A stretch of DNA of 40,706 nucleotides from Phycisphaeraceae bacterium (GTDB taxonomy: Bacteria > Planctomycetota > Phycisphaerae > Phycisphaerales > Phycisphaeraceae): NCBI GenBank assembly GCA_020831765.1, contig JAFIFY010000044.1, positions 1 to 40,706 of the forward strand, given 5' to 3'. A program made the position numbers and the translations under genes. This document shows positions 1 to 40,706 of the stretch, piece after piece. The notes under the pieces are model-generated. The model saw only the letters and a program-made list of their open reading frames with translations. It did not search any database and was not told the origin of the DNA. The stretch's first letter is position 1. Each line of letters begins with the position of its first letter.

Positions 1-142
1 AGCCGCTGCCGGCGGCGGCGACCCTGTCGTGAGTTGGCTGACGGCTGATTCATCAGCCCTATCATGCGAAACCGAACGCAAAAGCGCAAATGTTAGATTT
101 GCGTTAGCGATCCGACGCCGAGGTTCCGGACAGTATTGCCGG
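1..142. other. Window edge, no gene assigned
   Basis: The first 142 bases lie downstream of the stop of the minus-strand acyltransferase gene. A plus-strand frame ending in TGA at 28-30 could be the tail of a gene lying outside the window, but too few codons are visible to judge. A short inverted repeat, GGCTGA-TTCA-TCAGCC, near 44-59 has no T-run after it. I see nothing else here. Confidence 0.3.
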
Positions 143-1303
143 TCAGCCCAGGGGTTTTCGGTAAACGCGGTACCGCTTGCTCGGCTCGATCTTGATCATG
201 TGCCGGATGGACTGGAGGCTCTTGAGGTTGCTTTCGGCGATCCAGGACAACTCGACCGGTGCATATTTGAGCCTGGCGTTCTGCAGCGCCATGAAGTTGA
301 ACAGCGCCGGTGCGATGCCCATGTGTCGGCAGTCCTCCCGAACCGCCGCGCCGAAGATCCGCGCCGCTCCCCGTCGGCGACGCGCCATGAGCAGGTGCCA
401 CCACCCGAACGGAAACAGCCTGCCGTTGCATTTCTTGAACGCCGGATTCAGGTCCGGGATCGCCAGCATGCAGCCGACCACCTCGCCCTTGTATTCGGCC
501 ATCGCGATGAACTCCGGGTCGGCGAAGAAGCGGAACTCCGCGACCAGCTCATCGAATTCCCGGTCCGTAACCGGTACAAAGCCCCAGTTGTCCTTTCGCG
601 CATCATTGAAAAGATGGTTGAGTTGGATGATCTGCCGCTTGAAGTCGGCTTTGTCAAGACTGCGGATGACCAGGCCCGGGTGGCGGTCGAAGATGCGTTG
701 GGATACGCGCTGGAGCTTGTCAAAGTGTTCGTGGGAAATGTCCATGTCGCGATCTTGGGCCGTCATGGCCAGAAGATCCTGCTCCTTGACCATGCCCAGG
801 GCATCCATGAACTTCGGGTAGTAATCGGGGTTGTAGGGCATCAGGAACGCCGGGGGTGAATCAAAGCCCTCGACGAGCAGGCCGCATTCGCTGTTGATCG
901 AAGGATTCATCGGCCCGACCATGCGGTCCATGCCCATCGCGGTCAGTTGCTCGGCCGCGAAATCGATCAATGCCCGGGCCACCTCGATATCGTCGATGCT
1001 CTCGAAGAAACCCCAGAATCCCGTGCGGTCTTCGTGATGCCGGTTGTGCAGATCGTTGCGGATCACGGCGATGCGCCCGACGATCCGGCCATCGCGCCAG
1101 GCCAGCGCCGGCAGGATCATTCCATGCTCGGCAAAGGCGCTTCGACCCGGCCGCGGGTCAAAGAGTTTGACCTGTGTGAACCGCATGGGTGGCACCCACA
1201 GCGGATCGTCGGCATAGAGCTTCCAGGGCAGGTCGATGAACGCGGCGCGCTGCCGTCGATCGGCCACCGGGCGGACCTCGATCGGGCGGTTGGATTCGGC
1301 CAT
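143..1303 (-). CDS. GNAT-fold acyltransferase, candidate bacterial ceramide N-acyltransferase
   Basis: This is a 386-residue protein with an N-terminal part containing LYADDPLWVPP and a C-terminal GNAT-type core. The core has a degenerate acyl-CoA loop (VREDCRHMGIAPAL) and a following beta strand and helix (ELSWIAESN). It is about twice the length of a simple acetyltransferase, as in the YghO-like family. The gene lies 28 bases after the stop of the serine-palmitoyltransferase-like gene on the same strand, so the two are probably one operon. In Caulobacter the bacterial ceramide synthase bCerS is also a GNAT-like protein working with Spt and the reductase CerR. By position and family I infer that this protein may acylate a sphingoid base. 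The ATG at 1303 is chosen over an upstream TTG at 1312. The fold is fairly sure, the substrate is not. Confidence 0.7.
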   Translation of the reverse strand: MAESNRPIEVRPVADRRQRAAFIDLPWKLYADDPLWVPPMRFTQVKLFDPRPGRSAFAEHGMILPALAWRDGRIVGRIAVIRNDLHNRHHEDRTGFWGFFESIDDIEVARALIDFAAEQLTAMGMDRMVGPMNPSINSECGLLVEGFDSPPAFLMPYNPDYYPKFMDALGMVKEQDLLAMTAQDRDMDISHEHFDKLQRVSQRIFDRHPGLVIRSLDKADFKRQIIQLNHLFNDARKDNWGFVPVTDREFDELVAEFRFFADPEFIAMAEYKGEVVGCMLAIPDLNPAFKKCNGRLFPFGWWHLLMARRRRGAARIFGAAVREDCRHMGIAPALFNFMALQNARLKYAPVELSWIAESNLKSLQSIRHMIKIEPSKRYRVYRKPLG

Positions 1304-1331
1304 GGCTTGCAACGGATTCAGGTGAAACGTG

Positions 1332-2621
1332 TCAGGTACCGGTGCTCAGCACGCCCGCCGCCTGCCGGCGCGTGTAGTGGTTGAACGCCTCTTCGAGCGA
1401 ATCCACGAAGTAGTGCAGATCGCTGGGCTCGTGCATGGCGGTGGGGATGGTACGGAGGATGCCTTGATTCCGCCTCACGGCGGGGTAGAGGACCGGCGCG
1501 GCGTAGATGCCAAAATCGCGGCGGAGGATGTCGGCGATGAATAACGCGGTATTGCCGCCCAGACTGATGGGTGTGATCGGGGTCTGGGTCTGGCCGATAT
1601 CAAAGCCCGCTTGCCGCAGCCTCGCCTGGAACAACCGGGCATTGCTCCAGAGCCTGGCTCGCCGGTCTTCGGCCTGTTCGAGAAGCTCCAGGGCTTTGAG
1701 AGTCGCGGTGGTGACCACCGCATTGGCCGCCTTGGTGAACAGCAGTGTCGGGGCCAGGTAGCGGATATAGGCCACCACGGCCTTGTCCCCGGCGATGAAT
1801 CCTCCGCTGGTGCCGAAGGCCTTGCTGAACGTGCCGGCGTGCAGGTCGATGCGATCCTCACATTTGAGCACCTCGGCGGCTCCGCGTCCGTGCTGGCCGC
1901 AGACGCCGTGGCCGTGGGCATCGTCGACGATCAGACGCGCGCCGAACTTGTCTTTCAGATCGCAGATTTCGGGGATCGGGGCGATATCCCCGTTCATGCT
2001 GTAGACCCCGTCGATGACGATCAGCTTGGCCTGGCGGGGGTCAGCGCGGGTGAGGATGCGCTCGAGGCTGGCCGGGTCGTTATGCCGGAAGGTCCTCATC
2101 TGGGCGCCGGAGATTTTCGCCCCGGCGATCAGACTGGCATGGGCGAACTGGTCGAGGATGATCAGGTCGCCGGGCTTGGCCAGGCAACCGACCATGCCGG
2201 TCATCGCATTGGCCCCGGTGGCGAACGTGAGGGCCGCCTCGGTTCGCTTGAACTCGGCGATGCGCCGCTCCAGTTCCAGGTGCAGCTCGCAGGTTCCGGT
2301 GAGCGGGCGTGCCCCCATCGGGTTGCCGATCCCGTGCGTCATGGCCGCTTCCGCGGCCGCTCGGCGCACCGCCGGATGCACACTCAAGCCCAGGTAATCG
2401 TTGCTGCTGAACTGGATGAACCGCCTGCCGTCCAATTCGAAATAAGGACCGGCATTATCGACCGGGGACACATCGAACAGCACCCGCATTGCCACGTCGA
2501 GTTCCTCGGGCGAGGCAATGCGTTGCTCGTTCAGGAAATGCACGCATCGACTGAATATGTCGGCCACACGCACCTTCGCTCTCTCGTAGGCGTCCGTCTG
2601 AGAGAATTCGGGATGTTCCAA
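1332..2621 (-). CDS. spt: Alpha-oxoamine synthase, serine palmitoyltransferase-like
   Basis: This is a PLP-dependent fold-type I enzyme of 429 residues that condenses an amino acid with an acyl thioester. The PLP lysine is K267 in GTFSKAFG. The stacking histidine is H161 in FAHASL, and the DxAH aspartate and histidine are D233 and H236. These positions nearly match the residues known in Sphingomonas serine palmitoyltransferase. The C-terminal part (ILRTIPTAMH) resembles bacterial Spt-like members more than BioF or Kbl. The other possibilities are 8-amino-7-oxononanoate synthase or 2-amino-3-ketobutyrate CoA ligase, but no biotin or threonine-catabolism gene is nearby. Neighbours (a GNAT acyltransferase, an SDR reductase) favour the first step of sphingolipid synthesis. 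The start is a TTG at 2621; the leader runs back to a putative promoter at 2729-2756. Confidence 0.72.
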   Translation of the reverse strand: MEHPEFSQTDAYERAKVRVADIFSRCVHFLNEQRIASPEELDVAMRVLFDVSPVDNAGPYFELDGRRFIQFSSNDYLGLSVHPAVRRAAAEAAMTHGIGNPMGARPLTGTCELHLELERRIAEFKRTEAALTFATGANAMTGMVGCLAKPGDLIILDQFAHASLIAGAKISGAQMRTFRHNDPASLERILTRADPRQAKLIVIDGVYSMNGDIAPIPEICDLKDKFGARLIVDDAHGHGVCGQHGRGAAEVLKCEDRIDLHAGTFSKAFGTSGGFIAGDKAVVAYIRYLAPTLLFTKAANAVVTTATLKALELLEQAEDRRARLWSNARLFQARLRQAGFDIGQTQTPITPISLGGNTALFIADILRRDFGIYAAPVLYPAVRRNQGILRTIPTAMHEPSDLHYFVDSLEEAFNHYTRRQAAGVLSTGT

Positions 2622-2680
2622 TCCGCCGCGACGCCCAAGCCTGTAAATCCGTAGACTGGCGGAAATCGGCCTGCCCCCTG

Positions 2681-2709
2681 TGGGCAGGATGAATCGGAGT
2701 CAGTACAAT
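2681..2709 (+). promoter_or_regulatory. Possible promoter for the GH3 gene
   Basis: TGGGCA (2681-2686) and TACAAT (2704-2709) are separated by 17 bases, a reasonable sigma-70 fit. The -10 box sits inside the palindrome at 2696-2715, so a protein bound there would block it. The GH3 start codon follows at 2817. Confidence 0.3.
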
Positions 2710-2715
2710 GACTCC
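2696..2715. promoter_or_regulatory. Palindrome between divergent spt-like and GH3 genes, possible operator
   Basis: GGAGTCA (2696-2702) and TGACTCC (2709-2715) are a perfect 7-base inverted repeat with a 6-base spacer. It lies in the 195-base divergent intergenic region. It overlaps the putative GH3 -10 box and falls in the leader of the spt-like transcript. It could be a shared operator or an mRNA hairpin; no regulator gene is nearby. Confidence 0.35.
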
Positions 2716-2728
2716 AAACTTGCGTCAC

Positions 2729-2756
2729 ACTTTAGTTTGCAGCGCCCGCTTTGCAA
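2729..2756 (-). promoter_or_regulatory. Possible promoter for the spt-like operon
   Basis: Read on the minus strand, TTGCAA (2751-2756) and TAAAGT (2729-2734) are spaced by 16 bases. Transcription would begin near 2722, leaving a leader of about 100 bases that contains the palindrome at 2696-2715. Confidence 0.3.
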
Positions 2757-2816
2757 CTCTGCCCATTTTACAGGCCCGGAAATCGTTACGGGACCAATCG
2801 GAGACCAGCATCGGCC

Positions 2817-4406
2817 ATGCACCTCCTGGAATGGATCGTACAGCGAATCCTCGATCGCCGCGAAGCCGAAATTCAGCGGGCCCGGCGTGATCCGGCCAAG
2901 ACACAGTCGGACCTGCTGCTCAGCCTCCTTCACGCCGCGCGGAAGACTGAGTTCGGCCGGAAGCACGGCTTCAGGCACATCCGCTCGGTGGACCAGTATC
3001 AGAGCCAGGTTCCCATCGGCCGCTATGAACAGTTCGACCCGCTCTGGCGACGGGCGTTGGATGGCGAACGTGATGTGACCTGGCCGGGCCGGATTCGGTA
3101 CTTTGCCTTGACCAGTGGTACGACCACCGGTAGCAGCAAAGTGATGCCGGTTTCGGGCCGGGCAATTCGATATAACGTTATTTCTGGAAAAAGTTTATGT
3201 TGTGCTATCCGGCCTTGGATCGGGCCCCGGTTCATGGGCGGGCCTTCGCTGTATTTTGGCGGATGCACGCGGCTGCGTCCCCAGGGCCGGGCACTGATCG
3301 GCGATGCCAGTGGAATCGCCTCGCGCCACGTGCCCCGCATCGCCCGCAGGCACCGGCTGCCCGCCCAGGAGATATCCGATCTCGATGACTGGGAGCAAAA
3401 GGTCAACCTGATCTGCACCCGATATCTCGATGCCCCGGTGCAATGGGTCGTGGGCCTGCCGTCCTGGACGCTCATCCTTTTCCGCCACCTCATCGACCAT
3501 GCCCAGGCCGCCGGCAGGCCCGTCGAGACTGTGATCGAAGTGTGGAAAAACCTAAAAGCATTTGTCCATTTTGGCATGGCGTTCGAGCCGTACCGCCGGG
3601 CGTTCGAGCAGATGCTGGGGGCTCCCATCCCCATGATCAACACCTACTCATCGTCCGAGGGGGGGATGAACGCGATCCAGTGGGACCCGGCGGATCCGAC
3701 CATGACCCTGGAATTGGACACCGGCACGTTTTACGAGTTCGTGCCGGTCGAGGAGTTGAACCGGCCCGATCCCACCCGCCTGACCCTCGACGAGGTCCAG
3801 GTCGGTCCGGCCTATGCCGTGATTCTCACCACGGCCTCGGGCATCTGGGCCTATGACATTGGCGATGCGATTCGCTTCACCCGGCTCGACCCGCCGGGCA
3901 TCGTCTTCGCCTCTCGAACCGCCCATCAGCTCAACACCCTGGGCGAGCACGTTATCGAAGAGCATCTGGAATCGGCCATGGCGGATGCCTGCCAACGGAC
4001 CGGGCTCCATATCGAGCATTACATGGTCTGGAGCGAGACGCCGACGGCCAATGACCCCCGCGGATTTCACGATTGGCTTGTCGAGTTTACCCGTAACCCG
4101 GATCCAGACCTGTTGGCCCGATTCGCTCGGATTCTGGACCAGAACATCTGCCGCCAGAGCGATGACTACGCCGCGCATCGTGCCAACGGTTTCGGAATGG
4201 CGCTGCCGCTCGTGTCTCCGGTGCCCAAGGGCACGTTCTACCGCTGGCTGGCCCAGCAGGGCAAACTCGGTGGACAGCACAAACTCACACGCATTCCACG
4301 AACCGCCGAGATCGTCAGGCAGATACGTGAACTCGCGGGACTGCCCAAGTGCCCTCGGCACGCTTCTCCGTGGTCGGCCGAAGAAGATGTCTCGCTGCCC
4401 AATTGA
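2817..4406 (+). CDS. GH3-family adenylating enzyme (acyl acid-amido synthetase fold)
   Basis: This is a 529-residue member of the GH3 branch of the ANL adenylating superfamily, known from plant jasmonate and auxin conjugases. Three motifs are visible: the ATP loop LTSGTTTGSSK (about 98-108), YSSSEGG (about 277-283) and YDIGD (about 346-350). Family members adenylate a carboxylic acid and usually pass the acyl group to an amine. The acid and amine cannot be read from the sequence. The gene is divergent from the spt-like operon and convergent with an SDR gene, so a role in activating an acyl chain or decorating a sphingoid lipid is an inference. ATG 2817 is chosen because it begins the conserved amphipathic N-terminus and has GGAG about 13 bases upstream; longer in-frame starts give unconvincing sequence. 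Confidence 0.82.
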   Translation: MHLLEWIVQRILDRREAEIQRARRDPAKTQSDLLLSLLHAARKTEFGRKHGFRHIRSVDQYQSQVPIGRYEQFDPLWRRALDGERDVTWPGRIRYFALTSGTTTGSSKVMPVSGRAIRYNVISGKSLCCAIRPWIGPRFMGGPSLYFGGCTRLRPQGRALIGDASGIASRHVPRIARRHRLPAQEISDLDDWEQKVNLICTRYLDAPVQWVVGLPSWTLILFRHLIDHAQAAGRPVETVIEVWKNLKAFVHFGMAFEPYRRAFEQMLGAPIPMINTYSSSEGGMNAIQWDPADPTMTLELDTGTFYEFVPVEELNRPDPTRLTLDEVQVGPAYAVILTTASGIWAYDIGDAIRFTRLDPPGIVFASRTAHQLNTLGEHVIEEHLESAMADACQRTGLHIEHYMVWSETPTANDPRGFHDWLVEFTRNPDPDLLARFARILDQNICRQSDDYAAHRANGFGMALPLVSPVPKGTFYRWLAQQGKLGGQHKLTRIPRTAEIVRQIRELAGLPKCPRHASPWSAEEDVSLPN

Positions 4407-4570
4407 AGGTCACCCCGTGGTTTCCATATCGGTCCCATGCCGGGTGCCCGCGGCGTTGTGCCGTCTCGAGCAGGCCGGGGGCGGGTCTGGTGGGCGGGTC
4501 CGGGGGGTTTGCTCGGATCGGGCTTGCTCTTGGCGGGTTCTCGACCGCATCACCGTCCGGTGGCCAAAGA

Positions 4571-5617
4571 TCAACCCTTGGGATAGCGCCAGTTTTTCTG
4601 TCGATACCACGCGATCGTCCGCGCAAAGCCGTCGGTCAATCCTTCGTTGGGCGTAAAGCCCAGCTCGCGCTGCGCCTTGGCGAAGGAACATAACCATGCC
4701 GGCTGCAAAAGGTCACGCACCTTTCGCCGACTGAGGACCGGAGCGCGGCCGGTGATCATCCACCAGAGCTGGCCCAATTCACCACCCAGGCGCGCCGGTA
4801 GCGCGGGAATACGTATCACCTTCAGCGTCCGTCCCGCCGCCTGCTCCAGGGCCTGCATCACCTCGCTCATGCGATGATGACCGCTGGCCAGGTAGTACAT
4901 CCGTCCGGAAGCACCCGGCTTGTTCGCGGCCAGAATCATCCCCGTGGCCAGGTCCGAAGCGCTGACCAGCGAAACCCACCGATCGCCGCGCCCAAGCATC
5001 AGTGAGCGACCACGATGGGCCGCCAGCCGGAAAAGATCGAAGAAGTTGTGGTCACCGGGCCCATAGACCGCCGGGGGGCGAACGATGACCACATCGATGC
5101 GGTCGGCCATGGCCAGGGCGACGCGCTCGGCTTCGAGCTTGCTCTGGCCATAGTGGTCACCGGGGCGGGGCGGGTCATCCTCGGTCACGCCAATCGTCTC
5201 GATGTCCTCGACCGGGGCACTCAGTCGCGAACGAGGCACCGGGCCGCCGGCGGCCAGGCTACTGACCAGCACGAAGCGTTCCACGCCGGCCCGGATGGCG
5301 GCCTGAATCAGGCTCCAGGTCGATTGCACGTTGGCCTGCCGGTATTCCTCCAGCGTCCGCCCACGCGTCAAGCCCGCCGCATGGTACAGCGTCCGCACAC
5401 CCTCAAGCGCTTCGACGGCACGCTCCGGATCGGTGTAGGGGCAAACCGTCCATTGCATCGGCCCCGGACCGAAGACCGCATGGCGGCTTCGCTCTGAACG
5501 TGTCAGGCCGATGACCGATTCGCCCTGATCACGCAACTGTCCGCACAGGTGACTGCCGACCAGTCCACCGGCTCCGGTTATCGCGATATTTGGATTCACC
5601 TGATGTTTCCCGTTCAC
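4571..5617 (-). CDS. NAD-dependent epimerase/dehydratase (extended SDR), candidate ceramide reductase CerR
   Basis: This 348-residue extended short-chain dehydrogenase has a Rossmann glycine motif, TGAGGLVG (14-21). It has a catalytic serine near 119-120 and the YGQSK pair Y156 and K160. Its C-terminal segment (GRAPVLSRRKVRDLLQ) resembles the 3-beta-hydroxysteroid-dehydrogenase-like subgroup that includes the Caulobacter sphingolipid reductase CerR and hopanoid-linked HpnA. No hopanoid genes are seen, while an spt-like and a GNAT gene are close by. Reduction of a 3-keto sphingolipid is therefore my preferred inference. The start is GTG at 5617; a GTG six codons later is also possible. The 3' end faces the GH3 gene across 164 bases in which I find no gene. 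Confidence 0.68.
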   Translation of the reverse strand: MNGKHQVNPNIAITGAGGLVGSHLCGQLRDQGESVIGLTRSERSRHAVFGPGPMQWTVCPYTDPERAVEALEGVRTLYHAAGLTRGRTLEEYRQANVQSTWSLIQAAIRAGVERFVLVSSLAAGGPVPRSRLSAPVEDIETIGVTEDDPPRPGDHYGQSKLEAERVALAMADRIDVVIVRPPAVYGPGDHNFFDLFRLAAHRGRSLMLGRGDRWVSLVSASDLATGMILAANKPGASGRMYYLASGHHRMSEVMQALEQAAGRTLKVIRIPALPARLGGELGQLWWMITGRAPVLSRRKVRDLLQPAWLCSFAKAQRELGFTPNEGLTDGFARTIAWYRQKNWRYPKG

Positions 5618-5679
5618 GGATTGGCCCCCAAGCGGTTGTAACCGGCACCCATCCTATCCGGCGCGTTATTCTCTGTGGC

Positions 5680-6783
5680 ATGACTGTGCAGCAGATCATC
5701 GATGCGCTCACCTCGTTCTGCCCGTTGGAAGCGGCCGAGCCGTGGGACCCCGTCGGCCTGGCCCTGGGCGATGGTCAATGGCCGGTTCGTCAGGTGCTTC
5801 TGGCCCTGGACCTGACCGCGCCGGTCGCCGCCGAGGCCTGCGCGCTTCAGGATGGCATGCTCATCGTCTACCATCCGCCGATCTTCAAGCCGCTTGCCCG
5901 ACTCACCGCCGCGGATGCCAGGCAGCGATCCCTGCTGCGATTGGCCGCGGCAAAGGTGGCTGTCTTCAGCCCGCACACCGCCTTGGACAGCGCTCCCGGC
6001 GGCATTGCGGACTTCCTGGCGGACATGCTCGAACCCAAGCACATCGAATCGCTGCCACGAAAGGCCGACGACAAGACCTCACAGTACAAGCTGGTCACGT
6101 TCATCCCCGTCGAACATGCCGATATGCTCCGAGCCCGGCTGGCCGAAGCCGGCGCCGGGCGGATCGGTAACTATGAGCAATGCAGTTTCTCGATTCCCGG
6201 GCGAGGCAGCTTTCAGGGCAATGAACAATCCAACCCCGTGATCGGGCAGGCCGGTCAGTTGGAATATGTCGAGGAGCTGAGGATGGAGCTGATCGTCGCC
6301 GGTGCGTGCCTCGGGCGTGCGCTCGAAGCGCTGCGCACCCATCATCCGTACGAAGAGCCGGCTTTCGATGTCTACCCGCTGGCGAATCCCACCATCGCGG
6401 GCTTGCCCGGCGTCGGTCGAGTGGTCGAGTTCGATCCGCCACGCTCCGCCGACCGGATCGCCGAGTTGATTCAGGAGAAGCTCGGAGTATCGCACTGCCC
6501 GGTAACGCCCGGCGCTCGCCCGGATGCGATTGCCACGATGGCGATCTGTCCTGGCGCTGGGGTCAGCGTGCTCAGGCAGGCTCGCGGAGTCGATGCCTGG
6601 CTCACCGGTGAGATGCGTTATCACGATATCCTCGAAGCTCGTGAATCCGGCCTGACGCTCTTTCTTCCCGGTCACGCCCAGACCGAACGACCATACCTGC
6701 CCACTCTGGCGGAGAAGCTCAATGCCGCGCTGGATCGTTCGGGGGCCGGCGTTCGCGTTGAAATCGCCTCGACCGAGCGGTAG
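5680..6783 (+). CDS. Nif3-like dinuclear metal-centre protein (YqfO type)
   Basis: This 367-residue protein belongs to the Nif3/DUF34 family (GTP cyclohydrolase I type 2-like). Metal ligands are suggested by H65 in VYHPPIF, the histidine of SPHTALDSAPGG and GHAQTE near the C-terminus. Between the two Nif3 halves is a PII-like insert of about 100 residues (starting near YKLVTFIPVEH), as in Bacillus YqfO, which explains the length compared with about 250 in E. coli YbgI. The biochemical role of the family is still uncertain. ATG 5680 is chosen because the conserved start TVQQIIDAL follows; the 30 upstream codons overlap the divergent SDR gene and look noncoding. The first His of the usual HHP motif is Tyr here. 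Confidence 0.88.
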   Translation: MTVQQIIDALTSFCPLEAAEPWDPVGLALGDGQWPVRQVLLALDLTAPVAAEACALQDGMLIVYHPPIFKPLARLTAADARQRSLLRLAAAKVAVFSPHTALDSAPGGIADFLADMLEPKHIESLPRKADDKTSQYKLVTFIPVEHADMLRARLAEAGAGRIGNYEQCSFSIPGRGSFQGNEQSNPVIGQAGQLEYVEELRMELIVAGACLGRALEALRTHHPYEEPAFDVYPLANPTIAGLPGVGRVVEFDPPRSADRIAELIQEKLGVSHCPVTPGARPDAIATMAICPGAGVSVLRQARGVDAWLTGEMRYHDILEARESGLTLFLPGHAQTERPYLPTLAEKLNAALDRSGAGVRVEIASTER

Positions 6784-6849
6784 GGCGTGTCCGCGCGATC
6801 GGGCCTCCATATTTTTGCCGCCGTCGCAATCTTCCGGTGACATGAACAC

Positions 6850-7866
6850 TCAAGGCGTCACGATCGGGCGTGGTTCTTGAATGGGGCCGACGGGGCATCG
6901 GATGATGATCACGCCGCGTGAGGGTTGGCCCTGGATCGGCGGGCTCAGGAGCGCTTCGCCCAGGCTGAGCGGTTCAGGTCGGCCTGCCGGGTCGGCGCTG
7001 TTCTCCGAGCGGGGCGTGGCATCTTCATGGTCAAGCGGATCCTCCTGGTCGTGCTCGACCTTTTCCTCCGTTTCGTCTTGCCGTGTATCCGCTTCCGGCT
7101 CGGCCGGTTGATCCTGTGGCCGGTCCGATGCCACGTGAATCATGACCAGCATTCTTTGTTCTCCGCCGCGCCAGTGGATGGCCAGATCATCAACTCGCGT
7201 GCCCATGATCTGACGCTGCTGGGGTTCGACCGTTCCGAAGATGGGTCGCGGGCGATGGAGGTTGGGCGTCAGATCCAGGATCAGATTGCCACCGGTCAGC
7301 GTGCGCAGCCGTCCGAGCCACTGCCCGGCGACCGCGGGATGAACATCCGAATCCGGGTCGGACTCCGATTCTTCGCCGATGATCTCGACCCGCCGTGACC
7401 CACCAAAGCGCGCAACCGTCAGCGGCCGGAGGCCGTCGGGATCATCGATGGGAACCCAGGTACGAGTGGCTTGGGTGTACAACGGCACCGGCAGGCGGTC
7501 GTTGAAGTCCCGCCAGCTTTCCTCGCCGGCCGGAATGGTGCCCAGGAAGATGCCATTACGCTCGAGGTGGTACAGGAGATCAGGATCAAAGCCATCCTGA
7601 TCAAGCATGTCGATGGCATCATCGAGCCGCGCCCGTGGGTGAAAAGCCATCTGCAACGCCACCGCCAGGGCCGTGGCATATTGAGGCGGCTGATCCATGG
7701 TCGGGAAGCGCGGCGGCACCTCGCGGCGCAGATCGCTGATGCGCGGCTGGTTCAGCGGAGGATCGCCGGTCTCACAGCCCTGGGCCAGGGTGGCAAACAG
7801 CAAGGCCATGGTCCACAGGGGCCACCTGCTTGGGCCAAGCGTGGGGTCACTTGCCTGCCAGAACAT
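6850..7866 (-). CDS. Putative lipoprotein of unknown function
   Basis: This protein of about 338 residues has a lipoprotein signal: a basic residue, a hydrophobic run and the lipobox LAQGC with Cys near residue 31. I do not recognise the family. The middle is mixed alpha/beta with several Trp and Arg. Residues of about 240-300 are a low-complexity acidic linker rich in D, E and P. A short tail follows that repeats a strand-like IIIRCPVGP. The first codons overlap the end of the ArgD-like gene, so translation is probably coupled. Starts at 7908, 7890, 7878 and 7809 are also possible; 7866 gives a normal signal-peptide length. The Cys anchor suggests an envelope location. No function is assigned. 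Confidence 0.6.
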   Translation of the reverse strand: MFWQASDPTLGPSRWPLWTMALLFATLAQGCETGDPPLNQPRISDLRREVPPRFPTMDQPPQYATALAVALQMAFHPRARLDDAIDMLDQDGFDPDLLYHLERNGIFLGTIPAGEESWRDFNDRLPVPLYTQATRTWVPIDDPDGLRPLTVARFGGSRRVEIIGEESESDPDSDVHPAVAGQWLGRLRTLTGGNLILDLTPNLHRPRPIFGTVEPQQRQIMGTRVDDLAIHWRGGEQRMLVMIHVASDRPQDQPAEPEADTRQDETEEKVEHDQEDPLDHEDATPRSENSADPAGRPEPLSLGEALLSPPIQGQPSRGVIIIRCPVGPIQEPRPIVTP

Positions 7867-9100
7867 CCTCAAGAACATCCATTCCCTCATCAAGTGTCGA
7901 AGATTCAATATTGATCGCAGGGGCCAGTCGCACGACCCATTTCTGGGCCGATCCGATCAGGACGCCTCGCTGCTGACAGCGAAGGACGATCTCGCCGGCA
8001 TCCTTGAAGCGGTCGGTCGCGGCACATTCATCCAACTCGATGCCGACGAACAATCCTTTGCCGCGCACTTGGCCAATCCACGGTGCCCGGGCCTTGAGCT
8101 TCTCCAATCGCTCCATCGCGCGCCGGCCGAGGTTGGCCGCATGTTCAAGCAGGCCGTCGCGTTCGATGACCTGAAAAATCCTTGCGGTGACGGCCATGGC
8201 CAGGCAGTTGCCACCCAGCGTGGTGGCATGGCGCACGGCGCCTTGTTTGCGGGCATCGTAGAGATCGGCGGCGCGCGGGCCAGAGCACATCACACCCACC
8301 GGTAATCCGCCACCCACGCCCTTACCCAGGGTCATGATGTCCGGTTCCACGTTGAAATGCTGGTGGCCGAAATAGCGCCCGGTTCGGCCACAGCCGGTCC
8401 ACACTTCATCGATGATCAGAAGCAGGTCATGTTGATCGCACAACGCACGCAATCGCGAAAGATAGTCTGGATCAGGCACCCGGATGCCGCCTTCGCCCTG
8501 GATCGGCTCGACCATGATCGCGACGGTGCTGGGCGTGATGGCGCTTTCGACCGCCTTGATGTCGTTGTAGGGCACATGGCTGAAGCCCTCGGGCCACGGC
8601 TCGAAACCCTCGCGCACCTTGGCCTGGCCGGTGGCCATCATCGTGGCCAGTGTCCGGCCGTGAAAGCTCAGATCGGCGGTGATGATGCCCCAGCGCGGGC
8701 CCTGAGCGCCTGGTTTGGCGCGCCCGTAGAGGCGTGCCAGCTTGATCGCCGCTTCATTGGCATCGGCTCCGCTGTGGCAGAAGAAGGACCGCCCGCCAAA
8801 GCCTGCCCGGCCGATCGCTTCAGCCGCCTGCGTCTGCGGCTCGGTGTGGACCAGGTTGCCCGCGTGCCACAGCTTGCGGGCCTGCTCGCTCACCGCATCG
8901 ACCAGGTCCGGATGGCAGTGGCCCAGCACCGCGGCACCGAAGCCGGCGAACAGGTCCACATAAGCGCGGCCGTTGGGATCAAACAGCCGCGACCCTTCGC
9001 CGCGCACGAACGTCAACCCGTAACGCGGATAATTGAGCGTCATGAACTGATCGTGGCGCTGGGCGATCGCATCGCCGGCGGAGGGTGACTGAACGGTCAA
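7847..9100 (-). CDS. argD: Class III aminotransferase, acetylornithine aminotransferase-like
   Basis: This 417-residue PLP enzyme transfers an amino group between an omega-amino donor and 2-oxoglutarate. The PLP lysine is K260 in TLGKGVGGG, and the pyridine-N aspartate is D231 in IIDEVWTGCGRTG. The phosphate-binding SGADANEAAIK lies near 110. These fit the ArgD/RocD/GabT group; length and LPVG-type context fit ArgD best, but ornithine or 4-aminobutyrate transaminase cannot be excluded. The normally conserved Q in DEVQTG is W. No other arginine genes are adjacent. The start is a TTG at 9100, supported by AAGGAG seven bases upstream. The downstream lipoprotein gene overlaps it by about 20 bases. 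Confidence 0.78.
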   Translation of the reverse strand: MTVQSPSAGDAIAQRHDQFMTLNYPRYGLTFVRGEGSRLFDPNGRAYVDLFAGFGAAVLGHCHPDLVDAVSEQARKLWHAGNLVHTEPQTQAAEAIGRAGFGGRSFFCHSGADANEAAIKLARLYGRAKPGAQGPRWGIITADLSFHGRTLATMMATGQAKVREGFEPWPEGFSHVPYNDIKAVESAITPSTVAIMVEPIQGEGGIRVPDPDYLSRLRALCDQHDLLLIIDEVWTGCGRTGRYFGHQHFNVEPDIMTLGKGVGGGLPVGVMCSGPRAADLYDARKQGAVRHATTLGGNCLAMAVTARIFQVIERDGLLEHAANLGRRAMERLEKLKARAPWIGQVRGKGLFVGIELDECAATDRFKDAGEIVLRCQQRGVLIGSAQKWVVRLAPAINIESSTLDEGMDVLEDVLAGK

Positions 9101-9657
9101 GGGCGGGCTCCTTGCGGGAAAATGGAGAGTTCACGCGGGTCCGGCTCGCAGGAGCGAGAGGTCCGGGCATTGCCGCGCAACTTGGCATTCTACCCGCGAT
9201 CGGGCCGGGCGCATGCGGCAGCGGCCAATGGCCCGGACGCGTGTGGCCCGGCGTGTGCCCCCGTCAACCAGAAGTATCCAGGAAAAGCTGCCGCGCCGAA
9301 AAATGCTGCTTGCGGGACATCGCATCCGCCAACATATATTGATGCCGCCTGGGCAACGAGCTTTGATTGGCTGGGGCAACCGGACTCTTTTGCCGCGCGG
9401 CGAGGGGGCACACGAGGCCCGGGCCGGTCAATGGTGTTGAGCAAGGCGCCTGCGCGTACGCTCGATCCCTGGCGAGTGAAAACGCGTTCTCTCCACCGGT
9501 TAGGCACGGCCAAGCCAACTCGGCGCGAAGGCAAACGAAGTTCGATCATGTCAAGGGCTGCCCCGGGCGTCATGTGCAACATTCAGGCGATCGCCCCGGT
9601 CAGCGGTGCCTCCGATATGATACGGGGTATTGATTTGCCACCGATCGAGGTCCGCCC
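9101..9657. other. Divergent intergenic region, 557 bases
   Basis: This region separates the minus-strand aminotransferase gene from threonine synthase. Short frames on both strands have no recognisable product. TATGAT at 9616-9621 could be a -10 box for threonine synthase. TAGAAT, read on the minus strand at 9187-9192, could serve the aminotransferase. Neither has a convincing -35 box. I find no tRNA, riboswitch or repeat. Confidence 0.35.
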
Positions 9658-11154
9658 GTGGATGCCGCCTTTCAACAGTGTATTAACCCGGACTGCCAAG
9701 CAACTTATCGCATTGATGAGGTGCTGGTGTCTTGTCCGAAATGTGCCGGGTCGGGTGTGGCTTCACTGCTGGATGTGCGGTATGACTACACCCGTCTGCC
9801 CATGCCGCGATCATTCGGTTTTTTTGAGCATCGCTGGATGACGCGCGGCGAAAACGTACAGGGGCAGCTCGATTTCTCCGGTGTCTGGCGGTTCCGCGAA
9901 CTGCTGCCCTTTTATCGCTCCGAGGGCGACATCGTCACCATCGGCGAGGGTCGGACAAACCTTCAGGATGCGCGGCTGCTGGCACCGATGATCGGCTTGG
10001 ATTCGGGCAATCTGTTCCTGCAGTATGAAGGGCTGAACCCGTCCGGCTCGTTCAAGGACAACGGCATGGCCGCGGCGTTCACCCACGCCCGCATCGTCGG
10101 CGCTCGGCGTGTGGCGTGCGCCTCGACCGGCAATACCAGCGCCTCACTGGCGATGTTCGCCTCGCTTTCGGGGGTTGAGGGGTTTGTGTTCATCGGGTCG
10201 GGCAAGATCGCCTATGGCAAGCTCAGCCAGGCGTTGGATTACGGGGCGCGGACGCTTCAGGTGCAGGGGGATTTTGATGCCTGCCTCAAGCGCGTGCGTC
10301 AGCTCGCGGTGGATCATCCGGAACTTGGCATCTATCTGATGAACAGCGTCAACCCCTTCCGGCTGGAGGGGCAGAAGACGATCATGTACCGCGTGCTCGA
10401 GGCGCTGGACTGGCAGGTGCCGGATTGGATCGTGGTGCCGGGCGGAAACCTGGGCAATTGTGCCGCCTTCGGCAAGGCGTTTAGCGAATTGGCGTGTCTT
10501 GGGCTGATCGATCGACTGCCGCGCCTGGCGGTGATTCAGGCGTCCGGCGCCAATCCACTGGCCGAATTGGTCAATGAACACGGGCTGAAGTGGAACGATG
10601 GCCGATTCGATCGCGATTTGGTCGACGACTACTACGCGCGGCTGGATCGTGAGAGTCGCCGCGCGCGGACCATCGCCAGTGCGATCGAGATCGGCCGACC
10701 GGTGAACCTGCCCAAAGCGCTGCGTGCCCTGGAGGTCATGGACGGTGTGGTCCGGCAGGTGGATGATCCGACGATTCTGGAATACAAAGCGCTGGTGGGT
10801 CGGTATGGCTTCGGCTGCGAGCCGGCCAGCGCGGCATCGGTGGCCGGGGCGCATCAACTGGTCCGTGAGGGGATCATCCGGCCGACGGACCGGGTGGTCT
10901 GCATTCTCACCGGGCATGTGCTCAAGGATCCGGATGCCACGGTCAAGTATCACACGGGGATCGATGTCAAGGCTGTGCAGGAGCAGGCCCCGCGAACCGA
11001 GCCCACGGGCCGTTATGCCGTGCGTCCGATGGCCGTGGCCGATGATCTGGAGGCCATCATCCAGGCCATCGGGGCCGATGCCGCCGCCATGGAGAAGCTG
11101 CCCGACCAGCCGCGTACCCCAACGCCGGCCAATCTGCCGGTGAGTGAGTATTAG
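9658..11154 (+). CDS. thrC: Threonine synthase
   Basis: This 498-residue fold-type II PLP enzyme converts O-phosphohomoserine to threonine. An N-terminal zinc-ribbon-like module carries C8, C13, C26 and C29. The PLP lysine is K133 in [10 protein letters not shown], and the phosphate loop is VPGGNLGN. A segment of about 60 residues after the catalytic domain ([12 protein letters not shown] onward) is typical of long bacterial members, and its role is not evident. The start is a GTG at 9658 with GAGG eight bases upstream. The serine/threonine dehydratase family shares the fold, but the zinc ribbon and overall motif set favour ThrC. It stands alone, with no hom or thrB next to it. Confidence 0.9.
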
Positions 11155-11261
11155 CGGCCCTTGCGCCGCGTTTGTCTGATCCCGTGATGCCGTTGGGCTG
11201 GATCGGTTAGGCTAACGGTCGACGGATGGCTGGACGAACCGGCCGCTCAAGAGGATCGATC

Positions 11262-12770
11262 ATGAGCGTTCTGCTACCCGTTCTCAAGACACTGCTCAAG
11301 GCACCTTCCAAGCCGGCGATCACCGACGATCGCGGGCGGACCTCCCGCATCCGCCTGCTGGGCGGGGCGATGTTCGTGGCCGAGAACATCGAACAACGAA
11401 CCTCCAAGCCGCACGTCGGCATCATGCTGCCCAGCAGCAGTGCTTTTGTGATGTCGATGCTTGGTGTGTGGCTGACCGGCCGCACGATCGTGCCTTTCAA
11501 TTTCCTGCTTTCGCCCAAACAGATCGATTTCATCGCCCGTGACAGCGATATCGACATGATCATCACCGCGCGGCCGATGATCGATTTTCTGGGTGGTACG
11601 GATGGTCTGCCCAAGTCGGCCAAGCTGTTCTTCATCGATGAGATGGACACCGAAGGCTTTCCACCGTTCCGCTGGCCTTCGATCGCCTCGCGCCGCGATG
11701 TGGCGGCGTTGATGTATACCTCCGGCACCAGTGGCATGCCCAAGGGCGTTGAACTGACCCATGGCAATCTGGATAGCGACGTGCGGGCCTCGGTCCAGCA
11801 TGCCGGCTTGAGCCGGAGCGATGCGTTCCTCGGCGTTCTGCCGCAGTTCCACAGCTTCGGTCTGACCGCCCTGACGTTGATTCCCCTGTATATCGGTTCG
11901 CCGATCATCTACTCGGCCCGATTCGTGCCGCGCACCATCATCCAGCTCATGAAAGAGCACAAGCCGGAAATCTTCGTCGGCGTCCCGGCGATGTACAACG
12001 CGCTGCTGACGGTCAAGGAGGCCAAAGCCGAGGACTTGAGCTCGATACGAATGGCGATATCCGGTGGTGAGCCGCTGCCGCTTTCGCTCTATGAGGCGTT
12101 CAAGGAGCGGTTTGGCATCGGCATCCTGGAAGGCTATGGGCTGACCGAAACCGCCCCGGTGACGCACTGGTCCACGCCGCGACACAACAAGCTCCATTCC
12201 GTCGGCCGCGCCCTGCCGGGTGTCAAGGTGCTGATCGTGGATGAGCAGGACAAGCCGGTCAAGGCCGGTCAGCCGGGGGAAATACTCCTGGCCGGTCCCA
12301 ACCTGATGCGCGGCTACCACAACCAGCCGGAACTGACCGAATCGGTGATTACCCAGCGGCCCGATCGGCACGGTAAGCCCACCCGCTTTTTCCGCACGGG
12401 TGACATCGGATATGAGGATGAGGATGGCTTCCTGTTCATCACCGGCCGCAAAAAGGAGATGCTCATCATCGCCGGAGAGAACGTCTTCCCGCGTGAGATC
12501 GAGGAAGTGCTCAACAGCCATCCCTCCGTTCATGCCTCGGCGGTGATCGGCAAGCCCGATGGGGTGCGCGGCGAGGTTCCGGTGGCCTTCGTTGAGCTTG
12601 AGGAAGGCGCTGATCTGGATGAATCAGCGCTCAAGAAGCATTGCCGTGAACATCTGGCACCGTTCAAGGTGCCGCGATCGATTTCCCGGATCGATCAACT
12701 GCCGCGCAGCGCAACGGGTAAAATATTGAGGCGTCAGATTCAGTCCGATGGATCCAATGATGCCTCGTGA
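11262..12770 (+). CDS. Acyl-CoA synthetase / AMP-dependent acid ligase
   Basis: This 502-residue ANL-superfamily enzyme activates a carboxylic acid as an acyl-adenylate and transfers it to CoA or an acyl carrier. The P-loop is YTSGTSGMPKG, the A5 motif EGYGLTET, the A7-A8 region FRTGDIGYEDEDGFLFITGRKKE, and the catalytic lysine motif PRSATGK near the C-terminus. It resembles the ligase half of Aas-type enzymes and long-chain acyl-CoA synthetases. No membrane acyltransferase domain is fused. ATG 11262 has AGAGGA seven bases upstream, so it is preferred over the start 36 bases earlier. The radical SAM gene follows closely. Since Caulobacter ceramide loci include an AMP ligase, a link to the locus at 143-5617 is possible, but the distance makes it weak. 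Confidence 0.85.
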   Translation: MSVLLPVLKTLLKAPSKPAITDDRGRTSRIRLLGGAMFVAENIEQRTSKPHVGIMLPSSSAFVMSMLGVWLTGRTIVPFNFLLSPKQIDFIARDSDIDMIITARPMIDFLGGTDGLPKSAKLFFIDEMDTEGFPPFRWPSIASRRDVAALMYTSGTSGMPKGVELTHGNLDSDVRASVQHAGLSRSDAFLGVLPQFHSFGLTALTLIPLYIGSPIIYSARFVPRTIIQLMKEHKPEIFVGVPAMYNALLTVKEAKAEDLSSIRMAISGGEPLPLSLYEAFKERFGIGILEGYGLTETAPVTHWSTPRHNKLHSVGRALPGVKVLIVDEQDKPVKAGQPGEILLAGPNLMRGYHNQPELTESVITQRPDRHGKPTRFFRTGDIGYEDEDGFLFITGRKKEMLIIAGENVFPREIEEVLNSHPSVHASAVIGKPDGVRGEVPVAFVELEEGADLDESALKKHCREHLAPFKVPRSISRIDQLPRSATGKILRRQIQSDGSNDAS

Positions 12771-12811
12771 TTCAATTTGAACCCGTTGTGAATTTCCAGC
12801 AAGGTCAGCCC

Positions 12812-13708
12812 ATGACCGATTCGACCCAGGACCAAGCCCACAGCAGCCTCAAACGCGCATTCGCCCGCCATGAGCGCACATGGCGTGACTTTGAGCTGGT
12901 CTACCCCGTGGTCAGCCGACGAAGCCGGGGCGTCTCGATCGGCATTAATCTCAATCCTGACCGGATCTGCAACTACAATTGCCTTTATTGCTGTGTGAAT
13001 CGAAGCCAGCCGCTGCGTGCCCATACCCCTTCGCTTGATCAGCTTGATCGAGAGCTCAACGGGTTGCTGGAATCGGTCCTGACCGGCGCGCTGGCCGAAG
13101 ACCCGCTTTTTTCAGGTATACCCGAGGGGTATCGCCGTTTGCGCGACCTCGCGTTCTCCGGTGATGGCGAGCCAACCATCAGCCCGGTGTTTGAAAGCGC
13201 TGTGGACCGGGTGATCCGGGCGCATCGGCATTGGGGCCTTGATGGGGTGAAGATTGTGCTGATCACCAACGCCACACGCCTGAGTCGGCCCGAAGTCGAG
13301 CGGGCGCTGTCGAGGCTTGATGAGCATGGGGGCGAGGTGTGGGCCAAGCTCGATGCGGGCAGCGAGGCGTTTTTTGAGCTCATCGATCAGCCTGGTGTTT
13401 CGTTACGGTGGGTTCTGGATGAGATCGCCCGGTGCGCCAATCGAAGGGCGGTGGTGATCCAGACGATGGTGGCGCGGGTGGAGGGTGCGGTTCCCGCCGA
13501 TGATGAATGGCGGCAGTGGGCATCGCGGCTGGTGGAGATTCGTCAACGTGGCGGAGTGATCGCGCGGATTCAACTCTACACCGTGGCTCGCGTGGTGCAT
13601 GACTCGCGCATTTCGGCGGCAAGCGAGTCGGAGCTTGGCCGGATCGCGCGGATCGCCCGGGACGCCATGCCGGACATGCCGGTGGAGGTGTTCGCGGGCG
13701 TGGAATAG
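12812..13708 (+). CDS. Radical SAM protein, Fe-S oxidoreductase of unknown substrate
   Basis: This 298-residue protein carries the radical SAM cluster motif CxxxCxxC in CNYNCLYC, near residue 55. SGDGEPT follows; this GEPT element binds the SAM methionine in the Fe-S oxidoreductase group related to COG0731. The rest fits a partial TIM barrel. No SPASM or extra cysteine-rich domain is visible, and the substrate cannot be told. ATG 12812 has AAGG eight bases upstream. A GTG at 12767 that overlaps the stop of the acyl-CoA synthetase gene would add 15 residues and suggest translational coupling. The protein ends 49 bases from the convergent methyltransferase gene. Confidence 0.8.
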   Translation: MTDSTQDQAHSSLKRAFARHERTWRDFELVYPVVSRRSRGVSIGINLNPDRICNYNCLYCCVNRSQPLRAHTPSLDQLDRELNGLLESVLTGALAEDPLFSGIPEGYRRLRDLAFSGDGEPTISPVFESAVDRVIRAHRHWGLDGVKIVLITNATRLSRPEVERALSRLDEHGGEVWAKLDAGSEAFFELIDQPGVSLRWVLDEIARCANRRAVVIQTMVARVEGAVPADDEWRQWASRLVEIRQRGGVIARIQLYTVARVVHDSRISAASESELGRIARIARDAMPDMPVEVFAGVE

Positions 13709-13757
13709 CCGCGCTGTGGTGGGTCAACAGGCGTGAAACCGAATCCGGCCGTGTTCG

Positions 13758-14861
13758 TTAATCGGCCCAGAGTTGTGGTTGAGATTCCGATTCATCCTGC
13801 TCTTTGGCCGGAGCAGTGTCATCGTTGGGCGTTGATGCACGTCGGCCTTTCGTCGGCGTTTTGCCATCGTTGGAGCGGGTGACGGTCTTGCCGCCGCGCT
13901 CTTCAAGCCAGCGTGCGATGGCTGAGGGGCTGACATCATCGGTAGGCACCACGGCTTGGATGCGGTCCCGTGCATTTCGGGCGTAGACTTCACCCAGTTC
14001 GCAGCCCAGCCAGTCACGCTGAAAGCGGCGGGCGACGGCCGCCGTGGTGCCGCTGCCCAGGAACGGATCAAAGACCAGATCGCCTGGATTGCTGGATAGG
14101 AGCACGATGCGTTCGAGCAGTGCTTCAGGAAGCTGGCACGGATGCCAGCCGACGCGCTCTTTGAAGGTGCCGCAGAGTCGGGACTGGTACCAGGTGTCCA
14201 TGTCCGGGGAGAGATAATGGCGGCCGATGTCATCCAGCGTCGCCTGTGGTCGCAGATACCAGGTGTCATCGGGCAGCTTGCCCTTCGGGTTGGCACGGGT
14301 ATCGGCATAGGTGGTCAGGCGGGCGCTGGGTATGGCGATGGCCTGGCGATTGAAGGTGAAGGGAAGACCGTCCGTGTCGCTGTCGAGGGAGCCGGACTTC
14401 GCCGCGGCGCTGCCGACGCAGTAAAAAAGATGGGCGTGACTGCGATTGAATTTGTACTTGCAGTTCTGGCCGAAAGTGTAGTGCCACACGATCCAGTTTC
14501 GAAACACAAGTCGCCCTTGCTTTTCCAACGACTTGAGGATCAGGCGCATCTCGGCGGCGTACTCATCACCGATCAGAATGAACAGGCTTCCCGAAGGTTT
14601 GAGCAGGCGGGCACATTGCTCGACCCATTGCCCGCACCACTGAACGTATTCTTCATCCGAACGCCGGTCGATGTAGTGATCGTCGTACTCGAAGCCGATG
14701 TTGTAAGGCGGATCGGCGAAAATCAGGTCGATCTGTCCGTCGGACCATTGCTTCATGGATTCGATGCAGTCACCAAGCGCCACCTCGTTTCGCGGGCATG
14801 GCGATGCGTGCTCGGGGGCTGGGGCCTGGGTTCTGGGGGCGGAGCGCTGAACTTTGGGCAT
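13758..14861 (-). CDS. Beta-class DNA methyltransferase (N6-adenine or N4-cytosine), no restriction partner
   Basis: This 367-residue AdoMet-dependent DNA methyltransferase has the catalytic motif DPPYNIG at 50-56. The AdoMet-binding DPFLGSGTT follows at 265-273. That order (motif IV before motif I) defines the beta class, which includes CcrM, HinfI and RsrI methylases. After the catalytic domain is a basic, Lys/Thr-rich tail of about 65 residues. No endonuclease or specificity gene lies beside it, so it is probably solitary, with a regulatory or epigenetic role as in CcrM; this is inference. ATG 14861 has AGGA seven bases upstream. An in-frame extension to 15176 runs across the divergent mutase start and is rejected. 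The recognition site cannot be read from the sequence. Confidence 0.85.
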   Translation of the reverse strand: MPKVQRSAPRTQAPAPEHASPCPRNEVALGDCIESMKQWSDGQIDLIFADPPYNIGFEYDDHYIDRRSDEEYVQWCGQWVEQCARLLKPSGSLFILIGDEYAAEMRLILKSLEKQGRLVFRNWIVWHYTFGQNCKYKFNRSHAHLFYCVGSAAAKSGSLDSDTDGLPFTFNRQAIAIPSARLTTYADTRANPKGKLPDDTWYLRPQATLDDIGRHYLSPDMDTWYQSRLCGTFKERVGWHPCQLPEALLERIVLLSSNPGDLVFDPFLGSGTTAAVARRFQRDWLGCELGEVYARNARDRIQAVVPTDDVSPSAIARWLEERGGKTVTRSNDGKTPTKGRRASTPNDDTAPAKEQDESESQPQLWAD

Positions 14862-15057
14862 GGGAATTCCTGGGAGACCGGGCCATTGACGGGGGTTTGT
14901 CGGGTGCGTTTGGCGGAGGATAGCATGAGGTGGCCCATCGCGCCACCCGTGTGGCTCGCCGTCGGTCGGGCCGATTGCGATAACGCGTGGGTATGCGATA
15001 CTTTCCATTTGTGACGGTGGGGCATGCGATTTTTGTTCGGATTCAGGAGTCCGTTTC

Positions 15058-16443
15058 GTGACCAGTCCTCTCATGTTGAGCATCAGCGGATTGCGGGGGA
15101 TCATCGGCGGTTCATTGACGGCGACGGTGGCCTCTGAATACGGCGCTGCGGTGGGCGGCTGGTTCCGCCGCGCCACCGAGCCGAATCATCGACGAACGCT
15201 GGTGGTGGGGCGTGACAGTCGGCCGAGCGGGGCAATGGTCGAGCAGTCCGTGGTGGGTGGATTATTGGCCACGGGCTGTGATGTGGTGAGCCTGGGCATT
15301 GCCAGCACACCGGCGGTCGCCGCCATGGTCAAGCATCGAAGCGCGGCCGGCGGTCTGATCATCACCGCCAGTCACAACCCCGTGGAATGGAACGGGATAA
15401 AAGTGCTGCGGGGCGACGGTGTGGCCCCTCCGCCGGACGAAGCCGCCCAGATCATCGAGCGCTTCGGCCAGAAGCAGTTCGCCTGGCAGCCGGTGGAAGC
15501 GGTTGGTGCATTGTGCCGGGACGACAGCGCCGGGGAAGTACACGCCCGGATGGTGCTCGAACATCTGGACCGCGAGGCGATCGCCCGTGCCGGGCTGACG
15601 GTTGTGCTGGATAGTGTCTGCGGCGCCGGTGGACCGGAGACGCTGCACTTTCTTGAACAACTGGGCGTGAAGGTGGTGCCGCTGAATACCGATCCGACCG
15701 GACATTTTCCCCACCCGCCTGAGCCGACCGGCGACCACCTCCATGCCCTGGCAGCGGCCGTCCCGCGTCATCATGCCCACGTGGGATTCGCCCAGGATCC
15801 TGACGCCGACCGCCTGGCCCTGGTCGATGAACGCGGGAGGTATATCGGTGAGGAATACACCCTCGTGCTGGCCGCCTGGCAACTCCTCCGCAAGGCGGCC
15901 CATGCCCGTGATTGGGTCATGGCGGCGAATCTTTCGACCAGTCGGATGCTCGATGATCTGGCCGAGCGATTCGGCTGCCAGCTTTTGCGAAGTCCGGTGG
16001 GCGAGGCCAATGTCGCCAAGCGGCTCATGGAGCCGCCCGGCGCCGAGGGCCGCATCGGTGGTGAAGGCAACGGCGGGGTGATCTATCCTCCGGTATCGCT
16101 GGTGCGTGACAGCCTCACGGGCATCGGCCTGGTGCTCGAGCTTCTGGCCGAAACCGGCCGATCGCTCTCGAACCTGGTCGCCGAACTTCCGGCTTACGCG
16201 ATGGTCAAGGATAAGTGCCCGGTCGAGCCGACGATGTTGAAGTCGATGAAGGATCGTCTGGTCGAGGTGTTTGATGGGGCGGGTATTGATGAGCAGGATG
16301 GCGTTCGCCTGCAATGGAGCGATCGCTGGCTTCATGTCCGGGCCAGCAATACCGAACCCATCGTGCGTCTGATCGCCGAGGCGAGGGACGCGGGGGAAGC
16401 GCATGGGTTGATCAACCGCGCCCGTTCGGTCCTGGGGGCGTAA
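15058..16443 (+). CDS. Phosphohexomutase (phosphoglucosamine/phosphomannomutase family)
   Basis: This 461-residue alpha-D-phosphohexomutase moves a phosphate between C1 and C6 of a hexose or hexosamine. The phosphoserine loop is ITASHNPVEWNG, the Mg-binding loop DPDADRLALVD, and the sugar-binding loop GGEGNGGVIYP. The last differs from the GGEQSGH of typical GlmM and from the GGEMSGH of PMM/PGM, and resembles archaeal-type mutases, so the sugar is not certain. A C-terminal phosphate-binding loop (RASNTEPIVRLIAEA) is present. GlmM activity would feed UDP-GlcNAc to MurG. The start is a GTG at 15058 with AGGAG eight bases upstream; the methyltransferase gene is divergent across 196 bases. Confidence 0.85.
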   Translation: MTSPLMLSISGLRGIIGGSLTATVASEYGAAVGGWFRRATEPNHRRTLVVGRDSRPSGAMVEQSVVGGLLATGCDVVSLGIASTPAVAAMVKHRSAAGGLIITASHNPVEWNGIKVLRGDGVAPPPDEAAQIIERFGQKQFAWQPVEAVGALCRDDSAGEVHARMVLEHLDREAIARAGLTVVLDSVCGAGGPETLHFLEQLGVKVVPLNTDPTGHFPHPPEPTGDHLHALAAAVPRHHAHVGFAQDPDADRLALVDERGRYIGEEYTLVLAAWQLLRKAAHARDWVMAANLSTSRMLDDLAERFGCQLLRSPVGEANVAKRLMEPPGAEGRIGGEGNGGVIYPPVSLVRDSLTGIGLVLELLAETGRSLSNLVAELPAYAMVKDKCPVEPTMLKSMKDRLVEVFDGAGIDEQDGVRLQWSDRWLHVRASNTEPIVRLIAEARDAGEAHGLINRARSVLGA

Positions 16444-16880
16444 GTCGCCAGGCTCGGCCGCATGATGCGGGCATTTCTCGACGCGATCGTTCCCGCCCGT
16501 CTCCCGGTCGCACTCCAAACCCGAAGCGTTGGATTCCCGGGCGGACGAATACCGCGATGCAAACGGGGCGTTATCAGCCCGGGGCCGCCGCGACGTTCGC
16601 CGTTGGTATCGATCGCGCCGACTGGGTAACCCTCGACCGGCTGAATGGTGGCACAAAGTCATGATTCGGGCTTGCCGCCGGTGGCTTTATATCGTTGGGT
16701 TGTTTCCGGTCGTCGGGGTGGCTTGGGTCATCACGGCGGTATGGTCGAAACTTGAGCTTTCGGGAGCATCCGGACTGTGAGAAAAATGGGAAGGATGAGT
16801 CAAGTAGGCAATAGCGGCGGACGATAAGTCCGAGGTCAGGGTAAGGCACGGGCCACGGTGGTTCGAAGCCTAAAAGTGAA
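16444..16880. other. Intergenic region upstream of the pilin promoter
   Basis: No convincing gene is seen in these 437 bases. A small stem-loop, CGGAC-GATAA-GTCCG, lies at 16818-16832. It is in the range where an enhancer-binding protein site would sit relative to the sigma-54-like promoter at 16881, but no paired upstream site is obvious. It does not match the c-di-GMP-I (GEMM) consensus. Confidence 0.3.
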
Positions 16881-16896
16881 TGGCTCCGGGATTGCG
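16881..16896 (+). promoter_or_regulatory. Sigma-54-type (-24/-12) promoter for the pilin gene
   Basis: TGGC at 16881-16884 and TTGC at 16892-16895 match the -24 and -12 elements of the RpoN consensus with exact spacing. Transcription would start near 16907, giving a leader of about 45 bases before the pilin ATG at 16952. RpoN promoters are well known for pilA genes in Pseudomonas, Myxococcus and Geobacter. The site overlaps a 9-base inverted repeat at 16885-16907. Confidence 0.5.
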
Positions 16897-16907
16897 TTAA
16901 TCCCGGA
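16885..16907. repeat. Perfect inverted repeat overlapping the pilin promoter
   Basis: TCCGGGATT (16885-16893), loop GCGTT, then AATCCCGGA (16899-16907). The 9-base arms are perfect. No T-run follows, so it is not a simple terminator. Because it covers the -12 element and the predicted start site, it may be an operator. Confidence 0.5.
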
Positions 16908-16951
16908 AACACTCGTAGTCAACCGTCAGGTACTTCTTTGGGAGATTGTTC

Positions 16952-17410
16952 ATGCAAAACAGGCGACCCCGTAAGGGCTTCACACTCGTGGAAATTCTGA
17001 TTGTCGTGGTGATCCTCGGCATTCTGGCCGCGATCGTGATTCCCCAGTTCACCAACGCGAGCGACGCGGCCAAGGTCAGCAGCGCCAAGTCGCAACTTCA
17101 GGCCATCCGGGCGCAACTCGAGCTCTATCGCAACAACAATGGCGTCTATCCCGCCACGCTGTTCGGCGACGAGAACAGTCTGGTTTCGCCCCCGGCCGGC
17201 AACGGCAACCCCCGTCGCTACCTGCAGCAGGCCGCGCGGAATCCGTTCTTCAGCGGTGAGCCCGAGGCCGGTTACGAGTACATCAGCGATCCGGAAGATG
17301 TCGACTACGGGCAGGTTCGCCTGGCCAACATCCCCGCCGGACTGCTCGGCCAGTTCACCGTGGAAGACGCCGTCGATGGCACGCTGGACGGTGAAGAGGA
17401 AGAGCTCTGA
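16952..17410 (+). CDS. Type IV pilin / type II secretion pseudopilin-like protein
   Basis: This 152-residue protein has a basic leader, the prepilin peptidase site RKG-FTLVE (cleavage after G9, Glu at position +5) and a hydrophobic helix ending in AAIVIPQF. These are the class III signal of type IV pilins and GspG-like pseudopilins. After the helix comes a short globular part with YRNNNGVYPA and a C-terminal acidic tail (DGEEEEL). It is processed by PilD-type peptidase and assembled in the inner membrane; no assembly genes are in this window. ATG 16952 has GGAG seven bases upstream; a TTG two codons earlier lies too close to it. A sigma-54-like promoter precedes the gene and a strong terminator follows it. 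Confidence 0.88.
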   Translation: MQNRRPRKGFTLVEILIVVVILGILAAIVIPQFTNASDAAKVSSAKSQLQAIRAQLELYRNNNGVYPATLFGDENSLVSPPAGNGNPRRYLQQAARNPFFSGEPEAGYEYISDPEDVDYGQVRLANIPAGLLGQFTVEDAVDGTLDGEEEEL

Positions 17411-17477
17411 TTCACCAGGTCATCTAGTCCCAGTGAGTTGACTGACTGGGCGGGATGATTCGAGAGAGAATCCGTCG

Positions 17478-17516
17478 CAAGGCCCCCACCCCCAAAAGGT
17501 GGGGGCCTTGCCTTTT
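17478..17516 (+). terminator. Intrinsic terminator after the pilin gene
   Basis: The 13-base arms at 17478-17490 and 17498-17510 are perfectly complementary around a 7-base loop, and CCTTTT follows. The stem is mostly G-C. It ends the pilin transcript 68 bases after the stop codon and isolates the next small gene. Confidence 0.85.
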
Positions 17517-17695
17517 CGGCTTCCGCCGATGCGGTCCGCCCGTCGATCCGATCCACGGGCATCGTCGTCCACTTGGACTTATCGGATCGACCGCGCCAGC
17601 CAGCGGTGCCCGGGTTCAATTCGCGGGGCGGTCCAGCCGATGCAGGACTAGACTTCCGTGCGATCCTTGCCGTCTTACCTTTGGAGTATCCCCCC

Positions 17696-18022
17696 ATGCC
17701 TTCCTTGCGATACCTCAACACGATCCTGACCATCCTGGCCGTGCTGTTGACCATCAATCTCTGGACGCTGTGGACCCATCCCGGCGGTCTGAGCGGCAGC
17801 CTCGAAGCCAATCGCGCCCTCGATCTGGCAACGCCCGCTTACGCACAGCCCGGCGTGCAGCCGGCCGAGCAGCGTGCCAAGCAAATTCAGATCATGGAAA
17901 AAATATCAACCCAGATCGAGCAGCAGAACGAGCTGCTTCGCACTGGGGCGGCACGGATTCGCATCGAGAATGTCGAGGAGATTCGCGGCCAGGACAAGCC
18001 GGCCGAGCAGCCGCGCCGCTGA
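17696..18022 (+). CDS. Small exported or membrane-anchored protein, function unknown
   Basis: This 108-residue protein has a hydrophobic segment at about 7-26 (TILTILAVLLTINLWTLW). A possible signal-peptidase I site follows in ATPAYAQ near 46-52. The rest is charged and Gln-rich, probably helical (about 56-82, EQRAKQIQIMEKI...). A tail rich in Asp, Lys and Pro ends it. It may be either a single-pass membrane protein or a secreted one. I do not recognise a family. ATG 17696 is supported by GGAG at 17683-17686, nine bases upstream. The pilin terminator separates it from the preceding gene, so it should have its own promoter; none is clear. Confidence 0.6.
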   Translation: MPSLRYLNTILTILAVLLTINLWTLWTHPGGLSGSLEANRALDLATPAYAQPGVQPAEQRAKQIQIMEKISTQIEQQNELLRTGAARIRIENVEEIRGQDKPAEQPRR

Positions 18023-18344
18023 AAGGTTTCTTGCTTGGCGGCATCCCAACATCAGCGCGGCTCGGCGTGCCGCGGAAGGTGGCATGACCGTGACCGCCCC
18101 GCAAAAAAAACCAACACCCCGCTTGGGGCAACGGGGTGTTGGGGTCGTGGAGAGAGAGAGCGCTGACGGTGTTGGATCGCCGGCAGGGGAGTCGCGATCG
18201 TCGCTCCAGAACGATCGCGCCAGCCGCCCCGAGCCCGACATCTCCGAAGCTCGAAGTGGTGCCGTAGCCGCAGGCAATCCACCGGAATGACTCTGGATCG
18301 GCATCGCCGGCCTGAGAAGATTCCAAGCCCTTCCATTCGCCGAA
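18023..18344. other. Intergenic region with a minus-strand terminator
   Basis: No gene is assigned. The minus strand has three partly open frames here that read through the terminator and look noncoding. Plus-strand frames are also unconvincing. The region is the likely 3' untranslated part of a minus-strand transcript ending at 18103. Confidence 0.35.
18103..18142 (-). terminator. Intrinsic terminator on the minus strand
   Basis: Perfect 11-base arms CCAACACCCCG (18111-18121) and CGGGGTGTTGG (18132-18142) enclose a 10-base loop. Read on the minus strand, a run of eight T follows (A8 on plus at 18103-18110). This is a textbook terminator and implies a minus-strand transcript arriving from above 18142, where only the broken small gene at 18345-18636 is a candidate. 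Confidence 0.85.
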
Positions 18345-18636
18345 TTACTCGTCAGGCGATGTCACATCCTCTGATGTTTGGTCGATCTGCTTTGATTTTT
18401 CTTCCTGAATCTCTTCCTCTTGATGCTGGACCGAGAAGGCCCATCGTCCGGCCATCGAGCTCGCACAAAACCCAATCAGCGACCGTGTTACCCACCGGTG
18501 CAATTCGGCCGACTCTGGTTGGCAGCAAAGGCCATATGTCGCCTTGGTAGAACACCAACGAATCAGGCGACGATTCCCACGCTTTTACTATACAGGGCGT
18601 GCTGGCGGATGCAAACCAAACGGCCAGTTTTTTCAC
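18345..18636 (-). pseudogene. Small gene with apparent single-base frameshift, function unknown
   Basis: A frame from GTG 18636 reads MKKLAVWFAS... up to codon 65 (DGRTM) and then becomes an unconvincing tail. Removing one base from the GGGCC run near 18438-18444 joins it to a second frame ending at TAA 18345-18347. The joined protein has 96 residues and a strongly acidic C-terminus (HQEEEIQEEKSKQ...). The length of 292 bases, one more than a multiple of three, fits one inserted base. A promoter-like pair (TTTGCA at 18610-18615, TATAGT at 18587-18592, 17 apart on the minus strand) lies inside the gene and would favour a shorter transcript, so the start is uncertain. It could be a sequencing error, a decaying gene or coincidence. 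No family is recognised. Confidence 0.35.
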
Positions 18637-18994
18637 GTTTTTTTGGGTTTATGGTCGGTCCGTAAACCGGCGGGCGTGCTCAAGATTCGATCAGATCATC
18701 ACTTGCGTTCGAGCCGAGTTCGGGACAGGAAAACTAACCTCGCCGAGCGGTTTGCGGATTCGCGGCAGTCTGAGCAAGCAGCGCGATCGGCGAAATGGGA
18801 AAATCGGGTATAACGCTCTCCTGCATCGGGGTGTGCCCCGGGCCCATCCGAGCGCGTGATGCCCAGCAATCGCCCGGCCAAGCTGCCCGAATTGCCGAGA
18901 ATGCCGAGCTTCACATGGCATGGGATGCGCTTTAGGCTCGCCCGACGTGCTCCCTCTTGCCTGAACCGGCACCGAGTCCGCAGGAGACCCGCAG
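18637..18994. other. Intergenic region before gpmI, no gene found
   Basis: This is 358 bases with somewhat more A and T than the neighbours. TATAAC at 18809-18814 is a possible -10 box for gpmI, without a clear -35 box. Short plus-strand frames have no recognisable product. Confidence 0.3.
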
Positions 18995-20677
18995 ATGGTT
19001 GATCGTAAGTCACTGAAATTGCCCGCCGTACTGATCGTTCGTGACGGTTGGGGCCGCAATCCGAATTCGGAGCACGATGCGTTCAACGCCATCAAGCTCG
19101 CGAGCACGCCGGTTTGTGATCGGTTGCTCGAGCAGTATCCCTGGACGCTGATCGCCACTTCCGGTGAGGACGTGGGCCTGCCCGAAAGTACCATGGGCAA
19201 CAGCGAAGTGGGGCATCAGAACCTTGGCGCCGGCCGCATCGTCGATCAGGAATCGGTGCGGATCACCAAGGCGATCCGTGATGGCTCCTTTTTCGAGAAC
19301 CCAACCCTGGTCAAGGCGGTGGAAGCGGCACGGGACGGAGGGGGCTGCGTGCATTTGCTCGGAATCGCCTCGGATGCCGGAGTTCACGGGCTGATGACGC
19401 ACCTGTATGCGTGTATCGAGCTGTGCAAACGGCTGGGTCAGGAACGTGTGGCCCTGCACCTGTTCACCGACGGCCGCGATACCGGGCCGTTCACCGGTTT
19501 GGAATTCGTCCGCCGCATCGAGGAAAAGTGCCGCGAGCTGGGTGTTGGCCGGGTGGCCTCGATCTGCGGCCGCTACTACGCCATGGATCGCGACAACCGC
19601 TGGGAGCGTGTCCAGAAGGCGTATGCCTGTCTCACCGGACACGCTGGCGATCAGAGTGGGATACCCATGGCCGAGTCGGCCCAGGAGGCGATCCAACGTT
19701 ACTACGACAATCCCACGACCTCCTCTCAGAATGGCGATGAGTTCATCGTGCCGACCATGGTCGGCGCTTCGCGCGATCAGGCCATGGCCGACCGCATCGG
19801 GGACGGCGACACCATCATCTTCTACAACTATCGTGGCGACCGGCCCCGCCAGATCACCCGGGCTTTTGTCCTGCCCGATGAGCAATGGGCCAAGGTCAAG
19901 CCGTCGCCGGATTCAGGCAAGAGCGGGTTCGAGCGCGGCGGTCGGCTCGACCTGCGGTATGTCACCCTCACCGCTTACGAGGAAGCGCTGGGCCGCCACG
20001 TGCAGGTGGCCTATCCCAAACCGCCGCGCATGGAGAACATTGTCGGCCAGTTCATCAGCCAGTCCGGCCTGACGCAGTTCCGGTGCGCCGAGACCGAGAA
20101 ATTCCCCCATGTGACATTCTTCTTCAACGACTACCGTGAGGAGCCCTGGCCCGGCGAAGTGCATCAGATGGCCCAGTCGCCCAAGGTGGCCACATACGAT
20201 CTGCAACCGGAAATGAGCGCCGGGGAAGTGTGCCGACTGGTGGTCGATCGCCTCGAGGCCGATGACGGCGAGGATGTGATCATCGTCAACTTCGCCAATG
20301 GGGACATGGTCGGCCATACCGGCTCGCTCGAAGCCGCGATCAAGGCCGTGGAAACCGTCGATGGTTGTGTGGGTGAGATTCTCAAGGCCGTGGCCAAGCG
20401 CGGCGGCATCGCCATCGTCACCGCCGATCACGGCAACGCCGAGCAGATGTTCGACCCCCAGACCAACGCTGCGCACACCGCCCACACGCTCTACCCCGTC
20501 GAGTGTATCCTCGTCGATGATCGGCTCAAAGACCAGGCCGACGGCCAGGCCGAGCAACCCAGTCGGAACCTGCGCCGGGATGGCCGTCTGGCCGATGTCC
20601 TGCCCACCCTGCTGAAAATGATCGGCCTCGAGCCTCCACGCGAAATGACCGGACGATCGCTCTGCCCCAATGATTGA
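18995..20677 (+). CDS. gpmI: 2,3-bisphosphoglycerate-independent phosphoglycerate mutase
   Basis: This 560-residue glycolytic enzyme interconverts 3- and 2-phosphoglycerate with two metal ions, usually Mn. The metal aspartate is D17 in VRDGWG and the phosphorylated serine is S70 in MGNSEVGH. HLFTDGRDT, CGRYYAMDRDNRW, NYRGDRPRQ, NGDMVGHTG and ADHGNAEQM are all present. All metal and substrate motifs of the family are intact; it is somewhat longer than the usual 510 residues, mainly in a loop after RAFVLPDEQW. The ATG has AGGAG at 18982-18986, eight bases upstream. Its partner in glycolysis, pyk, is encoded convergently just downstream. Confidence 0.95.
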   Translation: MVDRKSLKLPAVLIVRDGWGRNPNSEHDAFNAIKLASTPVCDRLLEQYPWTLIATSGEDVGLPESTMGNSEVGHQNLGAGRIVDQESVRITKAIRDGSFFENPTLVKAVEAARDGGGCVHLLGIASDAGVHGLMTHLYACIELCKRLGQERVALHLFTDGRDTGPFTGLEFVRRIEEKCRELGVGRVASICGRYYAMDRDNRWERVQKAYACLTGHAGDQSGIPMAESAQEAIQRYYDNPTTSSQNGDEFIVPTMVGASRDQAMADRIGDGDTIIFYNYRGDRPRQITRAFVLPDEQWAKVKPSPDSGKSGFERGGRLDLRYVTLTAYEEALGRHVQVAYPKPPRMENIVGQFISQSGLTQFRCAETEKFPHVTFFFNDYREEPWPGEVHQMAQSPKVATYDLQPEMSAGEVCRLVVDRLEADDGEDVIIVNFANGDMVGHTGSLEAAIKAVETVDGCVGEILKAVAKRGGIAIVTADHGNAEQMFDPQTNAAHTAHTLYPVECILVDDRLKDQADGQAEQPSRNLRRDGRLADVLPTLLKMIGLEPPREMTGRSLCPND

Positions 20678-20940
20678 ATTGGCGGGCCCAAGCGACTTGA
20701 CGAGTAAAGCGTCACAACAGTCAGGGGGCAGTTCAAGTGTGCTGGAAACTCCTTGCCCACGATGTCAATCGCCATGAGTCCAAAGGGTGCTGCGACCCCT
20801 TGGTGCTATCTCTTCGCGAGTGTCCATCGCCAGCTATCGAGGACGTTGGACGGTTCTTTCAGTCCAACTCGCCTGCTTGGCTGCACCTGAAAAGTCAACT
20901 CGACTGAATGAACTGGAGAGCAGGGCATGCGCAAGACGGA

Positions 20941-22434
20941 TCAATGGATTTCATCGCCCACGTAATGCACGCGGATCGCGTTGGAGACGCCGGGGGTGCC
21001 GATGGGTTCGCCGGTGATGGTCAGCACCGGGTCTTTGAGCGCGGCCCAGCCTCGTTCGACCAGGAGGATATCGAGATTTCGGAGAAACTCGGCCACATCG
21101 CGAGGCTGATCCATCAGGACCGGCTGGACGCCAAAAAGGATGTTCATCCGGCGAAGCACCATCAGGTCGCTGGTCGCCGCGACGATGGGCACATGGAGGC
21201 GGTTCTTGGAAAAGTAAAGCGCGCCCTTGCCGCTCTGCGACCATATGACCACCAGACGCGGGTCCAGATCGCTGACGATGGTCGCAACGCCCCGGGCCAG
21301 TGCGGCGGTGCGGTATCGGCCTTCCTCGATGAATGGGCGCTTGGTCCAGCTTTGTGACATCGGGCCGGCGAGGTGGGCCTGCGTGGTCCGGGCGATATGG
21401 GCCATCATGCGCACGGCCTGCGGGCCATAGCGGCCGACGGCCGTCTCGCCCGAGAGCATCACCACATCCGCCCCATCGAAGATCGCATTGGCCACATCGC
21501 TGACCTCGGCGCGCGTTGGATGGGCGTGTTCGATCATGCTCTGAAGCATCTGCGTGGCGACGATCGCGGGCCTGCCCAGATCATGGGCCCGCGCGATGAT
21601 CCGCTTCTGAATTACCGGAACCTCGGCCAGGTCCATCTCCACGCCCAGATCGCCACGCGCCACCATCACCACATCGCATGCCTTGAGAATGCCATCGAGA
21701 TCATCCAAAGCCTGTGGTTTTTCGATCTTGGCGATTAAGGGCAATCGCATCGCCCCATCCCGGCCACGCTCGACGGCGAATCGGCGGAGCTGTTCAAGAT
21801 CATCGGCGCGGCGGACGAACGACAGAGCCAGGTAGTCCAGCTCGTGCTCGATCGCCCAAGCAGCGCATTGCCAGTCCCAATCGGTGATCGAACTGACCCG
21901 GTCAAGTTGGCTATCCGGAAGATTCAGCCCCTTGGAGGAACTGATTGGTCCGCCCTGGATCACCTGGCAGCGAAGCCGCCGCTGATCGCCATGGCCATAA
22001 GCATCCACCGCCAGCAGGCGAACCGCGCCATCATCGATCAGCAATCGGTGGCCGGGGAGGACATCTTCCAGAAGATGGGCATAGGTGCTGGCCAGCCGGA
22101 GCGGTGAGCCATCCTCGTCCATGTGTTCCACGGCGGCGACGAACTCGACCTGGTCGCCTACGCTCAGCACCAGGTCCGTTCGCTTCAATCTCGCCAGCCG
22201 GATCTTCGGGCCGGAAAGATCGCCCAGGACGCCCACCGAACATGCCGCCCGCTCGGAGGCCTGACGGATGGTTTTGAGGAGGCGCTCAAAATCCTCGAAC
22301 CGACCGTGCGAGAAATTGATGCGGAAGACCCGTGCGCCTTCGTGGATCAGCTTGATGATGGAATCGACGTCACTGGATGCCGGACCCAGCGTCGCGATGA
22401 TTTTGGTCAATACACCGAAAGTCAGTTCACTCAC
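20941..22434 (-). CDS. pyk: Pyruvate kinase
   Basis: This 497-residue enzyme transfers phosphate from phosphoenolpyruvate to ADP. TKIIATLGPASS opens the barrel, RINFSHG follows, and the catalytic lysine lies in IAKIEKPQ. VARGDLGVEM binds metal and SGETAVG marks the allosteric domain boundary; a C-terminal domain of about 150 residues follows. The start is GTG 22434, whose GTGA overlaps the stop of murG, so the two are translationally coupled. An upstream in-frame extension to 22554 lies within murG and is rejected. A glycolytic enzyme at the end of an ftsW-murG operon is unusual. The 263 bases between it and gpmI hold no gene I can support. Confidence 0.93.
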   Translation of the reverse strand: MSELTFGVLTKIIATLGPASSDVDSIIKLIHEGARVFRINFSHGRFEDFERLLKTIRQASERAACSVGVLGDLSGPKIRLARLKRTDLVLSVGDQVEFVAAVEHMDEDGSPLRLASTYAHLLEDVLPGHRLLIDDGAVRLLAVDAYGHGDQRRLRCQVIQGGPISSSKGLNLPDSQLDRVSSITDWDWQCAAWAIEHELDYLALSFVRRADDLEQLRRFAVERGRDGAMRLPLIAKIEKPQALDDLDGILKACDVVMVARGDLGVEMDLAEVPVIQKRIIARAHDLGRPAIVATQMLQSMIEHAHPTRAEVSDVANAIFDGADVVMLSGETAVGRYGPQAVRMMAHIARTTQAHLAGPMSQSWTKRPFIEEGRYRTAALARGVATIVSDLDPRLVVIWSQSGKGALYFSKNRLHVPIVAATSDLMVLRRMNILFGVQPVLMDQPRDVAEFLRNLDILLVERGWAALKDPVLTITGEPIGTPGVSNAIRVHYVGDEIH

Positions 22435-23555
22435 GTGGCGGTATTGTAGCCAAGCGATTGCAGGTGTTGCGCAAGGACGGTTGCGCCGTTGACCGGTCGG
22501 CTCTCGATGAGGCGGTTGCGGCGCGCCTGGCGCTGATCGGCATCGGTCAGCCACTGCATCAGCACACCGCCCAGGGCTCGGGTGCCTTGCCGCGGATCGG
22601 CCGGGTCATCGACAATCGCCGCGCCCCCGATATCCACCAGCGGCCGGGCGTTGTGTTTCTGATGTTGATCGCGATGGAAGGGGTAGGGCAGAAAGAGCGT
22701 CGGACAGGCGTTGGCCCAGGCCTCGGCCACCGATCCAGCGCCGGCGCGGCTGATCGCCATCGCCGCGCCCGACCATGCATTGCCGATCGGATCGAGGAAC
22801 GGCTCGACGCGGGCGCGAAGCTCGGCCCGCCGATAAGCATCGACAAGCGGTGCCGGGTCGTCCTGCCCGTGCAGGTGAAGGATGTTCCAGCTTTGGAGTG
22901 CCTGCGCCACCTCCGCCTTGCCCACCAGTGCCGCGACCGTGCGATTGAGCGATTCAGCTCCCGAGCTGCCGCCGACGATCAACAGCATCGGGCTGACTGG
23001 ATCAAAACCCAGGGCGCGGCGTGCTTTGCCGGGGTCGGAATCGCCGATCGAGCCCTGCCGGAGCGGAAAACCGATCACCCGGGCGCTGGATAGTTGGGCT
23101 GTCGCGTAAGCGGTAAAGCAGTGGGCCGTCCGCCGCGCCAGATGGCGATTGGCCCTGCCCGGCACGGCATCGAGATTCACCACCACGGTGGGGATGCCTC
23201 TTGACATTGCCCAGTGAACCACCGGCACACTGACAAAGCCGCCGGTGGCCACGACCGCGGCCGGGGCCTGGCGATCAAAACGCTGGCGCAACATTCCGAT
23301 TGACCGGCGATAGGAGCGTGCAAGCGCCGGCCATGCCAGCGGATTCATCCGGAGTCCGAGCATGGGCAGAGCCAGGGCCGGCCGGTCGATCGATTCGATG
23401 ACGCGGCGATCCACCGCACGATTGGACACGGCGTAGAGCGGCTGGAATGGGGCCGCATTGGGCAGCGTGGCCAGCGCCTGCTCGATCGCGAGGTTGGGGT
23501 AGATGTGCCCGCCGGTTCCACCGCCGGCGAAGAGGATGACGGGGGGGCCACTCAT
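22431..23555 (-). CDS. murG: UDP-N-acetylglucosamine--MurNAc-pentapeptide-lipid I transferase
   Basis: This 374-residue GT-B glycosyltransferase adds GlcNAc to lipid I on the inner face of the membrane to give lipid II. The N-terminal loop is AGGGTGGHIYPN, the second glycine loop GGSSGAES and the UDP-GlcNAc region GAGSVAE. PYPFHRDQHQKHNA follows, where E. coli MurG has a similar QHN pattern. The Q of the usual GGSQGA is S here. The ATG at 23555 overlaps the stop of the YkuD-like gene as ATGA, and its own stop overlaps the pyruvate kinase start as GTGA. This tight packing indicates one operon with ftsW. Confidence 0.93.
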   Translation of the reverse strand: MSGPPVILFAGGGTGGHIYPNLAIEQALATLPNAAPFQPLYAVSNRAVDRRVIESIDRPALALPMLGLRMNPLAWPALARSYRRSIGMLRQRFDRQAPAAVVATGGFVSVPVVHWAMSRGIPTVVVNLDAVPGRANRHLARRTAHCFTAYATAQLSSARVIGFPLRQGSIGDSDPGKARRALGFDPVSPMLLIVGGSSGAESLNRTVAALVGKAEVAQALQSWNILHLHGQDDPAPLVDAYRRAELRARVEPFLDPIGNAWSGAAMAISRAGAGSVAEAWANACPTLFLPYPFHRDQHQKHNARPLVDIGGAAIVDDPADPRQGTRALGGVLMQWLTDADQRQARRNRLIESRPVNGATVLAQHLQSLGYNTAT

Positions 23556-24217
23556 GGGAGGATGGTGATTGATGTGCCTTCTGGAACGGCGTTGAAGAGC
23601 TCGGCGGCATCATCAGGCCGAAGCGCGATACTGCCGCCGGTCCAGTCGCCCTCGATCCCGCCACCGTAGATGAAAACCTCGCCGCCCAGTGGCGTGTACC
23701 AGGGGGGGATGCGGCGATTCAGGTGGGCGCGCTCGATACGCTCCTGCGTTTTGTCATCGATCAGGCCGTATTCCAGCCCGCGGCGGCCGTCGCGCGGCGA
23801 GGGATAGCTGATCCCCAGCGCCGGGCCGTGTCGGCTGTGACGATGCTTCACGCAGATGTAGAACTCGCCCTCGGGCGTCCGGCCATCGCCTTCCCGGGAC
23901 TTGGCACCCGCGGGCTGTCGGCCCAACGCGATCGGATATTGGCGAACCAGACGGTCGCCGGAGTAGAGGTCCAGACGGCGAAGGGACTTATGGACCACGA
24001 TGCGCGGATTGATCAGGGTCTGATCAATGACCGGGTAAACCGGCCGGTCCGTTTCCGATTTCTCTGATGAAGCATCGGCCTCGTTGCCTTCCGCCGATGC
24101 CCGCGCCGAAGATGCGCCGGACCGGCCGTTGAGTTGGCCCGGATCAATCCAATCGAAGGCCGAGACCAACAGCGCGAGCAGTCCCAGCCCGATCAACAGG
24201 AGTCCCAAGCGTGGCAC
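23552..24217 (-). CDS. YkuD-fold L,D-transpeptidase-like protein lacking the catalytic Cys and His
   Basis: This protein of about 221 residues has an N-terminal membrane anchor (LGLLLIGLGLLALLVSAF), a charged linker of about 45 residues and a YkuD domain. The domain is clear: RIVVHKSLRRLDLYSGD, GRTPEGEFYICVK, and a C-terminal GDWTGGSIALRPDDAAELF. In active family members the last block reads HG...SHGCI or DWTxGCIAL. Here the cysteine is Ser (codon AGT) and the histidine is Tyr (IYGGG, codon TAC). Each is one base from the active residue. I infer loss of transpeptidase activity, or a changed chemistry. It is encoded between ftsW and murG, and its stop overlaps murG as ATGA. A GTG at 24217 with GGAGG five bases upstream is chosen; GTG 24229 is possible. 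Confidence 0.75.
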   Translation of the reverse strand: MPRLGLLLIGLGLLALLVSAFDWIDPGQLNGRSGASSARASAEGNEADASSEKSETDRPVYPVIDQTLINPRIVVHKSLRRLDLYSGDRLVRQYPIALGRQPAGAKSREGDGRTPEGEFYICVKHRHSRHGPALGISYPSPRDGRRGLEYGLIDDKTQERIERAHLNRRIPPWYTPLGGEVFIYGGGIEGDWTGGSIALRPDDAAELFNAVPEGTSITILP

Positions 24218-24281
24218 GGACACCTCCACTTATTCGATCATATCGGTTGGCACCAAGGCCCCGAGCAAACGCGACCTTATC

Positions 24282-25466
24282 CTAACCCGCCGGCACCGGC
24301 TCTTCACCAACTGAAATAACCTTCGATTTCACAGGAGATTCAGATCGGGCGCCCGATTCGCATTCCACCCGGTCGAACGATGCGACGATGCCCAGCATCA
24401 ATCCGGTCATCATCCAGCCCGTCCCCCCCGCCGAGATCAACGGCAGCGCCATGCCCTTGGTCGGCACGACCACCAGCACCACCGCGATATTGATCAGGGC
24501 CTGCACACCCACGGTGGCCATCACGCCCAGGATCATCAGCCGCGCACCCAGGGACTGGGTCTGAGCCATGATCTGCAAGCCGGCGATCAACAGAACCATG
24601 AACGCCACGATCACGCCGCCGACCGCCACAAGCCCCAGTTCCTCGCCGATCACGGCCAGGATCATGTCCGAGGTGTCGGTCGGCAGGTAATCATGCTTCT
24701 GAATGCCGTTGCCCAGGCCCCGGCCCCACATGCCGCCCTGGGCCAGGGCCAGAAGGCCTTGCGACGCCTGGTAGCCGGATGCCTGGAGATCGCTGAACGG
24801 GTCCATGAATGTTCGCAGCCGCTCGATTCGGTGGGGCTTGTGGACGATCGCCAGGGTGAACGCCAGCGCGGCGGGGGGCGCGAGAATCAGCAGATGCCAA
24901 AGCCGCGCCGAGCCGGCCAGCAGTACCAGGGCGGCCACCGCGCCCATCAACAGGGCTGTACCAAAGTCCTCGACGAGAACCAGTCCGGAAGCGACCGCCA
25001 CCAACCCCAGCGCCGGTAGAAAGCCCCGCCCCCAATGCCGGATCATCGGGCCGCATTGAACGCACCACCAGGCCAGAAAGATCACCAACCCGTACTTGAG
25101 CACCTCGCTGGGCTGAAACATGATACTCACCGAACCGGCACCCAGTTCCAGCCAGCGCGTCGCCCCGTTGATCGTTCGCCCCAGCGATGGCACGAAGGTC
25201 AGCCCCACAAGCACCAGACCCGCCGCGAACCACATCACGGGCACACAAAGCAGGCTCCGCGTGTGTATCCAGCGTTCCCATGGAAGCCGTGAAGCCGCCA
25301 GCATCAACACCAACGCCGCCAGCGCAAAGAGCGTGTGGCGACTTTCAAGAAAAGCGAATGGGTGTGGCACGGCCGCGCCGACCGACATTGATGCCGAGTG
25401 AACCATAAGCACACCCAGTGCGAGCAATCCGGCGGCAATGACCTGTATGAGCTGACCCGCCCGCAT
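24282..25466 (-). CDS. ftsW: FtsW/RodA/SpoVE (SEDS) family peptidoglycan glycosyltransferase
   Basis: This is a polytopic membrane protein of 394 residues, roughly ten hydrophobic segments. SEDS motifs are present: NGATRWLELG, FQPSEVLK, and YLPTDTSDMILAVIGEELG, whose SD aspartate aligns with the catalytic acid of RodA/FtsW. The last loop, TKGMALPLISAGGTGW, corresponds to the usual GLPLPFVSYGGSS; the Tyr is Ala here. SEDS proteins polymerise lipid II glycan strands with a class B PBP partner. Placement beside murG favours FtsW over RodA. A putative promoter (25594-25622) lies 120 bases upstream. The gene is the first of the minus-strand division operon. The start has AAGGA seven bases upstream. 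Confidence 0.9.
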   Translation of the reverse strand: MRAGQLIQVIAAGLLALGVLMVHSASMSVGAAVPHPFAFLESRHTLFALAALVLMLAASRLPWERWIHTRSLLCVPVMWFAAGLVLVGLTFVPSLGRTINGATRWLELGAGSVSIMFQPSEVLKYGLVIFLAWWCVQCGPMIRHWGRGFLPALGLVAVASGLVLVEDFGTALLMGAVAALVLLAGSARLWHLLILAPPAALAFTLAIVHKPHRIERLRTFMDPFSDLQASGYQASQGLLALAQGGMWGRGLGNGIQKHDYLPTDTSDMILAVIGEELGLVAVGGVIVAFMVLLIAGLQIMAQTQSLGARLMILGVMATVGVQALINIAVVLVVVPTKGMALPLISAGGTGWMMTGLMLGIVASFDRVECESGARSESPVKSKVISVGEEPVPAG

Positions 25467-25593
25467 CCATCATCCTTGAAAGGAACCGGGTTGCGAACCA
25501 TGCACCCGGCCGGGGCATCCATGCCCGGGCCGATCCCGGCGCTGAAGGGCCATCCGTTGAAGAACGGGCCTGCTTCAGTGCCGCGGTGTTAGA

Positions 25594-25622
25594 ATTATAG
25601 CAGTCTTCATTCACTTCCCCAA
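25594..25622 (-). promoter_or_regulatory. Promoter for the ftsW operon
   Basis: On the minus strand, TTGGGG (25617-25622) and a perfect TATAAT (25594-25599) are 17 bases apart. Transcription would start near 25587, giving a leader of about 120 bases before the ftsW ATG. Confidence 0.45.
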
Positions 25623-25634
25623 ACGGTCGAATCC

Positions 25635-26525
25635 ATGCAGCGCTCCAAGATCACCGATGATGAGCACGACTGGCCTCCGTTGCCCGCGCGGCCGATTCAC
25701 GCTCACAAGGGTGTGTTCGGCACGGTCGAGATATTCGGTGGCTGCCCCCATATGCCCGGCGCACCGGCTCTGGCGGCACGGGCGGCGCTACGCATCGGCG
25801 CGGGTCGGGTGCGAATCGCCACGGATGAGAAAACCCTGGCCCTCACCCTCGGCATCGAACCCCACGCCACTGGCCGCGTGATCGCCGGTGATCCATCGGC
25901 ACAATTCGAACCGCCGCCGATGGACCACATCCTTGTTGTCGGCCCGGGTTGGAGCACTCATTCCTCCCGCGAGCGGCTTGCCCAGCGGCTCTGGATGCTC
26001 CCCAACCCCGCGGTCTGGGATGCCGACGGGCTCAATCTGCTCGCCGATAAGCAAAGCCTCCACCTCGATCGATTATCTCAGGAAGCCGGCGGCAACCAGA
26101 CCATCCCAAGGGTTCTAACTCCCCATCCCGGCGAATTCCGCCGCCTGGCCGGACGCCTGAATCTGAAGAACTCGGGCGATGATGATGCATCGAGGCGCAG
26201 TGGTGCGGCGGAGCTGGCTGCAATGCTCGGTGTGGTCGTCGTGCTCAAGGGTTCATCCACGATCATCAGCGACGGTCGGGTGACGCTGAGCCATGATGCG
26301 GCCAACCCAGCGCTGTCCACGGCCGGAAGCGGCGACATCCTGTCGGGCATCATCGCCGGCCTGATGGCCCAAGGTGCCCCACCACTTGATGCCGCCCGAT
26401 GGGGTGTCCGCCTGCACAGTATCGCCGGCCGCCGCTGGGCCGATCAACATGGTGATGCCGGTCTGCGCGCGGTCGAGTTGGCCGACCTGCTGCCCGGTAT
26501 CCTGCGCGAGCTTCGCCGCCGATAG
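25635..26525 (+). CDS. nnrD: ADP-dependent NAD(P)H-hydrate dehydratase
   Basis: This 296-residue protein belongs to the ribokinase-like YjeF C-terminal family that repairs hydrated NADH/NADPH using ADP (or ATP). Motifs are KGVFGTVEIFGG at the N-terminus, WDADGLNLLA, LTPHPGEFRRLAG, VVLKGSSTI and the ATP-site GSGDILSGIIAGL. The NnrE epimerase domain that is usually fused N-terminally is absent, so an epimerase would have to be encoded elsewhere. The ATG at 25635 has no strong ribosome-binding site, but the protein begins well there. The gene is divergent from ftsW and its end faces the kinase gene across 17 bases. Confidence 0.9.
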   Translation: MQRSKITDDEHDWPPLPARPIHAHKGVFGTVEIFGGCPHMPGAPALAARAALRIGAGRVRIATDEKTLALTLGIEPHATGRVIAGDPSAQFEPPPMDHILVVGPGWSTHSSRERLAQRLWMLPNPAVWDADGLNLLADKQSLHLDRLSQEAGGNQTIPRVLTPHPGEFRRLAGRLNLKNSGDDDASRRSGAAELAAMLGVVVVLKGSSTIISDGRVTLSHDAANPALSTAGSGDILSGIIAGLMAQGAPPLDAARWGVRLHSIAGRRWADQHGDAGLRAVELADLLPGILRELRRR

Positions 26526-26542
26526 CAGGCAGCCGGCTACGC

Positions 26543-29500
26543 TCATCTGAATTCGTGCCGGACCTTTTCCCACCATTCCCTGAACTCGCTCCGCTCCAGG
26601 CGTGCCTGAGCGCCTCCGGTGTGGTCCAGCCTGGTCCCGGCCAGAAACTGGGCGATGTTCTGAAGTGTCTGGAGGTCGCGCTCATCAGGCACCAGAGTTG
26701 TCGTTCGCCTGATTTGATCGCGATCAACCGTGAGGAGCTTCCGGCCATCCGGGGTGAACATCGGATGATGGATGGCAAGGTCGTGTTCGAGGACGGGGGT
26801 GATCGGATCGCCCGTCCTCGAGTCCCATACCCGGGCACCGTGGCCTGAAGTCTGGGTCAGGACGAACCGCCCATCCGGACTGAAGCGGACATAAGGCACG
26901 AATTCCCGCCCGTGCATCATCGGCGGTGTGGTCGTCTGGCCCGTGTTCAAGTCCCAGAGCCGCGCGGTGTGATCGTAGCTTCCGGTCACCAGCCGTTGGC
27001 CGTCCGGGCTGAAGTCCGCGTGGTAGACCAGGGTTCCATGGACCATGGGCCCGACGACTTCGGCGCCGGTCTGGGCATCCCATACACGAGCGGTGCCATC
27101 ATAACCCGCCGAGACAATGCGCCTGCCATCGTTGGAAAACCTGACATGGATAATCTGCTCATTGGGCCAGTGCATCGACCCTGAGGAGATGTTCCGGCCA
27201 TCAGGCACCGACCAGATGAGCATTTCACTCTGGGCCGTGGTTGTTGCCGCCTTGAGCCCATCGGGACTGAATGCCGCGCCAAGTACCGGATGCTCATGCA
27301 TCAAAGGTTCGCCGAGTTGCCGGCCGGTCGCCAGATTCCAGATTCTGGCGGTTCTGTCGTGCGAAGCGGTCAGCAGATGCCCGCCATCCTCACTGAACAC
27401 GACTTGCGCGATCGCCGACGCATGGCCGGCCAGTTCATGTTCCAGGTGCCAGTCCTCGGTCCGGTAGATTCGCACGGCGTGGAATCGATCGACCACGGCC
27501 AGTCGGTCTCCATCGGGGCTGAAGATCAGGCGCAGCGCGGCGACCCGGTCGGCCGGCGCTGTCACCCGCCCCGTCCGCATGTCCATCAGCGATATCGAGC
27601 CGTCCGAGGCGATCCGCGCAAGATACTGACCCGCCCGGCACAGCGCTGCCATCGACATCGCATCGTCCGCCCGCGAATCGGGGCGTTGTTCGATCGGCGG
27701 CAGTGTCCAGACCCGGGCCGTCCAGTCCCAACCGACGGTCACCGCCATATCGCCGCGCTCATTGAAAGCGCCAGCCTTCACCATGCGGCCATGAATCATC
27801 GGATGCGTAATTGGCTTGCCCGTGTGGGCATCCCAAAGGCGTGCGGTATTGTCGAGACTGGTGGTCAGGACGCGCCGGCCGTCGGCGCTCAACTCCGCAT
27901 GCGTCAGACGCGCCTTGTGCATCATCGACCGACCGACCTGTTGGCCGGTGCGGCCGTCCCAGACCCGGGCGGTCTGGTCATCGCTGGCGGTGAGCACATG
28001 GCGACCGTCTTCACTGAACGATGCGAAGATCACCTCATCTTCATGCCACATTGGCGGTGCGATCAGCTCACCCGTGGCGGCGTCCCACAATCGAGCCGTG
28101 CGGTCCGTTCCGGCGGTCAGGATTCGAGCGCCCTCGGGGCTGAACCTCACCGAGTTCACCCGCCGGCCGTGGTTGATCGAATCAAGCCGCAGCGCCCCGG
28201 ATTCGGCATCCCAAATCCGTACATGACCGTTGACATCGGCCGTGGCGATGCTGCCACCGTCCTCACTGAACGCCGCGCTGGTTATTCGGCCGTGGTGTTC
28301 CAATCGCAGCGCCGGCGCATCGGGCCGCGTCAGGTCCCAGACCCTGGCAAAGCGATCCGGCCCGGCGGTCACCAATCGTGTTCCATCCGGGCGGATTCGG
28401 ACCTCGTCCACCGGCCCCGGGTGCTTCAGGAACGGCGCGACCCGCTCGCCCGTTCGGGCATCCCACACGCCCACGGTTCCATCGTTGGCGGTGCTGACGA
28501 TCCTTCGCCCGGCGGGACAGTAAGCCACGGAGTGAACGATCGGTCCGTGAGGCATGACCGGCTCGATCAACCTTCCACCATCAGCCTCGAACTGTCGCAC
28601 CTGTCCGTTCCATCCACCGGTGGCGAACGTCCGGCCGTCAGGTCTGAAGGCCACGGCCTCCAGATTCCCCTCGTGAAAGATCAGATGCCTGGCTTGGGGC
28701 GTGCGTTCGAGCAGGACGGCGAACGCGGTCCGCAGATTCTTCGCGCTGGTCTGGGTCCATTGGCGCACTTCGGCGCTGAGCTTGGGATCTTCGGGCAGTG
28801 GGGAGGTTTCCGTGAGCCGCAGGGCTTCGATCAGGCGAAGCATGGCCGAGCCAAGCTCATCCGATTCCCAATCCTGCCAGGCTCGCTGCATCTGCTGTTG
28901 AATCAGCCCGCGCCGTTCGTGCCACGCGCGCAGTTCAGCCTCCCGAGCGTTCTCGACCGCGAAAAGGCGCTGCCGCTCGGCTTCACGATAGCTTGCCAGA
29001 GCCAGGCTCAATCCCCCCAACAACGAGAACACCACCAACGCCGCGGCCACATAGGGCAGCTTGTGTCGTCGAAGGTGACGCATCAGGCGGTCGTGGGTCG
29101 GCTCGGACGCGGCCTCGATGAAGTCGCGGTCTTCGAGATAGTTGCGTATGTCCTGGGCGAAGGCGGCCAGCGACGAGAATCGCTTTTCTTTTTCAAGGCG
29201 CAGCGCCTTGCCCACCAGGTGGCGGACACGGCCCCGAAGAATGCGGGCGAATCGTTCCGGTCCCATTCGCCCACGCCGCGCGGCCACTTCAAGAGCGCGC
29301 TGGCCATCAATCGTCGACCAGCGCGCCCACAGTGATGGCCTGGGCTCATTCCGTATGGTCTTGACGACTTCATCCACGGACTGACGCCGCATGGATGGGC
29401 CCGAAAGCGGAGGAACCCCGATCATCAGCTCATAAAGCACCACGCCCAAGGCAAAGATATCCGTGCGGGTATCCACCTCCATTGCCTGAATGCCGGCCTG

Positions 29501-30571
29501 TTCCGGGGCCATGTATTCAGGTGTGCCGGCGAACCGCCCCAGATCGACGCTCACGGACGCTTCGGAAAGGCGCGTATCCGGCTCGATCGCCTTGGCCAGG
29601 CCGAAATCGACGATCTTGGGCATTGGCAGTACCGCCATTTTCCCTTCGGTCGCCACGATCAGTCTTCGATCGCGCACATCCAGGGCCTCGACCGCGCGGC
29701 GGACATCAAAGACCAGGATGTTGTCCGGCTTGAGATCACGATGAATCAGGCCCTGCGCATGGGCGTAGTGCATCCCCTCGGCGATCCGCGCCACCAACTC
29801 AAGCCGCTGGGCGACAGTCAATCGTCGGTCATCGCAGTATTGCGCCAGGGGCAGGCCGGGCACGTACTCCATGATGATGTAAGGACAGCCGGATCGCGTG
29901 ACACCCGAATCCAAAATCGAGGCGATGTTGGGATGCGACAGCCTGGCCAGCGCCTGCGCTTCGGCGTTGAACCGCGCCACCGAACGGGCATCGCTCACTT
30001 CGCGATGCAGAAACTTGATCGCCACATTAAGGTCTGGATTCCGCCGGGTGGCCAGCCAGACCTCGCCAAATCCGCCCGATCCCAGACAGAGCTTCAATCG
30101 GTAGGGGCCGATGGTCCGGCCGGTCCTTGGCCGACCGTCCCAGCCACCCTGCGCCCCGGATTCTGAGCCTTCCATCCGGGTTTCCTGACCCAGCGATGCC
30201 GTCCGGCTGATCGGCGGTTCGGATTCCGCTTCGATGTCATCCCGGTATTCCGTGCCAAGCAATGCCTCAAGCGCCACCGTCCGCCGGCCCGCCTCGCGGT
30301 AGGCCCGGATCAGGGCGCGTGCGCCCGGTGTGCCCGGGGCAAGCAGATCGTCGGGCAGGATCGAGCGGTAGTGCTCAAGGTCGTGGTCCAGGAGCGCTGC
30401 GATCCGCCGGCGGGCGTCGTATTCAATCAACTCCGCGAGTTGTGCCGGGTCCTTCAGGACATCGTCTTGAATAAAAGCGCGCAGATCGGGAGGTGGATCA
30501 CGGCGCCACGCCTCGGCCAAGCGCTTTAGCGCATCGGCTTGGGAGTATTCCGATGGTGACCGATCGCTCAT
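26543..30571 (-). CDS. Transmembrane Ser/Thr kinase with about 16 WD40 repeats
   Basis: This is a protein of 1342 residues. Residues 1-150 are a cytoplasmic N-terminal region of unknown role. The kinase domain (about 156-483) has a Gly loop (GSGGFGEVW, 164-172), catalytic Lys186, HRD at 277-279 and DFG at 322-324. Between HRD and DFG are 43 residues where most kinases have about 18, so there is an insert of about 25 residues ending in KMAVLPMPK. One hydrophobic segment spans about 507-528. A helical stretch precedes about 16 WD40-like repeats (about 640-1300), probably two seven- to eight-bladed propellers in the periplasm or cytoplasm. Such kinases are common in planctomycetes. Targets and ligands are unknown. 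ATG 30571 is chosen over an upstream frame that reads as non-coding. Confidence 0.9.
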   Translation of the reverse strand: MSDRSPSEYSQADALKRLAEAWRRDPPPDLRAFIQDDVLKDPAQLAELIEYDARRRIAALLDHDLEHYRSILPDDLLAPGTPGARALIRAYREAGRRTVALEALLGTEYRDDIEAESEPPISRTASLGQETRMEGSESGAQGGWDGRPRTGRTIGPYRLKLCLGSGGFGEVWLATRRNPDLNVAIKFLHREVSDARSVARFNAEAQALARLSHPNIASILDSGVTRSGCPYIIMEYVPGLPLAQYCDDRRLTVAQRLELVARIAEGMHYAHAQGLIHRDLKPDNILVFDVRRAVEALDVRDRRLIVATEGKMAVLPMPKIVDFGLAKAIEPDTRLSEASVSVDLGRFAGTPEYMAPEQAGIQAMEVDTRTDIFALGVVLYELMIGVPPLSGPSMRRQSVDEVVKTIRNEPRPSLWARWSTIDGQRALEVAARRGRMGPERFARILRGRVRHLVGKALRLEKEKRFSSLAAFAQDIRNYLEDRDFIEAASEPTHDRLMRHLRRHKLPYVAAALVVFSLLGGLSLALASYREAERQRLFAVENAREAELRAWHERRGLIQQQMQRAWQDWESDELGSAMLRLIEALRLTETSPLPEDPKLSAEVRQWTQTSAKNLRTAFAVLLERTPQARHLIFHEGNLEAVAFRPDGRTFATGGWNGQVRQFEADGGRLIEPVMPHGPIVHSVAYCPAGRRIVSTANDGTVGVWDARTGERVAPFLKHPGPVDEVRIRPDGTRLVTAGPDRFARVWDLTRPDAPALRLEHHGRITSAAFSEDGGSIATADVNGHVRIWDAESGALRLDSINHGRRVNSVRFSPEGARILTAGTDRTARLWDAATGELIAPPMWHEDEVIFASFSEDGRHVLTASDDQTARVWDGRTGQQVGRSMMHKARLTHAELSADGRRVLTTSLDNTARLWDAHTGKPITHPMIHGRMVKAGAFNERGDMAVTVGWDWTARVWTLPPIEQRPDSRADDAMSMAALCRAGQYLARIASDGSISLMDMRTGRVTAPADRVAALRLIFSPDGDRLAVVDRFHAVRIYRTEDWHLEHELAGHASAIAQVVFSEDGGHLLTASHDRTARIWNLATGRQLGEPLMHEHPVLGAAFSPDGLKAATTTAQSEMLIWSVPDGRNISSGSMHWPNEQIIHVRFSNDGRRIVSAGYDGTARVWDAQTGAEVVGPMVHGTLVYHADFSPDGQRLVTGSYDHTARLWDLNTGQTTTPPMMHGREFVPYVRFSPDGRFVLTQTSGHGARVWDSRTGDPITPVLEHDLAIHHPMFTPDGRKLLTVDRDQIRRTTTLVPDERDLQTLQNIAQFLAGTRLDHTGGAQARLERSEFREWWEKVRHEFR

Positions 30572-30669
30572 AGGACATCCCCGCCAACCGCCGCGGCCCG
30601 ATCCGAAGGCTACCTCCATGATCCCGCGATCGGGAGGCGCACCAATCGAGCCGACGCCGCCGCGACATC

Positions 30670-31605
30670 TTACCGATGCCCGCCCGGGCCGCATCCTCGA
30701 GGGTCATGGAAGACGCTCGCGGCGGCATGATGGATCAGAGTATGCCGCGCCGCCAGGCGATGGTGATCGTGGTCATAGCCGCCGCCGATGACACAGGCGA
30801 CGGGCAAGCCACGAGCCCGGCAATGTTCCAGAACCCGCCGGTCGCGCTGCATCAGGCCCTCGTCGGTCAAGGCCAGCCTGCCCAATCGATCGCCCGCGTG
30901 CGGATCGACGCCCGCATCGTAGAGCACAAGGTCCGGTCGGGCACGATCCACCACATCCGGCAGCACCGCATCCAGCTTCGCCAGATACATCCGATCGTCC
31001 ATACCGTCGGGAAGCTCGATGTCCAGATCGCTCTTGCGCTTGCGTAGGGGAAAGTTTCGTCCGCCGTGCATGCTGAAGGTGAAGACCGAAGGATCATCGA
31101 CAAAGATTTGTGCCGTGCCATCGCCCTGGTGAACATCCAGATCGACGATGAGTACGCGTCGGGCCAGCGCCTCGTGGATCATCCGCCGCGCCGCGACCGC
31201 CAGGTCATTGAAGATGCAGAACCCCGATCCCTCACCGGCAAAGGCATGATGCGTTCCGCCCGCCGCGCTGCACGCGATGCCGTGCTCAAGCGCCAACCGG
31301 CAGGCCAGGATCGTTCCGCCCACTTCCATACGCGTGCGGTGGATCAAGCCTTCGGACCAGGGCAGGCCGATGCGCCGCTGCTCATTCGCATCCAGGCCGC
31401 CACCCACCACCTTATCGATCCACGCCCGGGTATGCGCGCCGGCCAGTTCCACTTCGGTTGCCGGTTCCGGCGCGATGAACGTGAACCGATCGGCCGCGGC
31501 ATCGGATTCCAGCAGCGCCCGGATGATGTTGAACTTGGGCATGGGAAAGCGATGCCCCTCGGGCAGGGGATGGACATAATCGGGATGGTGAACGATCGGG
31601 ATCAT
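30670..31605 (-). CDS. Histone deacetylase-fold (AcuC-like) hydrolase
   Basis: This 311-residue zinc-dependent deacetylase belongs to the HDAC/AcuC/acetylpolyamine amidohydrolase superfamily. The paired active-site histidines are H119 and H120 in GGTHHAFAGEGSGFC. FNDLAVAA follows. The zinc ligands D157 and H159 lie in VDLDVHQGDGTA, a further Asp in YDAGVDPHAGD, and GGGYD is near the C-terminus. Its substrate could be an acetylated protein, polyamine or acetoin-related compound. It is the last gene of a minus-strand operon with two small membrane proteins and the TIGR01777 epimerase, and starts 24 bases after the upstream stop. The chosen ATG at 31605 begins the conserved segment. Confidence 0.88.
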   Translation of the reverse strand: MIPIVHHPDYVHPLPEGHRFPMPKFNIIRALLESDAAADRFTFIAPEPATEVELAGAHTRAWIDKVVGGGLDANEQRRIGLPWSEGLIHRTRMEVGGTILACRLALEHGIACSAAGGTHHAFAGEGSGFCIFNDLAVAARRMIHEALARRVLIVDLDVHQGDGTAQIFVDDPSVFTFSMHGGRNFPLRKRKSDLDIELPDGMDDRMYLAKLDAVLPDVVDRARPDLVLYDAGVDPHAGDRLGRLALTDEGLMQRDRRVLEHCRARGLPVACVIGGGYDHDHHRLAARHTLIHHAAASVFHDPRGCGPGGHR

Positions 31606-31628
31606 CGGACGTCGGTCTTGCCCTTCGG

Positions 31629-32087
31629 TCAGGAAGGTGTGGCGGCCGTCATCATCCGATGAGCCAGCCACGCCAGGAGGAACAGCCGCGCGGTCCACGC
31701 CAGCACACGCAGCCAGTTGGTCCATACCAGCCGCCGTGCCACCTGCGGCTCATAGCGTTGCGCCAGGCGATTGTGATCCGGTACTTGCAGCAGGCCGGTC
31801 GAAAGCCAGATCAGAACCAGCAGCCCCAATCCGGCGATCGCCACGCCCCGCTCGGTTTGATCACGGGCCAGGATGAGTAGAGCCGCCGCGCCGACCGCCT
31901 CCATCGGCATCAGCACGCCCACCACCCAAGTCGTCCGCCGCACATGCCAGCGATGGTACTCGGCAAAGCCCGGCCCGATGCGAACAAACAGCGGGTAATG
32001 CACGATCTGAACAAACCAGATCAAACCCGTCAGGCAGCCGGTCACCGCAAGCTGACTGACGAGCACAATCGGCCAGTCCAGGGTCAT
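31629..32087 (-). CDS. Small integral membrane protein, four predicted segments
   Basis: This 152-residue protein has four hydrophobic segments and short polar loops. The first contains IWFVQIVHYPLF; the loop after it has Y-x-x-WH-x-RR; LQVPDHNRLAQRY follows the third segment. The pattern resembles DUF1772-like small membrane proteins, but I am not sure. Its function is unknown. Start ATG 32087 overlaps the upstream stop as ATGA, so it is translated with its neighbour. It lies in the operon that faces the CarH-like regulator. Confidence 0.65.
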   Translation of the reverse strand: MTLDWPIVLVSQLAVTGCLTGLIWFVQIVHYPLFVRIGPGFAEYHRWHVRRTTWVVGVLMPMEAVGAAALLILARDQTERGVAIAGLGLLVLIWLSTGLLQVPDHNRLAQRYEPQVARRLVWTNWLRVLAWTARLFLLAWLAHRMMTAATPS

Positions 32088-32554
32088 GCGTCCTCCCCGC
32101 CCGTCATCAAGCGTGAGCCCCGGCAATGCGCAATGATTTCATGCCGGGCGTGATACAGAATCAGGCCGAACGGCGTCCACCACACAAGATCGTTGGTCAG
32201 AATCGTCCAACCGAAGGCCACCGGGAATCCATCAAAGGCAATGGCCCAGGCGAAGCCGATCGGGCCAAGCACCTTGCCAAGGAATCCCACCAGCACGATC
32301 GGCCACCAGTGGATCGGGTTCCGCGCCGCGATCCAATAGCCCACGCCGTAAACGCCCACGATCATGCCGACGCACTGCCAAATCTGTGGATAGACAGGGC
32401 GGTCGATGGCCAGCAGATCGAAGAGTGACATGGGAAAGAGCGCAACCCACGTCCCCCATGCGAAGTTGTAGATCGCGGCGGCAAGCATCCATCGCCGCAT
32501 CCACCTTGGCGACTCGGGCTTCTGAACTGAAGCGAAGCCGACATGTTCGCTCAC
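32084..32554 (-). CDS. Small integral membrane protein, four predicted segments
   Basis: This 156-residue protein has four hydrophobic segments. Conserved-looking polar residues include WGTW after the first, NPIHWWP before the third and NDLVWW after the fourth's start. Aromatic residues are frequent. The ATG at 32554 overlaps the stop of the epimerase gene (ATGA) and its own stop overlaps the next start, so three genes are translationally coupled. I do not recognise a function; it may act together with its neighbour. Confidence 0.65.
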   Translation of the reverse strand: MSEHVGFASVQKPESPRWMRRWMLAAAIYNFAWGTWVALFPMSLFDLLAIDRPVYPQIWQCVGMIVGVYGVGYWIAARNPIHWWPIVLVGFLGKVLGPIGFAWAIAFDGFPVAFGWTILTNDLVWWTPFGLILYHARHEIIAHCRGSRLMTGGEDA

Positions 32555-33939
32555 GAATCGGCCCCCAGCACATGGCCCAGGGCCTGGTCCAATTCCGGGT
32601 GACGGAACGAGAAGCCGGCTTCGGTCAATCGGCGGGGTCGCACTCGAATCGACGCGAGCACCGTTTCTTCGGCCATCTGCCCGAACATCAGCTTCAACGC
32701 CAGAGCCGGCGCCGGCGCCAACGACGGTCGGTGCAGGGCGCGGCCCAACGCCTTGGCGAAATCCGCCTGCCGTACCGGATTGGGCGCGACAAGATTGAAC
32801 ACGCCGGAAAGCTCGGCTTTGATCGCCAGAAAGAGAAGCGCCGCGGCGACATCATCGATGCTGATCCAGCTCACCCATTGCCGCCCGCCACCCACTGGAC
32901 CGCCCAGGCCCATCTTGAACGCCGGCAACATCGCCTTGAGCGCTCCACCAGCCGGTGACAGAACCACGCCCGTTCGGCCAAGCGCAACGCGCACGCCCTT
33001 CTCGGCCAGCGGTGCCGAGGCTTCTTCCCATTGACGCGTGACCTCGGCGAGAAAACCTTCGCCCGATGTCGAATCCTCATCAAGCTCCTCATCCCCCCGG
33101 CTGCCGTAATAGCCGATCGCCGATGCGCCGACGAAAGCGCGTGGCGGTTGCTCAAGACGCAGCAGCGATTCGGCCAGCTTCGCCGTGCCCACCACACGAC
33201 TGTCCCTGATTTCGCGCTTGCGCTCTTCGCTCCACCGCTTGTCGGCGATGCCCGCGCCGGCCAGGTGAATCACCGCGTCCAGCCCTTCCAGCCGGCCCAG
33301 GTCATCCCGATGAACCCCCTGTTCCGCGTCCCAGCGAACCTCATCGTCCGCGGGCGGACCATCGCGACGCACCAATCGCAACAGGCGGTGTCCGCCGGTG
33401 GTAAGCATGCCGCTCACCGCCGTTCCCACCAGCCCCGACGCACCGGTGACGGCGATGGTCATGGATTCCTGAGTGTTGAGTGTCTGATGCATGACCAGGT
33501 CCTCTCGTGTGACGGCGTGACGATAGGCAAAGAGCCGGTGCAGGTCGCGCTGAATCAACCCTTCGCCCAGTAAGTTCCCCAGCGACCCGCCCGGCAGACT
33601 GAACTCGATGTCATCCTCCAGCCGGCATCCCCCGGGAGCGCGGCCGGGCAGAAAACGATGCTCGTGTCGCCAGGAGCCAAACGGCCCGGAACGCTGCTCA
33701 TCGCAGAATCGCCGGCCAAACTCGTAACGGCAGTGCTCCAGCGCCCAGGGGATATCGATCGGCCCGCGCCGCAGTCGCAGCTTCACCTGCCCACCGTCCC
33801 GTATTCCACCCTTGGCTTCGAGAATCTCCACCCGCTGCCACGGGGGCAGAAGCCGGGAAAATGCCCCGGGCCGCTCGTGCCAACGGAACGCGACCTCCGG
33901 CGTGACGGGCAGTTCGATCATCCGAATAAAGTGAGGCAT
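32551..33939 (-). CDS. SRPBCC-TIGR01777 fusion, NAD-dependent epimerase family
   Basis: This 462-residue protein fuses two domains. Residues 1-150 resemble an SRPBCC (START/Bet v1-like) domain that binds a hydrophobic ligand. Residues from about 160 are a TIGR01777-type extended SDR: TGASGLVG glycine motif, HLAGAGIADKRW, GASAIGYYGSRG and GEGFLAEVTRQWE. The substrate is unknown. Genes of this type recur next to CarH/LitR regulators and photolyases in light-response clusters of other bacteria, which matches this locus. It is the first gene of a four-gene operon and a promoter lies at 33973-34000. Confidence 0.85.
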   Translation of the reverse strand: MPHFIRMIELPVTPEVAFRWHERPGAFSRLLPPWQRVEILEAKGGIRDGGQVKLRLRRGPIDIPWALEHCRYEFGRRFCDEQRSGPFGSWRHEHRFLPGRAPGGCRLEDDIEFSLPGGSLGNLLGEGLIQRDLHRLFAYRHAVTREDLVMHQTLNTQESMTIAVTGASGLVGTAVSGMLTTGGHRLLRLVRRDGPPADDEVRWDAEQGVHRDDLGRLEGLDAVIHLAGAGIADKRWSEERKREIRDSRVVGTAKLAESLLRLEQPPRAFVGASAIGYYGSRGDEELDEDSTSGEGFLAEVTRQWEEASAPLAEKGVRVALGRTGVVLSPAGGALKAMLPAFKMGLGGPVGGGRQWVSWISIDDVAAALLFLAIKAELSGVFNLVAPNPVRQADFAKALGRALHRPSLAPAPALALKLMFGQMAEETVLASIRVRPRRLTEAGFSFRHPELDQALGHVLGADS

Positions 33940-33972
33940 GGCGGCCCAAAACGTTCAAAAGGTTCCCTGGGG

Positions 33973-34000
33973 ACAATAGACGACTTGAATCTCCAGTCAA
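33973..34000 (-). promoter_or_regulatory. Promoter of the TIGR01777 operon
   Basis: On the minus strand TTGACT (33995-34000) and TATTGT (33973-33978) are 16 bases apart. Transcription would start near 33966, about 27 bases before the ATG at 33939. It is divergent from the CarH-like gene promoter, so a regulator bound between them could control both. Confidence 0.5.
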
Positions 34001-34067
34001 CCCGAACCGGCCGAAACTTCACCGTCGCTGCAAGATAAACCGATATGGCTCTGGACCCATGCTTCGG

Positions 34068-34096
34068 TTGTCCGGCCCGTCAGCGAGAACTAAAAT
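34068..34096 (+). promoter_or_regulatory. Promoter of the CarH-like regulator gene
   Basis: TTGTCC (34068-34073) and TAAAAT (34091-34096) are 17 bases apart, a good sigma-70 match. The predicted start is near 34103, leaving a leader of about 35 bases before the ATG at 34138. I find no clear operator repeat. Confidence 0.5.
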
Positions 34097-34137
34097 CGGC
34101 CAGTTCGTCCAAAAATAACCGAGTACCACACCGACCG

Positions 34138-35034
34138 ATGAAGACGCTTTTGTCCCCAAGTGAAGTTGCCCGCGCCATCGGGGTCAGTGAATCGTCGCTT
34201 AAACGATGGGTCGATGAGGGACGGGTGCAGGCCTCCAAGACCGCTGGCGGCCATCGACGGATTCCGGTTTCTGAAGCCATCCGCCTGGTCCGCACCACGG
34301 GGCTTCCCATCCGCCACCCGGAGCTTCTGGGCCTGCCGGAGTTGAACAACCTGCCGGCGTCCACCCCCGGCGCTGAGGTCAAGGTCGATGAGATTCTGCT
34401 TGAAGCGCTGACGAACGGCCACGCGGCTCAGGTTCGTGGCATCGTCTTTTCCAAGTACATCGATGGCATGTCGATGGCCGAAATCTGTGACCGCCTGCTC
34501 AGCCCGGCGATGAACCGGATCGGCGACCTCTGGCACCAGAACGCCAAAGGCATCTACATCGAACATCGGGCCACGGATATCACCTCGCAGACGCTTCAGT
34601 CCCTGCGCACCCTGGTGCCGCGGATTTCCGAGCATGGTCCTGTGGCCATCGGTGGCGCGCCCAGTGGTGATGCCCACACCCTCGCTTCGCTGATGGCCGC
34701 CGCGGTCATCGGCGCGGAGGGATTCAGCGAAATCAATCTCGGCGGTGAAACACCCCTGATGGTCCTGGCGGATGCGGCACGGCTTAACAACGCAAGGCTC
34801 GTCTGGCTGGCCATGAACGTGCCCCGACCGGCCGCCGAGATGAACCGACTTCATCGTGAAGTGATCCGATTGATGGAAACGCTTGAGGGAGGGGACTGCC
34901 GATTGGTGATCGGCGGGAACGCCGTGCCGTCCGAACTTAGACGCATGAGCCACGAGCAACTCCAATACGCCGCGAACATGGCCGAGTTCGCCGCATATGC
35001 CAGGGGCATGTACGCCGCGGTGGTCGGTCCGTGA
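34138..35034 (+). CDS. carH: CarH/LitR-like B12-dependent photoreceptor transcription regulator
   Basis: This 298-residue protein has a MerR-type winged helix-turn-helix (about 5-50: SPSEVARAIGVSESSLKRW and SKTAGGHRRIP). A B12-binding region follows: a helical cap at about 80-160 and a Rossmann-like domain at about 168-298. The light-sensing signature Wx9EH is present as W132, E142 and H143, with H133 next to the tryptophan. These correspond to Thermus CarH W131, H132, E141 and H142. The lower cobalt ligand is probably H180 in GDAHTLAS, though the usual Gly of DxHxxG is Ala. In such proteins, adenosylcobalamin and light govern DNA binding. ATG 34138 begins the HTH. It is directly upstream of a photolyase, as in known light-response loci. 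Confidence 0.85.
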   Translation: MKTLLSPSEVARAIGVSESSLKRWVDEGRVQASKTAGGHRRIPVSEAIRLVRTTGLPIRHPELLGLPELNNLPASTPGAEVKVDEILLEALTNGHAAQVRGIVFSKYIDGMSMAEICDRLLSPAMNRIGDLWHQNAKGIYIEHRATDITSQTLQSLRTLVPRISEHGPVAIGGAPSGDAHTLASLMAAAVIGAEGFSEINLGGETPLMVLADAARLNNARLVWLAMNVPRPAAEMNRLHREVIRLMETLEGGDCRLVIGGNAVPSELRRMSHEQLQYAANMAEFAAYARGMYAAVVGP

Positions 35035-35112
35035 TTTCCAGTTGTTCGATTGATTGATTCCGGCTTCCCCGGGTCCGGTTATTTCCGATCGTTTTCGGCG
35101 GTACCAAACCTT

Positions 35113-36567
35113 ATGCCCAATGCTTCACTGGTCTGGTTTCGAAACGATCTTCGCACGGACGATCAGACCGCGCTGCGCCGGGCGATTGAAAGTGATGAAG
35201 GTGGGGGCGTCGTCGGACTGTTTCTTCCCGCCGAAGATCAATGGATCGAGCACGACTGGGGCGCGAACAAGATCGATTTCGTTCTTCGCCAGCTCGCTCC
35301 GCTGCGCGATGCACTGGTCAAACTCAATGTTCCGCTGCTGATCGCCGAGGCGCGGCGATTTGATGATGCGCCCCGGGCGATCGGTCGAGTCTGCCGGAAG
35401 CACGGCATCGCGCGGGTGCATTTCAACGAAGAATACGAGGTCAACGAACAGGAACGTGATCAGAAGGTCCGCAACGCCCTGGAGGCGGAAGGGATCGAGG
35501 TTCACACTCATCACGACCAGACCATCGTGCCGCCAGCGGCGCTGCGGACCGGGGCCGGTGATTTCTTCAAGGTGTTCAGTCCTTACAAGCGGCGTTGGCT
35601 GGCTCACCTGGATGAGGGTTGGGACTGGCAACCGCGAAAGCGTCCCAGGCCGGCGACACCGATCAGGCTGGACTCCGATCCGCCGCCGGAGCTTGATGCA
35701 TCACGCCACGGTGAACCGGGGCCGAAGGTCCGCGACACCTGGAAGGCCGGCGAGACATATGCACTTGCGCGCCTGACCCGCTTTGTCCGCGAGAAAGTCA
35801 CCGACTATCGCGAACACCGTGATTTCCCCGCGATTGACGGCACCAGTGGAATTTCACCGTACCTCGCCGCCGGTGTCATCAGCCCTCGGCGGTGTCTTGA
35901 AACCATCGTGCGGCATCACGGCGATCGCCTGGACAAGCTGGCCGAGGGGCCCGGCCACTGGGTCAGTGAGATCATCTGGCGCGAGTTCTATAAGCATGTG
36001 CTGATGGGCTTTCCGTGGGTGTGCCGCCATCGGGCCTTCCGCCGCGAGATGGACCGCATCCCCTGGCGGAAGGATGACAAGGCACTGGAGGCGTGGAAGC
36101 AGGGGCGTACGGGTGTGCCGATCGTTGATGCCGCGATGCGCCAACTGACCGAGATCGGCTGGATGCACAACCGGCTTCGCATGATCGTGGCGATGTATCT
36201 GAGCAAGGATCTTTTTCTGGATTGGCGGGAAGGTGAGAAGCACTTCATGCGGCACCTGGTCGATGGCGACCTGGCCAGCAACAATGGGGGATGGCAATGG
36301 TCGGCCTCGACCGGCACGGACGCCGCGCCGTACTTTCGAATCTTCAATCCGATCTCCCAGAGCAAGCGATTCGATCCGGAAGGAGAGTTCATTCGGCGAT
36401 ATGTTCCCGAGCTTCGCGGTGTCGAGGGCGATGCGGTTCATGATCCCTCGAAAATGCCCTCGTTGCCGCGTTCCAGTCTGAATTACCCCGAGCCGATCCG
36501 CGACCATGCCCAGGCGCGCGAGCACGTACTGGACATCTTCAAGAACCTCGACAGTCGCGCATCCTGA
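35113..36567 (+). CDS. phrB: Deoxyribodipyrimidine photolyase (cryptochrome/photolyase family)
   Basis: This 484-residue flavoprotein uses blue light to repair cyclobutane pyrimidine dimers. The N-terminal Rossmann-like antenna domain begins SLVWFRNDLRTDDQTALRRAI. The FAD-binding helical domain contains SEIIWREFYKHVL, GVPIVDAAMRQL, GWMHNRLRMIVAMYLSKDL and the FAD and DNA-contact segment GGWQWSASTGTDAAPYFRIFNP. These match class I CPD photolyases; a cryptochrome is less likely. The 78-base gap after the CarH-like stop suggests co-transcription. ATG 35113 has no strong ribosome-binding site but starts the conserved sequence. It is the expected target of the upstream light regulator. Confidence 0.92.
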   Translation: MPNASLVWFRNDLRTDDQTALRRAIESDEGGGVVGLFLPAEDQWIEHDWGANKIDFVLRQLAPLRDALVKLNVPLLIAEARRFDDAPRAIGRVCRKHGIARVHFNEEYEVNEQERDQKVRNALEAEGIEVHTHHDQTIVPPAALRTGAGDFFKVFSPYKRRWLAHLDEGWDWQPRKRPRPATPIRLDSDPPPELDASRHGEPGPKVRDTWKAGETYALARLTRFVREKVTDYREHRDFPAIDGTSGISPYLAAGVISPRRCLETIVRHHGDRLDKLAEGPGHWVSEIIWREFYKHVLMGFPWVCRHRAFRREMDRIPWRKDDKALEAWKQGRTGVPIVDAAMRQLTEIGWMHNRLRMIVAMYLSKDLFLDWREGEKHFMRHLVDGDLASNNGGWQWSASTGTDAAPYFRIFNPISQSKRFDPEGEFIRRYVPELRGVEGDAVHDPSKMPSLPRSSLNYPEPIRDHAQAREHVLDIFKNLDSRAS

Positions 36568-36688
36568 ATCTCCGGATCGATCCGCGCCACGCCGATATCA
36601 AACGGTGTGGCGGCATGCCGCCGATCCGGTCCCCTTTCCACTCAGGCTATACTGCGGGACAACCCTTCCCGCCAAGGAAGTCGTCGCC

Positions 36689-37807
36689 ATGAAACTGCGA
36701 TCTGTCGAGACTTTCGCCACCCATCAGGTCTGTGTCGTTCGTGTTCGGACCGACGATGGTCTTGAAGGCTATGGGCACACCGCGCCGTTCAACGCCGACA
36801 TCACCGCCCAATGCGTGCATCGCCACATCGTTCCGCACCTTCGGGCGGACGAGCCCTTGGATACCGAAGGCCTGCTTGATCGCGTGATGCGCGGCGAGTA
36901 CAAGTTTCCGGGCACATACGTCTGGCGTGCCATGTGCGGCGTGGATACAGCGCTCTGGGACTTGCGCGGCCGGCTCGAGGGTAAGAGCGTTGCGCACCTG
37001 TTGGGGATGGGGTCCGCTCACATCCAGCTCCCGGCGTACGCATCAAGCATGCGCCGCGATACCGATCCGGCGGAGGAAGCGCGGAAACTGGCCGAGCAGT
37101 GCGCCCAGCACGGTTTTGGGGCGGTGAAGTTCAAGATCGGAGTTCGCCAGGCCGGTGGCGCTGAGGATGATGGGGGGCGCACCGCGGCGGTCCTGAAGGA
37201 AGTTCGCCGCGCGGTCGGGCCGGATGTCACGCTGCTGGTCGATGCCAACGGCGCCTACGATGCGCCGGGCGCCATCGCCTTGTTGCCGATGCTGGCTGAG
37301 TATGATGTTCGCCATTTCGAGGAGCCATGCCCGCCGGGTTGGATCGAGGCCACCGCCGAAGTCCGCAAGGCCGCGCAACGTGAATTCCCCTCGGTTCAGA
37401 TCGCCGGTGGCGAGCAGGATTGGGACATCGACCAGTGGAAGCGAATCGCCGCGCTAAGGGCCGTGGATATCGGGCAGCCGGATGTGGGATATGTCGGCGG
37501 CATCACCCGGGCACGTCGCGTCGCGAAGTTGCTGGAAACCGCGCACGTCCGCGTTGTCCCGCACTCGGCCAACAAGACCATGATCCTGTTGTTCACGCTG
37601 CATCTGGTTGCTTCCCTGGCCAATCGGGGCGATTACGTCGAGTACGGTTTTGGCGCGCAATCGTGGTGTGATGCGATCTATGAGCCCAAGCTGAAGGTGA
37701 TCGATGGCCGGCTGGCCGCGCCGCCGGGTCCCGGCTGGGGCGTGACCTTCGATCCGGAGTTTCTCAAGAACGCCGCCTCGCGGCGATCGGACATTCCCGT
37801 GAACTGA
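36689..37807 (+). CDS. Enolase-superfamily enzyme (mandelate racemase / muconate lactonizing)
   Basis: This 372-residue protein has an N-terminal capping domain and a TIM barrel. The KxK motif is FKIG-flanked (KFKIG), the metal ligands are in DANGAYD, FEEP and GGEQD, and a histidine is in PHSANKT. The presence of that His suggests the mandelate racemase subgroup, acting on an acid sugar or similar carboxylate by abstracting an alpha proton. The substrate cannot be told. ATG 36689 has AAGGAA about nine bases upstream; an upstream in-frame region inside the photolyase is rejected. TATACT at 36648-36653 may be a -10 box. It ends 34 bases from the convergent ATPase gene. Confidence 0.88.
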   Translation: MKLRSVETFATHQVCVVRVRTDDGLEGYGHTAPFNADITAQCVHRHIVPHLRADEPLDTEGLLDRVMRGEYKFPGTYVWRAMCGVDTALWDLRGRLEGKSVAHLLGMGSAHIQLPAYASSMRRDTDPAEEARKLAEQCAQHGFGAVKFKIGVRQAGGAEDDGGRTAAVLKEVRRAVGPDVTLLVDANGAYDAPGAIALLPMLAEYDVRHFEEPCPPGWIEATAEVRKAAQREFPSVQIAGGEQDWDIDQWKRIAALRAVDIGQPDVGYVGGITRARRVAKLLETAHVRVVPHSANKTMILLFTLHLVASLANRGDYVEYGFGAQSWCDAIYEPKLKVIDGRLAAPPGPGWGVTFDPEFLKNAASRRSDIPVN

Positions 37808-37841
37808 TCGTTCGGCCTTGAGCAATGCGCTCCGCACCACG

Positions 37842-40283
37842 CTACAAAGTACCCGTGGGCTTGAAACCCAGAATGCGCAGCGCATTGAGTACCACGAGGA
37901 TCGTCGATCCCTCGTGCAGCAGGACGGCGAACGCCAGGTTCGCCAGCCCCAAGGCCGCCAGGGGTGAGACAATGAGAATCACGGCAAGGGCAAAGGTGAG
38001 ATTCTGCACGATGATCTTGCGGGCGAATCGGGAAAGCTCCATCGCCTCGGGAAGTTTGGACAGATCGCTGCCCATCAGCACGACATCCGCGCTTTCCATC
38101 GCAACATCCGCCCCCGCGGCACCCATGGCCACACCGATATCGGCATGAGCCAGCGCCGGGGCATCATTGATGCCATCACCGATCATCATCACCGATCCGG
38201 TTTCACGCCTGAAGGTTTCAATCCACTTGAGCTTCTCTTCAGGCAGCAGATCGGCGTGAACCTCGGTGATGCCGACCTGCCTGGCGATGTGGCCGGCCGA
38301 ATCGGCATGATCGCCGGTCAGGATGGTGGTTCGCCCGATACCCAGCTCTGCCATGCGCTTGACCATCCGCGCGGCGATCGGGCGCGGCCGGTCGGCCAGG
38401 AACAACGCGCCGATCAACCGCCCCTCGCGTTGCACGCCCACGCGAATCTGAGCGCTGGCCATCGATTCATCCAGCGCATGGGAATCCGGCAGAAGGTCGG
38501 TGGCGATCTTACCCACCGTGTATCGCTCTGAACCGATCATCGCCGTCACACCGCGGCCGGGAAGTTGCTGACTGTTCATCGCCGGTTCAAGGCTCAAGCC
38601 GCGCTGTTCGGCGGCGCGCACGATGGCCTCGGCGATCGGGTGATGCACCTGGGCCTCGATCGATGCGGCGATGCGGAGCAGTTCATCTTCATCGATCTCA
38701 GCCAGACCGATGATCGCCTGCACATCGGGCCGGCCCAGCGTCAGTGTGCCGGTCTTATCAAACGCCAGCACCTTGGCGCTGCCCATGCATTCCAGAAAAG
38801 CGCCGCCTTTGATCAACACACCGACCCGCGCCGCCCGCGCGATGCCGCAGAGGATCGCCGCGGGCGTGCCGATCGCCAGTGCGCAGGGCGAAGCCGCGGT
38901 CAGGAACGCCATCGCCTGATAGAACCATCCACCCCAGAGCGATCCACCCACCTGGCGGGGCTCGATGGCCAGAAGCGGCGGAATGACCGCCAGCAGCACC
39001 GTGGCGAAGAACACCAGCGGCACATATCGCTTCTCGACTTTCTCGGTGAACTGCTGGGTCGGCGAGCGGTTGCCCTGTGCTTCTTCGACCATCCGAATGA
39101 TCCGGGCCAGCGTCGATTCACCTGATGCCTTCCGGCATCGAACCAGCAGCCGACCCTCTCCGTTGATCGTGCCCGCGAAGACCTCATCGCCTTCGGTCTT
39201 GTCCACCGGCACCGACTCGCCGGTGATGGGTGACTGATCGACGCTCGATTCACCTTCGATCACCGCACCATCCACAGGCAGGCGATCGAACGGCCGAACC
39301 AGAACCTTGGCGCCGATGGGTACGCGGTCAATGGGGGTGACATGCTCCGAGCCATCGTCATCAACGACCCGCGCGGTATCGGGCGCAACGGCGGAAAGCG
39401 ACTCGATCGCCGCGCGGGCCCGGCCCAGCGCCAAGTCTTCACCCGCGGCGCCCAGGCCGAAGAGAAACAGCAGGAACACACCTTCCTCGTAATGCCCGAG
39501 GATCGAAGCGCCGCCCGCGGCCGCGAACATGAGCACATCGATATCCAACTCCAGTCTTCTGAGCGCCTGAATCGCATTGGGGAAGGTTTCGATGCTGGTC
39601 AAAACCGCGCTGATCGCCAGCAAAGTGAGCCTCAGCGCCAAGGGGCCATCCACCCAGTGGGTGATCGCGCCGGCCACGAGGAACAGCCCGCCCAGCAGCA
39701 CGCGGGAAAGGGCCGCATTGGCAAGCAGCCATGCCCATGCCGCGCCGATGCGATGGAACAACTCGGCGAGCGGCCCGTGCTTGGGAGGCGCATCGCTGAC
39801 TGGCTGCTCGCCGCCTTCAAGACGCTGGGCCTGACCGAAGTCGGCCGAATAGCCCAGACGGTCGATGGCGCGAACCACCTCCGGCAAAGGGCAGTAGCGA
39901 CGGTCGAACACCAGATGCAGCCGACCGGCGCCGAAGCATGCCGCGGCCTCGACGCCGGGCAGACTGTTGAGCGAGCGTTCCAGCCGCCGCTCGGACATTC
40001 GCCCATCCAAGCCCGTCAGGGGAACCAGAAGCCGCGTTACGTGCGGGTCATCCTCGCGGACACGGAACTCTGAAACGCAGGCGACGGCTGATTGGACCTG
40101 CTCTTGGGAGACGACCCTGGGATCGAAATCGATCACCGCCACGCCGGATTCTTGCCCGGGTTCCACATCGATATTGGATACCCCCGGCTGTTCGGCCAGG
40201 CGGTCCACCAGACACTGGCGGCACGAGGGTGCATCAAACCCTCCCTCACCGACGGCGCTGATATTGATTCTCAATTTATGCAT
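37842..40283 (-). CDS. P1B-type heavy-metal ATPase, P1B-4-like
   Basis: This 813-residue transporter has two degenerate ferredoxin-like HMA domains at the N-terminus. The first carries CRQC at 21-24 instead of GMTCxxC; the second has no CxxC. The membrane metal motif is SPC at about 466-468, the phosphorylation site is D509 in DKTGTLT, GDGINDAPAL is present, and HEGST at about 790-794 ends the last helices. SPC plus HEG(G/S)T is the signature of P1B-4, which export Co, Fe and sometimes Zn. It follows a permease gene on the same strand after 30 bases, so metal efflux is likely. The start is ATG 40283. Its metal cannot be determined here. Confidence 0.9.
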   Translation of the reverse strand: MHKLRINISAVGEGGFDAPSCRQCLVDRLAEQPGVSNIDVEPGQESGVAVIDFDPRVVSQEQVQSAVACVSEFRVREDDPHVTRLLVPLTGLDGRMSERRLERSLNSLPGVEAAACFGAGRLHLVFDRRYCPLPEVVRAIDRLGYSADFGQAQRLEGGEQPVSDAPPKHGPLAELFHRIGAAWAWLLANAALSRVLLGGLFLVAGAITHWVDGPLALRLTLLAISAVLTSIETFPNAIQALRRLELDIDVLMFAAAGGASILGHYEEGVFLLFLFGLGAAGEDLALGRARAAIESLSAVAPDTARVVDDDGSEHVTPIDRVPIGAKVLVRPFDRLPVDGAVIEGESSVDQSPITGESVPVDKTEGDEVFAGTINGEGRLLVRCRKASGESTLARIIRMVEEAQGNRSPTQQFTEKVEKRYVPLVFFATVLLAVIPPLLAIEPRQVGGSLWGGWFYQAMAFLTAASPCALAIGTPAAILCGIARAARVGVLIKGGAFLECMGSAKVLAFDKTGTLTLGRPDVQAIIGLAEIDEDELLRIAASIEAQVHHPIAEAIVRAAEQRGLSLEPAMNSQQLPGRGVTAMIGSERYTVGKIATDLLPDSHALDESMASAQIRVGVQREGRLIGALFLADRPRPIAARMVKRMAELGIGRTTILTGDHADSAGHIARQVGITEVHADLLPEEKLKWIETFRRETGSVMMIGDGINDAPALAHADIGVAMGAAGADVAMESADVVLMGSDLSKLPEAMELSRFARKIIVQNLTFALAVILIVSPLAALGLANLAFAVLLHEGSTILVVLNALRILGFKPTGTL

Positions 40284-40313
40284 ATCTTGCTGCCCGTGTC
40301 GAACTTACAAATC

Positions 40314-40706
40314 TTAGGCAGCAACATTAGACGCCCGGCCCGACAATTTCAACATCCAGCGACTCAGAAAGCGACGCAGCGGCCGGATCGCAACCGCCAC
40401 CAGAAAGACAGCGCATCCGACCTTGAGCCACAGCGGAATCAATTCCGCCTCGCGGACATCCCCAATCTGGCCCACGATCAGATCCGGGCTGATCAGCGCA
40501 TCGACCAGCAATCCGCAACTGAGGGCGCTGATCGCAATGCCCGCGACGAACGCCGCGGTGGCGCGCGCGCCCAGGTGCCGGTACACCACGCCAAGGCTGG
40601 CCATGTTCGTGACCGGTCCGGCCAGAAGAAACACCAGCACCGCGCCCGGGCTCACTCCGGCCACGATCATGCCCGCCGCCGCGGGTGTCCATGCCGTGGC
40701 GCACAC
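40314..40706 (-). CDS. SO_0444-type metal efflux permease, partial (cut at the window edge)
   Basis: The last 130 residues of a permease are visible; the N-terminus lies beyond the window. Hydrophobic segments alternate with short loops, and SPGAVLVFLLAGPVTNMASL is characteristic of the DUF318/YraQ-related SO_0444 Cu/Zn efflux family. The end of the gene is 30 bases upstream of the P1B ATPase start, so the two are probably one operon for metal resistance. The first M of the visible frame is not the true start. Confidence 0.75.
   Translation of the reverse strand: MCATAWTPAAAGMIVAGVSPGAVLVFLLAGPVTNMASLGVVYRHLGARATAAFVAGIAISALSCGLLVDALISPDLIVGQIGDVREAELIPLWLKVGCAVFLVAVAIRPLRRFLSRWMLKLSGRASNVAA

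Follow-up and report, generated by a model that had tools for sequence, protein, structure and literature searches.

The locus at positions 143–5617 of the window, which is the whole stretch of 40,706 nucleotides from a Phycisphaeraceae bacterium analysed here, probably constitutes a sulfonolipid (capnine-type) biosynthesis cassette with an N-acyl-capnine-type product. A sulfonolipid appears a more likely product than a ceramide, since the alpha-oxoamine synthase (AOS) encoded in the locus resembles the cysteate enzyme and not the serine enzyme. The broader idea of the earlier note on this DNA, in which a sphingolipid-like membrane lipid would be made here, stands. Sulfonolipids are membrane and signalling lipids known chiefly from Bacteroidota, and we know of none from the Planctomycetota group. 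If the assignment is true, the cassette extends these lipids to Planctomycetota and Lentisphaerota, and one residue has to be checked before SPT-like (serine palmitoyltransferase-like) genes in environmental genomes are taken for ceramide genes. A PMC search gave no sulfonolipid pathway in Planctomycetota in the titles and abstract openings among the matches listed, and no match that joined three of cysteate, sphingolipid, Planctomycetota and Lentisphaer.

Organization and recurrence of the cassette

The AOS gene (1332..2621, minus strand) encodes 429 amino acids from a TTG start, with the catalytic lysine at Lys267, and its product matches Pfam Aminotran_1_2 (E 7.3e-56) as well as NCBIfam models. 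The gene of a GNAT acyltransferase of the YghO/bCerS type (143..1312, minus strand, 389 amino acids; PF00583, E 2.5e-7) begins 19 bp downstream on the same strand, in keeping with the earlier claim that a GNAT-like gene accompanies the synthase. Divergent from the AOS gene lies that of a GH3-family acyl-adenylate-forming, OlsH-like enzyme (2751..4406, plus strand; PF03321/PF23571/PF23572), which may in fact start at residue 23, with the ATG at 2817. It sits between the AOS gene and the convergent gene of an extended SDR of the Epi/CerR type (4571..5617, minus strand, 348 amino acids; PF01370, E 7.7e-32). By gene coordinates and sequence reading, the divergent AOS and GH3 genes are separated by a short intergenic region (2622..2750), which may be a control region shared by both. 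The coordinates, Pfam matches and homology to E. coli BL21 proteins agree with the three genes described in the earlier note; its three-gene set omitted the GH3 gene, a recurring part of such loci.

Across most of their length the AOS, the acyltransferase and the SDR align with Spt, YghO and Epi of E. coli BL21, and this long homology to sphingolipid-locus proteins excludes chance similarity. The AOS is 33% identical to Spt (E 4e-58) and the SDR 28% identical to Epi (E 3e-29), while the GNAT protein aligns with YghO at 33% over 385 columns (residues 11–388 of 389, E 6e-65), that is, with the full-length homology taken to mark YghO/bCerS ceramide synthases. The three BL21 proteins have been equated with Caulobacter genes, YghO being listed together with CC_1154 (PMC9386255). 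The best NCBIfam match of the SDR is HpnA (121 of 368 bits), and no cut-off is reached. As the earlier note had remarked, no acyl carrier gene was seen adjoining the locus, and a genome search with the BL21 acyl-AMP ligase gave weak matches, the strongest having E 2e-14 and 33% identity across some 100 residues.

The nearest AOS, 73% identical, comes from a genome of the same family, which bears out the earlier description of the genome as planctomycete-like. Synthases of the window's type occur in MAGs of Planctomycetota and Lentisphaerota. At 12 related loci, where gene absences were rechecked by tblastn, the GH3 gene adjoins the AOS gene divergently in eight; the SDR gene likewise follows beyond it in L101, L105, L106, and L108. 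In some cases, as among L110, G210, and G390, window-type synthases lack neighbouring GH3 and GNAT genes. The GNATs of the cassette form a clade of their own (support 97/97), and so do its GH3 proteins (80/85) in a tree that took in six of the near non-cassette GH3s; the latter group is apart from L179, the motifs of which are those given for OlsH. The three nucleotide-binding motifs are recognizable in the GH3 protein of the window, and its sole NCBIfam match is NF052613 (OlsH), at 403.5 bits under a cut-off of 620. Of 392 genomes, 43 have a GH3 protein (E up to 1e-20) and 130 have the acyltransferase (E up to 0.001); a general partnership of the two was rejected, as no link was seen outside the cassette.

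Diagnostic residues and phylogeny of the synthase

The earlier note had based its assignment to SPT on H161, D233, H236, and K267. Numbered from the TTG start, all four stand in the active-site alignment exactly at the positions given in that note; they were nevertheless rejected as evidence for SPT and are not diagnostic of it, because the same His/Asp/His/Lys set of the PLP site is present in 95 of the 95 AOS proteins aligned, BioF, KBL, and HemA included. An R-x-IPTA-x-H motif was also dropped as a marker, since its I is replaced by T or V in L151 and L152 and Rhizobium HemA has PTA-x-H as well. A different position is informative. In the accessible text of PMC9304779, SulA, a cysteate enzyme, is told apart from SPT by Lys versus Ala 30 residues past the catalytic lysine, and the SulA numbering was confirmed on chain 7u7h. 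The AOS of the window carries Lys297 in this alignment column (codon 1731..1733, minus strand), the equivalent of SulA Lys281, where SPT has Ala; it thus has the residue of a cysteate C-fatty acyltransferase. Lys occupies the column in 17 of the 95 proteins: 15 of the window type together with SulA (7u7h) and 28eh, whose depositors named it a cysteate-C-fatty acyltransferase. Of the remaining 78, 32 have Ala, 24 Thr, 17 Asn, 4 Ser, and 1 Val. Ala is found in the SPT structures 3a2b and 2jg2, in the annotated BL21 Spt, and in all 13 planctomycete synthases adjoining GNAT genes. Exactly the 17 proteins with Lys, and thus only SulA/28eh and the window type, also share a Pro insert within PMG[A/S]R, seen here as Pro101–Arg105 (PMGAR; codons 2307..2321, minus strand); among the 15 window-type proteins, 5 have Ser in place of the pocket Ala of MGAR. 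The AOS is therefore predicted to be a cysteate (3-sulfo-alanine) C-fatty acyltransferase of the SulA/CapB/CFAT type.

The trees, in which the cysteate-enzyme side is anchored by two reference enzymes, SulA (7u7h) and 28eh, join the window type to these with support of 100/97, and the grouping survives the removal of the diagnostic columns (92/95). The AOS falls outside a 20-row SPT group (100/98) that includes the planctomycete SPT-type rows, and it shows no clustering with BioF or Kbl; such clustering was what the earlier note had named beforehand as refuting its reading. Rows L092, L081, and L126 were in the first tree and were left out of the column-stripped and the larger ones. Forcing the window type together with SPT gave an AU p of 0.020 in the tree without diagnostic columns and 0.051 in the larger row set, so that the tests against the SPT grouping are borderline. 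The branches are long for SulA/28eh (1.21) and 0.72 for the window type.

Neither fold nor overall similarity separates SPT from SulA. In phmmer the AOS scored 251.7 bits with 28eh versus 250.8 with the Sphingobacterium multivorum SPT; Foldseek with the AOS model (mean pLDDT 84) placed the S. multivorum SPT at the top and SulA in eighth position, the structure search showing 32–33% identity to 7u7h. The scores in the curated SPT models (320.5 of 640, 285.2 of 500, and 210.2 of 670 bits) lie under the cut-offs, and among the 20 NCBIfam families listed there is none whose cut-off the AOS reaches. Counts of PF00155 across six genomes were uninformative.

Proposed pathway and competing readings

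In the proposed pathway the AOS, judging from its active-site residues and phylogeny, would condense cysteate and a long-chain acyl thioester, which as for SulA is probably acyl-ACP, to 3-ketocapnine and CO2. The GNAT protein, by its YghO/bCerS homology a predicted N-acyltransferase of (keto)capnine, would then acylate the amino group of 3-ketocapnine, and the SDR, a predicted 3-keto reductase on the basis of its homology to Epi/CerR, would reduce the keto group to give N-acyl capnine, the sulfonate analogue of ceramide; that acylation may come before reduction is suggested by analogy with Caulobacter. The nucleotide-binding motifs and the precedent of OlsH suggest that GH3 activates a free fatty acid by adenylation, and the acyl-adenylate could be handed to an amine to form an amide directly, or activated acyl groups could be supplied to the other enzymes. 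We tentatively put forward, as a possibility with somewhat less than even chances, the stronger proposal of a full sulfonolipid pathway outside Bacteroidota in which the bCerS-type GNAT performs the N-acylation and the GH3 protein is a built-in fourth component acting as an ATP-dependent amide-forming or acyl-activating enzyme. The accessible portions of the capnine literature searched contain no named enzyme for capnine N-acylation and no GH3 enzyme in capnine pathways, and a GH3 protein in such a role beside sulfonolipid genes is not described in the literature found. If true, the cassette proposes an enzyme for the former step and gives GH3 a testable role.

The ceramide set proposed in the earlier note held as regards homology to BL21 Spt, YghO, and Epi; the ceramide product is disfavoured by the Lys, the Pro insert, and the tree. 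A serine-using AOS, with the GNAT protein and the SDR completing dihydroceramide and with Lys297 and the insert being incidental, is thus rather unlikely, though the match of both partner proteins to the BL21 ceramide locus, the near-equal phmmer scores, the first rank of an SPT in Foldseek, and the AU p of 0.051 speak for it, as does the sphingolipid potential reported, in the portion of PMC11334938 consulted, for 138 Planctomycetota MAGs with Spt-like proteins. Other planctomycetes, however, have Ala-bearing SPT-type synthases adjoining GNAT genes: at the 16 GNAT loci L084–L099 a synthase is present in 13, with GSR in 12 of these and GSP in L092; 12 group with SPT in the tree and L092 lies outside that group on a long branch, and none of the 16 stretches has a GH3 match. 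If the sulfonolipid assignment holds, tallies of 'Spt-like' planctomycetes may include sulfonolipid makers. Also quite improbable is that, next to genes of a separate pathway, the GH3 enzyme produces an aminolipid of the N-acyl-ornithine type, as in Singulisphaera. OlsH is its sole family match, and planctomycete OlsH makes N-acyl ornithine according to the available text of PMC12493201, but the sub-threshold score, the separation from L179, and the recurrent adjacency to AOS oppose this, and no hydrolase family, hence no OlsI-like hydrolase, appeared among seven genes tested in 143–9100.

It is decidedly improbable that the AOS takes a different amino acid whose side chain is acidic or bulky, giving an undescribed sphingolipid-like backbone to which GH3 attaches an amino acid or an acyl group through an amide bond. 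The deep split between the window type and SulA/28eh, the Ser variants of the pocket motif, and the lack of GH3 in the capnine literature consulted would fit it, yet the residues parting the window type from SPT are those of cysteate enzymes. The search for a source of cysteate likewise speaks for this reading and against the sulfonolipid one: for the TIGR03844 type of cysteate synthase, which this search covered, the 14 genomes that carry a window-type AOS gave no score at the cut-off, the highest being 87.9 of 324.9 bits. A threonine-synthase-like gene at 9658–11154 was rejected as a candidate, with 248.4 bits for thrC versus a cut-off of 167.1 and 31.3 bits for TIGR03844, and is treated as an ordinary gene of this kind or as undecided; tblastn (1e-8) gave no homologue in L100–L111, L187, L188, and L195, several of which are short stretches. 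A second thrC above cut-off lies elsewhere in the genome, and a third, weak match (C134) reads by eye as a cysteine synthase.

Comparison with known systems

With the E. coli BL21/Caulobacter ceramide genes (spt, yghO/bCerS, epi/cerR), compared through the BL21 sequences and linked to Caulobacter via PMC9386255, the sulfonolipid cassette proposed here shares homologues of all three BL21 proteins, but its synthase is without the SPT-type Ala, no BL21-type acyl carrier or acyl-AMP ligase is adjacent, and GH3 is extra. The planctomycete Spt and GNAT loci (L084–L099, and the Spt-like Planctomycetota of the consulted part of PMC11334938) are from the same phylum and have the same acyltransferase family; unlike the cassette, L084–L099 have Ala in all 13 synthases and no GH3 match. 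OlsH, the GH3-type lyso-ornithine lipid synthetase of Singulisphaera in the available text of PMC12493201, has the family and the three nucleotide-binding motifs in common with the cassette GH3, which differs in scoring under the family cut-off, in its separate group, and in its neighbours. Unlike SulA/CapB/CFAT of Bacteroidota, the AOS, 32–33% identical to 7u7h, belongs to Planctomycetota and Lentisphaerota and is accompanied by GNAT, SDR, and GH3 genes; like these enzymes (7u7h, 28eh), it has the fold, the catalytic residues, Lys 30 residues past the catalytic one, PMG[A/S]R, and the tree position.

Gene arrangement and recurrence of the cassette

In the window, part of a 4.7-Mb genome that is 98% complete, the alpha-oxoamine synthase (AOS) gene (1332-2621, minus strand) is followed 19 bp downstream by a gene for a GNAT-type acyltransferase (143-1312, minus). 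A GH3-family gene (2751-4406, plus) is divergent from the AOS gene and convergent with the gene of an extended SDR (4571-5617, minus). The grouping of a GNAT-like gene with the AOS, with an extended SDR nearby, was already described in the earlier note and is indeed present. Elsewhere in the window, 26543-30694 (minus) is predicted, as judged by eye from the translation, to encode a large Ser/Thr kinase that contains numerous WD40-like repeats.

A genome_contigs scan with the window AOS returned 30 loci, 12 of which (L100-L111) encode an AOS 52-72% identical to it, the next locus standing at 39%; these, together with the AOS of the sampled genomes G390 and G210, are referred to as window-type. 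A divergent GH3 gene adjoins the AOS gene in eight of the 12 (L100-L103 and L105-L108). L109 has GNAT and SDR genes and no GH3 gene beside the AOS, L110 lacks all three there, and the L111 stretch starts 0.3 kb before the AOS; the whole genomes of L104, L109, and L111 gave no GH3 match, and that of L110 distant ones only. The GNAT gene lies downstream of the AOS in seven of the 12 loci (the L108 copy is split in two frames) and upstream in L109; for L100, L101, and L103 at most 0.3 kb of contig or stretch is left beside the AOS. A window-like SDR gene is located beyond GH3 in four loci (L101, L105, L106, and L108); L100 and L103 lack one at that place, and the stretches of L102 and L107 are cut. 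In L104 (433-2052), from a Lentisphaerae MAG, genes for a PlsC-type acyltransferase and a classical (adh_short) SDR take the place of GH3 upstream of the window-type AOS and GNAT, which suggests a differently composed version of the pathway.

Among 392 sampled genomes of the phylum, six encode a window-type AOS (at least 599 bits; next 391), and GH3 adjoins it in four of them. G210 and G390 gave no GH3 match at 1e-20 and have no GNAT gene beside the AOS; in G390 (L188:10479-13579) sulfatase and sulfotransferase genes are found about 2-5 kb from the AOS. There was likewise no GH3 match in 16 stretches fetched around GNAT genes (L084-L099), 13 of them with a synthase nearby. The closest relative of the window AOS (73%) comes from a genome of the same family, and since only one of the 36 other family genomes searched, some of them incomplete, has an AOS of more than 41% identity (G033), the trait is patchy.

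Cysteate or serine as the substrate of the synthase

His161, Asp233, His236, and Lys267, which the earlier note took as matching serine palmitoyltransferase (SPT), are exactly as claimed in the active-site alignment; as a mark of SPT they fail, being common to all 95 AOS compared, a census of the sequences fetched during the analysis and not a random sample. Alistipes SulA takes cysteate, and neither serine nor phosphoserine, and its active site is that of Spt save for Lys281 in place of Ala, a residue that may serve to tell the two apart (PMC9304779). In the SulA chain 7u7h, with the numbering anchored at Lys251, His140, Asp217, His220, Gly255, Lys281, and Arg376 agree with that paper, and the second Asn of the NNYLG motif is residue 54, the first being its Asn53. 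Lys281 lies 30 residues past the catalytic Lys, as Lys297 of the window AOS lies 30 past Lys267. In the census this position is Ala in 32 rows, Thr in 24, Asn and Lys in 17 each, Ser in four, and Val in one. Lys is found in SulA, in 28eh, which is named a cysteate-C-fatty acyltransferase, and in 15 window-type proteins (that of the window itself and those of L100-L111, G390, and G210; L101 and L102, both counted, are two contigs of one MAG), and exactly these 17 share a one-residue Pro insert (MGAR in 12, MGSR in five). The residue is Ala in both structurally solved SPTs of the comparison, in the annotated Spt of E. coli BL21, and in all 13 planctomycete synthases adjoining a GNAT gene.

In a 46-row tree the 13 window-type proteins then available join SulA and 28eh (100/97), with SPT separate (96/99). 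Without three odd rows and the columns that hold the diagnostic residues the grouping persists (92/95), and a tree constrained to unite the window type with SPT is 12.6 log units worse (AU p 0.020). A 55-row tree that took in HemA and AOS of Bacteroidota and Bacillota gives 100/97 for the window type with SulA/28eh and 100/98 for SPT, the forced alternative having an AU p of 0.051. As the SulA/28eh branch is long and consists of two references only, a relationship of the window-type AOS to these cysteate enzymes is considered likely, not proven. The window AOS falls below the cut-off of all 20 NCBIfam families listed, which do not decide its amino acid, and phmmer against PDB gives 251.7 bits for 28eh versus 250.8 for the SPT of S. 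multivorum. Foldseek with the AOS structure model ranks the latter first and SulA eighth, so that the predicted fold is of no help and leans slightly towards SPT.

Partner proteins and a predicted route to N-acyl capnine

The GH3 proteins of the cassettes form a group of eight rows (80/85) apart from four others, including that of locus L179, called OlsH-like because its motifs are those that PMC12493201 gives for OlsH. In a tree without L108, a single clade (97/97) unites the GNATs of seven cassettes with that of genome G191, where the GNAT gene and AOS are on different contigs, and the L109 protein falls outside it; the SDRs lean towards a group of their own (63/94), which is not firm. By these phylogenies, the parts of the cassette go together. 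Another GH3 context in the phylum is seen in L192:4733-8055 (genome G152), where the gene comes right after one for a GMC oxidoreductase.

The cassette most likely makes N-acyl capnine, substrate and product both being predictions. The AOS would condense cysteate with an acyl thioester to 3-ketocapnine, the GNAT protein would then put on the N-acyl chain, and the SDR would reduce the ketone; GH3 might make an amide or supply acyl groups. The source of cysteate does not fit such a pathway: none of 14 carrier genomes has a protein above the 324.9-bit cut-off of the cysteate synthase model, the best score being 87.9 bits. At 9658-11154 (plus), 4.0 kb away from the SDR gene, lies a thrC-like gene that passes as a threonine synthase and is without a homologue in the related loci. 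It is the second gene of this type in the genome, the other being on contig C44, and one of the two could perform another beta-replacement, e.g., cysteate formation.

Relation to known systems

Spt-like genes have been reported in 138 Planctomycetota MAGs from the Black Sea (PMC11334938); in its main text sulfonolipid occurs in the reference list only and cysteate is absent. Homologues of Cys, CFAT, and KCR were found in 13 phyla of human-associated genomes (PMC11211663), in a paper whose main text lacks the word Planctomycet. In a literature search, with most subscription papers outside it, neither sulfonolipid genes from Planctomycetota nor a GH3 partner turned up. An AOS with an unusual CAAQ motif is encoded beside a TetR regulator gene on the Phocaeicola dorei plasmid pBdorCL06T03-4 (L207). 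In the tree it pairs weakly (96/68) with L033, an AOS from the family to which the window belongs.

Capnine N-acylation has been described without a named enzyme (review PMC10191378). OlsH, the characterised bacterial GH3 relative, uses ATP to turn a free fatty acid into N-acyl ornithine, CoA and ACP both being dispensable (PMC12493201); the three nucleotide-binding motifs are still recognisable in the window GH3 protein. The ceramide locus was compared through the proteins of E. coli BL21, linked to Caulobacter by PMC9386255, according to which yghO corresponds to CC_1154 (N-acyltransferase) and ECD_02852 (epi) to the dehydrogenase. The window GH3 protein has no match among the BL21 ceramide-locus proteins, and the BL21 acyl-AMP ligase has only weak matches in the window genome. 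The other three proteins align over most of their length: the GNAT with YghO (33%, E 6e-65), the AOS with Spt (33%, E 4e-58), and the SDR with Epi (28%, E 3e-29).
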